Below are positions 1 through 51,481 of a DNA stretch of 51,481 nt, one piece after another. Both the position numbers and the translations under genes were made by a program. Every line of letters begins with the position of its first letter. The stretch's first letter is position 1. The notes beneath the pieces are model-generated. The model ran no database searches. It was not told where the DNA came from and was given only the letters and a program-made list of their open reading frames with translations. Source of the stretch: Candidatus Methanimicrococcus labiotermitis (GTDB lineage Archaea; Halobacteriota; Methanosarcinia; Methanosarcinales; Methanosarcinaceae); the NCBI GenBank assembly GCA_009784005.1, contig WRCE01000010.1:1-51481 (forward strand), given 5' to 3'.

Positions 1-102
1 AAACTGATTGAAAAACTGGGCTTTGAATTGATAGCAGTTTTGCCTGAATCGAATTTTTACGGCAGAGTTGCAGACGTGGCATACTATTCACGCACATTAT
101 AA
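1..102 (+). CDS. C-terminal fragment of an unrecognised protein
   Basis: The window opens inside a reading frame that encodes 33 residues and ends with TAA at 100-102. The visible tail contains KLGFELIAVLPESNFYGRVA and ends in AYYSRTL. A lysine-leucine-glycine-phenylalanine turn followed by a hydrophobic strand is reminiscent of the C-terminal end of GNAT acetyltransferases, but the fragment is too short to assign. A 13-bp terminator-like hairpin follows at 171-210, consistent with the gene ending here. The protein start lies outside the window. Confidence 0.5.
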   Translation, partial: KLIEKLGFELIAVLPESNFYGRVADVAYYSRTL

Positions 103-170
103 GCATTTGTGGCGGAATGGTTGAAAAGACTGAAACATCTTGATTCGTTGAATTATCATAGTAAGTATAG

Positions 171-214
171 ACAAGACAAGGCTAAACGATGGTAGGAAGC
201 CTTGTCTTGTTTTT
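171..214 (+). terminator. 13-bp hairpin with T-rich tail
   Basis: ACAAGACAAGGCT at 171-183 pairs perfectly with 198-210 across a 14-nt loop, and TTTT follows. It lies 68 nt after the stop of the partial gene at 1-102 and probably ends that transcript. Confidence 0.6.
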
Positions 215-261
215 AGTTTCGAGACTTTTTAGGAAATATTTGAAATTACCCTTGACAGCAC

Positions 262-388
262 GAATCTATGATCTTGTTTTTTTCAAAAAAAATACTATTT
301 GTATTTCTCTTTATTTTTTTGCAGTAATCTCCATTTTCAGATTTGTGCGCTGCTTCGCATCGCCCAACTCTGAAAATGGAGGTGGTTA
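262..388 (-). repeat. Dispersed hairpin repeat, copy 1
   Basis: On the minus strand this begins with TAACCACCTCCATTTTC (388-372) and forms a 13-bp stem, 329-341 with 369-381. Its loop contains GGGCGATGCGAAGCAGCGCA. The same stem and a nearly identical loop occur in the other orientation at 18001-18060. Weaker similarity continues on the 3' side into a T-rich/A-rich stretch in both copies. It sits 18 nt beyond the priL stop, so it may also end the priL transcript. The inner GCG-TGC/GCA-CGC complementarity gives a second possible stem. Family unknown. Confidence 0.6.
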
Positions 389-406
389 TATGTTTTTTGT
401 TTGTTT

Positions 407-1525
407 TCATTCTGTTGTTTTGCCTTCTTCTTTTCCGCCTTTCTCTTCTTCATCTTTTCCGCCTTTCTCTTCTTCATCTTTTCCGTATTTCTCTTCCTTT
501 TCTTTTCGCTTGGCGGCGATGTATTTCAAGGCGCTGTAGTAACCGAGCGGATGACGTATTTTTGAACACATATTGTCTCTGCCGGTACAGTTGCCGTATG
601 TCTGCATTGTCGCGCAGGAAGGGGTTTTGTATTGGTTGGCGGAGATATGCTCGACCTGATAGCGGGTTTTTTCTTCACTGAAGTCGGGGGAGACATTGAA
701 CACATTGACAACCTCATCGGCGGACATTCCGGTGTTTAATAAAAACGAAACCATCGAGAAACGCATGGAATGGGCCAGATTGACGCCTTCTCTGACATTG
801 GAAAGCGCTTTATTGATGCACGGCGGGAACATTGTGAAATCGACTTCGCCGAGGTCGGCGTCACCCAAATTTTGCCGCTGCTCTTCGTATCTTGTTCTCA
901 GCTCGGCAACCTGCGATTCGCACGCCGCGCGCATCCCATCGGGAATATTGGGAATCGGCAAAGAACTTTCTATTCTTTTGCGAACGGCTTCCTGAAGCAA
1001 GCGGATAAATTCATCGCGCGAAACGGTGACATACCCCTTCTCGAGATGACGGTTGATGAGTTTTCGGGAAATGTCTTTCATCGCCAAAGAATAGCGGATG
1101 TAATCCGAAAAATAAATTTTGACATGCTCATCGGACTTGGAAGCGGTAATACCGAAATCTTTCCCAAAATCAAGCGCGAATTCGGGAGTTTTAACAATCG
1201 TTTCTTTAAGAAGAGAATGCGCTGCCGTCGCTTCGGCAAGAGCGTAGCGCCGCGTAAAAGCGGGTTCGTTTAAGCACGACACCAAAATGCGCGCGAAAGG
1301 ATAAGACAAAAGTTCGGCAATCGCTTCTTCTTCATTTCTGAACGTCGGTTTCGTTATTTCGCCCGTAAACGCCTCCGTTACGCGTTCATTTCCGCGCCTT
1401 CTGGCTTCTTTGAACCCGAGGCCGGTCATCAAAGCGTCAAGAGAAAAGTCCAACTCGCTGACATACTCGGAGGCTTCCGTTAAAAATGGATAAAGAGCCA
1501 GTTCTTCGGGGGACATAACGGTCAT
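407..1525 (-). CDS. priL: DNA primase large subunit PriL
   Basis: This is the regulatory, iron-sulfur subunit of the archaeal/eukaryotic heterodimeric primase, which partners PriS to make RNA primers for replication. It has 372 residues. The C-terminal domain carries four cysteines at 236 (PPCINKAL), 304, 313 and 320, followed by KIRHPLGYY, the arrangement that holds the 4Fe-4S cluster in this family. After residue 340 the protein ends in a charged low-complexity tail with the unit EEEKGGKD repeated, which I do not know from other PriL proteins. A TATA-like TTTATATA on the minus strand (1549-1542) is only about 20-30 nt from the ATG codons at 1525 and 1516, so the mRNA is probably nearly leaderless and translation may begin at Met4. 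radA lies upstream on the same strand, with a hairpin between them. Confidence 0.9.
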   Translation of the reverse strand: MTVMSPEELALYPFLTEASEYVSELDFSLDALMTGLGFKEARRRGNERVTEAFTGEITKPTFRNEEEAIAELLSYPFARILVSCLNEPAFTRRYALAEATAAHSLLKETIVKTPEFALDFGKDFGITASKSDEHVKIYFSDYIRYSLAMKDISRKLINRHLEKGYVTVSRDEFIRLLQEAVRKRIESSLPIPNIPDGMRAACESQVAELRTRYEEQRQNLGDADLGEVDFTMFPPCINKALSNVREGVNLAHSMRFSMVSFLLNTGMSADEVVNVFNVSPDFSEEKTRYQVEHISANQYKTPSCATMQTYGNCTGRDNMCSKIRHPLGYYSALKYIAAKRKEKEEKYGKDEEEKGGKDEEEKGGKEEGKTTE

Positions 1526-1541
1526 AAATTATGTTTCGGAA

Positions 1542-1549
1542 TATATAAA
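1542..1549 (-). promoter_or_regulatory. TATA box of priL
   Basis: TTTATATA on the minus strand, centred about 20-30 nt before the two candidate priL start codons. This spacing predicts a leaderless or nearly leaderless mRNA. Assigned from consensus and position only. Confidence 0.45.
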
Positions 1550-1564
1550 CCGTATGTATGAAAC

Positions 1565-1640
1565 CAAAAACGTTCAAAAAAGTCAAAAAAGTCAAAAAAG
1601 TCATAACAGTTTCTAAAACGTTCAAAAAGTCAAAAAAGTT
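1565..1640. repeat. Short tandem repeat, AAAAAAGTC-like
   Basis: The spacer upstream of priL carries several copies of AAAAAAGTC interleaved with AAACGTTC. The units are imperfect. On the minus strand this is a T-rich tract that could also help end the radA transcript. Confidence 0.6.
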
Positions 1641-1685
1641 TCAAAAACAACAGAAAAGCAATACTTTTTTCAGGAAAGGTGATTG

Positions 1686-1713
1686 ACGGGAGCCGGCTTG
1701 CAGCGGCTCCCGT
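1686..1713 (-). terminator. Hairpin downstream of radA
   Basis: ACGGGAGCCG (1686-1695) pairs perfectly with 1704-1713 across an 8-nt loop. It lies 47 nt past the radA stop, and the following minus-strand sequence contains several T runs. Probable radA terminator. Confidence 0.55.
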
Positions 1714-1759
1714 TCTGATGTGTTTTAAGAAGCGTTATCAGATTTCTTCTCGCCCCCGT

Positions 1760-2737
1760 TTACGCGTCCGTGATGCCGTCTCTTGTGACGGCCAGAACTG
1801 CTTCGCCTTCGGGCAGGTTCGGCGAGTCAACCAGTTTGACGATTCTTTTATCGCCCTTGGATTTGCGGATGTAAAGCCTGAATGTTGCCGTGTGGCCGAG
1901 AATGTGGCCGCCGATGGGGCGAGTCGGGTCGCCGAAGAAAGCGTCGGGTTTTGCCATCACTTGATTGGTAACCAAGACGGCGGCGTTGTTTAAGTTCGCG
2001 AAACGCTGAAGGCCGTGAAGGTGTTTGTTCAGTTTTTGCTGGCGGTCCGCCAATGTTCCGCGGCCGATGTATTCGGCTCTGAAATGCGCGGTGAGAGAGT
2101 CGACAACCATGAGGCGGACGGGTTTGTCCGAATCTTTTAATTCGTTGGCGAGGTCCATCGCGGAATCCACAAGAAGGATTTGGTGATTAGAGTTAAAGGC
2201 GCGGGCGACGTGAATGTTTTTCAAGATTTCATCGGCGTCCAGTTCGATGCCGAGTTCGTTGGCTCTTCCTTCAACCATTTGTTTAATTCTGTCGGGGCGG
2301 AAGGTGTTTTCGGTGTCGATAATGATGACGGAACCGTTTAAGCCGCCATTTTCTCCCGACAGCTGAACGTTGACGGCCAGCTGGTGAGCCACCTGTGTTT
2401 TTCCTGAACCGAATTCGCCGTAAATTTCAGTGATTGACTGACTTTCAATGCCGCCGCCCATCATCTCGTCAAATTCGGCGCATCCGGTTTTGATTTTACC
2501 GATGTTCAGCCGTCTTTCAAAGACCATGTCGCCGGTTTCAAAACCGCCGATATCGGCGGCCTGCCGAGCGGCGTTAATGATTTTTGCCGCCGTGGCCTCT
2601 CCGATTTCAGCGGTAGCGCCAAGTTCCGCGGGGGACGCGACGGCGACCGCTTCAACCGAGTTAAAGCCCGCTTCTCTCAATTTCTCAGCCGTTGCCGGCC
2701 CGACGCCGGGGAGGTCTTCCAAAAGAATTTCAGTCAT
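1760..2737 (-). CDS. radA: DNA repair and recombination protein RadA
   Basis: RadA is the archaeal RecA/Rad51 strand-exchange ATPase, forming filaments on single-stranded DNA. The 325-residue length is normal. An N-terminal helix-hairpin-helix region ([12 protein letters not shown], residues 9-20) is followed by the ATPase core with Walker A GEFGSGKT at 107-114 and Walker B LMVVDS at about 209-214. The conserved VTNQV and [17 protein letters not shown] segments of the DNA-binding loops are present. The ATG at 2737 has the sequence AGGAGAAATAAAA just before it, a good ribosome binding site. No internal anomaly. A hairpin follows the stop, so it is probably transcribed alone or with little readthrough into priL. 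Confidence 0.96.
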
Positions 2738-3280
2738 TTTTATTTCTCCTACAGATGAACATACAGATGGACAGTTTAAAGTTTAAATAATGATGAATTA
2801 TGATTGTTAAGATTGTTAAGATTGTTAAGAATGATAAGTGTTTAAATAGGTATGAATTAGGTTTGAATTTGGTTTAAATAGGTATGAATTAGGTTTGAAT
2901 TAGGTTTGAAAGGTTTGTTTCAATTTAAATAATATGATGATATGATGAGCCGCTTGTCATTGCACGGTTCGTTGCATTGGCGCGTTGCATATCCTAAAAC
3001 ACGGCAAATTTATAAATAGCTGAAGTGAGCGGTGTGAAAGTAATTCGTCGTTTACGTTGTTTTACGGCACATCATAGCGTTTAGGCATATTACGGCGTAT
3101 TATTATCCGCTGTTTTTTAACAGCCCGTTATCTTTATTGTTCCCCAAGTTGTATTTTTCATAATTTTAACAAGTTTAATTTGTTTTTGGGCGAACCAAAT
3201 CATTTATAAATCATGTTTTTGTAAGATAGTGCTATTCTTATTCTTCTAAAGCCGAGTTGATTTAATATAATGGGTGGATT
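2738..3280. other. Divergent spacer radA/cobQ with tandem repeats
   Basis: No coding potential seen in this 543-bp spacer. It holds repeats of GATTGTTAA (2797-2830) and of a GGTATGAATTAGGTTTGAATT-type unit (2848-2920), then AT-rich sequence. TTTATAAA occurs at 3009-3016 and 3203-3210. The second is placed to serve cobQ; the first is palindromic and cannot be assigned to a strand. Confidence 0.6.
3203..3210 (+). promoter_or_regulatory. TATA box, probable cobQ promoter
   Basis: TTTATAAA about 70 nt before the cobQ ATG predicts transcription from about 3231 and a leader of roughly 50 nt. Based on consensus and position only. Confidence 0.4.
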
Positions 3281-4831
3281 ATGAAAGCGAACCGTCTCCT
3301 TGTTTTTGGGACATCTTCCGATGCCGGAAAGAGTTCAATCGTTACAGCTATTTGTAAAATCATGTCGCGAAACTACAAGACCGCTCCGTTTAAAGCTCAA
3401 AACATGAGTTTGAATTCTTGGGTCAATCCCGACGGCAAAGAAATCAGCTACGCCCAAGTGATTCAGGCGTGGGCGGCCGGCGCCGACCCGATTCCCGAAA
3501 TGAATCCCGTTGTTTTAAAGCCGAAAGGCGACAGCTTTTGTCAAGTCATCGTTATGGGCGAGCATTACGCCGACAGAAGCGCCGGCAACTATTACGCGTC
3601 TATTGAAGAGATGGCTGCCATTTTAAACGGCGCTCTTTCTAAACTGGATGACGAATACGAAGTCGTCATCATGGAAGGCGCGGGCGGCGCCGCCGAAATC
3701 AATCTTTACGACCGCGATATCGTCAATGTCGGAACGGCCCGCATCACGGACGCGCCAATTGTCATTGTCGGCGACATCGAACGCGGCGGCGTTTTCGCAA
3801 GCCTCTACGGAACGTATATGCTGCTTCCCGATGACGTTAAAAAGAATATCAAAGGTTTCATCATCAACAAATTCCGCGGCGATTCCCGTATTTTAGAACC
3901 CGGGTTAAAACAGCTCGAAGAATTGACCGGCGTCCCCATTCTCGGTATCATGCCATATTTCCGCTTGAGAATCCCGGCTGAGGATTCCATGTCTTTTAAA
4001 GAAAAATGCGGGTCGGGCTCTGTTCCCGCTGAAAAGAAAAAGCGCAGCACCGGCCTTGAAATCGCTGTGATTCAATTCCCGAAGATTTCTCATTTCAACG
4101 ATTTTGAAATATTGGAAAATGAAGCGCTTGTCAGGTATGTCGACATTCTCGGCGACATCGACAATATAGGCAATAACGGCAGTCTCGGCAATAACGGCGG
4201 TCTCGGCAATATCGGCAGTCTCGGCAGTCTCGGCAATCCCGACTTAATCATCCTGCCCGGCTCAGGCACACCGCTGTCGGATTTGGCGGCATTGAAAGAA
4301 AGCGGCATCGCTGAACAAATAAAAGCCGCCGCCGGTAAAATACAAATCATCGCCGTCGGCGAAGGCTACCAGATGCTCGGCAAGAAATTAACGGGCCCTG
4401 ACGGCAAGTCTGTTGACGGCCTCGGTTTGCTTGACTGCGAAACCGTATACACAAAAGAAGAAGGCTACAGCGAAAAACCGCAACGCGTCTCTTTAAAAGT
4501 AAAAGCGTGCGGCCCGATGCTTGCCGCTGTTGACGGCATTACACTGAACGGTTTTACGGCGCACAGCGGCAGCACAACAACCGTTTCTCCGGTTTTCGGC
4601 GCTGACGGCGCCTGCAGCAAAGACGGCACGGTTATCGGAACGTCGATACACGGCCTTTTCGACAACAAACCCTTCCGTGTGGCTTTGATGAAACATCTCG
4701 CCGAAAAGAAAGGGATCCCGTATGCCGAAGAGGAAGAATTCACAATGGACGACGGATTTGAAGAGCTGGCACAGGTCTTTGAAGCCAACGTCGATGTTGA
4801 AGCGATTTACAAAATTATGGGACTCAAATAA
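3281..4831 (+). CDS. cobQ: Cobyric acid synthase-like protein without the glutaminase cysteine
   Basis: CobQ/CbiP amidates the corrin side chains b, d, e and g of adenosylcobyrinate diamide, using ATP and ammonia from glutamine, on the way to the B12-type cofactors that methanogens need for methyl transfer. The N-terminal half is a clear amidoligase (FGTSSDAGKSS, residues 9-19; AQNMSLNSWV; EGAGGAAEINL). The C-terminal half is a class I glutaminase fold, with the partner histidine in TSIHGLFDN (His457). Two oddities stand out. Where the family has CGGYQMLG, this protein reads GEGYQMLG, so the catalytic Cys is Gly360. A Gly/Asn/Leu repeat (GNIGSLG-like, about residues 290-320), absent from ordinary CobQ, precedes PDLIILPGSG. 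It may use free ammonia, or it may be decaying. A terminator hairpin follows. Confidence 0.88.
   Translation: MKANRLLVFGTSSDAGKSSIVTAICKIMSRNYKTAPFKAQNMSLNSWVNPDGKEISYAQVIQAWAAGADPIPEMNPVVLKPKGDSFCQVIVMGEHYADRSAGNYYASIEEMAAILNGALSKLDDEYEVVIMEGAGGAAEINLYDRDIVNVGTARITDAPIVIVGDIERGGVFASLYGTYMLLPDDVKKNIKGFIINKFRGDSRILEPGLKQLEELTGVPILGIMPYFRLRIPAEDSMSFKEKCGSGSVPAEKKKRSTGLEIAVIQFPKISHFNDFEILENEALVRYVDILGDIDNIGNNGSLGNNGGLGNIGSLGSLGNPDLIILPGSGTPLSDLAALKESGIAEQIKAAAGKIQIIAVGEGYQMLGKKLTGPDGKSVDGLGLLDCETVYTKEEGYSEKPQRVSLKVKACGPMLAAVDGITLNGFTAHSGSTTTVSPVFGADGACSKDGTVIGTSIHGLFDNKPFRVALMKHLAEKKGIPYAEEEEFTMDDGFEELAQVFEANVDVEAIYKIMGLK
4152..4236 (+). repeat. In-frame GGCAAT(A)-CGGC repeat inside cobQ
   Basis: Units such as GGCAATAACGGCAGTCTC and GGCAGTCTC recur, encoding NIGNNGSLG-type peptides. 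The repeat keeps the frame and sits in a surface loop region between the amidoligase and glutaminase parts. Confidence 0.7.
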
Positions 4832-4839
4832 TGGTCAAA

Positions 4840-4891
4840 AAGGGGGTCAAGACAGTCAAAAACTTACTTTGACCCTCCTTATACCTTTTTT
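4840..4891 (+). terminator. cobQ terminator
   Basis: AAGGGGGTCAA (4840-4850) pairs with TTGACCCTCCTT (4869-4880) with one bulge, and a run of six T follows at 4886-4891. Confidence 0.65.
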
Positions 4892-4894
4892 AGC

Positions 4895-4992
4895 TTGTTT
4901 TGTTTATTTTGATTCGTTTTGTTTATTTTGATTCGTTTAGTTTGTTTTGATTCGTTTAGTTTGTTTTGATTCGTTTAGTTTGTTTTGATTTC
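4895..4992. repeat. 19-bp tandem repeat
   Basis: The unit GATTCGTTTAGTTTGTTTT is repeated about four times, with variants at the start. The rest of the 4832-5261 spacer is AT-rich, with a possible TATA (CTTTATATG near 5090) for the next gene. Confidence 0.75.
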
Positions 4993-5261
4993 GTTTTTCG
5001 TTTGCACAATTCGCGACAATTCATAAATTTAGACACCCGCTTTGACTTATGCCGATTGAATGTTTATTTCTCACGAAAACTTTATATGATTAGATAATTA
5101 TTTTACACTTATCGTATAATGAATATGTTTATGAATCAATTTTTTTGGTCTCATCACATAATAAACTGATTGATTGATTTATTAAAATATTCGTTTGATA
5201 CATTCAATTCTTTTAATTTATTCAATTCGTATAATTCGTTTTATACATCGGGTGGTTTATT

Positions 5262-6050
5262 ATGAAAGGTAAAGGTCTCTTAAGTTTAATTACCTACTCT
5301 GAAAAAAGAAAAGATCTTCTTTTTTTAATCGGCGAAAAGCCGCGTACCCTTTTTGAAATCAAGGAGTTTTTCAATGTCAAAACGCCTGAAATTTATCCGC
5401 GCATCAAGGAACTTTTAGAAGCGGATTTGATTCAAAAAACGAACAATGAATATTATTTAACCCCGACCGGTAAGGTTATTTTGAAATATTACACGCCGCT
5501 TGTGGAAATTTTAAACGTTTTTGAAGAAACCAGCGACTTTTGGACCGACCACGACACCAACGCCATTCCGCATCATCTTCTTGAGCGATTCAATGAGCTT
5601 GAAAACAGTATTTTGTTCCAATCCCCGTCCAAAAACGTTTTTGAACAAAACAAAACCATCGTTGAAAAACTGGATTCCGCCGAAAAAATCTCGGGCGTCA
5701 TTTCAGTTTTTATGCCGTCCACTCTTGAAATATTCCAAAGGCTCGTTTCCAACAAGACCCCGTCCAAAATCATCATGACAATGGACGTTTACGACAAATT
5801 CAGATTGGATTACAAGGAAACGCTTCAGTCATTCATTGAAATGAAAGGCAACGACCTCTACTTAATCGACAACGTCAACCTTTTCATCATCACAACCGAA
5901 GGGTTCCTCTACTTCTCCTTATTCTACAAGAACGGCCTTTACGACGCTCAGAAATACCTGATTGCGACCGACAACCGCTCTTTGAATTGGGGCAACGATT
6001 GTTTCAAATACTTCGTCGAACACTCCAAAAAAGTGGACAAGCTGGAGTAA
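5262..6050 (+). CDS. Winged-helix regulator with FilR1 (DUF1724) domain
   Basis: A 262-residue archaeal transcription factor. The N-terminal winged helix (residues about 15-80, with ITYSEKRKDLLFLIGEKP and YYLTPTGKVILKYY as the wing and following helix) is joined to a FilR1/DUF1724 sensor domain. In Methanosarcina, proteins of this architecture (Msr family) control methyltransferase genes for methanol or methyl-sulfide use; the ligand and target of this one are unknown. The start has GGGTGG a few bases before ATG. It is the intact paralogue of the TAG-interrupted regulator at 40848-41639 and supplies the template for reading that gene. It stands alone between two spacers, followed by a hairpin and a T-rich tract, so it is probably monocistronic. 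Confidence 0.88.
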   Translation: MKGKGLLSLITYSEKRKDLLFLIGEKPRTLFEIKEFFNVKTPEIYPRIKELLEADLIQKTNNEYYLTPTGKVILKYYTPLVEILNVFEETSDFWTDHDTNAIPHHLLERFNELENSILFQSPSKNVFEQNKTIVEKLDSAEKISGVISVFMPSTLEIFQRLVSNKTPSKIIMTMDVYDKFRLDYKETLQSFIEMKGNDLYLIDNVNLFIITTEGFLYFSLFYKNGLYDAQKYLIATDNRSLNWGNDCFKYFVEHSKKVDKLE

Positions 6051-6092
6051 GTTGAAAACAAACTAAACTCCAACCCTTTTTTTGATTACGTC

Positions 6093-6140
6093 TGAAACCG
6101 CGGGCTGTGCTAAGCAGGCTCGCCGGTTTTGGTATTTTTT
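6093..6140 (+). terminator. Terminator after the FilR1 regulator
   Basis: An imperfect hairpin (AAACCG pairing with CGGTTT around a G/C-rich inner stem) is followed by TTTTTTTT and further T-rich sequence. Confidence 0.5.
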
Positions 6141-6242
6141 TTGTCTTTTTGTTTTTTTGTTATTTTGTTATTTTTGGTTATACCGATAAACGTTTAAATG
6201 CCGGCAGAGTAGCCTGCCCCTCTTTTTATTGATCGCGTTCTG

Positions 6243-6252
6243 ATTTTATATG
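6243..6252 (+). promoter_or_regulatory. TATA-like box before the secreted Ig-like protein
   Basis: TTTTATATGC lies about 55-60 nt before the ATG at 6305, giving a short leader. Assigned by consensus and position. Confidence 0.35.
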
Positions 6253-6304
6253 CCATGAAAACCTATGTCATAAAAGTACATATTATAAAAGAAGGCAGAT
6301 ATGA

Positions 6305-6784
6305 ATGAACATGAGCATGAACACGAAGACGGCGGTCATTTCATTTGCATTGTTTCTCGTCATCATAGGCGGTGTGCTGTGTATAGCAATCATAGGCAGC
6401 AGCGATAGGTTTGATAACGGTGTCTTAAACGATTCGGAAAAAGTGACTTTGGAAATAAAAAAAGATACTGTTTCGGATAAGGGACTGACAATAATAATAA
6501 TCAATAAATCACAGAAGGATTACATTTTTGGTGAATACGGTTATTATGTGGAAAAAGAGATTAACGGTAGCTGGTATCCGCTTCCGTTTGTCTCAGGAAG
6601 TTTTTCATATTCTGATATAGCGCGTATGTTAAATAAAAACAGCACAGCTGAAAAGGAAATAAACTGGGAACGGGTCTATGGGAGCTTAGACGCCGGAAAT
6701 TATCGTATCAGTAAAGATATTGGGTATTTGGCGCCCGGCGATAATTACAACTTCTATATATCCGCCGAGTTTGTCATTGATTGA
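6305..6784 (+). CDS. Secreted or membrane-anchored Ig-like domain protein
   Basis: A 159-residue protein with a hydrophobic N-terminal segment (about residues 9-30, AVISFALFLVIIGGVLCIAI) that would act as a signal anchor. The outer part has the pattern VTLEIKKDTVSDKGLTIIII ... NKSQKDYIFGEYGYYVEK ... GSWYPLP ... YGSLDAGNYRISK, resembling the bacterial Ig-like (Big) domain found in small extracellular proteins. The role is unknown. Several alternative ATG codons lie in the first five codons, so the exact start is uncertain. No operon partner is apparent. Confidence 0.7.
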   Translation: MNMSMNTKTAVISFALFLVIIGGVLCIAIIGSSDRFDNGVLNDSEKVTLEIKKDTVSDKGLTIIIINKSQKDYIFGEYGYYVEKEINGSWYPLPFVSGSFSYSDIARMLNKNSTAEKEINWERVYGSLDAGNYRISKDIGYLAPGDNYNFYISAEFVID

Positions 6785-6943
6785 CGTGACAAATGTCGTG
6801 AAATAAAACAGGCCCCTTTCATCCGTTAAGAAAAACAGATACTTCCCAAGCATCCGTTTTCCTTCTCTTCGTTTTTCGGATTTTTGTAACTTTCAAAGGC
6901 TTCTGATTTTTTTCAATTTATCGGCAATTTATGCATCATTAAT

Positions 6944-7516
6944 TTATGCGTCATTGAAGCCGAGGAAAAATGTTCCTTTTTCAACCGAAATTTCGTAATC
7001 GTAAGTTTTGCGGATGTATTCGTCGCTCGGCGTGGAGGGCGAACCCAAAACCGCGTCTTTTGCTGCAATATTTCCCAAATCGCAGGGTTTTGGCGGCAAA
7101 ACGACAATCGGTTTACCGGCTTTTCCGCCGCCCTTGGCTTTGCAAATGACGAAATTTCCCATGACGACGTATTCGGGATTGTTTTGGTATTTTGCGACAT
7201 CGCGCTCATCAAAATCAAAGCCGATCACTTCATTGCCCTGCATCATGATAACGTTTGGCGGCTCAGGCCAAACATATTCTTTGTTGGTCGTGAAACAAAG
7301 AATGTGCTCTCTTTTGAAAACTTCGGCAATGCCTTGGTTATCGCCTTCGCCCATACCCATTAAGACATTCCCTTTCGCTGCTTCTTCAAGCTGTTCAACG
7401 ATATCTTTATCAGTGTCGGTTAAAATGAAAACGTCTTCAACGCCCGGAACTTTGAGCATATACTCTTTGACCGCTTCAACCAACGAATCTTGAGACGCGT
7501 GCGCGCAATTGTTCAT
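6944..7516 (-). CDS. Conserved hypothetical protein, 190 aa
   Basis: I do not recognise the family. The protein has 190 residues, no signal peptide and no membrane segment. It contains two alpha/beta-looking stretches (EDVFILTDTD, KGNVLMGMGEGDNQGIAEVF) and a distinctive C-terminal part with VLPPKPCDLGNIAAKDAVLG. Cysteines are few and scattered, so a metal cluster is not obvious. It is encoded on the minus strand downstream of the homocitrate synthase gene, with a 143-bp gap between them, and could be cotranscribed with it. Codon use matches its neighbours, so it is very likely a real gene. Its function cannot be stated. Confidence 0.75.
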   Translation of the reverse strand: MNNCAHASQDSLVEAVKEYMLKVPGVEDVFILTDTDKDIVEQLEEAAKGNVLMGMGEGDNQGIAEVFKREHILCFTTNKEYVWPEPPNVIMMQGNEVIGFDFDERDVAKYQNNPEYVVMGNFVICKAKGGGKAGKPIVVLPPKPCDLGNIAAKDAVLGSPSTPSDEYIRKTYDYEISVEKGTFFLGFNDA

Positions 7517-7659
7517 CTGTAATCCCCCGTATCATTTCTGATTTCATTATTTTAAAGTATCACTTTTAAAAAGTATTATCGGATAGGGTTTTGAAATTTA
7601 AATAATGTTTGATATCTGTCATTATTTTCAATTATTACTTTCAATTAAACGAACGCCGT

Positions 7660-8871
<1,212 letters not shown>

Positions 8872-9169
8872 TTTTATTCCTTTTGATTTTTTTTCCTTTT
8901 GATCTTTGTTGTTTTTCCGGTTTTTCCGGCTTTTTCCGTTTAAGGTCCGATTTTAAATTAATATCAATGATAAATTAAAAAGCGGACGTTTATGGCTGCT
9001 CAGCCATCAGAAAATTAAAAAACGGAAAAAGCGGGTAAACGCGGAAAACGAATGTGAAATTGATAGGAATAATCAGAAAAGGATATAAATATTTATGTCT
9101 TTCGTCTCTTCTCATATGAATAAATTATTCTGATTTATATTTTACATTAAAAACAGGGTTTGCCGGATT
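8872..9169. other. Divergent spacer with hairpin and TATA
   Basis: This holds a small hairpin (ATGGCT at 8992-8997 with AGCCAT at 9002-9007) flanked by similar TTAAAAA-CGG sequences, T-rich repeats of TTTTTCCGG type, and a TATA-like GATATAAATATTT at about 9083-9095 pointing toward the gene at 9170. Confidence 0.5.
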
Positions 9170-10489
9170 ATGAGTCAAGAACAGAGGGCGGGTGGACGGG
9201 CGTTTGAACGGGCGTTCGAACAGCGGGCGTTCGAACAGCGGGCGTTCGAACAGCGGACGTGCGAACAAAAGCCGTGCGAACAAAAACCGTGCGAACAAAG
9301 GCCGGATTTTGAGAAATACACGGACAAGTATTTTTTGCGCGCTTATGACATTCTCCGAGCGGACAATTTAAACCCGTTCGTCAAGGCGCAGATTTTTGTC
9401 AGAAAAGGCCCCGGCGTCGTTGCCGGCATAAATGAAGCCGTTGATTTCATTTTGGCGAATTCCGATTTAAAGAAAAATGGCGGCCGCCTTTATGCGCTTT
9501 CCGACGGCGACACATATCAGCCGCTTGAAACGCTCCTTCTTTTGGAAGCGCCGATTCTTGATATTGTTCGTTTGGAAACCGTTTATCTCGGAATCATCAG
9601 TTCGTCTCTTGCCGTTTTCAATGACGGGCAAAAGTTGGATTTGGAAAAGTCGGAAAAACGGATGAAAGCCGTTGTTGACGCCGCCGAAAATCGCCCCGTC
9701 ACTTATTTCGGGGCCCGCCACTGGCACTTTGAGGACGATGCCGCCATTTCAAAAGCGGCAATCGATGGCGGCGCCGTGGGCGCATCTACGGACAACGGCG
9801 CGGCTTACGCCGGCAAAGAAGGAAGCGGCACAATTCCGCACGCTCTTGAAAACATATACGCTTGGAAAGACGGCCGAGAAAATGCCGTCGTGAGCGCCTC
9901 CGTCGCGTTTGATCAATGTATGCCAAAGGACATCGCTCGCGTCGCGCTGGTGGATTATAACAACAAAGAAATTGACGATACGCTTCAGACGGCACGGCGC
10001 GTGCCCGGGCTTGCAGCGGTCAGGGTCGACACGTGCGGCGAAAACGTCGGGCAAGGCGCGCTGTCTTTTAAAGATTTAGAAGGAAAAACAGCGGCTGAAA
10101 AAGATAAAATCATATCGGATTTCTTTGGCGGAAGCGTTCACGTTCGCATTCACGTCCCCGAGGCGGATGAAAAATATTGGTTCGGCACGGGTGTCACCGT
10201 CACCGGCGTATACGCCATCCGCCGCGCGCTTGATGCAAACGGTTTTGCCCATATCAAAATCATGCTTTCCAGCGGTTTTGGCGACGCCGCCAAGGTCAAA
10301 GCGTTCACGACGGCGGAAAAACAAATCGGAATAAGACTGTTTGACAGCCTCGGCGTCGGCGGCATTTATGATTCCCGCGACTCGACAATGGATATCGTTT
10401 CCGTCGGCGCGGATATTGACTCAATGGAGCCGATGGCGAAGACCGGCAGGGTGTACCGCCCCAATCCGAGATTGAAACGGATTGTTTGA
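9170..10489 (+). CDS. Nicotinate phosphoribosyltransferase-like protein with repeat N-terminus
   Basis: The core (residues 50-439) resembles archaeal nicotinate phosphoribosyltransferases, which salvage nicotinate to NaMN. It has RKGPGVVAGINEAVDF, GARHWHFEDDAAISKAAIDG (181-200, the family signature), ASVAFDQCMPK and the phosphate-binding DSLGVGGIYDSRDSTMDIVS near the C-terminus. Residues 9-44 are unlike the family: a pentapeptide repeat of the RAFEQ type changing to KPCEQ, encoded by 15-bp tandem repeats. The only in-frame ATG precedes the repeat, so the extension is probably translated unless a non-ATG start after it is used. A TATA-like element lies 75-85 nt upstream. De novo NaMN enzymes are also encoded in this window (NadX, NadA, NadC), so this would be the salvage branch. 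Confidence 0.75.
   Translation: MSQEQRAGGRAFERAFEQRAFEQRAFEQRTCEQKPCEQKPCEQRPDFEKYTDKYFLRAYDILRADNLNPFVKAQIFVRKGPGVVAGINEAVDFILANSDLKKNGGRLYALSDGDTYQPLETLLLLEAPILDIVRLETVYLGIISSSLAVFNDGQKLDLEKSEKRMKAVVDAAENRPVTYFGARHWHFEDDAAISKAAIDGGAVGASTDNGAAYAGKEGSGTIPHALENIYAWKDGRENAVVSASVAFDQCMPKDIARVALVDYNNKEIDDTLQTARRVPGLAAVRVDTCGENVGQGALSFKDLEGKTAAEKDKIISDFFGGSVHVRIHVPEADEKYWFGTGVTVTGVYAIRRALDANGFAHIKIMLSSGFGDAAKVKAFTTAEKQIGIRLFDSLGVGGIYDSRDSTMDIVSVGADIDSMEPMAKTGRVYRPNPRLKRIV
9194..9303 (+). repeat. 15-bp in-frame tandem repeat
   Basis: GCGTTCGAACAGCGG recurs and drifts to CCGTGCGAACAAAAG, giving about seven units. The unit is five codons long, so unit gain or loss preserves the frame. Confidence 0.85.
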
Positions 10490-10622
10490 CCGCGGCGCTT
10501 ACCGGCGCTTACCGGCGTCATTTTTGCGCCTCTTCAGGTCATTTTTTATTTTTGAATTTTTTTTAATTTTTTTTAATTTTTTAATTTTTTAATTTTTTCA
10601 GGAATGGGAGGGATGAATTTCA

Positions 10623-11504
10623 ATGGCAAAACCGCAAAAGTTGAGGGATTTCGCAAAACAATACCTCCCTGCTCTTTCCGGCGCGGCTGAAAACGAAGGC
10701 CTTTCTTTCACGAACGCGGAAATCGAAATGCTGCCGTCCAATAAGCAAAAAATCGGCGACATTTTGATTATTTCCATTCCCGCCGCCCTTTCTCATAAAA
10801 AAGCGGAAATCGGTCAACTTCTTTTGCTCATGGATGACAGCGCCCGTCTCGTTTTCAATGACAGCGGCATTTCCGGCCCTCTCAGAATCCCGAACCGCGA
10901 ATTGATTGCCCGCCGCGCCTGCTTTTCCGATTCCGCCGAGACGGTTCACAAAGAAAACGGCTGCCTGTTTAAGTTGGACGTTTCAAAAATCATGTTTTCC
11001 AAAGGCAATCTCAATGAGAAGAGGCCGCCTGCCGCCCTTTCCGGCGAAACGGTTGTTGACATGTTTGCCGGCATCGGTTACTTTTCAATCCCGATTGCCG
11101 TTCATTCAAAACCATCAAAGATCATCGCGATTGAATTGAATCCCGTTTCTTACGGTTATTTGTGTGAAAACATCCGTTTAAACGGCGTACAGGCCGTTGT
11201 TGAGCCGATTTTGGGGGATTGCCGTATTTTCGCGCCTGAAAACATTGCCGACCGCGTTTTGATGGGTTATGTCGGCACAACGCACGAATATTTGGAGGCC
11301 GGACTCAGGGCGGTCAAAAAGGAGGGCGGGATTTTGCATTATCATGAAACCGTTCATCAGAACGATTTTCCCAAACGCGCTGTTGAAAGAATCGAGGCGG
11401 CGGCGGAAAAATGCGGGCGGGAAGCGTCAGTTTTGGAATCGCGTAAGGTCAAAAAGTATTCGCCCGGGGTTTATCATATTGTCATTGACGCCGCGATTAA
11501 GTGA
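10623..11504 (+). CDS. taw2: Wyosine-pathway tRNA aminocarboxypropyltransferase (Taw2/TYW2-like)
   Basis: A 293-residue class I SAM-dependent enzyme of the Trm5/TYW2 family. Taw2 moves the 3-amino-3-carboxypropyl group of SAM onto 4-demethylwyosine at position 37 of tRNA-Phe. Visible motifs are the SAM-binding VVDMFAGIGYFSIPIAV (about residues 143-160), AIELNPVSYGYLCENIRLNG, and GGILHYHETV; the HYHE form fits Taw2 better than Trm5. The C-terminus VKKYSPGVYHIVID is also typical. An N-terminal part (IGDILIISIP) matches the usual lead-in region. ATG 10623 is preceded by GGGAGGGATG, a good ribosome binding site. Trm5 remains the main alternative. Confidence 0.82.
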   Translation: MAKPQKLRDFAKQYLPALSGAAENEGLSFTNAEIEMLPSNKQKIGDILIISIPAALSHKKAEIGQLLLLMDDSARLVFNDSGISGPLRIPNRELIARRACFSDSAETVHKENGCLFKLDVSKIMFSKGNLNEKRPPAALSGETVVDMFAGIGYFSIPIAVHSKPSKIIAIELNPVSYGYLCENIRLNGVQAVVEPILGDCRIFAPENIADRVLMGYVGTTHEYLEAGLRAVKKEGGILHYHETVHQNDFPKRAVERIEAAAEKCGREASVLESRKVKKYSPGVYHIVIDAAIK

Positions 11505-11518
11505 AAATGAGTCTTTTT

Positions 11519-11602
11519 TTGTTCGTTTTGTCAGTTTGTTCGTTTTGTCAGTTTGTTCGTTTTGTCAGTTTGTTGGTTTTGTCAGTTTGTTCGTTTTGTC
11601 AG
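11519..11602. repeat. 17-bp tandem repeat
   Basis: GTTCGTTTTGTCAGTTT is repeated almost perfectly about five times directly after the taw2 stop codon. Confidence 0.9.
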
Positions 11603-11890
11603 TTAATCTCTTTTTTTAATCATTTCTAATTCCGATACATTATCATCTCAGATGATTATTTATTTGCTTTTTATGTCTGATAATGCATAGTTATTTAAAT
11701 CTTGAATACTTTTTAATTATTAATTATAAATCTATTTTAATTTTATCAGTTATAGAATTCCGTTCTCAATAATAATCTTGTACGTTATTGTTGTCAATTT
11801 ATTATTTTTTGATTACGGAAGAACTGTTTTGTATGATTCGATGACCTGTCTCTCGCTTATAGCGAGAAGAGAACGCGGGTAGTTAGATCT
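11603..11890. other. AT-rich spacer, no gene seen
   Basis: No coding potential. A small hairpin CTCGCT-TAT-AGCGAG lies near 11853-11870. I see nothing else that can be named. Confidence 0.4.
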
Positions 11891-11919
11891 TAGGAATATT
11901 TCCTATATGATTATATACA
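11891..11919 (+). promoter_or_regulatory. Palindrome plus TATA box of the small RNA locus
   Basis: TAGGAA-TAT-TTCCTA (11891-11905) lies just before TTATATACA (11911-11919). The TATA and its context TTATATACACGAA are nearly identical to the promoter of tRNA-Ser at 16851, which argues for a strong promoter. The palindrome could bind a regulator. Confidence 0.55.
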
Positions 11920-11937
11920 CGAAGCACTACATAATCA

Positions 11938-12071
11938 CGCTGATTTTGGCTTGGATGCCAAAATCAAAAAAACGGCGGTTAGTTCAACCATACATGAATT
12001 GACCACAAAAACAAACCCATACCCAATAGAAAGGCAGTCTCACCGAGACTGTCTTTCACCACGTTTTTTTT
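11938..12071 (+). ncRNA. Candidate structured small RNA, about 130 nt
   Basis: A TATA box predicts transcription from about 11938. The first element is a perfect 10-bp hairpin, TGATTTTGGC (11941-11950) with 11957-11966. About 60 nt of unpaired-looking sequence follows, then a 12-bp hairpin with a 3-nt loop (12030-12041 with 12045-12056) and an eight-T run at 12064-12071, a textbook terminator. No reading frame of note lies inside. Promoter, structured 5' end and terminator with no protein gene between them suggest a small RNA of unknown family. It is not RNase P RNA or SRP RNA, being too short and lacking their cores. Confidence 0.6.
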
Positions 12072-12340
12072 AAATGCCGTATTTGTATCGGTATTGGTAT
12101 CAGTTAGGTATCAGTATTGGTATTGGTTTTCGGGCTTTGACAAAAACAGTAAAAACTGAGAAACTGATTTTAGATGTTTTACATGCTTCAAACATTCTTT
12201 GAACAAATTTCAAACATGCTTCGAAACAAACTTCAAACATGCTTCAAACATGCTTCAAACAAGCTTCAAAAAAACGTCAAACAAACTTCAAACAGACATC
12301 ACAAACCCGAAAAAACGATTGGAACGATTCCCCTCGAATC
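12072..12340. repeat. Two tandem repeat tracts upstream of the HTH-CBS gene
   Basis: A GTATTGGTATCAGTT-like repeat (12080-12130) is followed by a tract of ATGCTTCAAAC-like units, 11 bp long and imperfect (12180-12300). No gene seen. Confidence 0.7.
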
Positions 12341-12347
12341 TGAACGA

Positions 12348-12372
12348 TTAAATACTATTACTTGCAGTAATA
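12348..12372 (+). promoter_or_regulatory. TATA box and palindromic operator of the HTH-CBS gene
   Basis: TTAAATAC at 12348-12355 is 24 nt from the ATG, predicting a leaderless mRNA. Directly after it lies the perfect palindrome TATTACT-TGC-AGTAATA (12356-12372), between TATA and the start of transcription. A protein bound there would block initiation, so autoregulation by the encoded HTH protein is likely. Confidence 0.6.
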
Positions 12373-12378
12373 ATCAAT

Positions 12379-12933
12379 ATGCAAATCCCAACGGCTGAAG
12401 ATTTAAAAAAGAGACGGATAGAACTCGGTTTGACCCAAGTCGATTTGGCGAAACGGGCAGGCGTCAGCCAGCCGCTGATTGCGCGTATTGAAACAAACGA
12501 TGTTGATCCCCGTTTGTCCACCGTCGGGAAAATATTGACGGCCTTTGATGAGGTCAAAAAAGAGCAGCAGATCGTTGCCAAAGATATCATCAGCTCGCCC
12601 GTCATTCACGTCGAGCCGGCACAGCTGCTGGAGGAAGCCATTATGATTATGAATTCAAACGGCATCTCTCAACTTCCGGTCATCGAAAACGGCGTTCCTG
12701 TCGGCAGTTTGTCGGAAGGGGCGATTGTCAAAACCATCGCCGTTAAAAAATCATTGGCAGGAATGAAAGTATCCAATCTGATGGAAGAATCGTTCCCGAC
12801 AGTGCCCCAAACAACTTCCGTATTAACAATCTCGCATATTCTTGAACGAAGTCCGGCTGTTCTTGTCGTGGAAAAAGGCATTGTGACAGGCGTCATCACC
12901 AAAAGCGACATTATGAAAATCGTCAATGGCTGA
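12379..12933 (+). CDS. XRE-type HTH regulator with CBS domain pair
   Basis: A 184-residue archaeal regulator. The N-terminal Cro/C1-type helix-turn-helix reads LKKRRIELGLTQVDLAKRAG and SQPLIARIETNDVDPRLSTV (residues about 9-49). Two CBS motifs follow: IISSPVIHVEPAQLLEEAI with ISQLPVIENGVPVGSLSEG, then LMEESFPTVPQTTSV with AVLVVEKGIVTGVITKSDIM. CBS pairs usually bind adenosine nucleotides or SAM, so this probably links a nucleotide signal to DNA binding; the ligand is not known. A palindrome in its own promoter suggests autoregulation. It stands alone, with repeats on both sides. Confidence 0.88.
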   Translation: MQIPTAEDLKKRRIELGLTQVDLAKRAGVSQPLIARIETNDVDPRLSTVGKILTAFDEVKKEQQIVAKDIISSPVIHVEPAQLLEEAIMIMNSNGISQLPVIENGVPVGSLSEGAIVKTIAVKKSLAGMKVSNLMEESFPTVPQTTSVLTISHILERSPAVLVVEKGIVTGVITKSDIMKIVNG

Positions 12934-13198
12934 GAATTGGTCCGCCGGTTTTCAATCTTTTTCAATCTTTTTCAATCATTTTCAATCATTTTTAATCATT
13001 TTCAATCTTTTTTGTGATGACGGAAAAACCGTCAAATTGTTATTTTTGAAAAATTCAAAGGAATAGATTTATTATTTTAAGCTAATTCTAAGGTAATTAT
13101 TCGTTGAATATCGTTGATTCACAAACATATTTACAATTATTTACAGTTCATATTAAACCCATTATTTACCCGTTTACAGATCAATATCAGGTGACATT

Positions 13199-14365
13199 AT
13201 GATTAGAACAGAAGACAAGTTAATGATGATGCCGGGGCCGGTTGAAGTACCGCACCGCGTTTTGATGGCGATGGCCAAACCGATGATCAATCACCGAAGC
13301 AAAGAGTTTTCCGCAATTTACGATGAATGCCAAAAGATTTCGGCCGACTTCTTTAAAACAAAAGCCGACAACATCTCCATTATTTCAGGCTCGGGAACGG
13401 CCGGCATGGAAGCCGCAATCGGCTGCCTGAACAATAAAAGCGACAAGATTCTGGCAATCGACAACGGAAAATTCGGCCAGCGCTTTAAGAAATTAGCCGG
13501 CAAATACGGAACCGTCGTTCCGCTCGAATTTGAATGGGGAAAATCCGTGGATTTGGCGGCCGTTGAAGAAAAACTCGCCGCCGGCGATATCAAAACGATT
13601 GCGATGGTGCACAACGAGTCAGCCACCGCTATTAAAAACCCCGCGCCCGAAATCGGCGCTCTGGCAAAAAAATACGGCGCTTTCTTTGTTTTAGACGTTG
13701 TCTCCTCCCTCGGCGGCGACGACATTCGAACCGATGAATGGGGCGTTGACATTGCCGTTACGGGTTCACAGAAATGTATTGCCGCGCCGCCCGGAATTGC
13801 AATCGTTTCTGCCAACGAACGCGCGCTCGCGGAAATGGAAAACGTGACAACGCGCCCGTACTATTTAGACTTGGTCGCCTACAACAAAAGCGCTTCCAAA
13901 GACCTGAAAGAAACGCCTTACACGCCTGCCGTTTCTCTTTTTTACGCGCTTCAAGAAGCCCTTCGGATCATGAACGAAGAAGGTTTGGAAAAGAGAATCG
14001 AAAGACACTATTTGATGACAAAAGCTGTCCGCGACGCAGTGACCGCGCTCGGCGTTGAAATGTTCCCGCAGCTGAACGAAGTCAGCGCCTATTCCAACAC
14101 GGTCTCGGCAATGAAAGCGCCTGCCGGCATCAACGGCGAAGACATCAAGAAAGCCATGAACAAAAGAGGCATAATCATCACCGGCGGCCAAGACGAACTG
14201 AAAGGCAAAATTTTCAGAATCGGTTCCATGGGCGCGACAACACCGACAAACATCATGACGACCTTGGCGGAACTGGAACAGGTTCTCTGCGACATGGGCG
14301 TCGTTGACTCCCCGGGAGCCGCGATGGATATTGCCGGCGAGACGATGGCAAAACTGTACGAATAA
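13199..14365 (+). CDS. Class V aminotransferase (alanine-glyoxylate/phosphoserine type)
   Basis: A PLP-dependent aminotransferase of 388 residues. MMPGPVEVPHRVLMAMAKPM is the family's N-terminal signature; SGSGTAGMEAAI (63-74) binds the cofactor phosphate. Asp166 in FVLDVVSSLGG holds the pyridine nitrogen, and Lys192 in GSQKCIAAPPG is the Schiff-base lysine. In methanogens a member of this group (MJ0959) acts as phosphoserine aminotransferase, and others act on aspartate or alanine; I cannot pick the substrate from sequence. Start: CAGGTGACATT places GGTGA a few bases before ATG 13199. argG follows on the same strand after 57 bp and could share its transcript, since no terminator is seen between them. 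Confidence 0.88.
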   Translation: MIRTEDKLMMMPGPVEVPHRVLMAMAKPMINHRSKEFSAIYDECQKISADFFKTKADNISIISGSGTAGMEAAIGCLNNKSDKILAIDNGKFGQRFKKLAGKYGTVVPLEFEWGKSVDLAAVEEKLAAGDIKTIAMVHNESATAIKNPAPEIGALAKKYGAFFVLDVVSSLGGDDIRTDEWGVDIAVTGSQKCIAAPPGIAIVSANERALAEMENVTTRPYYLDLVAYNKSASKDLKETPYTPAVSLFYALQEALRIMNEEGLEKRIERHYLMTKAVRDAVTALGVEMFPQLNEVSAYSNTVSAMKAPAGINGEDIKKAMNKRGIIITGGQDELKGKIFRIGSMGATTPTNIMTTLAELEQVLCDMGVVDSPGAAMDIAGETMAKLYE

Positions 14366-14422
14366 GCATGAATATATTTGTTGCTTCAATTATTTGTTTC
14401 AATTAAAAAGAGTGAGTGAAAA

Positions 14423-15607
14423 ATGGTTAAGAAAGCAGTTCTTTCCTATTCCGGCGGACTTGACACATCCGTCTGCATTCCGATGCTGAAAGAGGATTAC
14501 GGTTTTGATGTCGTCATCACTGTTTCCGTTGATGTCGGCCAGCCGGAGCATGAAGTTATTAACGCCGAAGAAAAGGCAAAAAAGATCAGCGACAAGCACT
14601 TTACGGTGGACGCCAAAGACGAATTTGTCAATGACTACATTTTCCGGCTGATTAAAGCCAACGGCGACTACGAAGGCTATGTGATGGGAACCTCTATCGC
14701 GCGCCCGCTTATTGCCAAAAAGGTTGTCGAAGTCGCTGAAAAAGAAGGCGCCGACGCGTTTGCGCACGGCTGTACCGGCAAAGGCAACGACCAGCTTCGC
14801 TTTGAAACGATTTTCCGCGGCACGGGCCTTGAAGTGATTGCGCCGATGCGCGAACGCAACCTGACCCGCGAATGGGAAATCGAATACGCCAAGAGCCACA
14901 ACATTCCGGTGGCGGCAACGAAAGACAAGCCGTGGAGCGTTGACGAAAATCTCTGGAGCCGCAGTATCGAAGGCGGCCGGCTGGAAGACCCGAGCTTTAT
15001 CCCGCCGGAAGAGATCTACGAATGGACAACGTCTCCCGAAAAAGCGCCCGATGTACCGACAATCATTGACGTCGGATTTGAAAACGGCGTCCCGGTGTCT
15101 TTAGACGGTAAAAGAATGAACGGGTTTGACCTGATTCAAAAACTCAACAAAGTCGGCGGCGAAAACGGCGTCGGCAGAACAGATCTCGTAGAGGACCGCG
15201 TGCTTGGCCTCAAAGCCCGCGAAAACTACGAACACCCGGCGGCAACCATATTGCTCAAAGCTCACAAAGATTTGGAACAGCTGGTGCTGACCCGCGCCGA
15301 GCTCAAATTCAAAGCCGGCGTGGACGCGCAGTGGTCAGAACTCGCCTATCAGGGCTTAGTGGACGAACCGCTATACGCCGCCTTAAACGCTTTCATCGAC
15401 AAAACGCAGGAACGCGTCGCCGGAACCGTCAAAATGAAACTTTACAAAGGCAGTTTAACCATTGTTGCCCGCGAATCTCCGTTTGCGCTTTATTCCGAAG
15501 ATTTGGTGTCCTTTGACAGCCAAACCATCAACCAAAAAGATGCGGAAGGCTACTGCAAATACCACGGCTTCCAAGCCAGAATGTACCAACAGTTAAAGAA
15601 AAAGTAA
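14423..15607 (+). CDS. argG: Argininosuccinate synthase
   Basis: ArgG joins citrulline and aspartate with ATP to give argininosuccinate, the penultimate step to arginine. The 394-residue length is standard. The ATP pyrophosphatase P-loop [10 protein letters not shown] lies at residues 8-17. [30 protein letters not shown] and [17 protein letters not shown] are all conserved family segments. The start ATG follows GAGTGAGTGAAAA. It probably shares a transcript with the aminotransferase upstream, and a strong hairpin terminator ends the unit at 15683-15716. Confidence 0.97.
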
Positions 15608-15682
15608 AGAGCGGAATAGCAGTATTGCAGTTTTGAAGTACAGCAGTTTTGAAGTATTTTTCAAAATAATTTGAAAACACAG

Positions 15683-15716
15683 ATGCCGGATATTTCATCC
15701 GGCATTCGCTTTTTTT
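15683..15716 (+). terminator. argG terminator
   Basis: ATGCCGGAT (15683-15691) pairs perfectly with 15697-15705 across a 5-nt loop, followed by seven T at 15710-15716. Confidence 0.8.
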
Positions 15717-15737
15717 AAGGCATGGATTATAATAAAT

Positions 15738-15822
15738 CATAATCAAAACTGTAATCAAAACTGTAATCAAAACTGTAATCAAAACCGTAATCAAAACCGT
15801 AATCAAAACCATAATCAGAAAC
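15738..15822. repeat. 12-bp tandem repeat
   Basis: AATCAAAACTGT (later AATCAAAACCGT) is repeated about seven times. After it, the GCATTCGCTTTTTTTAA end of the argG terminator appears again near 15838-15856 without its stem. Confidence 0.85.
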
Positions 15823-15912
15823 CGTTGGAATCATCAGCATTCGCTTTTTTTAAAGACGGTTTCAGGAAAAGGTTATTAAAGGAATAATCAGATTTACGGT
15901 TCATTCAAACGT

Positions 15913-15920
15913 TATATAAG
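15913..15920 (+). promoter_or_regulatory. TATA box of the FKBP gene
   Basis: TTATATAA in the context ACGTTATATAAGAG; it predicts a start near 15943 and a leader of about 140 nt. Confidence 0.45.
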
Positions 15921-16085
15921 AGTATAACGCCTTATCACGATGCCTTAGCATCTTGATTTATTCGTTATTCATATTATTCGTTATTCATATTAATCATTCA
16001 TGAATCGTTGCTCGCATGAAAGCCGAGAAACGGCCGCTGTTCATTAAAGTGAAAACGGCCCCGATTCGTCACACAGGTGAAAGAA

Positions 16086-16772
16086 ATGGCATTGAAGAAA
16101 GGAGATTTTATTAAACTCAACTACACCGGCAGAATGGAAGACGGAAAAGTCTTTGACACCACCGATGAAGAAGTTGCGAAAGCAGAAAACGTGCACACGA
16201 CACAGGGTCTTTACGGCGGCGATGTCGTCATCGTCGGCTACGGTCACACGATTGTAGGTCTTGACAACGAATTGGTTGGCAAAGATGCCGGCTACGAAGG
16301 CCAAGTAACCGTCGCCCCCGAGAACGCCTTTGGCATGCCCCGCGAAGACTTGATCCAGTCAGTCTCGACTTCAAAATTCAAAGACGGCCGCGCTCAAATC
16401 GGCATGGTCATCGAACAAGACGGCCGCCAGGGCGTTGTGACAAAAGTCATCGGCCGCCGCGCGACAATCGACTTCAACAGCGTGCTCGCCGGAAAAACCG
16501 TCGTCTACGACTTCAAAATTGAAGCCGTCTTGGAAACCTCCGAAGACAAAATCAAAGGCCTTTTCGCGCTTTACACCGGCATCAAAGACCCCGAAGTCAC
16601 GATTGACGGCGGCGTTGCCGGCATTGAGATCCCGACAGGCATCACATTCAACCAGAGATGGCTCTTCATGAAAGGAAAACTTGCCGATGAGGTGCTCAAA
16701 AACACCGATTTGAAAGAAATCCGCTACATCGAAACCGTCAAGAAAGAAGTGAAAGAAGAAAAAGCAGAGTGA
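16086..16772 (+). CDS. FKBP-type peptidyl-prolyl isomerase, long archaeal type
   Basis: A prolyl isomerase and chaperone of the SlyD-like FKBP class, 228 residues from the chosen ATG. The FKBP core has GDFIKLNYTGRMEDGKVFDTT near the start. An inserted flap domain follows (VAPENAFGMPREDLIQ), then the return of the core (TIDFNSVLAGKTVVYDFKIE), where NSVLAGKTV takes the place of the usual N-H-LAGK motif. The remaining 80 residues are the extra domain of the long, roughly 26-kDa archaeal FKBPs, ending in a charged helix. I start it at ATG 16086, because GGTGA at 16076-16080 is correctly spaced for it; a GTG three codons earlier overlaps that site. Confidence 0.92.
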   Translation: MALKKGDFIKLNYTGRMEDGKVFDTTDEEVAKAENVHTTQGLYGGDVVIVGYGHTIVGLDNELVGKDAGYEGQVTVAPENAFGMPREDLIQSVSTSKFKDGRAQIGMVIEQDGRQGVVTKVIGRRATIDFNSVLAGKTVVYDFKIEAVLETSEDKIKGLFALYTGIKDPEVTIDGGVAGIEIPTGITFNQRWLFMKGKLADEVLKNTDLKEIRYIETVKKEVKEEKAE

Positions 16773-16850
16773 GCGCAGAATCTTCTGCTCACCCTTATTT
16801 TCATATTTTTCATAGCTCATATTTTTCATATTCTTATTTTTGAAAAATCG

Positions 16851-16859
16851 TTATATACA
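16851..16859 (+). promoter_or_regulatory. TATA box of tRNA-Ser
   Basis: TTATATACA about 40 nt before the tRNA 5' end; almost identical to the element in front of the small RNA at 11938. Confidence 0.6.
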
Positions 16860-16895
16860 CGAATCGTGTTTATGTGTTACAATTCTGTATCATTT

Positions 16896-16980
16896 GCGGA
16901 GATAGCCAAGCGGCCCACGGCGCCGGTCTTGAAAACCGGTGGTGCCCCGCACCTCGGGAGTTCAAATCTCCCTCTCCGCG
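16896..16980 (+). tRNA. tRNA-Ser (UGA)
   Basis: An 85-nt class II tRNA. The acceptor stem GCGGAGA pairs with TCTCCGC (16973-16979), and the discriminator base is G. Anticodon stem CCGGT/ACCGG encloses the loop CTTGAAA with anticodon TGA at 16930-16932. A variable arm (GGTGCCCCGCACC) is present, as expected for serine. The T arm reads GGGAG-TTCAAAT-CTCCC. CCA is not encoded. Confidence 0.95.
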
Positions 16981-17040
16981 CTTTATTTTTTTAATAATTT
17001 GAATTGTAGAATTATTTTTGAATTATACGGAGAATAAAAT

Positions 17041-17514
17041 ATGACTGACGTTTTACTTGAAACCACCTTGGGTAACATCACTATCAAATTGCATGACAAC
17101 ATGCCGGTCACTGCCGGAAACTTCAAACAGCTCGTTGAAAAAGGCTTTTACAACGGCGTCATCTTCCACCGCGTGATCCCTAACTTCATGGTCCAGGGCG
17201 GCGACCCGACCGGAACCGGCATGGGCGGCCCCGGCTATTCCATCCCCGACGAATTCGTAAAAGGCTCAACCAACCTCCGCGGCACAATTTCCATGGCCAA
17301 CGCCGGCCCGAACTCCGGCGGCAGCCAGTTCTTCATCAACCTCGTCGACAACACCTACCTTGACTGGGACAAGCCCCCCGGCTCTTCCAAGCACCCCGTC
17401 TTCGGCACAATCGTCCAAGGCATGGACATCGTCGACAAAATCGGCAACGTCAAAACCGGCAAAGGCGACAAGCCTGTGACGGAAGTTAAAATTGTAAAGG
17501 CGAGTGTCGTCTGA
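17041..17514 (+). CDS. Cyclophilin-type peptidyl-prolyl isomerase
   Basis: A 157-residue cytosolic cyclophilin that catalyses proline cis-trans isomerisation. The signature FHRVIPNFMVQGGDPTGTGMGG contains the catalytic Arg in FHR and the Gln in MVQGG. RGTISMANAGPNSGGSQFFI and HPVFGTIVQGMDIVDKI complete the active site. There is no signal peptide. The upstream 60 nt after tRNA-Ser contain an AT-rich stretch and GGAG before ATG 17041. A paired-hairpin cassette begins 12 nt after the stop and probably ends the transcript. With the FKBP just upstream, this forms a small folding-helper cluster. Confidence 0.95.
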   Translation: MTDVLLETTLGNITIKLHDNMPVTAGNFKQLVEKGFYNGVIFHRVIPNFMVQGGDPTGTGMGGPGYSIPDEFVKGSTNLRGTISMANAGPNSGGSQFFINLVDNTYLDWDKPPGSSKHPVFGTIVQGMDIVDKIGNVKTGKGDKPVTEVKIVKASVV

Positions 17515-17525
17515 TAGAAGAAAAT

Positions 17526-17614
17526 AAATTTTGCGGCCTCGCTACGCTCGGTCGCAAAATTTCAGGGGCTGCAGCAGCAGGACCGTTCGCTTATAGGGGT
17601 GCCTGCGGCACCCC
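17526..17614 (+). terminator. Paired-hairpin cassette, copy A
   Basis: The first hairpin is AAATTTTGCG (17526-17535) with CGCAAAATTT (17553-17562), whose loop contains GCCTCGCTACGCTCGGT. The second is GGGGTGCC-TGC-GGCACCCC (17596-17614). The same pair of hairpins, with a different spacer, follows the tubulin-like gene at 40552-40641. Probably a double terminator that has been copied. Confidence 0.6.
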
Positions 17615-17636
17615 GTCTTCTCTTTTCCTTTTTTCT

Positions 17637-17808
17637 CTTATTTCCCTAATTCTCTTTTTTACATTTTTGTTTCAAAATGAAACATCCCTTTTCTTAAAGT
17701 ATAAAGGAAAAAACGAACGCCGTTTTTAAAAAACTCATTTTTCAGGTTTCAATCAAAAGGGCGTTCGGGTTTGATTTTAATCGACGAAACCTGATGTTTC
17801 GGTTTATC
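17637..17808. repeat. Nested palindromic element, copy 1
   Basis: About 172 bp. Nested arms: GAAACATC with GATGTTTC on the outside; CGAACGCC with GGCGTTCG further in; and an alternative stem CAGGTTTC/GAAACCTG with AATCAAA/TTTGATT. It is followed head-to-tail by copy 2. No reading frame. Confidence 0.7.
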
Positions 17809-17809
17809 T

Positions 17810-17985
17810 CTTATTTCTCAAATTCTCTTTTCAGAACATTTTTTTCCAAAATGAAACATCCGTTTTCTTAAAGTATAAAGGAAAAAACGAACGCCGTTTT
17901 TAAAAAACTCATTTTTCAGGTTTCAATCAAAAAGGCGTTCGGGTTTGATTTAAATCGTAAAAGCCAGATGTTTCAGTTTTCAACT
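17810..17985. repeat. Nested palindromic element, copy 2
   Basis: A direct duplicate of 17637-17808 at a period of about 173 bp. A core of some 70 bp, around AAAGTATAAAGGAAAAAACG, is almost identical. The outer arms GAAACATC/GATGTTTC and the inner arms CGAACGCC/GGCGTTCG are kept, while the CAGGTTTC/GAAACCTG stem has decayed. Confidence 0.7.
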
Positions 17986-18000
17986 CATCGAAAAAATGAT

Positions 18001-18148
18001 TAACCACCTCCATTTTCGGATTTGGGCGATGCGAAGCAGCGCACAAATACGAAAATGGAGATTCCGACAAAAATATAACGAAAATAACAAACCGAAATAT
18101 TAACGAAAAATATCAACCCGCCGTTTTTTTGAAAAAAGCAAGACAAAG
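18001..18148 (+). repeat. Dispersed hairpin repeat, copy 2
   Basis: TAACCACCTCCATTTTC leads into an 11-bp stem, 18008-18018 with 18050-18060, whose loop carries ATTTG/CAAAT and GCG-TGC/GCA-CGC pairing. It matches the element at 262-388 in the opposite orientation. The similarity continues weakly through AT-rich sequence to a GAAAAAAGCAAGA stretch. Confidence 0.6.
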
Positions 18149-18189
18149 AAAGACAATACTTTTTTAAACAAAAAAACAAACTCTTCTCC

Positions 18190-18627
18190 ATGGATTACAG
18201 AGTCGGACAAATCGCCCGTGTCTTTACCGTCAGAATAGACCACGGCGAAGATTTATTAGAATCACTGAAAACCCTCGCGTCAAAAGAAAACATTCAAGCC
18301 GCAACTTTCATTCTTCTCGGCGCCGTCGAATCCGGCCACATGGTCGTCGCCCCGAAGAAAAATGAACGCCCCCCTGACAAAATGTGGCTGAGCTTTGACA
18401 ACGCCCACGAAATCGCCGGAATCGGCGATTTATTCCGAGAAAACGGCGATCCTGTCGTTCACCTCCACGCCGGCCTCGGAAGAGCCGGAGACGGCCGCAT
18501 CGGATGCGTCAGAAAAGAGAACAAGGTCTTCATGGTCATCGAAGCCTTTGTCTTCGAATTAACAGGATTTGAAGCAAACCGCGTTTGGAATGATGACGAA
18601 GGTTTCGCGCCGGTGACTTTCAAATGA
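18190..18627 (+). CDS. PPC/DUF296 domain protein
   Basis: A 145-residue single-domain protein of the PPC (plant and prokaryote conserved, DUF296) family. It matches through RVFTVRIDHGEDLLESLKTL near the start, FILLGAVESGHMVV, and GDPVVHLHAGLGR, whose His pair is the family hallmark and may bind a metal. Plant relatives carry AT-hooks and bind DNA; the stand-alone archaeal form has no hook, and its role is unknown. No clear ribosome binding site precedes ATG 18190. A simple-sequence tract follows the stop. Confidence 0.82.
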   Translation: MDYRVGQIARVFTVRIDHGEDLLESLKTLASKENIQAATFILLGAVESGHMVVAPKKNERPPDKMWLSFDNAHEIAGIGDLFRENGDPVVHLHAGLGRAGDGRIGCVRKENKVFMVIEAFVFELTGFEANRVWNDDEGFAPVTFK

Positions 18628-18679
18628 AAGGAAAAAATGAAAGGAAAAAAATGAAAGGAAAAAAACAATGACCCTTAAA

Positions 18680-18836
18680 AATTGAAATTCATTCATTTAT
18701 TCGTTCATTCATTCGTTCATTCATTCGTTCATTCATTCGTTTATTCATTCGTTAATTCATTCGTTTATTCATTCGTTAATTCATTCGTTAATTCATTCGT
18801 TAATTCATTCGTTAATTCATTCGTTAATTCATTCTC
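18680..18836. repeat. 12-bp tandem repeat, about 150 bp
   Basis: ATTCATTCGTTC/ATTCATTCGTTA recurs about 13 times. It gives an open frame of (FVNS)n only because the unit is a multiple of three; I do not consider it a gene. Confidence 0.9.
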
Positions 18837-18850
18837 AAATATAAACGAAG

Positions 18851-18891
18851 ACCGAGATTGCGGCAGCCGTAGGCTGCTCGCAATCTACGGT
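18851..18891. terminator. Long hairpin
   Basis: AGATTGCGGCAGCC (18855-18868) pairs with 18872-18886 with one bulged T, and ACCG/CGGT extend it outward. No T run follows directly. The GATTGCGG...CGCAATC form resembles the hairpins at 17526 and 47870. Confidence 0.5.
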
Positions 18892-21604
<2,713 letters not shown>

Positions 21605-21616
21605 GGAGGTGTGAAA

Positions 21617-24600
21617 ATGGAAGAAAACAACAAAATCCAACAGCAGCAACAACAGCAGCAACAACACCTCGAAGAAACCCAAAAGAAAGTTCGGCAACAC
21701 GTTTTAAACGAATACATTGAACGTTCCCAACTTCCCGACGACGAAGAACCCAAAGGAAAAATTATCGGAGAAACGATTACCGTTACCGGCGAAAACAGCG
21801 ACGGCGAAAGCGGCAGCAGCAGCAACAGCGGCAGCAACAGCAGCAACGGCGGCAGCAACAGCAGCAGCAACGGCGGCAGCAACAGCGGCAGCAACGGCGG
21901 CAGCAACAGCGGCAACAACGGCGGCGACGAAGGCAACAACGACGAAAACAATGGCGACGAAGGCGACAATGACGATGAGGCACCTGCCCCCGACGAAGAA
22001 CGCGTCTCGGTCCGCCCCGTTTTATTGAATGATGAAATGAAAAATTCATACATTCAGTACGCGATGAGCGTGATTGTCGGCAGAGCGCTTCCTGATGCCC
22101 GCGACGGTTTGAAACCCGTTCACCGCAGAATCCTTTTCTCGATGAAAGAAAACGGCATGGTTTATGAAAAACCGCCGAAAAAATCCGCGCACGTTGTCGG
22201 TGACGTGCTTGCGAAGTACCACCCTCACGGTGATTCGGCCGTCTATGACGCGCTTGTTCGAATGGCCCAGGATTTCTCCCTCCGCTACCCGCTTATTGAC
22301 GGGCAGGGCAACTTCGGTTCCATTGACGGTGATGAAGCGGCCGCCATGCGTTACACAGAATCACGAATGGCACGCATTTCTTCTGAAATGTTAGAAGACA
22401 TCGACAAAGAAACCGTTGATTTCCGTCCGAACTACGACGAATCCATTGAAGAGCCCGCCGTTTTACCGGCGAAACTTCCCAATCTGTTAATCAACGGCTC
22501 CGCCGGAATCGCCGTCGGTATGGCAACAAACATGCCACCGCACTGCATTTCGGAAGTCATTGACGCCGCCGTCATGATGATTGAAACGCCTGACGCAGAC
22601 GTCCCCGACCTGATGCGTGTTATCAAAGGACCGGACTTCCCGACACGAGGCGTGATACTAGGCAGCGAAGGCATCATCAACGCTTACAAAACAGGCCGCG
22701 GCAGCGTTCGTATCCAAGCGGTTTCCCACTTAGAAGAACTGCGCGGCAACCGCCAAAAAATCGTTATTACAGAATTGCCGTATCAGGTCAACAAAGCCCG
22801 ATTGATTGAAAACATCGCCGACCTTGTCCGCGACAAAAAAGTGACCGGCATTTCCGATTTGCGTGACGAGTCCGACCGCGACGGCATCCGCGTCGTGATT
22901 GAGCTGACAGGCGGGACAAATCCCGATGTTTTGCTGAACCAGCTTTACAAACACACACAACTTCAAACGAGTTTCGGGATCATCAATCTGGCAATCGTAG
23001 ACGGCGTTCCCCGTGTCATGGGACTCCGCCAGCTTTTGAAGATTTATCTGAAACACAGAATAGATGTCATTCAAAGAAGAACGCTTTACGATTTAAAAAC
23101 GGCCCGCGAGCGCGAACACATCTTAAACGGCTTGAAGATTGCCCTTGACAACATCGACCCTGTCATTGAATTAATCAAAGCGTCAGAAGACGCGCAGGCT
23201 GCCAAAGAAGGATTAATGGCGCAGTTTGGGCTTGATGAGCTTCAAGCCAAAGCCATTTTAGAAATGCGCCTCCAAAAATTGACCGGCCTTGAAATCCAAA
23301 AGATTTTGGACGAACTCAAAGAAATTTTAGAGAGAATCGAAGAACTCGAAAAAATAGCCGCAAGCGATGAAATCAAATACGGCATCATCCGCGAAGAACT
23401 CTTAATGATGAGAGAGAAATACGATGACGGGCGCCGTACACAAATCATCCAAGGCGGATTTGACATTGACAACGAAGACCTCATCCAAAAAGAAGATGTC
23501 ATCATCACAATGACCGACCGCGGCTACATCAAAAGATTGTCGGCGGACACATATTCTCGCCAGCGCCGCGGCGGCAGGGGTATCATCGGCATGGAAACAA
23601 AAGAAGAAGACGTTGTCGTAAATCTGTTTGTTTCATCCACGCACAATTACATTTTATTCTTCACAAACAAAGGCCGCGTGTATTGGAAAAAGGGCTATGA
23701 GATTCCTGAAGGAAGCCGAACGTCCAAAGGCAAGTCCATTGCGAACTTCTTGGACTTAAAAGATGACGAATACGTCACCGCTTCCATTCCTGTCAAAGAA
23801 TTTAAAGAAAACAAATACTTGATGATGGTGACAAAAAAAGGAACCGTCAAGAAAACGCCGCTGACCGACTTTAAAAACCCGAGAAAAGCCGGAATCATCG
23901 CGACAACGCTGATGCCCAATGACGAGCTGGTCAATGTCATCCAAACCGACGGCGCCCGCGAAGTTGTCATGGTATCAAGGGCAGGCAAGTCCGTCCGCTT
24001 CGATGAAAAAGAAGTGCGCCCGATGGGCAGGTCCGCCCGCGGCGTGACGGGAATGAGATTGGTAAAACAAGATGACGCCGTCGTCAGCATGGACATCGTC
24101 AATCCCGCGGAAGCGTTGCTGACAATCACCGAAAACGGATTCGGAAAAGTCACCTTGTTTGACGAATACATCAAAAAACACCGCGGCATTCAGGGTGTAA
24201 TGTCAATCGTCACGGATGAGCGAAACGGCCGCGTCGTTTCCGTGAAATCCGTCAGCCGCGATGACGAACTCATCATCACGAGCGCGGAAGGCATTATCAT
24301 CCGCGTCCTTGCCGGCGAACTCCGCGCCCAAGGCCGAAACACCAAAGGCGTCCGCATCATGAAACTCGCCGCCGAGGATAAAGTCGTCAGCGTCGCCGTT
24401 GTAAAACAGCCGGTCGGCGAAAACGCCGACGGTACAGGCGGTGTCGACGGCATCGGCGGCACCGGCAACCCCGACACCTTCAGCGGCTTTGGCGCCGAAA
24501 ACGTCAATGAAAATGAGTCAGGATTCGAACGGCAAACATCAGAGGTCGGCTCGGAAGAACCGGACGATGACGGCGAATACGGCGACGGAAACGACAGTGA

Positions 24601-24661
24601 AAGCGAACCGGATGAAGAAATCGAATACGACAGCGAAATCGAACAAGATGAAGACAATTGA
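21617..24661 (+). CDS. gyrA: DNA gyrase subunit A with long low-complexity N-terminus
   Basis: The DNA-cleaving subunit of gyrase, 1014 residues against about 810-880 normally. The core begins near residue 130. The quinolone-resistance region [17 protein letters not shown] keeps Ser207 and Asp211 of the sensitive type, and the catalytic tyrosine is Tyr246 in AAAMRYTES. The beta-pinwheel domain carries the GyrA box QRRGGRG, which marks gyrase rather than Topo IV. Residues 1-125 are additional: nine consecutive Gln, a charged helix, then a Ser/Asn/Gly repeat (about 61-105) and an acidic stretch. A second acidic tail occupies the last 60 residues. ATG 21617 is chosen because GGAGGT (21605-21610) sits 6 nt upstream; an upstream GTG overlaps that site. 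Confidence 0.96.
21812..21930 (+). repeat. In-frame AGCAAC/GGCGGC repeat in gyrA
   Basis: Runs of AGC, AAC and GGC codons in the pattern GGCGGCAGCAACAGC give a Ser-Asn-Gly linker of about 40 residues. Confidence 0.85.
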
Positions 24662-24796
24662 ACAGGATGAAGAAATTGAAAATGACGGCGAATAAAGAAA
24701 CCGACATCATTCAAAAATAATGGCATTCAAACAATTCCATTCAATCAATGCCATTCAATCAATGTCATTCAATAGTATCCGAAAAATATGAAATAA

Positions 24797-24821
24797 GGTG
24801 GGGTGCTGAAAGCACCCCACC
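24797..24821 (+). terminator. gyrBA terminator hairpin
   Basis: GGTGGGGTGCT (24797-24807) pairs perfectly with 24811-24821 across a 3-nt loop. No T run follows directly, so termination may rely on downstream sequence. The rest of the 24662-25031 spacer holds a CAGTAAAGAGAGAAAGCAGTAC-like repeat (24851-24955). Confidence 0.6.
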
Positions 24822-25031
24822 GTAAACTAACCACTGTTTTAGTACGAAACATCAGTACAAAAAAAATCAGTACAAGAGAGAAATCTGTACAAAAAATCAG
24901 TAAAGAGAGAAAGCAGTACAAAAAATCAGTAAAGAGAGAAAGCAGTACAAAAAAAATAGTAAAAAGAAAAAGTGAGACCGGGGCAAAGGTCTTAACTTTC
25001 AGCCCCTGTTTTCGCTTTATTTTCGCTTTAA

Positions 25032-25664
25032 TTACAGCGGCACTTCAAAGTCTGAAAGTTCATAGTTGAAGTGGGTGCCGTTGATCTTGCAAAGCTCTCT
25101 GGCGAGAAGCCAGTAGATGAGTGAGAGCGCTTTTCTTCCTTTATTGTTTGTCGGGATGACGAGGTCAACATTCTTTGTCAAGTTGTTGGAGTCAGCCAGC
25201 GCAATGACGGGGACATTGATGTCAAAGGCTTCTTTGATGACCTGCGCGTCGCCGGCGGGGTCTGTGACGATAACAATTTCGGGTTCAAAATAGCTGTCCA
25301 TCTTCGGGTTTGTCAGCATGCCCGGGATGAAGCGGCCAAGCGCCGAGCGGCAACCTGTTGTTTTGGCGAACATCTTTGCGGGGTACTGTCCGTACTGTCT
25401 GGAAGAGACGACCAAAACGCGTGAAATATCAAATCTGGCAAGCATATGCGCCGCGGCGATAACGCGTTCGTCGGTGGACTGGATGTCCAAAACATAGAGA
25501 CCGTCTGTTCTGACACGGTAGACGAAACGCATCATGTCTTTTGTTTTCTGTTGTGTACCGATGTGGACGCCGGCTGCCAGATACTCGTCAATGGAGACGA
25601 GGTAAGACTGGTCATTGGACGCGACATCTTCATTTACTGTAGGTTGTGCTTCTTGGTTTTCCAT
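25032..25664 (-). CDS. rps2: 30S ribosomal protein S2
   Basis: A structural component of the small ribosomal subunit. It has 210 residues from the chosen ATG at 25664, which has GGTGA (25674-25670) properly spaced; a GTG three codons earlier overlaps that site. The family segments [50 protein letters not shown] and [10 protein letters not shown] are all present. The N-terminal 25 residues are a flexible acidic extension common in archaeal S2. Last gene of the L18e-L13-S9-RpoN-RpoK-S2 operon. The enolase gene often found between rpoK and rps2 in euryarchaea is absent here. Confidence 0.96.
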
Positions 25665-25746
25665 TAAATTCACCTTGTATTATTTGGATTAAAAATATTG
25701 TTTCCTTAATTTTTGATTAAATTATTGATTGGTTCCTTTGACCCTT

Positions 25747-25932
25747 TTACCTTTTAACGGTAATCGGAACGACACCTCTCTTGAATTCCTCAAGAGCGAT
25801 ATAGAGCGGGTCAACGCCCGATTTTTCGTAATCATGAATTAAGACGGGGGCACCCATTGAAATTTGAAGGGCGCGGGCACCGACAATTCTGGCTCTTTCA
25901 AATCTTGTATATTCCTGAATTTGGAGTTTCAT
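25747..25932 (-). CDS. rpoK: RNA polymerase subunit K (Rpb6/omega)
   Basis: A small assembly subunit of archaeal RNA polymerase, 61 residues. [22 protein letters not shown] is the Rpb6 signature, and [13 protein letters not shown] the conserved C-terminus. I start it at ATG 25932, because GGTGA lies 5 nt upstream; a GTG overlapping that site would add three residues. Between rpoN and rps2 in the operon. Confidence 0.94.
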
Positions 25933-26100
25933 ACCCTTCACCTGAACTTATCCGTCACTGTTTCTATAGGGATTAAAAATGAAAACAAAATGAAAAAACA
26001 AACAGAAAACAATTTTGTTTCCTGTTTATTTGACTTTTTATTTTCTGAGTTTATTTTCTAAGACAGTCGCTTATAGTCGCTTACAGTCACTTATAGTCGC

Positions 26101-26289
26101 TTACTGGTAAGGCGCAATAACGTCAACCATTTCGATATGGCTCAAAAGCATTCTTCTGCAGCAGTATCTGGTGTAGCCGAGGTCGTTTAAGACCTGGCCG
26201 CTGTCCTCGCCCGCTTTGGTTCTGGCTTTGAAATCTTCATATCCCGAAGCAACGACTTTCCCGCATGAAAAACAACGAACCGGTATCAT
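26101..26289 (-). CDS. rpoN: RNA polymerase subunit N (Rpb10)
   Basis: A zinc-binding subunit of archaeal RNA polymerase, 62 residues. [13 protein letters not shown] supplies the first Cys pair and [20 protein letters not shown] the second, with adjacent cysteines as is typical of Rpb10. It lies 11 bp downstream of rps9, and a 170-bp AT-rich gap separates it from rpoK, longer than elsewhere in the operon. Confidence 0.96.
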
Positions 26290-26300
26290 ATTTTCTCACA

Positions 26301-26708
26301 TTACCTGTATGATTTCTGGTATCTTGCTCTGGCACCCGGACCGCCGAAGTATTTCGGTTCTTTTTGTCTGGAGTCGCTGACAAGCAAGCTTCTGTCAAAT
26401 TCTGCGTACGCGTCGCGGATGGAGGTGTCGTTGGTGAATTCAACGATTCCTTTCGCAATAGCTGTACGCGCCGCATTGGCTTGGCCGACAAATCCGCCGC
26501 CTTTGACGGTGACGAGGATGTCGAGCTTTGAGATGACCGCTTCACCGGCGATGTTGACTGATTCGGAAATTTTTTGGTTCACGAGCCAGTTGCCGTAAAT
26601 CGGAAGCGGGATTTTATTAATTCTGACGACGCCGGTGCCGCTTTTAACGGTTGCTCTTGCAACGGCTGTCTTATGTTTGCCTGATGTATTCACAATTTTT
26701 TCGACCAT
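26301..26708 (-). CDS. rps9: 30S ribosomal protein S9
   Basis: 135 residues, the usual archaeal length. [20 protein letters not shown] at the start, [20 protein letters not shown] in the middle and the basic C-terminus [17 protein letters not shown], which reaches toward the P site, are all characteristic. Immediately downstream of rpl13 with 14 bp between them. Confidence 0.97.
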
Positions 26709-26722
26709 ATTCCATCATTCCT

Positions 26723-27142
26723 TTAAACTTTGGCTCCGAGGTTTCTGCCGATATCACCCAATTTCACATATTTGGAAGAACTTAAGCGGGTGACATGGGC
26801 CTCTTCGATCGTTTCGATATTGCCGCCTTTGAACTCCGGCGGAACGCCGCAGTAAACTTTAAGACTGGACAATGCGGCTCTGCCGTTTTGTCTCTTGTAC
26901 GGGAGCATGCCTCGAACTGTTCTTTTCAAGATTCTTTCCGGTCTCTTCGGGAAGTAGGGACCGTATTCAGTTCGTCCGGTCTCAATGGATTTGCGGTAGT
27001 CGGCATAAATTGAATATCTGTTTCCGGAAACGACGGCGAGGTCGGCGTTGATGATGTCGATTTGTTCGCCGTTTAAGAGACGTTTCGCGACAATGCTTGC
27101 CAGACGTCCCAAAATCAATCCGTTTGCATCAATGATTGTCAT
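26723..27142 (-). CDS. rpl13: 50S ribosomal protein L13
   Basis: 139 residues from ATG 27142. The N-terminal segment [18 protein letters not shown] and the [19 protein letters not shown] motif identify archaeal L13. GAGGTG lies just upstream of the chosen ATG; a GTG five codons earlier overlaps that site and is less likely. Starts 11 bp after the rpl18e stop. Confidence 0.96.
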
Positions 27143-27153
27143 ACTTTTGCACC

Positions 27154-27534
27154 TCACTGGAAAATTCTGATTCCGGAACCGGTCGGGTTCTCATCAAGGA
27201 TGTCTTCAACGCGGATACAGGTGCCGCCGGCAACTGTTATCTTTTCGAATGCGCCGACGCTGAAGTTCAAAGCAGCGACCGTCACGGGAAAGCTGATGTC
27301 ACCGGCGCCGAGGACTTTCCCCGGAACCAAAAGGACATCGTTTTCCTTGGCGTGTCTGTTGATTTGACTCAAATTGACATCGGCATAATTTCTGGACGGA
27401 TTTTCCAACTTTTTGGCAATCGCTGCCCAGATCGGTGCGTCATATTCTACACTGGCGCTTTTAAGCGTCAAAATAAGGTTAATTATTCTCGGATTTGTCT
27501 TTCGAGAGAGCTTTACAAGTGATCTTTTACCCAT
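27154..27534 (-). CDS. rpl18e: 50S ribosomal protein L18e
   Basis: 126 residues. [20 protein letters not shown] near the N-terminus and [20 protein letters not shown] are diagnostic of archaeal L18e (the eukaryotic L18/bacterial L15 relative). The start at ATG 27534 is set by GGAGG at 27545-27541. First gene of the ribosomal/RNA polymerase operon. Confidence 0.95.
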
Positions 27535-27840
27535 TATTTTCCTCCGCAAGATTTTTTGAAAAAATCCTACTCACGCAGTTCGCTTCAAATAAAACAGCAG
27601 GTTGCGTTCGAAAATAAAGTACCCTGAAACTTATTATTTTCTGTCAAAATCAGATATAAAATCAGATATACACTATTTTCCTATAGGTGACCGCTTAGAA
27701 AGGACACATAGCATATAAAGGTTTCTTGTAGTGGGGCTTCGTGTAAAAAGCCAAGGTCATGCGATAAGAAGAGAAGGTTAATAACAAAAACAAAGTAATT
27801 AAATAAATTGCTTGAATTGAAGTTATTACGGAAGAAAATC
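27535..27840. other. Spacer with divergent promoter for the ribosomal operon
   Basis: On the minus strand, CTTTATATGC (27719-27710) is a good TATA candidate, predicting transcription from about 27685 and a leader of about 150 nt before rpl18e. The same TATA is nearly symmetrical and could also serve the small gene at 27841. No coding potential. Confidence 0.45.
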
Positions 27841-28077
27841 ATGGTAGCCGACAATAAAAATCAAAATGATACAGAGCTTATAAAGAGCCAAGAAAAGAAT
27901 ACGAACGAATCGAACGAATCAAAAAAACCAAACGAAAATCGAGTGACAGAGATATTTCATTCATCAAAATATGCATCTCTGATTGTTTCTGAAAGTTTTT
28001 TCGGAAGGAATAATCGAAAAAGAGATTTTAGCGAGAAAAAAAAGGAAAAAAGCAAAATTGAATCAAAAAATAAGTAA
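27841..28077 (+). CDS. Small charged hypothetical protein
   Basis: A possible gene of 78 residues from ATG 27841 (11 further residues if an upstream start is used). It is hydrophilic and rich in Lys, Asn, Glu and Ser, with one less biased stretch (VTEIFHSSKYASLIVSESFF) in the middle. No signal peptide, no membrane segment, no recognised domain. The ribosome binding site is weak (GGAAGAAAATC). The stop codon lies inside an 18-bp inverted repeat. Codon use is A-rich and unlike its neighbours, so this could also be a chance frame in AT-rich DNA. Confidence 0.35.
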   Translation: MVADNKNQNDTELIKSQEKNTNESNESKKPNENRVTEIFHSSKYASLIVSESFFGRNNRKRDFSEKKKEKSKIESKNK

Positions 28078-28125
28078 CATAAGTTAATTTATTGGCACTC
28101 AATCAACTAACTTATGTTACTTATT
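28069..28125. repeat. 18-bp perfect inverted repeat
   Basis: AATAAGTAACATAAGTTA (28069-28086) is perfectly complementary to 28108-28125, with a 21-nt loop. It contains the stop codon of the small gene at 27841 and has no T run, so it may be an element end or a protein site as well as a terminator. Confidence 0.75.
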
Positions 28126-28185
28126 CTCAGATCTGCCAATTCCTTTTAATTGTACCCAAAATTCATATTCCTTAAAATATAGAAA

Positions 28186-28218
28186 AATTGAAGCCGGCGT
28201 TTCAGCCCGGCTTCAATT
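28186..28218 (-). terminator. iorAB terminator
   Basis: AATTGAAGCCGG (28186-28197) pairs perfectly with 28207-28218 across a 9-nt loop. On the minus strand TTTTT follows in ATTTTTCTATA. Between it and the iorB stop lies a tandem repeat of TGAGTTCTTATTTC type (28225-28297). Confidence 0.6.
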
Positions 28219-28297
28219 TAAAATCACTCATTTTTGAGCTCTTATTTCTGAGTTCTTATTTCTGAGTTCTCATTTCTGCGCGCCCATTCCTGAGCTC

Positions 28298-28936
28298 TCA
28301 TTTCTGAATGCTGTTGTAGCCCGCTTCAAAAGCCGCCAAATTGATATCTAAGAATTCGGGAGGTACCGAAGCCTTGATGCAATCAATGAAGGTTTGCTTC
28401 TTGAGCGGGATAAAGTGAGACGCGGCGCCGATCATGACCACGTTTGTCGCCTGACTGTTGCCGGTCTTGGCGGCAGCTTCCGTCGCGTCGAAGGCCTTGA
28501 CGTCAAAAATCTTGGACAGCGCCTCAATCATTTGAGGAATGCCGGGGTATTCGGCTTTGCCTGTCGTGACGGTGAACGGGTAAATGGGGGCGGTGTTGAC
28601 GATGACAACAGCGCCGTCTTTCATGAGGCGGGCGTAGCGAACGGCTTCGATGGGTTCAAGAGCAATCATGATGTCGGCGCTTCTCGGCGGAATGAGAGAG
28701 CCGTAAGCGCTGCCGATGCGGACGTGGTTTTCAACGGAACCGCCGCGCTGAGCCATGCCGTGTGTTTCGGCTGCCTGAACGGCGCGGTCTTCGGCAACGG
28801 ATGCTCGGCCGAGAATGTCAGACGCCAAAATCGCGCCCTGACCGCCGACACCGCAAATGATGATGTCGCATTTCACATCGATTTTGCCGGAATTCGGAAC
28901 AGAACCGAAGATATTTTCGTTCATTTTTTCGCTCAT
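28298..28936 (-). CDS. iorB: Indolepyruvate:ferredoxin oxidoreductase, beta subunit
   Basis: The gamma-type catalytic subunit of the enzyme that oxidatively decarboxylates aryl pyruvates (from Trp, Phe, Tyr) to aryl acetyl-CoA and reduced ferredoxin, or runs in reverse in methanogens to make aromatic amino acids from aryl acids. It has 212 residues. IIICGVGGQGAILASDILGRA (residues about 26-46), AETHGMAQRGGSVENHVRIG and FDATEAAAKTGNSQATNVVM are the family segments. Its ATG overlaps the iorA stop by one base (TAATG), indicating translational coupling. Confidence 0.95.
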   Translation of the reverse strand: MSEKMNENIFGSVPNSGKIDVKCDIIICGVGGQGAILASDILGRASVAEDRAVQAAETHGMAQRGGSVENHVRIGSAYGSLIPPRSADIMIALEPIEAVRYARLMKDGAVVIVNTAPIYPFTVTTGKAEYPGIPQMIEALSKIFDVKAFDATEAAAKTGNSQATNVVMIGAASHFIPLKKQTFIDCIKASVPPEFLDINLAAFEAGYNSIQK

Positions 28937-30762
28937 TATTTCACCTCGAAGATGGCATCAAACGGACATATTTGCGCGCAAACGCCGCAACCGATACATT
29001 GTGAATTGATAAACGAAACGGCCGTTTTCTTATCAAATTCCGTCGCGGGACAGCCGAAGTTGATACATTTGCGGCAGCCTTTACACTTCGCGGCGGTAAC
29101 GGCGAACGGATTTTTCTTAACGCCGGTTTTCTTGGCGACAAGCGCGCAAGCCTGATTGACGATGACAACGGAAACGCCGTCAAAGTTTTTAGCGTCGCGG
29201 AAAGCGACTTTCAAAGCTTCGTAATCGTAAGCGTCAACCTCACGGACGAACTTTGCGCCGGAAGCGGTACAAACATCGGCCATCGAAACCGGAATCGATT
29301 CAATACCGACAGCGGTGTGTCCCGAGCTTGGGTTCGGCTGGTGGCCGGTCATTGCCGTGACGCGGTTGTCAAGAATGGCGACCGTCATTTTGGCATTGTT
29401 GTAAACGGCATTCATAAGCGAGTTAATGCCTGTGTGAAGGAAAGTCGAGTCGCCGATGGTACAGCAGACAGGATTCTTTTCACCGGAATGCGCAATGCCT
29501 GACGCCATACTGACGCTGGCGCCCATACAAATCGTCGTGTCAACGGCGCCGACGTGGATACCCAGCGTGTAACAACCGATGTCGCTTGGGAAAATCGCGT
29601 TTTTGCCGAAAACGTCTTTAATCACTTGGAAAGCCGAGCGGTGAGAACAGCCGACACAAAGCGCGGGCGGGCGCGGCGGGAGGACAATGTCCGTGATTTC
29701 CGGCGGGAGCGCCGCGGGGGGCGCCGCTTGTTCAACGGCCGAGGCGGCACAGTTGTCTTTAAAGGTTTCAACCATGGCGCGGCGGCAGATATCAAAGTTC
29801 AGTTCGCCGATTCGCGGAACTGTGTTTTTGCCGATGATGAGCGTAGGCGACTGAATCCGCTGAGCGACAATGCGAACGTGTTCTTCAACGAACGGTTCCA
29901 ATTCTTCAATAATCAAAACTTTGTCACAGCTTTTCAGCATCTCTGTGATTAAATTTTCCGGCATCGGATAAGCGGTAATTTTAAGGAACGAAGCTTGAAT
30001 GCCGAGCGCGTGAAGCGCTTCTTTCGCGTAGACGGACGCAATGCCGGATGAAATAACGCCGATACGGGAACCTTCGCATTTTTCCAAAACGTTCCACTGT
30101 GATTTTTCAAGCGTTTCCATCATTTCCTGTTGTCTGCCGAGAACAATGCTGTGTCTGCCGCGAGCGAAGTTCGGCATCATCACCATGCTGCTCGGGTCTT
30201 TTTTGAAGTTGGCGGCGTTTACACTCGGTTTCAGCTCGCCGGTCTCAACACTGGATTTGCCGTGGCTGATACGGGTCGTTGACCTGACAATGACGGCTGT
30301 TTCAAACCGTTCGGAAAAGTCAAAAGCGAACGAAATAACATCCTTGGCGTCCTGAATTGTTGCCGGGTCAAAGCACGGAACTTGAGCAAACTGCGCGTAA
30401 CGGCGGGTGTCTTGCTCGTTTTGAGAGGAATGTAAAGACGGGTCGTCGGCAACCAGCAGGACCAATCCGCCCTTTGTGCCGGAGTAACTGACCGTCATGA
30501 GTGGGTCAGAAGCGACGTTCAGGCCGACGTGTTTCATGGTCGCGAACGCGCGAACGCCCGTGAAGGCGGCGCCGATTGCGACTTCAACCGCGACTTTTTC
30601 GTTGACAGACCATTCCACATAAAAGCCGAGGTCTTTTTTCGCCCTTAAATTGTCGATTATTTCGGAAGACGGCGTTCCCGGATAGCCGGAAACAACGGCG
30701 ACACCGGACTCCATAACGCCGCGGGCTATGGCGACGTTTCCAAGCATGTACTCTTTTGTCAT
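28936..30762 (-). CDS. iorA: Indolepyruvate:ferredoxin oxidoreductase, alpha subunit
   Basis: The large subunit of the aryl pyruvate oxidoreductase, 608 residues. The N-terminal pyrimidine-binding domain begins with GVAVVSGYPGTPSSEI. The TPP-binding domain is seen in LCVGCSHRSAF, GDSTFLHTGINSLMNAVYNNAKMTVAILDN and MTGHQPNPSSG. Residues 560-608 form a ferredoxin module with CKGCRKC-N4-CP and CIGCGVCAQICP, able to hold two 4Fe-4S clusters; the first cluster motif is shorter than usual, as is known for this family. GGAG precedes ATG 30762. The upstream region carries five TCATGA hexamers. Confidence 0.96.
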   Translation of the reverse strand: MTKEYMLGNVAIARGVMESGVAVVSGYPGTPSSEIIDNLRAKKDLGFYVEWSVNEKVAVEVAIGAAFTGVRAFATMKHVGLNVASDPLMTVSYSGTKGGLVLLVADDPSLHSSQNEQDTRRYAQFAQVPCFDPATIQDAKDVISFAFDFSERFETAVIVRSTTRISHGKSSVETGELKPSVNAANFKKDPSSMVMMPNFARGRHSIVLGRQQEMMETLEKSQWNVLEKCEGSRIGVISSGIASVYAKEALHALGIQASFLKITAYPMPENLITEMLKSCDKVLIIEELEPFVEEHVRIVAQRIQSPTLIIGKNTVPRIGELNFDICRRAMVETFKDNCAASAVEQAAPPAALPPEITDIVLPPRPPALCVGCSHRSAFQVIKDVFGKNAIFPSDIGCYTLGIHVGAVDTTICMGASVSMASGIAHSGEKNPVCCTIGDSTFLHTGINSLMNAVYNNAKMTVAILDNRVTAMTGHQPNPSSGHTAVGIESIPVSMADVCTASGAKFVREVDAYDYEALKVAFRDAKNFDGVSVVIVNQACALVAKKTGVKKNPFAVTAAKCKGCRKCINFGCPATEFDKKTAVSFINSQCIGCGVCAQICPFDAIFEVK

Positions 30763-31185
30763 AGAAAACTCCGATTGTTTATGATTGTTTATTTTTACAA
30801 AAATCTGAATTATTTACAAAAATCTGAAAAATCAAAGTCATGAATGTCATCAAAATCATGAGTGGCATTTAAATCATGAAAGTCAAACAAAAGTCAAACA
30901 AAAATCATGACGTCAGAATTAAGGTCATGATATAACGATGAATTAAAAAAAGCTTTTGATAAAATTAATCAATCACCTGTCTATCAATGACAAATCCAAA
31001 TACGTTTGAAGAGCGTTTTTCTTTCAAAAGAAGCTCAAAAGAGATACAAAGAGAAAGAGAAAGAGAAGGAGGCACAAAGAGACGCAAAGAGACGCAAGAG
31101 ATCAAAGAGAAAGAGGCACAAAGAGGTCAAAGAGAAAGAGGCACAAAGAGACACAAGAGGTCAAAGAGAAGAGGCACAAAGAGGT
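30763..31185. other. Spacer with TCATGA hexamers and a purine-rich tandem repeat
   Basis: TCATGA occurs at 30838, 30856, 30874, 30905 and 30925 upstream of iorA. From about 31035 to 31190 a purine-rich repeat of AAAGAGGCACAAAGAGAC type continues up to the ubiA stop. It creates long Lys/Arg/Glu open frames on the plus strand that I do not accept as genes. Confidence 0.6.
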
Positions 31186-32064
31186 TCAAAAAAACTCAAA
31201 AAGACCCGCGATAAATGCCGCCAGCGCCATGAACATCGCGATTTTGAAAAATTTGGATGACATCGCGTAATTTTTCTTTCCCAACAAAACATAAATTGCA
31301 TACAGGAAACAGAAAATGCCGAGGATGAGGACAATAAAATACGTTTTTGTCATGATTCCCATAAAATAAGGCAGCGGGCTGAGGATGACTGCCAAAAAAC
31401 CAAACGCCGCCGCCAAATAAGAGGCGGGTTTTTCGCCGTATTTGATCGGAAACGTCACCGCGCCGTCTTCGGCGTCTCCTTTAATGTCTTCGATGTCTTT
31501 GACGATTTCGCGGGCGGCCGTTGCCAAAAATGCCAAAAGCGCCAGCGGCAGCATAACGACAATACCGTCAACGCCGAAGAAAGAGGCGCCGAACAAAAAA
31601 GTCGAGCCGGTCAAATAAGCAATCGACAGATTGCCGAGGAGGATTGTTCGTTTCAATGTCTTTGCATACCAAATCAAAATGGAAATATTAATGAATCCGA
31701 TAATACCGGAAACCGGATGAATCAGAAAAGCGATAAAAAACGCGGCGACAAAGCAGACGATTGCCAAATAAACGGCCGTTTTCATGGAAATCCTTCCCGA
31801 AGGAAGCGGCCGATTGGGCTTATTGACGCGGTCAATATTGATGTCATAATAGTCATTCAGCATATTGCCGGCGCCCGTCGCTAAAAAGACCATCGAGAAA
31901 ATAAAAACCATATGATAAACATTATAAAACAAATCGGCGCCCATCGAATAATTAAGAAGAGACGCCGCAATCAAGGCGCCGGCGACGGATGACACGCCCG
32001 CCATAATACAATTTTTGTATCTCATAAATTCGAGACAAACAGAAATCTTTTGAAAGAGATTCAT
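31186..32064 (-). CDS. UbiA prenyltransferase, probable digeranylgeranylglyceryl phosphate synthase
   Basis: A 292-residue integral membrane enzyme, with about eight to nine hydrophobic helices. The first Asp-rich motif is NDYYDINIDRVNKPNRPLPS (residues 70-89) and the second is DIEDIKGDAEDGAVTFPIKY. In archaea this branch attaches the second geranylgeranyl chain to form the ether-lipid core. The N-terminus LEFMRYKNCIMAGVSSVAGA fits that group. The last 15 codons run into the purine-rich repeat but keep a membrane-like sequence (AAFIAGLFEFF). A menaquinone-type UbiA would be the alternative, but methanogens do not make that quinone. Confidence 0.85.
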   Translation of the reverse strand: MNLFQKISVCLEFMRYKNCIMAGVSSVAGALIAASLLNYSMGADLFYNVYHMVFIFSMVFLATGAGNMLNDYYDINIDRVNKPNRPLPSGRISMKTAVYLAIVCFVAAFFIAFLIHPVSGIIGFINISILIWYAKTLKRTILLGNLSIAYLTGSTFLFGASFFGVDGIVVMLPLALLAFLATAAREIVKDIEDIKGDAEDGAVTFPIKYGEKPASYLAAAFGFLAVILSPLPYFMGIMTKTYFIVLILGIFCFLYAIYVLLGKKNYAMSSKFFKIAMFMALAAFIAGLFEFF

Positions 32065-32199
32065 TATTTTTCATCCGCGTTGATTGATCGATGGCCGTGC
32101 GCCGGTTTATAGCTTGCCGGCATTCATTTGCCTTCATTAATTGGAGTGTAGTAATTATTGCAACTTATTCATCTTATAATTCTAATAACTATACAACCT

Positions 32200-32296
32200 A
32201 TCGGTTTACCCAACTTGTCGGTTTACCCAACTTATCGGTTTACCCAACTTATCGGTTTACCCAACTTATCGGTTTACCCAACTTATCGGTTTGTCA
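32200..32296. repeat. 17-bp tandem repeat
   Basis: CGGTTTACCCAACTTAT recurs about six times with few changes, between the ubiA start and the nadA stop. Confidence 0.9.
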
Positions 32297-32343
32297 TTAC
32301 AACCCATCATCTTATAACTAATCGATTTACGGCCCTCTTGCAC

Positions 32344-33258
32344 TTATTTCGGAACGGCCGCCAACATTCTGTCAAGAGACTTTTTCGCTTTGACGCGAAC
32401 ATTTTCGGGAACGGCGATAACGGCAGTCTCTGTTTCAAGCGCCCTCAAAATAGAAGGCAGCGTCGCCATTTTCATGTTGGCGCAGTAAGCGTATTCGGAC
32501 ACAGGATAAAAAGACTTTTCCGGGCTGTCTTTTTGAAGTTTGTGAATCATTTCCCGCTCGGTGCCGATAATAAATTCTTTTTTATCGGAAGCCGCCGCGT
32601 ATTTGATAATACCCGACGTGCTGAAAATACCGTCAGCCAGCTTCAAAACCTCAGGCCTGCATTCGGGGTGCGCCAGAAAAACGGCATTCGGATGTTTCTC
32701 TTTCGCGGCAGACACATCCGCTTCCGTAATCAGCTGATGAATCGGGCAATAACCGTCCCAAAGATGTATTTTCTTATCCGTTTTTGAAGCGATATAACTG
32801 CCCAAATTCTTATCGGGAATGAACAGAATTTCATTTTCGGGAATGGAAGCAATGACTTCACCGGCGTTGGCCGATGTGCAGCACACGTCAGACTTGGCTT
32901 TCACTTCCGCCGAACTGTTAACGTAGCAAACAACCGCAGCGCCCGGATACTTCTTCTTCGCCTTTTCCAGTTCCTTTACCGTAACCATGTCGGCCATCGG
33001 GCACCCGGCATCAAGGTCGGGCAAAAGGATTTTTTTTTGAGGGGATAAAATGGAGGCGCTTTCCGCCATAAAGCGAACGCCTGCAAAAACAATAATATCG
33101 GCGTCCAAATCAACAGCGGCCCGGCTGAGCGCGAAAGAGTCGCCGACAAAATCCGCGATATCCTGAACCTCGGCGCGGGCATAATTGTGCGCCAAAATGA
33201 CGGCGTTTTTCTCCTTTTTCAATTCGGAGATGCGCCGGATAATTTGTTCCTTATTCAT
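32344..33258 (-). CDS. nadA: Quinolinate synthase
   Basis: NadA condenses iminoaspartate with dihydroxyacetone phosphate to quinolinate using a 4Fe-4S cluster. It has 304 residues, the standard archaeal length. VILAHNYARAEVQDIADFVGDS, FAGVRFMAESASIL, the cluster cysteines in VVCYVNSSAEVK, HPECRPEV and EYAYCANMKMATL, and FSTSGIIKYA mark the three repeated domains. It works with NadX (34151-34966) and NadC (36589-37413) in this same region to give NaMN from aspartate. Confidence 0.97.
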   Translation of the reverse strand: MNKEQIIRRISELKKEKNAVILAHNYARAEVQDIADFVGDSFALSRAAVDLDADIIVFAGVRFMAESASILSPQKKILLPDLDAGCPMADMVTVKELEKAKKKYPGAAVVCYVNSSAEVKAKSDVCCTSANAGEVIASIPENEILFIPDKNLGSYIASKTDKKIHLWDGYCPIHQLITEADVSAAKEKHPNAVFLAHPECRPEVLKLADGIFSTSGIIKYAAASDKKEFIIGTEREMIHKLQKDSPEKSFYPVSEYAYCANMKMATLPSILRALETETAVIAVPENVRVKAKKSLDRMLAAVPK

Positions 33259-33464
33259 AAAATCACAACATATTGAAAAGCAAGATTATTCGAGTGGTAT
33301 TCTATAAAAAATGCTCGCTGAAAAATAGTCACCGGCGATGTTTTCAAAAAATCGTATATCTGAATAACGGAATTAAAAGAATAAAAAGGAAAATGGGAAT
33401 TGTGAGTTATTTAATACATTTTAATACAGCAAACGAATACAGCAAACCGTTACACAAAAACGAT

Positions 33465-34049
33465 TTACAGCGTTCGCCCGGCTTCAAATGTGGTTTTCAG
33501 GTGCTTATCCCAATTTGCCGTTCGTGCTTCCATGTCAAACTTTGTCGTTGAATCCAAAACGATAAACTCTTTTTCCTTAACTCTGTCAAATAACCTATCG
33601 CCGAGCATAACTGTTTTCATGCTGTCGTAATGCCCATATTCCTTCAAATTCTGAACAGAGTGGCCGGCAACACAAATGACTAAACCTTTTTCAAGCTGTT
33701 TCATGGTTCGGGAACCGTAAGCAAACCCGTATGTCCAAACCCTGTCAAACCAACCGACTAATTTTGCGGGGGCTTCGGTCCAAAAGACGGGATAAATAAA
33801 CACAATGGCGTCACAATCATTGATTTTCTTTTGTTCAACGAGCACGTCATCCGGCAAGGGCAAGTCGGCTCTGTAATTTGACTCACGCATATATTCGGAT
33901 TCGCTCATGTCTGAACAAAAACCCATTTTGTATAAATCCGATATGACATACGAATGACCGGCGGCTATTAAACCGCTGATGAAACTGTCTTTGACATGAC
34001 GGGTAAAAGAGTCGTCGCTTGGGTGTGCGTATACGATAAATACCTTCAT
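33465..34049 (-). CDS. Flavodoxin-fold NAD(P)H oxidoreductase
   Basis: A 194-residue protein of the NAD(P)H:quinone oxidoreductase/flavodoxin-like family that binds FMN or FAD. MKVFIVYAHPSDDSFTRHV at the start is the classic beginning, and CDAIVFIYPVFWTEAPAKLVGWFDRVWTYGFAYG the flavin and dimer-interface segment. The annotated start is ATG 34049, preceded by AGAGGGC; a longer frame upstream would run through an imperfect ACTATTCGCAATTGT repeat and is not convincing. Lies between nadX and nadA on the same strand; a role in NAD metabolism is possible but unproven. Confidence 0.88.
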   Translation of the reverse strand: MKVFIVYAHPSDDSFTRHVKDSFISGLIAAGHSYVISDLYKMGFCSDMSESEYMRESNYRADLPLPDDVLVEQKKINDCDAIVFIYPVFWTEAPAKLVGWFDRVWTYGFAYGSRTMKQLEKGLVICVAGHSVQNLKEYGHYDSMKTVMLGDRLFDRVKEKEFIVLDSTTKFDMEARTANWDKHLKTTFEAGRTL

Positions 34050-34150
34050 TGGTTTGCCCTCTTTTCTCTCTTTTCTTTTTATGTAAACTGAATACGCAAT
34101 TGTACTATTCGCAATTGTACTATTCGCAATTGCCCTAATCCAAAACAAAA

Positions 34151-34966
34151 TCAAACCCCGATTTGAATCGGATCCGTAATTTTCTTCAAAGCCGAAATAA
34201 CAGACAGCGCCGCCAAATAACTTGTTTTCGGATTCTGGGGAGACGGTTGATTTTCAATCGTCATTTTCATGTGCCCGAAATCGCCAAAAGCCTCAAGCTC
34301 GTGGATGTTTTCGGAAATCGTCGGGTCGGCGATGATTCGAACCACCGTTTGATCAAACCCGACACCGCATAAACTGACCGTGGCGCAAACATTCACATTT
34401 TTTGGAAAGCCCACAACGGCATCGGCGGCCTTTCCTTCAAAAATCAACACCGGTTCCTTAATGTTTGCCAAATCAATGTTGTTTTCAATCAGATAAGGAG
34501 AGCCCGCGAGTCCCGAGAGCGGTTTTCTCGTGGTCACCGAAACGAAAGACAAATTCGCGGCAGCGGCCGCCTTCAGCCCGTCCGTTCCGGCAATGGCGCC
34601 CGAAGGAATGTAAATTTTTGAATGATTCGCCGCCGCCTCTTTTTGAAGAGCCGAACGGAAATCGGGGTTTTGGAGCGCGCCGACACTTAAAATCATCATG
34701 TCCTTTCCTTTTTGAACGGCGGGCAGCGCGTACTTCAAAACGGCTTCTTGAGACGCGCATTCCACGATTAAATCGCATTTGGCGATCAATTCTTCCGGCG
34801 CGCATTTTTCGGGAGAGGCGGATTTGAGGCTTGCCAGTATCGCGTCCATTTTCTCTTCCGAATTGTCAAAAATTCCGAAAAGAGCGGCTTTGACGTCGCC
34901 GGAATCAATCGCCGTACAGACCTGAGAGCCGATGAAACCGCATCCGATAACGCCTATTTTAATCAT
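34151..34966 (-). CDS. nadX: L-aspartate dehydrogenase
   Basis: Oxidises aspartate to iminoaspartate with NAD(P), the oxygen-independent first step of NAD synthesis used in place of NadB. It has 271 residues from ATG 34966. The Rossmann motif is IGVIGCGFIGSQVC (residues 3-16). VECASQEAVLKYALP, IYIPSGAIAGTDGLKAAA and DPTISENIHELEAFGDFGHM are family blocks, with His in the last being in the active site. A frame extending 37 codons further upstream lacks the family pattern, so I place the start at MIKIG. It is transcribed toward the flavodoxin gene and nadA. Confidence 0.93.
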   Translation of the reverse strand: MIKIGVIGCGFIGSQVCTAIDSGDVKAALFGIFDNSEEKMDAILASLKSASPEKCAPEELIAKCDLIVECASQEAVLKYALPAVQKGKDMMILSVGALQNPDFRSALQKEAAANHSKIYIPSGAIAGTDGLKAAAAANLSFVSVTTRKPLSGLAGSPYLIENNIDLANIKEPVLIFEGKAADAVVGFPKNVNVCATVSLCGVGFDQTVVRIIADPTISENIHELEAFGDFGHMKMTIENQPSPQNPKTSYLAALSVISALKKITDPIQIGV

Positions 34967-34984
34967 TTGCACAGAACCCCGAAA

Positions 34985-35175
34985 TTGAATTAAAATGAAT
35001 AAAGCTGTAAAGAATGAGGGTTCTTTGTTGTTCGTATTTTTATGTCTTTTGCTTTTCAGACCGGCGGATTTAGGCAATAAAAACAGAAAATAACAGAAAA
35101 AAGAGAAAAAGCAAAGAAAATAAAAGAAAAAAGAGAAAAAGCAAAGAAAGTGAAAGAAAAAGGAAAAAATCGCGG
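34985..35175. repeat. Purine-rich tandem repeat
   Basis: AAAAGAGAAAAAGCAAAGAAA-type units recur from about 35090 to 35165 in the spacer after the small gene at 35185. The rest of the spacer is nadX leader sequence. Confidence 0.6.
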
Positions 35176-35184
35176 TAATAACGA

Positions 35185-35376
35185 TTAACTGATATTATTA
35201 AAAATCGTTTTGTATTTATATCTTTCATTGACGGGCAACAGTATTTTGCGAGTGCCCGGCGTTATTTGATATTTTTCGATGATGGCATCCAACTCATGCA
35301 CACGCTTCATAAATTCAGCATCTTTTGCCTTTTTTTCTAATTCGTCCTTCCGACGTTGTTCTATCGTTCCATTCAT
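35185..35376 (-). CDS. Small protein coupled to the Clp-fold protease
   Basis: A 63-residue protein, rich in charged residues, with a likely N-terminal helix (TIEQRRKDELEKKAKDAEFM) and a basic C-terminus. I do not recognise it. Its ATG lies at the stop codon of the protease gene upstream (both at 35376-35378), so the two are translationally coupled and probably act together, for example as adaptor, inhibitor or substrate. No signal peptide or membrane segment. Confidence 0.65.
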   Translation of the reverse strand: MNGTIEQRRKDELEKKAKDAEFMKRVHELDAIIEKYQITPGTRKILLPVNERYKYKTIFNNIS

Positions 35377-36245
35377 TAGAAAAACCTCCGTGTATGAACA
35401 TACGCTAAGCTATTATTTATAGAATTCTTTTTGATGTAGTCTTCAAGCGGGTAATAATAATCGCATATCAATTTCGTCAATGAACCATTGCCTGAATAAT
35501 CATTGATTTGGATACCCATTTCTTCTAAAGTTTTTATGTTTATGGGCCGGCCGTGAGAATACCATTCTGTACCTCCCAGCCTATCTGCAATTGTTTGCGC
35601 CCTGTTTTTTTTGTATTCATCGGTAACAGGCAACCCGGAAGCCGATCTGGTAACCCAATTTTTGAACTTGTATTTAATTAAAAATTTCAACAAAAGATTT
35701 TTTGTATGTTCGACGGCTCTCTCAAGCTCTTTTAATTCCCCCAAATTAAAGTCACGCAATATCGTAAATTCGATGGGAGTGATTGAACCATCCGCTGATT
35801 TTTGAATTAAATCAGATACTTTTTCAAGATATGATAAAGCTGAGACCCACCTTCCGTCTTTGTTCAGTATTTGGGGGTCAATGGGTCCCAAAACACTAAA
35901 GTAATTCATGTAAATTTCATTCCCGCTCATACAAAACAAAGTCCCTGCGCTGTATGCGTAATCCGGAATAAGAAATGTCACCTTATCATAAAAATGCCTG
36001 ATAATGTTAACAATCCTTTCTACCGCGCCGATTGACCCGCCGGTGGTCGTTAAAATAAAAACTAAACTTCGGTGTTCACCTTCTTGCGCCAGTTCAGCAA
36101 TTATTTTAGATAAAGCGAAAGAGCTGTCTTCGTTTATTTGTCCGTAATAAGAGATACAATCGGCATCGAAATAATTTTCAATATTTTTCAGCCGGTCCGT
36201 TAAAACCGTTTTAGTTAATCCATGAGCGTCATTTAGTATTACCAT
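35376..36245 (-). CDS. SDH-family Clp-fold serine proteinase
   Basis: A 289-residue protein of the serine-dehydrogenase-proteinase (SDH, PF01972-like) family, related to SppA and ClpP. LVFILTTTGGSIGAVERIV (61-79) forms the oxyanion-side motif. DYAYSAGTLFCMSG holds the likely nucleophile Ser99. YFSVLGPIDPQ (115-125) is highly characteristic of the family. No transmembrane helix is evident, so it is probably cytosolic. The C-terminal 160 residues form a helical region (LGELKELERAVEHTKNLLLK) and a part with HGRPINIKTLEEMGIQI. It is lower in G+C than neighbouring genes and interrupts the NAD cluster, which suggests acquisition. Targets are unknown. Confidence 0.82.
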   Translation of the reverse strand: MVILNDAHGLTKTVLTDRLKNIENYFDADCISYYGQINEDSSFALSKIIAELAQEGEHRSLVFILTTTGGSIGAVERIVNIIRHFYDKVTFLIPDYAYSAGTLFCMSGNEIYMNYFSVLGPIDPQILNKDGRWVSALSYLEKVSDLIQKSADGSITPIEFTILRDFNLGELKELERAVEHTKNLLLKFLIKYKFKNWVTRSASGLPVTDEYKKNRAQTIADRLGGTEWYSHGRPINIKTLEEMGIQINDYSGNGSLTKLICDYYYPLEDYIKKNSINNSLAYVHTRRFF

Positions 36246-36588
36246 GCCCGACTGTTTGTGTTTAATTAGTTAAACGTTTCGATTTTTTTTTGAATAGGTC
36301 TTCCGATTGTATTTTATTTCAATTTATTTCAATTTATTTCAGTTTATTCAATTTATTTCAGTTTATTCAATTTTCAGTTTATTCAATTTTTAGTTTATTT
36401 CAATTTGTTTTTGCGGGCGATTCATTCTCCGCGTCACACAGTAATATTGTTTACATCCTTCATTTTTTTATAAAACCCTGTGCCGACTAAAAAATATTTA
36501 ATTAATAATCGGATGTAGTTATCAGTGTTAAAAAATACCAAAAAAAACAAAGATTTCCGAAAAGATGCAGAAGAAGGAGCAGAAGACA
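36246..36588. other. Spacer with TTTATTTCAATT-like repeats
   Basis: A T-rich repeat of TTATTTCAATT/TTATTCAATTT occupies 36313-36410. AATATTTAATTAATAATC near 36492-36509 could be the nadC promoter. No gene seen. Confidence 0.5.
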
Positions 36589-37413
36589 ATGATATTAATA
36601 AAAGAAATCGAGAATTTTCTTGAAGAAGATTTAAGAGATGAAGATGTCTCCTGCACGCTCGCCGACGACAAAGATGTTCGCGCGGTCATTTTTGTGAAGG
36701 AAAACTGTGTTGTTTCGGGAACTGAAATCGCCGCGGCAATACTGAATTACTTGGGAATCTCTTATGAACAAAAGAAAGCGGCCGGAGAGACCGCCGCCGC
36801 AGGCGATGTCCTTTTTGAGCTGAACGGGAATTTTACCGCCGTTTTGCGCGCGGAAAGGACTGTCCTTAACTTTTTATCCCGATTGTCCGGCATTGCGACC
36901 AACACGCGCGAATATGTGACAATTGTCGGCGGAGAGACGCCACGGATTGCCGCCACGCGAAAGACGACGCCCGGAATCCGAAAATATGAGAAAAAGGCCG
37001 TTTTGGACGGCGGCGGAGACCCGCACCGCCAAAATTTATCGGATACGGTCATGATCAAAGACAATCATATCGAAGTCATGGGAATGGAAAGAGCGTTCGC
37101 GAAAGCAAAACATCAAACCTCTTTTACCAAAAAAATAGAAATCGAAGCCGACACCAAAGAACAGGCGCTTGAGGCGGCGAAATTGGGCGCCGATATTATT
37201 CTTTTAGACAATATGTCTCCCGATATGATTATGGAAACCGTCAAGCTCTTAGAGGAACATAAACTTCGGGATAAAGTTTTATTGGAAGCCTCAGGCGGCA
37301 TTCAAAAAGAAAATTTAAAGGCGTATGCCGCGACGGGTGTCGATGTTATTTCCCTCAGCGCCGTGACGAACGCGGCGAAATGGATAGACATCAGCTTAGA
37401 CATTGTAAAATAA
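36589..37413 (+). CDS. nadC: Quinolinate phosphoribosyltransferase (nicotinate-nucleotide pyrophosphorylase)
   Basis: NadC turns quinolinate and PRPP into NaMN, CO2 and pyrophosphate, completing the de novo route with NadX and NadA. It has 274 residues from ATG 36589. RAERTVLNFLSRLSGIAT, ATRKTTPGIRKYEKKAVLDG and HRQNLSDTVMIKDNHIEVMG are the substrate-binding segments. IEIEADTKEQALEAAKLGAD and LLEASGGIQKENLKAYAATG complete the barrel. I chose ATG 36589 because GGAG lies about 12 nt before it; an upstream ATG at 36565 would add eight charged residues. Confidence 0.96.
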   Translation: MILIKEIENFLEEDLRDEDVSCTLADDKDVRAVIFVKENCVVSGTEIAAAILNYLGISYEQKKAAGETAAAGDVLFELNGNFTAVLRAERTVLNFLSRLSGIATNTREYVTIVGGETPRIAATRKTTPGIRKYEKKAVLDGGGDPHRQNLSDTVMIKDNHIEVMGMERAFAKAKHQTSFTKKIEIEADTKEQALEAAKLGADIILLDNMSPDMIMETVKLLEEHKLRDKVLLEASGGIQKENLKAYAATGVDVISLSAVTNAAKWIDISLDIVK

Positions 37414-37690
37414 TCCGGATGGCAAAGTGCAGGATGGCAAAGTGAACAGGATTTCAAATTAAATTCCGAAATGAACCGGACCGGTAATGAAAACTGTAAT
37501 GAAAAAGGAATGAAAACTGTACTGACCGCTGTAATGAAATAAGATTAAATACAGAAATTAAGCTATAGAGTTACAATTTTTAAAATCCAAACGATTAAAT
37601 AAATAAAAATCAATTGAGCGTATACAATTATTTTATTAAATAACCCGTGTCAAAACGAAAAAGAAAAACATGTTGCAGAGGGGAAATGAT
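37414..37690. other. Spacer before the surface protein
   Basis: Short repeats GGATGGCAAAGTG and GAAAACTGTAATGAAAAAGG, then AT-rich sequence. No gene and no clear promoter assigned. Confidence 0.4.
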
Positions 37691-38947
37691 TTGAAACCGA
37701 CTAAAATTATAACCGGATTGTTGTTTATCGCGCTTGCTTTGACCGCATTGGCGGCGCCGGCTGCCGCTTGGGAAACTGTAGAATGGGTCAGCGGCAACGA
37801 TGCCTATATGGTGAATACCGTTCTCGTGGAAGCGGGTGCAATCGGTGTAAACGTAGATGACGACGGCAATGTGACCGGAAGTGTTTCACTCAGCATTTTC
37901 GAGTGGAGAAATGACAGTTGGACCAAAATCAACGGCACGATGTTATCACTAAACAACAGCTTGAGCTTTACCGCGACAGACGGCAACTTTACTGTTACGC
38001 TGGTTGAGCTGAGAAGGGAAGGAAACCGCAACAGAGCCAAATTAGAAATTTGGACGAACGCGAATGTGACAAACACCGGATATATACCGGGCGGGCACCA
38101 AAATGCCACGGGAGTCGGAAAACCTGAGTTGGTGATTACAAAGGTGGTGACGCCCTCTGACGTTTCGATAGGTGACCTCATGACCGTGACGGTTTACGTC
38201 CACAACACCGGAAATTATGACGCCAAAAACGTCAATATCAGCGACCCTTATCCTGCCGGTTTTTTAATGATGCCCCCGACCATCAACAATACAGTCAATC
38301 AAACCGTCAACCGGAACACGAATAATACTTATTTGATCTACCAAATCAAATCCGTTGAACCCGGAAACTATACACTGCCCAGAGCCAGCGCGACCGGCGA
38401 AAACGCTTACGGCATGGGTTTCTCCTATTCACAGACAAACAACGCGACGATTACCGTGAACGATTTGGTGGCATTGACATTCGCAAGCTCACCGCTGAGC
38501 GATCATACGGTTGATCATCAGATGCGCACAAGAGTAAACGGGGATATTGTTGTGAGAAACATCGGAACAATGCCCGCGCAATTTATCAGTATTGAATTTA
38601 CGCTGCCGGATAACGCGACCATCAAAGGGGAAAATAAAACAAATATCACCGTGATCGGCAACAAAGCAACTGTCTATATCGACAATCTGACGCCGAATAA
38701 TGACAGAGTCATCAGCTACTCATTGTCCGCGACGGAGGACGGTTATTATGAAGTGAGGGCGGGTTATCAATACACATACAACAATTCTTCGATGTCGGGC
38801 GAATTGGAAACTGTATCATTCAGGGCAACCGGAAACAGCACGATTACAAAATTATTGGAGACTTGGTATTTGCTCCTGATCCCCCTCATCATAATCGCGG
38901 TCGTTGCTGTTCTCTTCCTCAAGAAACGCAATGAATACAGATTTTAA
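37691..38947 (+). CDS. Cell-surface protein with DUF11-like repeats and C-terminal anchor
   Basis: An exported protein of about 418 residues. The signal peptide is KIITGLLFIALALTALAAPA with cleavage probably after AAA. The extracellular part has many N-x-S/T sequons (over 20) and a DUF11/CARDB-like beta-sandwich (TPSDVSIGDLMTVTVYVHNT and GNYDAKNVNISDPYPAGF). The C-terminus has one membrane helix (WYLLLIPLIIIAVVAVLFL) followed by KKRNEYRF, giving a type I topology. I start it at TTG 37691, with GAGGGG at 37678-37683 exactly 7 nt upstream; an ATG at 37670 lies before the ribosome binding site. Probable S-layer-associated or adhesion protein. Confidence 0.85.
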   Translation: MKPTKIITGLLFIALALTALAAPAAAWETVEWVSGNDAYMVNTVLVEAGAIGVNVDDDGNVTGSVSLSIFEWRNDSWTKINGTMLSLNNSLSFTATDGNFTVTLVELRREGNRNRAKLEIWTNANVTNTGYIPGGHQNATGVGKPELVITKVVTPSDVSIGDLMTVTVYVHNTGNYDAKNVNISDPYPAGFLMMPPTINNTVNQTVNRNTNNTYLIYQIKSVEPGNYTLPRASATGENAYGMGFSYSQTNNATITVNDLVALTFASSPLSDHTVDHQMRTRVNGDIVVRNIGTMPAQFISIEFTLPDNATIKGENKTNITVIGNKATVYIDNLTPNNDRVISYSLSATEDGYYEVRAGYQYTYNNSSMSGELETVSFRATGNSTITKLLETWYLLLIPLIIIAVVAVLFLKKRNEYRF

Positions 38948-38962
38948 GGATGAATGAAAACG

Positions 38963-38998
38963 AATTGATGCTTAAAAAGCATCAATTTCCCCTTTTTA
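38963..38998 (+). terminator. Terminator of the surface protein gene
   Basis: AATTGATGCTT (38963-38973) pairs perfectly with 38977-38987 across AAA, followed by TCCCCTTTTT. Confidence 0.7.
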
Positions 38999-39004
38999 TC
39001 ATTC

Positions 39005-39135
39005 TGAACCCCCTTCTTCTTATCTGTTTGAACCTCTCTCCTCTTATCTCTTTGAACCTCTCTCTCCTCTTATCTCTTTGAACCTCTCTCTCCTCTTATC
39101 TGTTTGAACTCCCTCCTCTTATCTCTTTGAATCCC
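39005..39135. repeat. 27-29 bp tandem repeat
   Basis: TTGAACCTCTCTCCTCTTATCTC-like units (written here without full length) recur about five times with small length changes. A TATA-like run ATATATATAGG at 39266-39276 further on probably serves the tubulin-like gene. Confidence 0.75.
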
Positions 39136-39421
39136 TCTTTTTATCCGTTCAGAACTGAGGTTTGAAATCGGCGGATGTCGTTGTTAGCCGATATGTTTAA
39201 AGCCCGAACCCGCCGCTTGTTTTATAAAAAAGACATTGCCTGATTTTGGAAATTGCGGAAGAACAAATATATATAGGAAAATTCTTAATCAGAAGAATCA
39301 AATATTAACAGCCTAAACCATAAGATATATTTTCTATCTTGAATATTTACATTTTTAAAACATTTACATTCAAACATTTCAAACATTTTTAAAACAGTTT
39401 AAACTCGCGGAGGATTTCATT

Positions 39422-40549
39422 TTGCTTAACGTTTTAATTGTCGGAAACGGCCAGTGCGGTAACAGAATTTTGGATGCTATTAATAAACAGGCGATGAACC
39501 GCGGCTCCAATGTTAAAGAAGCCGGCGGCGGTCTGTCTAAATATTTTTCAAAACACCAATACCAGAGTAATGTCCATACCGTTGCCATCAACACGGCAAT
39601 CAATGACCTCAAAGAAATGAGATTCACAAAGGCAAAGGACAGAATTCACATCAAAAACCTTCACGGCGTCGGCGCTAACCGCAACCTCGGCAAAGAAGTT
39701 TTTGAACAGCAGAAAGGAAATATTTTAAGAGCGATTGAAGAAAGAGGCAATTTCGACGTCGCCTTCATCGTTACATCCGCGTCCGGCGGCACGGGTTCCT
39801 CTTTTACGCCGCCGTTGATTGAAGAAATCAAAAAGTCTCACAATTTCCCCGTTTACGCGTTCGTTGTGCTGCCGTTTAGAGAAGAAGGCACGCTTTACCT
39901 TCAAAACGCCGCCTTCATGTTAAAAGAACTTCGTGACGGGCCGTGCGACGGCATTATTTTGGCCGATAACCAATACCTGAAATCCATTGGCGGAAGCGTT
40001 CAGGAAGCTTATGACGGCATCAACGCGATGATCGCGCGCAGGATTTTGTTCTTGCTCGACTCTTTGGACAGCGAAATGATGATGGTAACCGACTTGGGCG
40101 ACTTTAAGACCGTGATGAGCGCCGGCGCGGGTATGGCAACCGTTGGCTATTTCAAAGCCGAAAACGAAATGCCGATTCGAACCGTTATTCAAAACTGCCT
40201 TTCCCCCCGCGGCCTTTTGTTCTCAACAGACGTGTATAAAGAAGGCGGCCGTGCCATGGTAATCTTAAAAGGTGACAAAAAATACCTCAGCATGGAAGAA
40301 ATCACGAATGAGGTTGAAAAATTATCCGGCGCCATCGGCCACGTTTTCAAAGGCATCATCGTTGAAAACGGCAGCCTGCCCGAAGCCTTGTGCGTTTTGA
40401 CATTAAACTCCGCCGAAGAGCTTGAAGGCCTTTACGAAGGCGCGATTCAGGCAATCGGCATGGAAAGAGACAGCAAAGACCGTGTCAAGAAAAAGAGAGA
40501 AATGGAATCCGCTTTCATGACAATTGACGGGATGGACCCGGAATACTAA
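39422..40549 (+). CDS. Tubulin/FtsZ superfamily GTPase
   Basis: A 375-residue protein. MLNVLIVGNGQCGNRILDAI (1-20) has the tubulin-like GQCGN nucleotide-binding start, and TSASGGTGSSFTPPLIEEI (119-137) has the G-box in the tubulin-like GGTGS form rather than the FtsZ GGGTGTG. FPVYAFVVLPFREEGTLYLQN matches the strand and loop after it. It therefore belongs with the CetZ/FtsZ3-like archaeal cytoskeletal proteins rather than the division FtsZ; cell-shape control is a reasonable guess. Start TTG 39422, with GGAGG at 39410-39414. It is followed within 3 nt by the paired-hairpin cassette. Confidence 0.85.
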   Translation: MLNVLIVGNGQCGNRILDAINKQAMNRGSNVKEAGGGLSKYFSKHQYQSNVHTVAINTAINDLKEMRFTKAKDRIHIKNLHGVGANRNLGKEVFEQQKGNILRAIEERGNFDVAFIVTSASGGTGSSFTPPLIEEIKKSHNFPVYAFVVLPFREEGTLYLQNAAFMLKELRDGPCDGIILADNQYLKSIGGSVQEAYDGINAMIARRILFLLDSLDSEMMMVTDLGDFKTVMSAGAGMATVGYFKAENEMPIRTVIQNCLSPRGLLFSTDVYKEGGRAMVILKGDKKYLSMEEITNEVEKLSGAIGHVFKGIIVENGSLPEALCVLTLNSAEELEGLYEGAIQAIGMERDSKDRVKKKREMESAFMTIDGMDPEY

Positions 40550-40551
40550 AA

Positions 40552-40655
40552 AAAAATTGCGGCCTACGCTTCGCTTCGGTCGCAATTTTTCCTTAAGGGG
40601 CGGAGTCAGTTTGACATTCAGAGGGGTGCCTGCGGCACCCCGATTACTTTTTTTG
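40552..40655 (+). terminator. Paired-hairpin cassette, copy B
   Basis: AAAAATTGCG (40552-40561) pairs with CGCAATTTTT (40581-40590), its loop containing GCCTACGCTTCGCTTCGGT. GGGGTGCC-TGC-GGCACCCC follows at 40623-40641, then GATTACTTTTTTTG. Second copy of the cassette seen at 17526-17614; the second hairpin is identical in both. Confidence 0.7.
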
Positions 40656-40847
40656 TTTCCAATGTTTTTTCTTTGTTTTTCCAATGTTTTTTCTTTGTTT
40701 TTCCGCGTTGTTGATGCCGCCATTATTGCTTCTATTCAACCGATTCATATTCGGAAGTAGCCGCTGCCGAAAATTAATTGAAAATCGTTTAAATGAACCA
40801 ATTAAATGAAAAAAACAAAAAAGAGAGAGACCGTTAACGGCCTGTAA

Positions 40848-41639
40848 TTATGGCTCTGTGGGAGCAGACTTTTTTTCGTAAAACTTATACAATTCCCTTG
40901 CCCAAACGCGCGTCATATCGTCTACGCTGATGATGATTTTATTATCATAAACGCCGTCTGTGTTGAAGAAGTAGATGTAGGCGAAGACGTCCGTCAGTGT
41001 CATGGACAGCGTTGTTGTCACGCCCTCGTCCGGCAATATCATGTAATTAACGTTTTTGCGTTTGATTAATTCGTTCAGGCGGTCTTTCATTTCTTCGATG
41101 AAGCGTTCGTGGACCTTGAGGGTGACGATGATTGTCATTTCTTTGCCGGCCTCGGCCATTTGGAACTACATCTCCGAATAGATCGGGTGATAAATGGATA
41201 AAAGGCACATGGCGTACTTGGATTTGTTGAACAGGTCGCAGAATTCGCGCGGGACGTCAAACATGTAGTTGCTGAGGTCATAATCAAGGAGCTTGTAATC
41301 GCCGATTTCGCGAATCCGCTCCGTTAATTCCGGCGGGATGACCGATAAATTGCGGTCAAACCAGTACCGCTGGTCTTTCTCAAGAACATTGATCGTTTCA
41401 AAAACGGGATACATGTTTTTGACCAAAACGCGCCCGATGGGCGTTAATTCATACAATCCGCCCGCTGCGGATATGATTCCCCCGTCGCGAAGCGTTTTCA
41501 GCTGCGGCATCAATGAATGAGGGGTCATGTCCATTTCCTCGGTCAATTCGTCGATGCTGTAGTCTTTCTTTCCGAGGAGTAAGAGAATTGCCCGTCTTTT
41601 TTCCGACAAACAGACAAGATCACTAAGCGACAGTGTCAT
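40848..41639 (-). CDS. FilR1 (DUF1724) regulator with in-frame TAG, candidate pyrrolysine protein
   Basis: One reading frame interrupted by TAG at 41168-41166 (codon 158). Before it: a 157-residue N-terminal part with winged helix (CLSEKRRAILLLLGKK, YELTPIGRVLVKNMYP) and the first half of the FilR1 domain ending in SIYHPIYSEM. After it: FQMAEAGKEMTIIVTLKVHE and 85 further residues ending with TAA. Read through, the protein is 263 residues, against 262 for the paralogue at 5262-6050. The 21 residues from IYSEM to TIIVT align without a gap to STLEIFQRL...KIIMT, with TAG opposite Phe. A GC-rich hairpin, GCCG-AGGC-CGGC (41156-41145), begins 10 nt after the TAG. Options: pyrrolysine insertion, natural stop with reinitiation at ATG 41159, or a recent nonsense mutation. 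It lies beside probable amine permeases. Confidence 0.8.
41166..41168 (-). other. In-frame amber codon
   Basis: TAG within the FilR1 regulator frame, flanked by GGAGATG before and TTCCAAATG after. All other genes in this window end in TAA or TGA by my reading. In Methanosarcinaceae TAG is decoded as pyrrolysine in methylamine methyltransferases; whether that happens here is not shown by sequence alone. Confidence 0.85.
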
Positions 41640-41885
41640 CGTATTTTTGTGAATAATACAGCCTCCCTCTAAGATTCATGCCGCGGGCAAAAGACACGAA
41701 ACGATAAACCAGGTGGTAAACCATACGGTTACCGTTTTTACGGCCAATCTTTTGTTTTGTCCCGAAGCAGATTTTTAATAACAGCCATTGACTCCCATTT
41801 CCAAAAACAGCCGGCTTTTCCGGCGGTTCATTTCCTGCCAAAATCAATGACGAATCGTATTAAATAAAGTTTTGATTTTGTTATT

Positions 41886-41900
41886 AGATACGAACTATCT
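41886..41900. promoter_or_regulatory. Inverted repeat beside a TATA-like element
   Basis: AGATA-CGAAC-TATCT directly next to ATATAAATTT. On the minus strand this would drive the amber regulator with a leader of about 230 nt. Confidence 0.35.
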
Positions 41901-41995
41901 ATATAAATTTGAAGCCGTTTTTTTTCAAAAAACGTTATTATTCGCCGTTCGGAATTAAATTGGAATATAAGCTGTGAATAAAAACAAAAGATGAA

Positions 41996-42095
41996 AAACA
42001 ACAGGTGAAAAACAACAGGTGAAAAACAACAGGTGAAAAACAACAGGTGAAAAACAACAGGTGAAAAACAACAGGTGAAAAACAACAGGTGAAAA
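41996..42095. repeat. 14-bp tandem repeat
   Basis: AACAACAGGTGAAA is repeated about seven to eight times almost without change. On the opposite strand it makes a VVFHLLFFTCCFSP frame, which is not a gene. Confidence 0.9.
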
Positions 42096-42852
42096 ACGGC
42101 AAAAACGGAGCATTGTTGTCTTTGGCTGTCGTTTTTTTGAAACAATGACTTTAAAACTTCCGATGCCGGCGGATTTTGTCAATTCTTTATCATTTGTAAA
42201 CCCCTTCAGATTTTTCTAATAATTAATTTATTATCAAAACGCTTCGCATTTGAAAACGGGAGTCGAAAAATGATGAACGGCTATTCTATATACGCTTTTG
42301 ACATTTAAGTTTCGGCGATAATTTTCCGGCGGTTTCGTTACGGCTCTGCATGTCTTTGCCTTTGTATTTGATTCACGGCGGAAAAATAAAGCTTTCAGTT
42401 TCATTTGCAGCTTGAGGGTGACGGGAAAATATGGGGATATTTCCGGCTTTACGGACTTTGATTTTTGTCGCATCCGTCTCGGTTGTATGTAAAAACGATA
42501 TACGGAGGTTTGAAGACAAACAAAATTGAATGGTGAGCGTTGGCTTTAAAAAAATGTTGTTTATGTGCCGGCCAGACCTGCGCCTTTTGACGTTTTTTCA
42601 AGCGAATCTTTGACTCAATTTCCGTTTTATTATTTTTGATTTAAACGGGTTTTGCCGCTGCTTTTGCTGCCGGCGTAAGCCGTTTGGTTATTATCTGATT
42701 GCGGATCGTTTGTTTGCCTTAACAATATTCGTTGACAATATTTGTTGAATATTTGTTGTTTGATGAATATTTGTTGAATATTTGTTGTTTGTTGAATATT
42801 TGTTGAATATTTGTTGAATATTCGTTGTAATGATAAAATAAAGGTGTTATTG

Positions 42853-44271
42853 GTGGATAACGATACAAAACTACAGAGAACGATTGATTGGAAGCAAGGG
42901 CTTGCAATTGCGCTTGGCGTCCCGTTATTGATTTTACCGTCAATCGGGACGTTTGCGATTTACTTATGGGCTTTTGCCATTGTGGCTTGGGGCCTTTCGG
43001 TTTTGCAGGGCTTTCTCCAAAATCTGGCATACGGTGAAATGGCGGCGACATTCGCCGACGCGTCCGGCCTGCCGGGATTTGCGCAGACTGTATTCGGCGC
43101 GGGAACGCAAACCGGAAAATTCATCGGCGGCTTTTCCGCTTGGAGTTATTGGTTTGCGTGGAACCCCGTTCTGGCAATTTTTTCCATATTGATTGGCGAT
43201 TATCTCGCCGGCCTCATTTTCAACGGCGTTGTCGCGCCTGAGATTTCGTCCGTTATTCTTTCATTGGGGGCAGGCCTTATCATCTTTACAGCGCTCATTT
43301 TGATTAATGCCAGAGGCGTGTCAAGCGGCGCGGCGATCGGCTATGTTTTGGCCGTTTTCTCGCTGATTCCGCTTCTGTTAATTACCGTCGCGCCGTTTTT
43401 TACAGGCAATTTCCATATGGAAAACATTACCGGAAGCTGGTTCCCGACTGATTGGAATTGGGGGCTTTCCAATATTCTTATTATTATGGGAATTATGGCA
43501 GTCGCTCAGTGGAGCGCTTGCGCGTGGGAAACGGCCGCGATTTACGGCCCCGAATACAAGAAACCGAAATCAGACGTTCCGAAAGCGTTATTCGTATGCG
43601 GCTTGGTTTGTCTTTTCTCCTTCGTCTTTGTCCAAGCGTCCGTTACAGGAACACTCGGTGTTGAAGGAATTATTGACCAGCGCATCTCTCCGCTTCTTCC
43701 GATGGCGTCCATGGTCTTTGGAGACTGGGGCGCAATCGTTGCGGTTGTTATGTTGATTGCGGCAATGATTTTGATCATTCAGACGGCTTTTAACGGCTCT
43801 GCCCGGTCCATGCACTCCATGTCCGCGGAAGGCAATCTGCCGTCCTATTTGTCCAAAGTGAATTCCAAGGGCACGCCGATGAGGTCAATGATTATTATTG
43901 CAATTTTCAATATCTTACTGATCCTCCTCTTCTCCTTCTTAGAAGCGTCCAACGGCCCCGCAGCTATTTTAGCCGCGTCGGCAATCGGCTACGTTTTCGC
44001 AAACGGCATCAGCTTACTCGCGTACTACAAAGCGTCGGTTGACCCGAAATTCAAGGATTTGGAGCGCCCCTTCAAAGCGCCGAGAGGATGGAAGTATGTC
44101 GCGCTTGTTTTTGCGCTCCTTAACCTCATATTCTATTTGGCCGGAATTGTATACTTGACGGCAACGGACGCCGGATGGGCGCCAACGCTCCTTGGTTTCG
44201 TTGTGCTGGCCGTCTTTATTCCGCTCTGGTGGTGGGCGCAAAAAGAAAGAAAAACAAAAACAGCTGCATAA
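42853..44271 (+). CDS. APC-superfamily amino acid/amine permease
   Basis: A 472-residue membrane transporter with about 12 helices. The first segment LALGVPLLILPSIGTFAIYL-like helix and the second with SVLQGFLQNLAYGEMAATFA place it in the amino acid-polyamine-organocation superfamily. SARSMHSMSAEGNLPSYLSK is the conserved cytoplasmic loop, and FKAPRGWKYVAL precedes the last helices. Start GTG 42853, with AAGGTG at 42841-42846. In methanogens, APC permeases linked to methyltransferase operons are suspected methylamine carriers; amino acid uptake is equally possible from sequence. A long hairpin terminator follows. Confidence 0.85.
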   Translation: MDNDTKLQRTIDWKQGLAIALGVPLLILPSIGTFAIYLWAFAIVAWGLSVLQGFLQNLAYGEMAATFADASGLPGFAQTVFGAGTQTGKFIGGFSAWSYWFAWNPVLAIFSILIGDYLAGLIFNGVVAPEISSVILSLGAGLIIFTALILINARGVSSGAAIGYVLAVFSLIPLLLITVAPFFTGNFHMENITGSWFPTDWNWGLSNILIIMGIMAVAQWSACAWETAAIYGPEYKKPKSDVPKALFVCGLVCLFSFVFVQASVTGTLGVEGIIDQRISPLLPMASMVFGDWGAIVAVVMLIAAMILIIQTAFNGSARSMHSMSAEGNLPSYLSKVNSKGTPMRSMIIIAIFNILLILLFSFLEASNGPAAILAASAIGYVFANGISLLAYYKASVDPKFKDLERPFKAPRGWKYVALVFALLNLIFYLAGIVYLTATDAGWAPTLLGFVVLAVFIPLWWWAQKERKTKTAA

Positions 44272-44351
44272 AACGATACATAAAAATTCATAAAACGATA
44301 CAAAACGATTAATAAAACGATTCAAAAAACGATTCATTTTTAGATAACGGC

Positions 44352-44410
44352 AAAGGCGATTCGTCCATTTTTAAAAACGGGCGAATCGTTCGCCTTTCGT
44401 TTGTCTTTAA
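44352..44410 (+). terminator. Terminator of the APC permease gene
   Basis: AAAGGCGA (44352-44359) pairs with TCGCCTTT (44390-44397), extended inside by TTCGTCC/GGGCGAA with a small bulge. CGTTTGTCTTT follows. Confidence 0.65.
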
Positions 44411-44425
44411 ATAAATTCAATCAGG

Positions 44426-44524
44426 TGAGGGCACCCTCATCAAAACAGATGGGACGCCCTCATCAAAACAAATGAAGGTACCCCCATCAAATCCGATGGT
44501 GGCTACCCTCATCGAAAAACATGA
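44426..44524 (+). promoter_or_regulatory. Four iterons upstream of the DMT permease promoter
   Basis: Each unit is CCCTCATC (or CCCCCATC), six bases, then GATG, AATG or CATG. Units begin at 44434, 44457, 44481 and 44506, spaced 23, 24 and 25 bp. TGAGGG-CA-CCCTCA at 44426-44439 adds a further dyad. They end about 50 bp before the ATG and just before an AT-rich TATA-like run (GATAATTAC, 44548-44556), as expected for operator sites of an activator or repressor. Confidence 0.65.
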
Positions 44525-44576
44525 CTTAAAATTAAAAAAACAATAACGATAATTACTCTATCAAGAAAAATGTACG

Positions 44577-45641
44577 ATGGTTGATAATGTGATCTCTCTA
44601 AATGAAATAAGAGCAAAAGAATTGAGCAGGAAGTTTAAATACGGTTATATGTGGGCACTCTTCTGCGCCGTCTTTTGGGGCATATGGTATTTGCCCGGTA
44701 CAGCGATTTGGGTATTAAATCCCTTTGATGAAATGTTCGCTGCCATTGCGGCGACAAACGGCGATTCACTCTCTTTGGTGATCGTGGCCGTTTTGATTAC
44801 GGCATTAAATGCTTTGACTTGCGTGATTGCGCTTCTTTTGTGGAACGCTGTTCTGGGCAAGCATAAGCTGAAAGAATTGAAGCGCACGATTTTCGACTTT
44901 AGGAAATGTTCGAAATGGTTCTTCCTTGCCGGTATTTGCGGCATGACGGCTGTTTTTGGTTCTTACTTGGCGATGGGATTCATCGGCGCCGCTTTCTCGG
45001 CCGTTGCCGGTCTGTTGTATCCCGTTGTCGGGTCGACCGTCGCGCGGCTGTGGTACGGCGAAAGGGTTTCAAGGCGAGCCGCCGCCGGCATTATTATTAT
45101 TGTTTTTGGAGGTATTTCCATTTACGCGGGCGGCCTTGTGTCTGAATTGGCAACCGGAAGCGTTCAGTGGTTTGGTTATCTCGGCGGTCTGATGGCCGCG
45201 GCTTTCTGGGGCATTGAGGGCGCGATTGCCGGAAAAGGTTTGGATTTGGCTGAGCCCGACTCCGCTTTGACCATCCGCTTCATCGCCGAAGCGGGATATT
45301 GGTGGCTCATTGTCATCCCGGCTCTGACACTCCTCGGTTTCCCGATGATGACCTACGCTCTTTCCATCTTTGAACCGCTTGTCCTTGTCGTTTTGATGTT
45401 CGCCGGCATTACCTTTGGTTTCTGTTACGTCACGTGGTACAAATCGTTCCCGCTGATCGGTGTCGGCCGCGGTCAGGGCATCGGTAACCTTTACGGTCTT
45501 TGCGCCGTTGTTTTCGTTTTCCTGTTCTTTGGCACGTCTCCGGGATGGGCAATTATTATCGGCGGCGTCCTTTGTGTCACCGGCGGTATGCTGATGTTTA
45601 CAGAAAACACAGACGGCATATCCAGTTTAAGGGGTGAATGA
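44577..45641 (+). CDS. DMT-superfamily permease, candidate methylamine transporter
   Basis: A 354-residue membrane protein with about ten helices, two of them on either side of an internal repeat. KYGYMWALFCAVFWGIWYLP begins the first helix, and FLAGICGMTAVFGSYLAMGF and GYLGGLMAAAFWGIEGAIAG give the EamA/DMT pattern. Membrane proteins like this are found beside trimethylamine methyltransferase genes in Methanosarcina (MttP-type), so methylamine uptake is a plausible inference. No ribosome binding site precedes ATG 44577, and a TATA-like run 22-29 nt upstream suggests a leaderless mRNA. The next gene begins just after its stop. Confidence 0.75.
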   Translation: MVDNVISLNEIRAKELSRKFKYGYMWALFCAVFWGIWYLPGTAIWVLNPFDEMFAAIAATNGDSLSLVIVAVLITALNALTCVIALLLWNAVLGKHKLKELKRTIFDFRKCSKWFFLAGICGMTAVFGSYLAMGFIGAAFSAVAGLLYPVVGSTVARLWYGERVSRRAAAGIIIIVFGGISIYAGGLVSELATGSVQWFGYLGGLMAAAFWGIEGAIAGKGLDLAEPDSALTIRFIAEAGYWWLIVIPALTLLGFPMMTYALSIFEPLVLVVLMFAGITFGFCYVTWYKSFPLIGVGRGQGIGNLYGLCAVVFVFLFFGTSPGWAIIIGGVLCVTGGMLMFTENTDGISSLRGE

Positions 45642-45642
45642 A

Positions 45643-45948
45643 ATGAGCAAAATGGGCGAAAGGCCTTTAAAAATCAGAATTTTGGGAATATTCAACGACG
45701 GAAAACCCCATTGGAATTACGAAATCGTTGAAATTATTTCCAAAGAATACAAAATGAGCGGCAGTTACGAGAGCTCTCTGATTAATTTTGATCTTGTCGA
45801 GCTGGCATCCGGCGGCATGATCAGTGACGTTGAGCAAAAAATGGACACGGAAGGCATATACAAAAAGAATTTCCTGCTTCACAAATATGTCATCACCAAT
45901 CTCGGAAAAGAAAAAACCGCAGGCGCGTGCGCCCTTGGGAGGAATTAA
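45643..45948 (+). CDS. Small winged-helix-like protein
   Basis: A 101-residue protein from ATG 45643, with GGGGTGA at 45631-45637. The start lies one base after the stop of the DMT permease gene. LKIRILGIFNDGKPHWNYEI then a VEIISKEYKMSGSYESSLIN helix pair look like an archaeal winged helix, and LLHKYVITNLGKEKT like its wing. No sensor domain follows. Its position between two membrane proteins suggests it controls them. Confidence 0.7.
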   Translation: MSKMGERPLKIRILGIFNDGKPHWNYEIVEIISKEYKMSGSYESSLINFDLVELASGGMISDVEQKMDTEGIYKKNFLLHKYVITNLGKEKTAGACALGRN

Positions 45949-45950
45949 AA

Positions 45951-46097
45951 ATGTCACAGACAATAGCGGCGATGGAAGCGTACAACGAAATGTGGGCGGG
46001 CATCATACCTGCCGCCAACATCACTTGGATGATTCTCATCGTCATTCTCGGCATCGCCGCGCTTTATATGGCGCGAAAGTTTGTTACGGAATTTTGA
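45951..46097 (+). CDS. 48-residue single-helix membrane protein
   Basis: A short frame, ATG 45951 to TGA 46097. GGGAGG lies 9 nt upstream, a strong ribosome binding site. It starts with MSQTIAAMEAYNEMWAGIIP and has one membrane helix (ANITWMILIVILGIAALYMA), then RKFVTEF. It begins 2 nt after the winged-helix gene, in one operon with the DMT permease. It could be a small accessory subunit of the transporter. Too short for assignment by homology. Confidence 0.75.
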   Translation: MSQTIAAMEAYNEMWAGIIPAANITWMILIVILGIAALYMARKFVTEF

Positions 46098-46118
46098 TTT
46101 TGGTAACAAATCCACCCG

Positions 46119-46172
46119 GCTGCGTTTTATAAGACTCGCCTTAAAAGAACGAGTGTAAAAAGACGCAGCCAG
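46119..46172 (+). terminator. Hairpin after the permease operon
   Basis: GGCTGCGT pairs with ACGCAGCC (about 46165-46172) with inner ACTCG/CGAGT and a T-rich/A-rich stem between. Followed by two copies of AAAGGCGCAGCCTGA (46178-46212). Confidence 0.5.
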
Positions 46173-46393
46173 ATGCAAAGGCGCAGCCTGAGACAAAGGC
46201 GCAGCCTGAAACATAGACGCGGCGAAATTTTCTGCCGCAAAATCACCGGCGTTCATAAAAAACAGCCGAGATGATGAATCATCACGACGGAGCAAGGGGA
46301 TTCCTCTTGCTTTCCCCCATTTTTATGGAAACGGATTCAAGTTTATCAAAATCTTTTTATGTTACTTTTTCCTTGTTCACTTAGTTCAGGCGC

Positions 46394-46466
46394 AGTCCCG
46401 TAGTGTAGTGGTCAATCATTCCGGCCTTTGGAGCCGGTGACAGCGGTTCGAATCCGTTCGGGACTA
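46394..46466 (+). tRNA. tRNA-Gln (UUG)
   Basis: 73 nt. Acceptor AGTCCCG pairs with CGGGACT (46459-46465) and the discriminator is A. Anticodon stem CCGGC/GCCGG encloses CTTTGGA with anticodon TTG at 46428-46430. T arm AGCGG-TTCGAAT-CCGTT. CCA is not encoded. Confidence 0.95.
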
Positions 46467-46852
46467 TCCTCTTTTTTTTGAGTTGTGATAAGAACAGCGA
46501 ATAGCTTGGCGTTTAAATCATGACCAAGCGAATGAGAAGTAAATTATTCTATTCCATTTAAAATGAAATTAATTCAGCCCATAACTAATTGTTCAAAAAG
46601 CAAGACAAAGAGATAAAAAATATAGTTATCGTTTTTTAAAAATTTTAATTATACGTTTAATTGCATGAATGACGATTTATATCAAAAATACCTTGAAATT
46701 AAAGAAAATCCTTTGGCCTTATCATAGCCCTTTGACAAGAGTGAATTAAAAGAAATGAAAAAAGGGAAATGAAAAAAAGGAAATGAAAAAAAGGAAATGA
46801 AAATTAAAGGAAATGAAAATTAAAGGAAATTGAAAGTCAGGAGAAAATCAAA
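46467..46852. other. Spacer with GAAAAAAAGGAAAT repeat
   Basis: After tRNA-Gln (with T-rich sequence just beyond), AT-rich DNA leads into a GAAAAAAAGGAAAT/GAAAATTAAAGGAAAT repeat at 46754-46832. No gene seen. Confidence 0.6.
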
Positions 46853-47170
46853 ATGTCTAATGTTGTTGAATTTGTTACATTTAAGCTTAAAAAAGGCGTT
46901 TCCGAGCAGCAATTTTTAGAGGCTTCGGATGAATTGAATGTAAATTTTTTGGCTCTGCAAAAAGGATACATCAGCAGAAAATTAATCAGAACAGGAGAGA
47001 CTTGGGCGGATATCGTTTTGTGGGAAACGATGGATGACGCGATGAATGCGATGACTGAGGCAAACAAAAGAGCTTCTGCCGTGCCGTGTCCAAAGTATCT
47101 CGATTATCTCTTTTCCATCGAGGAAGACAGCTGTGATTTGAAACACCTGAATGTTGTAAAAAGTTATTGA
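46853..47170 (+). CDS. ABM/Dabb-like small protein
   Basis: A 105-residue protein of the ferredoxin-like alpha+beta-barrel type: VEFVTFKLKKGVSEQQFLEA is the first strand and helix, LQKGYISRKLIRTGETWADI the hairpin, and VLWETMDDAMNAMTEANKRA the second half. Members dimerise; some act as monooxygenases on quinone-like compounds or haem, and many have no known role. GTCAGGAGAAAATCAAA precedes ATG 46853. Stands alone. Confidence 0.75.
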   Translation: MSNVVEFVTFKLKKGVSEQQFLEASDELNVNFLALQKGYISRKLIRTGETWADIVLWETMDDAMNAMTEANKRASAVPCPKYLDYLFSIEEDSCDLKHLNVVKSY

Positions 47171-47463
47171 CCGCTAGTGATAAGCAGTGGCAGGAGCAAT
47201 AGCAGGAGCAATAGCAGAAGCAGTGTCCAGCTTGTTGAAATCGCGACGTTAAAAAACGCTTGAATCAATAGTCAAAATCAAAGTCAAAAATCAAAATCAA
47301 AAGTCAAAAATCAAAAGTCAAAAATCAAAAGTCAAAATCGACTGCCCAATGAAAAATCCCTATTCCCGTTATGACTCGGATTTTTATATAATCAAATCAT
47401 ATCAAAATCGTTTGATTTCTCAATCAAACATTCTAAATAATTAAACAATAACGGGGGGATAAT
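47171..47463. repeat. Spacer with AGGAGCAATAGC and AAAAGTCAAAAATC repeats
   Basis: AGGAGCAATAGC recurs two to three times (47191-47220), and TCAAAAGTCAAAAA-type units (47267-47338) about six times. TTTTTATATAATC near 47383 is a TATA candidate for the lipoprotein gene. Confidence 0.6.
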
Positions 47464-47784
47464 ATAATCCAAAAAAAAGCGCTCGCTCTATTGATGATTT
47501 TCGTATTAGCCGCCTGCTTACTCTCAGGCTGCCTCGGCGACAAAGTCGTCGGAACATGGAAAAGTACAGACTCAAATGCAACAATAACATTCAATAAAGA
47601 CAAAACATTCACGGCCAATCTCGGTCTGATTGGTACTTACCAAGGAACTTGGGAAAAAGACGGGAATGTTTACAACCTTTACTACAGAGACGCAAAATTC
47701 GGCACAGCCGAATTATCGGGCAAAAACTTGACAGTCAAAATCGGCGGAATTATTTCATTCAACCAAGTATTTGTCAAACAGTAA
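47464..47784 (+). CDS. Small lipoprotein, possible non-AUG start
   Basis: A secreted lipoprotein of about 97-106 residues. The lipobox is LLSGC, followed by LGDKVVGTWKSTDSNATITF and a repeat of short beta strands (GTYQGTWEKDGNVYNLYY) as in small lipocalin-like domains. The first standard starts are TTG 47491 and ATG 47494, but they would leave no positive charge before the hydrophobic core. The frame is open upstream through QKKALALL, with GGGGGG at 47453-47458, so translation may begin at ATA 47464 or ATC 47467. I give the longer form, marked uncertain. Confidence 0.65.
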   Translation: MIQKKALALLMIFVLAACLLSGCLGDKVVGTWKSTDSNATITFNKDKTFTANLGLIGTYQGTWEKDGNVYNLYYRDAKFGTAELSGKNLTVKIGGIISFNQVFVKQ

Positions 47785-47869
47785 TTCAATTAAAAAACAG
47801 CAATTCTTAAACAAAACAGTTATTCTGAAACAAAACAGGATCGCTGAAATTAAACCCGGATTGCCGGAA

Positions 47870-47910
47870 ATTGCGGCCGCCCAAAACGAAGGCCGCAATC
47901 TTATTTTATC
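47870..47910 (+). terminator. Terminator of the lipoprotein gene
   Basis: ATTGCGGCC (47870-47878) pairs perfectly with GGCCGCAAT (47891-47899), then CTTATTTTATC. Confidence 0.65.
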
Positions 47911-48005
47911 TGATTTTGTTAATCTGATTTTGTTAATCTGATTTTGTTAATCTGATTTTGTTAATCTGATTTTGTTAATCTGATTTTGTTAATCTGATTT
48001 TGCCT
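47907..48005. repeat. 14-bp tandem repeat
   Basis: TTAATCTGATTTTG recurs about six times, and GTATCTCTGATTT follows twice. Lies between the lipoprotein gene and the stop of the next minus-strand gene. Confidence 0.9.
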
Positions 48006-48050
48006 TATTTTATCTGATTTGTATCTCTGATTTGTATCTCTGATTTGATC

Positions 48051-48332
48051 TTACTTTATTTGTTCAAACCCTTGCTTTCGGAAATCGGCCTTGAGTTCGC
48101 TTATCTTGTCACATTTTTCCAGTTGCAGCGCGAAAATACCGAAACACGGCTTAACGAATTGGAAAAACAGGCTGCCGTCTTTGAACCCGACCGGAAAAGG
48201 CCGCGCCCCTTTCAATAAAATCCCAAGGAGATTATAGCCGCCCGGAACCAAATATACCTCGTCGGAAACATCGCGGATCAACTCTTCGCATTCGGAAAGC
48301 GTCATTTCGCTGCCGATGATTATCGCTTCCAT
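48051..48332 (-). CDS. Conserved hypothetical protein, about 93 aa
   Basis: I do not recognise the family. From MEAIIIGSEMTL (Met codon at 48332; a start six codons earlier is possible) it has 93 residues, with an alpha/beta look: SECEELIRDVSDEVYLVPGG, YNLLGILLKGARPFPVGF and FGIFALQLEKCDKISELKAD. No signal peptide or membrane segment. It lies 83 bp downstream of purM on the same strand and may share its transcript. Confidence 0.65.
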   Translation of the reverse strand: MEAIIIGSEMTLSECEELIRDVSDEVYLVPGGYNLLGILLKGARPFPVGFKDGSLFFQFVKPCFGIFALQLEKCDKISELKADFRKQGFEQIK

Positions 48333-48414
48333 ATTCTTAATGCATACCAAAAAAAAACCTCGTTTTGTTCAATTAGAAAAAAAGAAATAAAATCGGATTG
48401 AGAAGCCATAAAAC

Positions 48415-49416
48415 TTACTCAATCACTAAATCCTTCACCTTGATGCCGGATTCAACGATTTTGCCGACGATTTTGCCGCCTGTCAGACCCGCCACATATA
48501 GCGCGACTTCTTCGGGAACGATGATAATAAAGCCCATTCCCATGTTGAAAGTCTTGTACATCTCCAAATCACTGACATTGCCCTGTTCTTGAAGGAATTT
48601 GAAAATCGCCGGCGGTTCAATCGGGGTATCAAAATCAAAACCGAGAGTTGTAATTCTTCTCAGTTTCAAAAGGCCGCTGCCGGTAATGTGCGCCAAGCCG
48701 TGGACCTCGTGTTTTTTAATAACGTCCAAAACTTCCATGTAGATGCGCGTCGGAATCAATAGTTCGTCGCCGATGGTTGTTTTTGAATCATACGGGCAGT
48801 AATCCCGATAGTCATACGGGGACTCCTTTATGATTTTTCTGACAAGAGAATAGCCGTTGCTGTGAACGCCGCTGCTTTTAAGACCGATAATCACGTCACC
48901 GACCTTTATTTTTTCGCCCGTTAAAATTTGATCCTTTTTAACGGCGCCGATACAGGTGCCGGCAAGATCAAAACCGCGGATAATATCGGGAAGCGTCGCC
49001 GTTTCGCCGCCGACAATGGAGATGCGTGATATTTCGGCGCCTTTCGCAAGGCCGATGCCGATTTCTTTGGCGAATCCGGGTTTATGCTTCTCAAGAGCCA
49101 AATAATCGACAAAACCGATTGGCTCGGCGCCGATTGCAAGCAAGTCATTGACATTCATAGCGACACAATCAATGCCGACCGTATCCCATTTGCCCATGTC
49201 GTTGGCAATCAAAACTTTCGAGCCGACCCCGTCCGTTGTCATAGCGATAGCGAATTCGCCGAAATCCATCAAACCCGCATAGTGGCCGATTTCCGTCAAC
49301 GGCGCGCCAAAGCCTTCCCTTTTAAAAGTCATCGCTTTAGTCAAAGACTTAATCGTATCTTCTTCCCGATGAATATCGACACCGGCTGAAGCGTAAGTGG
49401 ATTCTTTCCCCGTCAT
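48415..49416 (-). CDS. purM: Phosphoribosylformylglycinamidine cyclo-ligase
   Basis: PurM (AIR synthetase) closes the imidazole ring of purines, using ATP. It has 333 residues. YASAGVDIHREEDTIKSLTK at the start, TDGVGSKVLIAND, VNDLLAIGAEPIGFVDYLAL and IVGGETATLPDII are the ATP and substrate motifs. SSGVHSNGYSLVRKI and HITGSGLLKLRRI are in the second domain. Start ATG 49416. It is probably followed by the small hypothetical gene at 48051. Confidence 0.96.
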   Translation of the reverse strand: MTGKESTYASAGVDIHREEDTIKSLTKAMTFKREGFGAPLTEIGHYAGLMDFGEFAIAMTTDGVGSKVLIANDMGKWDTVGIDCVAMNVNDLLAIGAEPIGFVDYLALEKHKPGFAKEIGIGLAKGAEISRISIVGGETATLPDIIRGFDLAGTCIGAVKKDQILTGEKIKVGDVIIGLKSSGVHSNGYSLVRKIIKESPYDYRDYCPYDSKTTIGDELLIPTRIYMEVLDVIKKHEVHGLAHITGSGLLKLRRITTLGFDFDTPIEPPAIFKFLQEQGNVSDLEMYKTFNMGMGFIIIVPEEVALYVAGLTGGKIVGKIVESGIKVKDLVIE

Positions 49417-49429
49417 TATTTGCCTCGTT

Positions 49430-49594
49430 AATCATTCAGTTGTAAATCAGTGTAAATCAGATGAAATCAGTTGTAAAAAAAATGAAAAAGCGGCGGTTGA
49501 TTGTCATAACCGCCCGCCCCGGCGTTCGCCGGTTTAATTATTTCCGGTTTAATTATTTCCGGTTTAATTATTCCTGTTTTAATTTATTCCCGCT
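49430..49594. other. Spacer lysC/purM with hairpin and repeats
   Basis: GGCGGTT pairs with AACCGCC at about 49492-49514, a possible lysC terminator on the minus strand. A GGTTTAATTATTTCC repeat (49530-49608) borders the lysC stop, and GTAAATCAG repeats lie before purM. Confidence 0.5.
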
Positions 49595-50995
49595 TTAATT
49601 ATTCCCGTCAGGTTTGTCCAACTCAAATTCAAAGTGGAGTGCCGAAACCGCTTTATTGACATCATTGCTGCAAACGACGCAGGAGATGTTGTATTCGGAA
49701 GAGCCTTGGCTGATCATAATAATGTTAATGTTTTCATTACCCAGCGCCGTAAATACGCGGCGAGCAACACCGGGCGTGCCGGCCATACCGGCGCCGACAA
49801 CGGCAACGACCGCGATGTCTGACCGGAAATCGATGTTATAAGAGTCACCGAGCGCGGCTTTTAAGTATTTGACAGTCTTGGCGCGGTCAGTTTCATTCAC
49901 GATAAATGAAATACTGGATTCCGAACCCTGACTGATTAACCTGACGCCGACATTATTTTCCGCGAGGATTGAAAAGATTCCGGCAACTTTTCCGATGTAG
50001 CCGACCATTTCAGCGCCGGAAATATTGATCAGCGAGATCTTTTTAATCATGCTGACGGCTTTGACCACGTTTTTGGACTTCTTATTCTCCGAAATGACAA
50101 GCGTTCCGTCAAAATCAGGTTTAAATGTGCTTTTCACGCGGACCGGAATGTGATGTTTCATAGACGGCTCAATCGCCCGCGGATGAAGGACTTCGGCACC
50201 GAGAGAAGAAAGCTCCATCGCTTCCTGATATGAAATATATTGAATCGTGCGCGCCGATGGAACGATTTTCGGATTCGTCGTCATAATGCCGTCAACCTCT
50301 TTCCAAAGCCAAATTTCATCAGCTTTGATGCCGACGCCGAGAATAGACGCTGTGTAGTCCGAGCCGCTGCGGCCGAGTGTTGTAATGTTTCCTTCTTCGT
50401 TTTCGCCGATAAAGCCGGTCACGACCTGAATTGAATTTTCTAAGCCCGGCGTCAAGCGGCTGTTAATCGAATCATAAGATTTTTGAAGAGGCTTAGCGCC
50501 GCCGAAAACATCCGTTGTGATAATACCCGCTTCTCCGCCCGTGTAATATTTAGACGAAACACCGAGAGACGAAATAGAACCGGAAACAATCGGCGCCGCC
50601 AGACGTTCGCCGTATGAAGAAATATTATCACGGGAACGCGCCGTCAGCTCGCCCAAATAACAAATACCAATCAAAGCCTTTTCAAGCTCATCAATGCGCG
50701 ATGTTAAAAACTCGATGACGCCTGCCTTAATCTCCTTATCATCAATGGCATCGTTGACGGCGGCAAAATGCTTCGTTTTTAATGACGCGATGAATTCGGT
50801 GACCGCTGTCACTTTCCCGTGTTCGCATCCGACGCACGCAATTTCAAGCAACTCGTCCGTTACGCCTGCCAGCGCGGAGGCAACCAAAACGACTTGGTCT
50901 CCTTTGTCAAAATAACTCTTTGCGAGTTCCGCAACGTGGCGTATCTTCTTCCCGTCTCCAACGGAAGTTCCGCCGAATTTCATCACAATCTTCAT
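49595..50995 (-). CDS. lysC: Aspartate kinase
   Basis: Phosphorylates aspartate at the entry to lysine, threonine and methionine synthesis. It has 466 residues. MKFGGTSVGDGKKIRHVAEL (5-24) is the kinase signature. GRSGSDYTASILGVGIKADE, IWLWKEVDGIMTTNPKIVPS and LSSLGAEVLHPRAIEPSMKH complete the active site. Two ACT domains occupy the last 150 residues (LINISGAEMVGYIGKVAGIF and VAVVGAGMAGTPGVARRVFT), so feedback control by an amino acid is expected. An 18-bp palindrome over a TATA-like sequence lies about 90 bp upstream. Confidence 0.96.
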   Translation of the reverse strand: MKIVMKFGGTSVGDGKKIRHVAELAKSYFDKGDQVVLVASALAGVTDELLEIACVGCEHGKVTAVTEFIASLKTKHFAAVNDAIDDKEIKAGVIEFLTSRIDELEKALIGICYLGELTARSRDNISSYGERLAAPIVSGSISSLGVSSKYYTGGEAGIITTDVFGGAKPLQKSYDSINSRLTPGLENSIQVVTGFIGENEEGNITTLGRSGSDYTASILGVGIKADEIWLWKEVDGIMTTNPKIVPSARTIQYISYQEAMELSSLGAEVLHPRAIEPSMKHHIPVRVKSTFKPDFDGTLVISENKKSKNVVKAVSMIKKISLINISGAEMVGYIGKVAGIFSILAENNVGVRLISQGSESSISFIVNETDRAKTVKYLKAALGDSYNIDFRSDIAVVAVVGAGMAGTPGVARRVFTALGNENINIIMISQGSSEYNISCVVCSNDVNKAVSALHFEFELDKPDGNN

Positions 50996-51080
50996 AGTTC
51001 ATCGGTTCCATAAATTATACAAATAAATCGGGTTAAAATTGTCTCATAATCGAAAAGCACAGTTCTCTTTTCAATGTAAA

Positions 51081-51098
51081 AAGATATTTAAATATCTT
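51081..51098. promoter_or_regulatory. 18-bp palindrome over the lysC TATA region
   Basis: AAGATATTTAAATATCTT is perfectly self-complementary. Its AT-rich centre is placed to be the TATA box for lysC, with transcription beginning near 51060. A dimeric regulator bound here would compete with TBP. Confidence 0.5.
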
Positions 51099-51149
51099 GT
51101 GACAAGCGCTGTTTAAAAAAGATAAAAAGTGACAAAGCGATGATTTTCG

Positions 51150-51481
51150 GTAACGGTTTGCCCTTTGGAGTCGAAAAGCGCCGGCGTTTCGCCGCGGGCG
51201 CGCCTGTGCGCGACCCGTGCCATTTTTCGCCGCCGCCACGCCCGCGCGCGACCCGCCCCATTTTTCGATGAACTTGCATCCAAAAAGCAATCGCCTTTTT
51301 TTCCAAAAAAATCAAACAAAACAGCCTACGCTATTCGTTAAAAATCAAAAAAAAACAATCTAAAAAATCAATCTAAAAAATCAACCAAAAAACAGCCTTC
51401 GCTCTTCCCTTTAAAAATCAATCAAAACAAGAAAGAATTAAAGAAAGACTCATGGCGGCGATCCAAGCTTCCCGAAGGCTC
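51150..51481. other. GC-rich patch and A-rich spacer at the window end
   Basis: The stretch 51175-51265 is far richer in G+C than the flanks. It holds two 22-bp direct repeats (51208-51229 and 51246-51267) that share GCGCGACCCG and CCATTTTTCG. From 51330 on, A-rich repeats of AATCTAAAAAATC type continue. At the very end, ATG 51452 could open a plus-strand gene or, on the minus strand, LREAWIAAM could close one; neither can be decided. Confidence 0.45.

What the first reader, a model, noticed from the sequence alone, without database searches (positions are those of the whole stretch)
40848..41639. Transcription factor interrupted by one in-frame TAG: candidate pyrrolysine-containing or amber-gated regulator
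Seen: a FilR1-domain regulator frame is broken only by TAG at 41168-41166. Reading through it restores 263 residues, compared with 262 in the intact paralogue at 5262-6050, and 21 residues around the TAG align to it without a gap. A GC-rich hairpin begins 10 nt after the TAG. No other gene in the window uses TAG as stop. Known: in Methanosarcinaceae UAG is decoded as pyrrolysine, mainly in methylamine methyltransferases, and FilR1/Msr regulators control methyltransferase genes. Inference: full-length regulator would be made only when charged tRNA-Pyl is available, so the cell could sense its own capacity to use methylamines; or the short product could have a separate role. The neighbours are two possible amine permeases.
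Basis: partly seen in the sequence, partly recalled or inferred. Interest (0 to 1): 0.92.

Follow-up and report, generated by a model that had tools for sequence, protein, structure and literature searches.

The report
Pyrrolysine-containing methylamine gene regulator
In gut methanogens of the genus Methanimicrococcus, a gene-switch protein linked to methylamine use carries, in all six species examined, a TAG codon that almost certainly encodes the rare 22nd amino acid pyrrolysine, which puts this residue in a conserved regulator and not only in the methylamine enzymes.

Summary
The frame at 40848-41639 (-) is a 263-codon FilR1-type regulator broken only by TAG at codon 158. It is not an error or a dead gene. 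All six held Methanimicrococcus genomes carry TAG at exactly this codon at 64-80% protein identity. Synonymous sites are near or at saturation in most comparisons, and both halves are under purifying selection. Homologues in other genera have Tyr or Phe there. The window's genome has pylT, S, B, C and D. TAG is not used as a stop in 169 of 172 ortholog pairs with aligned C-termini; the three exceptions are MtbB (known pyrrolysine), this regulator, and an ORF next to pylT. Other in-frame TAGs (chorismate synthase, ArgD) are species-specific. So this is very probably a pyrrolysine protein. Neighbourhoods tie it to dimethyl-/trimethylamine methyltransferase and permease genes. The 'amber gate' is the weaker part: TAG reads as sense in housekeeping genes, so charged tRNA-Pyl is probably always present. 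The downstream hairpin is no better than chance. A structural role, or direct sensing of amines by the pyrrolysine imine, fits at least as well. Incorporation is unproven (no proteomics). An archaeal 'Pyl code' paper I recall was not in the searchable library.

The parts
40848..41639 (-). FilR1/Msr-type transcriptional regulator, 263 codons with one in-frame TAG (start codon not certain)
   Evidence: orthologues in five other species
41166..41168 (-). TAG codon 158, conserved 6/6 in the genus, very probably pyrrolysine
41469..41603 (-). winged-helix DNA-binding region (HTH_5, residues 13-57)
40872..41264 (-). FilR1_middle domain (residues 126-256), interrupted by the TAG
41157..41159 (-). conserved ATG with two codons between it and the TAG (Met161); possible re-initiation site in the rival explanation
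41640..42810 (.). divergent intergenic region between regulator and permease; no strongly conserved operator block found
42811..44271 (+). APC-family permease, divergent from the regulator; 59% identical to permeases beside mtbB in other Methanosarcinaceae
44577..45641 (+). EamA/DMT-family transporter, kept next to the permease in G005, G001 and G002
5262..6050 (+). intact FilR1 paralogue, Phe at the TAG position

Best explanation
The frame encodes one full-length regulator of the FilR1/Msr type in which UAG 158 is translated as pyrrolysine. It controls methylamine genes: the divergent permease and, in related species, the adjacent dimethylamine/trimethylamine methyltransferase genes. An ancestral Tyr (or Phe) codon became TAG before the six species diverged and has been kept. 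Shown by sequence: the open frame, the conservation of TAG, purifying selection on both sides, the pyl genes, the near absence of TAG as a stop, and the gene neighbourhood. Inferred: actual incorporation of pyrrolysine, the regulated genes, and what the residue does. My preferred role is functional, in the FilR1 (presumed effector-binding) domain, where the reactive pyrroline imine could take part in sensing amines; a structural or merely tolerated role is nearly as likely. The confidence given is for a pyrrolysine-containing full-length regulator of methylamine genes, not for the sensing step.
For: TAG sits at the identical codon in 6/6 Methanimicrococcus genomes, with dS from about 0.6 to saturated and dN/dS mostly 0.02-0.23 in both halves. 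In nearest homologues outside the genus that could be aligned the column is Tyr or Phe. pylT, pylS, pylB, pylC and pylD lie together on G000 contig C11; PylS passes its cut-off in 5/6 genus genomes, the sixth being 66% complete. Of 172 ortholog pairs with aligned ends, 169 use only TAA/TGA and 43% of those switch between the two species, while TAG/TAG occurs only in MtbB, this regulator and the pylT-side ORF. Conserved in-frame TAGs otherwise lie in MtbB and MttB, whereas those in chorismate synthase, ArgD, an M50 protease and a PrmA-like methylase are species-specific. In G005 the order is mtbC-mtbB-mttB-mttC-hydantoinase-like-regulator<>permease-EamA. In five other-genus loci the homologue is divergent from or beside mtbC-mtbB-permease, and in one it is beside mttB. 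Amine addition to the Pyl imine is the proposed chemistry in MttB (PMC9842639).
Against: No protein evidence. The downstream ATG (two codons between) is also conserved and derived, which a split-gene model would use. The hairpin is not significant. The AlphaFold model is poor (pLDDT 52), so the place of residue 158 relative to a ligand pocket is unknown. In Methanosarcina UAG can also act as a stop (PMC2933860).
Confidence: 0.85

Rival explanations
1. Amber gate: UAG 158 is a branch point. With charged tRNA-Pyl the full regulator is made; without it a 157-residue HTH fragment. The cell thereby senses its own ability to use methylamines (the first reader's model; it presupposes Pyl incorporation, so it is a sub-case of the best explanation).
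For: TAG conserved 6/6. The regulator is tied to methyltransferases that themselves need Pyl. The HTH lies wholly before the TAG, so a short form could still bind DNA.
Against: TAG is read as sense in housekeeping genes, including chorismate synthase of this genome, so Pyl-tRNA is probably never scarce. No significant stimulating structure. It does not by itself explain why this one residue of the effector domain was chosen.
Confidence: 0.2
2. Split gene: TAG is a true stop, and translation re-starts at the conserved ATG just downstream, giving an HTH protein and a separate FilR1-domain protein.
For: The downstream ATG is conserved 6/6 where nearest homologues mostly have Leu, Ile or Ala.
Against: The cut falls inside the FilR1 domain (residues 126-256). 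True stops in conserved genes are TAA/TGA in 169 pairs and swap freely (43%), yet all six species keep TAG. TAG is sense elsewhere in these genomes. No consistent Shine-Dalgarno-like spacing before the ATG (sequence).
Confidence: 0.07
3. Tolerated pyrrolysine: a Tyr codon drifted to TAG in a lineage where TAG is sense; Pyl is made but has no special function (also a sub-case of the best explanation).
For: Species-specific TAGs exist in aroC, argD and other genes. The ancestral residue was probably Tyr, one base away. Neutral in-frame UAGs are discussed for Methanosarcina (PMC3639795).
Against: Five other in-frame TAGs that could be compared were not shared between G000 and G005 (0/5), while this one is kept in six species with synonymous sites close to saturated. 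If only Tyr is an acceptable substitute, however, chance retention remains possible (roughly 10%, a rough estimate of mine, not computed by a tool).
Confidence: 0.35
4. Pseudogene or sequencing error.
For: Only the bare presence of a stop codon.
Against: Same codon in six assemblies; purifying selection after the TAG.
Confidence: 0.01

Closest known systems
Pyrrolysine-containing methylamine methyltransferases MtmB, MtbB, MttB
   Same: In-frame TAG conserved across species, same pyl machinery, and MtbB/MttB are genomic neighbours in G005
   Different: These are enzymes in which Pyl is catalytic; here it is in the FilR1 domain of a transcription regulator
FilR1/Msr-type methanogen regulators (Pfam PF08350; M. 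acetivorans Msr proteins)
   Same: Domain architecture, length, divergent placement next to methyltransferase genes, hydantoinase-like neighbour as near msrDE (PMC11619418). That Msr proteins belong to this domain family is from memory.
   Different: Homologues examined have Tyr/Phe at the site; only Methanimicrococcus has TAG
TetR-family regulator with in-frame UAG annotated in Methanosarcina acetivorans (PMC3639795)
   Same: A transcription regulator proposed to hold Pyl
   Different: Different family, annotated in one species only; the present case is genus-wide
Neutral Pyl proteins such as M. acetivorans Thg1 (from memory) and the species-specific TAGs found here
   Same: Change of a sense codon to TAG in a Pyl-decoding archaeon
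   Different: Not conserved between species, unlike the regulator
Archaeal 'Pyl code' (Kivenson et al., Science 2025; from memory, not in the library)
   Same: Genome-wide reading of TAG as Pyl
   Different: I could not check whether Methanimicrococcus or this regulator is listed there

Membership tests
Pyrrolysine-containing protein | In-frame TAG with coding sequence under selection on both sides | tested here: met
Pyrrolysine-containing protein | Genome encodes pylT, pylS, pylB, pylC, pylD | tested here: met
Pyrrolysine-containing protein | TAG conserved in orthologues rather than exchanged with TAA/TGA | tested here: met
Pyrrolysine-containing protein | Pyl residue detected by mass spectrometry or crystallography | not testable with these tools
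   no proteome data reachable
FilR1/Msr-type regulator | N-terminal winged helix plus FilR1_middle domain over the curated cut-off | tested here: met
   PF08350 83.8 bits against cut-off 27; HTH_5 24.2 against 22
FilR1/Msr-type regulator | Next to methyltransferase genes | tested here: met
   mtbB/mttB in G005 and mttB in G004; in the window itself only the permease is adjacent
FilR1/Msr-type regulator | Controls transcription of those genes | not testable with these tools
   no conserved operator block found in the intergenic region
PYLIS-stimulated recoding | Stable, conserved RNA structure after the UAG | tested here: not met
   z-scores -1.4 to +0.3
Amber-gated regulation | Termination competes with read-through under some condition | not testable with these tools
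   sense TAGs in aroC/argD argue against

The most novel reading that the evidence does not exclude
The pyrroline imine of residue 158 in the FilR1 domain reversibly binds ammonia or methylamines, so the regulator is a chemical methylamine sensor that uses the same residue and chemistry as the enzymes it controls.
Probability: 0.22. Interest if true: 0.95.

Novelty: new variant of a known kind. Interest (0 to 1): 0.8.

Why it matters
Pyrrolysine is established as functionally needed in methylamine methyltransferases; elsewhere it is usually seen as a tolerated accident. A pyrrolysine kept in the FilR1 domain of a regulator of the same pathway, through a genus whose synonymous sites are close to saturated, would be a case of the residue serving in gene control and makes the question 'what else is pyrrolysine for?' directly testable. 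It also means that such genes are likely to be annotated as broken or as two fragments in this genus.

Tried and rejected
Hairpin/PYLIS: no excess stability. Nonsense mutation and sequencing error rejected by six-genome conservation. A first all-frames scan for shared TAGs was swamped by antisense frames and was redone with a non-overlapping ORF set. Structure: AlphaFold with the three sequences allowed gave pLDDT 52 and pTM 0.37, too poor to place residue 158 or to run a fold search. No useful solved homologue of the FilR1 domain by sequence; matches were confined to the HTH or to designed repeat proteins. No relatives in viral contigs. No strongly conserved operator block between regulator and permease. 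A strict DNA pattern around the TAG hit only the window's genome among 150 genomes of the order, but that evenly drawn set listed no other Methanimicrococcus, so it adds little. One three-sequence DNA alignment used wrong coordinates for a relative, as did one of the folded sequences (L005:2154-2253); neither was used.

Full report
Observation. The frame 40848-41639 (-) reads as 263 codons ending in TAA, with a single TAG at codon 158. It has a winged-helix N-terminus and a FilR1_middle domain spanning residues 126-256, so the TAG falls inside the domain; joining the halves raises the domain score from 59 to 84 bits. The intact paralogue at 5262-6050 aligns through the site without a gap and has Phe there.

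Organism and machinery. The window is contig C10 of a 1.69-Mb, 93%-complete genome. An orthologous contig (G004 C90) is the public record WRDC01000090.1, Methanimicrococcus sp.. The genome holds tRNA-Pyl (CUA) beside PylS, PylB, PylC and PylD, all four proteins above their curated cut-offs. PylS passes the cut-off in five of the six genus genomes; the sixth is 66% complete. The literature agrees that pyrrolysine synthesis is present in almost all genomes of this intestinal clade (PMC11362671).

Conservation. All six held genomes of the genus carry the orthologue with exactly one TAG, at the same codon, in the context E-M-TAG-F-(Q/E)-M-A-E-(S/A)-G-K. Protein identity to the window copy is 64-80%. 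Synonymous divergence runs from about 0.6 (closest pair) to saturated, and dN/dS is mostly 0.02-0.23 both before and after the TAG. Nearest homologues in other genera of the family show Tyr or Phe at this column where they could be aligned. This excludes a sequencing error or recent nonsense mutation.

Is TAG a stop here? In 172 reciprocal-best ortholog pairs with aligned C-termini (451 kb of G000 against 1.12 Mb of G005), 169 pairs end only in TAA or TGA, and 72 of these (43%) have switched between the two. TAG/TAG occurs three times: MtbB, this regulator, and an ORF beside pylT. Since real stops swap freely and TAG is essentially unused, a true stop that stays TAG in six species is improbable. 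In-frame TAGs also sit in ordinary genes: chorismate synthase (G000; Glu in G005), ArgD (G005; Arg in G000), an M50 protease, a PrmA-like methylase and a surface-protein-like ORF. None of these five is shared between the two species. The shared ones are MtbB, MttB, the pylT-side ORF and the regulator. So the genus reads TAG as sense broadly, and this regulator is among the few places where TAG is kept.

What it regulates. In G005 the order is mtbC-mtbB-mttB-mttC-hydantoinase-like gene-regulator (-), then the divergent permease and EamA transporter. In G004 the order mttB-mttC-regulator<>permease holds; G001 and G002 keep regulator<>permease-EamA; G003 lacks the permease link; in the window's genome the mtb/mtt genes are on another contig. 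Outside the genus, five of fifteen homologue loci examined lie next to mtbC-mtbB-permease and one is beside mttB. Methanol-regulator genes msrDE of M. acetivorans also lie by hydantoinase-like genes (PMC11619418). The regulatory target is therefore inferred, with good support, to be dimethyl-/trimethylamine use.

Mechanism. Read-through giving one pyrrolysine-containing regulator is the best explanation (0.85). The gate model needs Pyl-tRNA to run short, but the same genome needs it for chorismate synthase, so a gate is less likely (0.2). The downstream hairpin is not stable beyond chance, in line with the review statement that no cis element is required (PMC8211752). In MttB the Pyl imine carbon is the proposed point of attack by the amine substrate (PMC9842639); a Pyl in a presumed effector domain of an amine-gene regulator suggests the same chemistry might serve as a sensor. 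That is an inference from chemistry and position only; the structural model was too poor to place the residue. A tolerated Tyr-to-Pyl change remains a serious rival.

Novelty. Earlier work lists a TetR-family regulator with an in-frame UAG, annotated only in M. acetivorans (PMC3639795). A genus-wide case in a regulator of the methylamine pathway was not found in the papers searched, but subscription papers, including the 2025 archaeal 'Pyl code' study I recall, could not be read.

Noticed in passing
L038:12154-13014 (-) (G000 contig C11, next to pylT) and L134-L138: An ORF of no Pfam or NCBIfam match (sequence resembles prenyltransferase/cyclase repeats) carries TAG at codon 282 of 286 in all six genus genomes; homologues in other genera continue with Gly and a short tail. 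It is either a second conserved Pyl with a four-residue tail or a conserved TAG stop in a gene beside pylT.
   Followed up: partly
L052:1249-2364 (chorismate synthase, G000) and L107:14822-15991 (ArgD, G005): Species-specific in-frame TAG in core biosynthetic genes, i.e. TAG is used as a sense codon outside methylamine metabolism.
   Followed up: yes
L058:7157-9253, L053:8329-10647, L118:6283-8214: A hydantoinase/oxoprolinase-like gene recurs beside the mtt genes or the regulator homologue; its role in methylamine metabolism is unclear.
   Followed up: partly
39422-40549: Tubulin/FtsZ-family gene (PF00091, CetZ-like C-terminus) downstream of the regulator, convergent with it.
   Followed up: no
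L042:4323-13505 (-): A very large Rhs/SpvB/TcdB-middle-domain-like protein frame of 3060 codons with one in-frame TAG in a methanogen.
   Followed up: no
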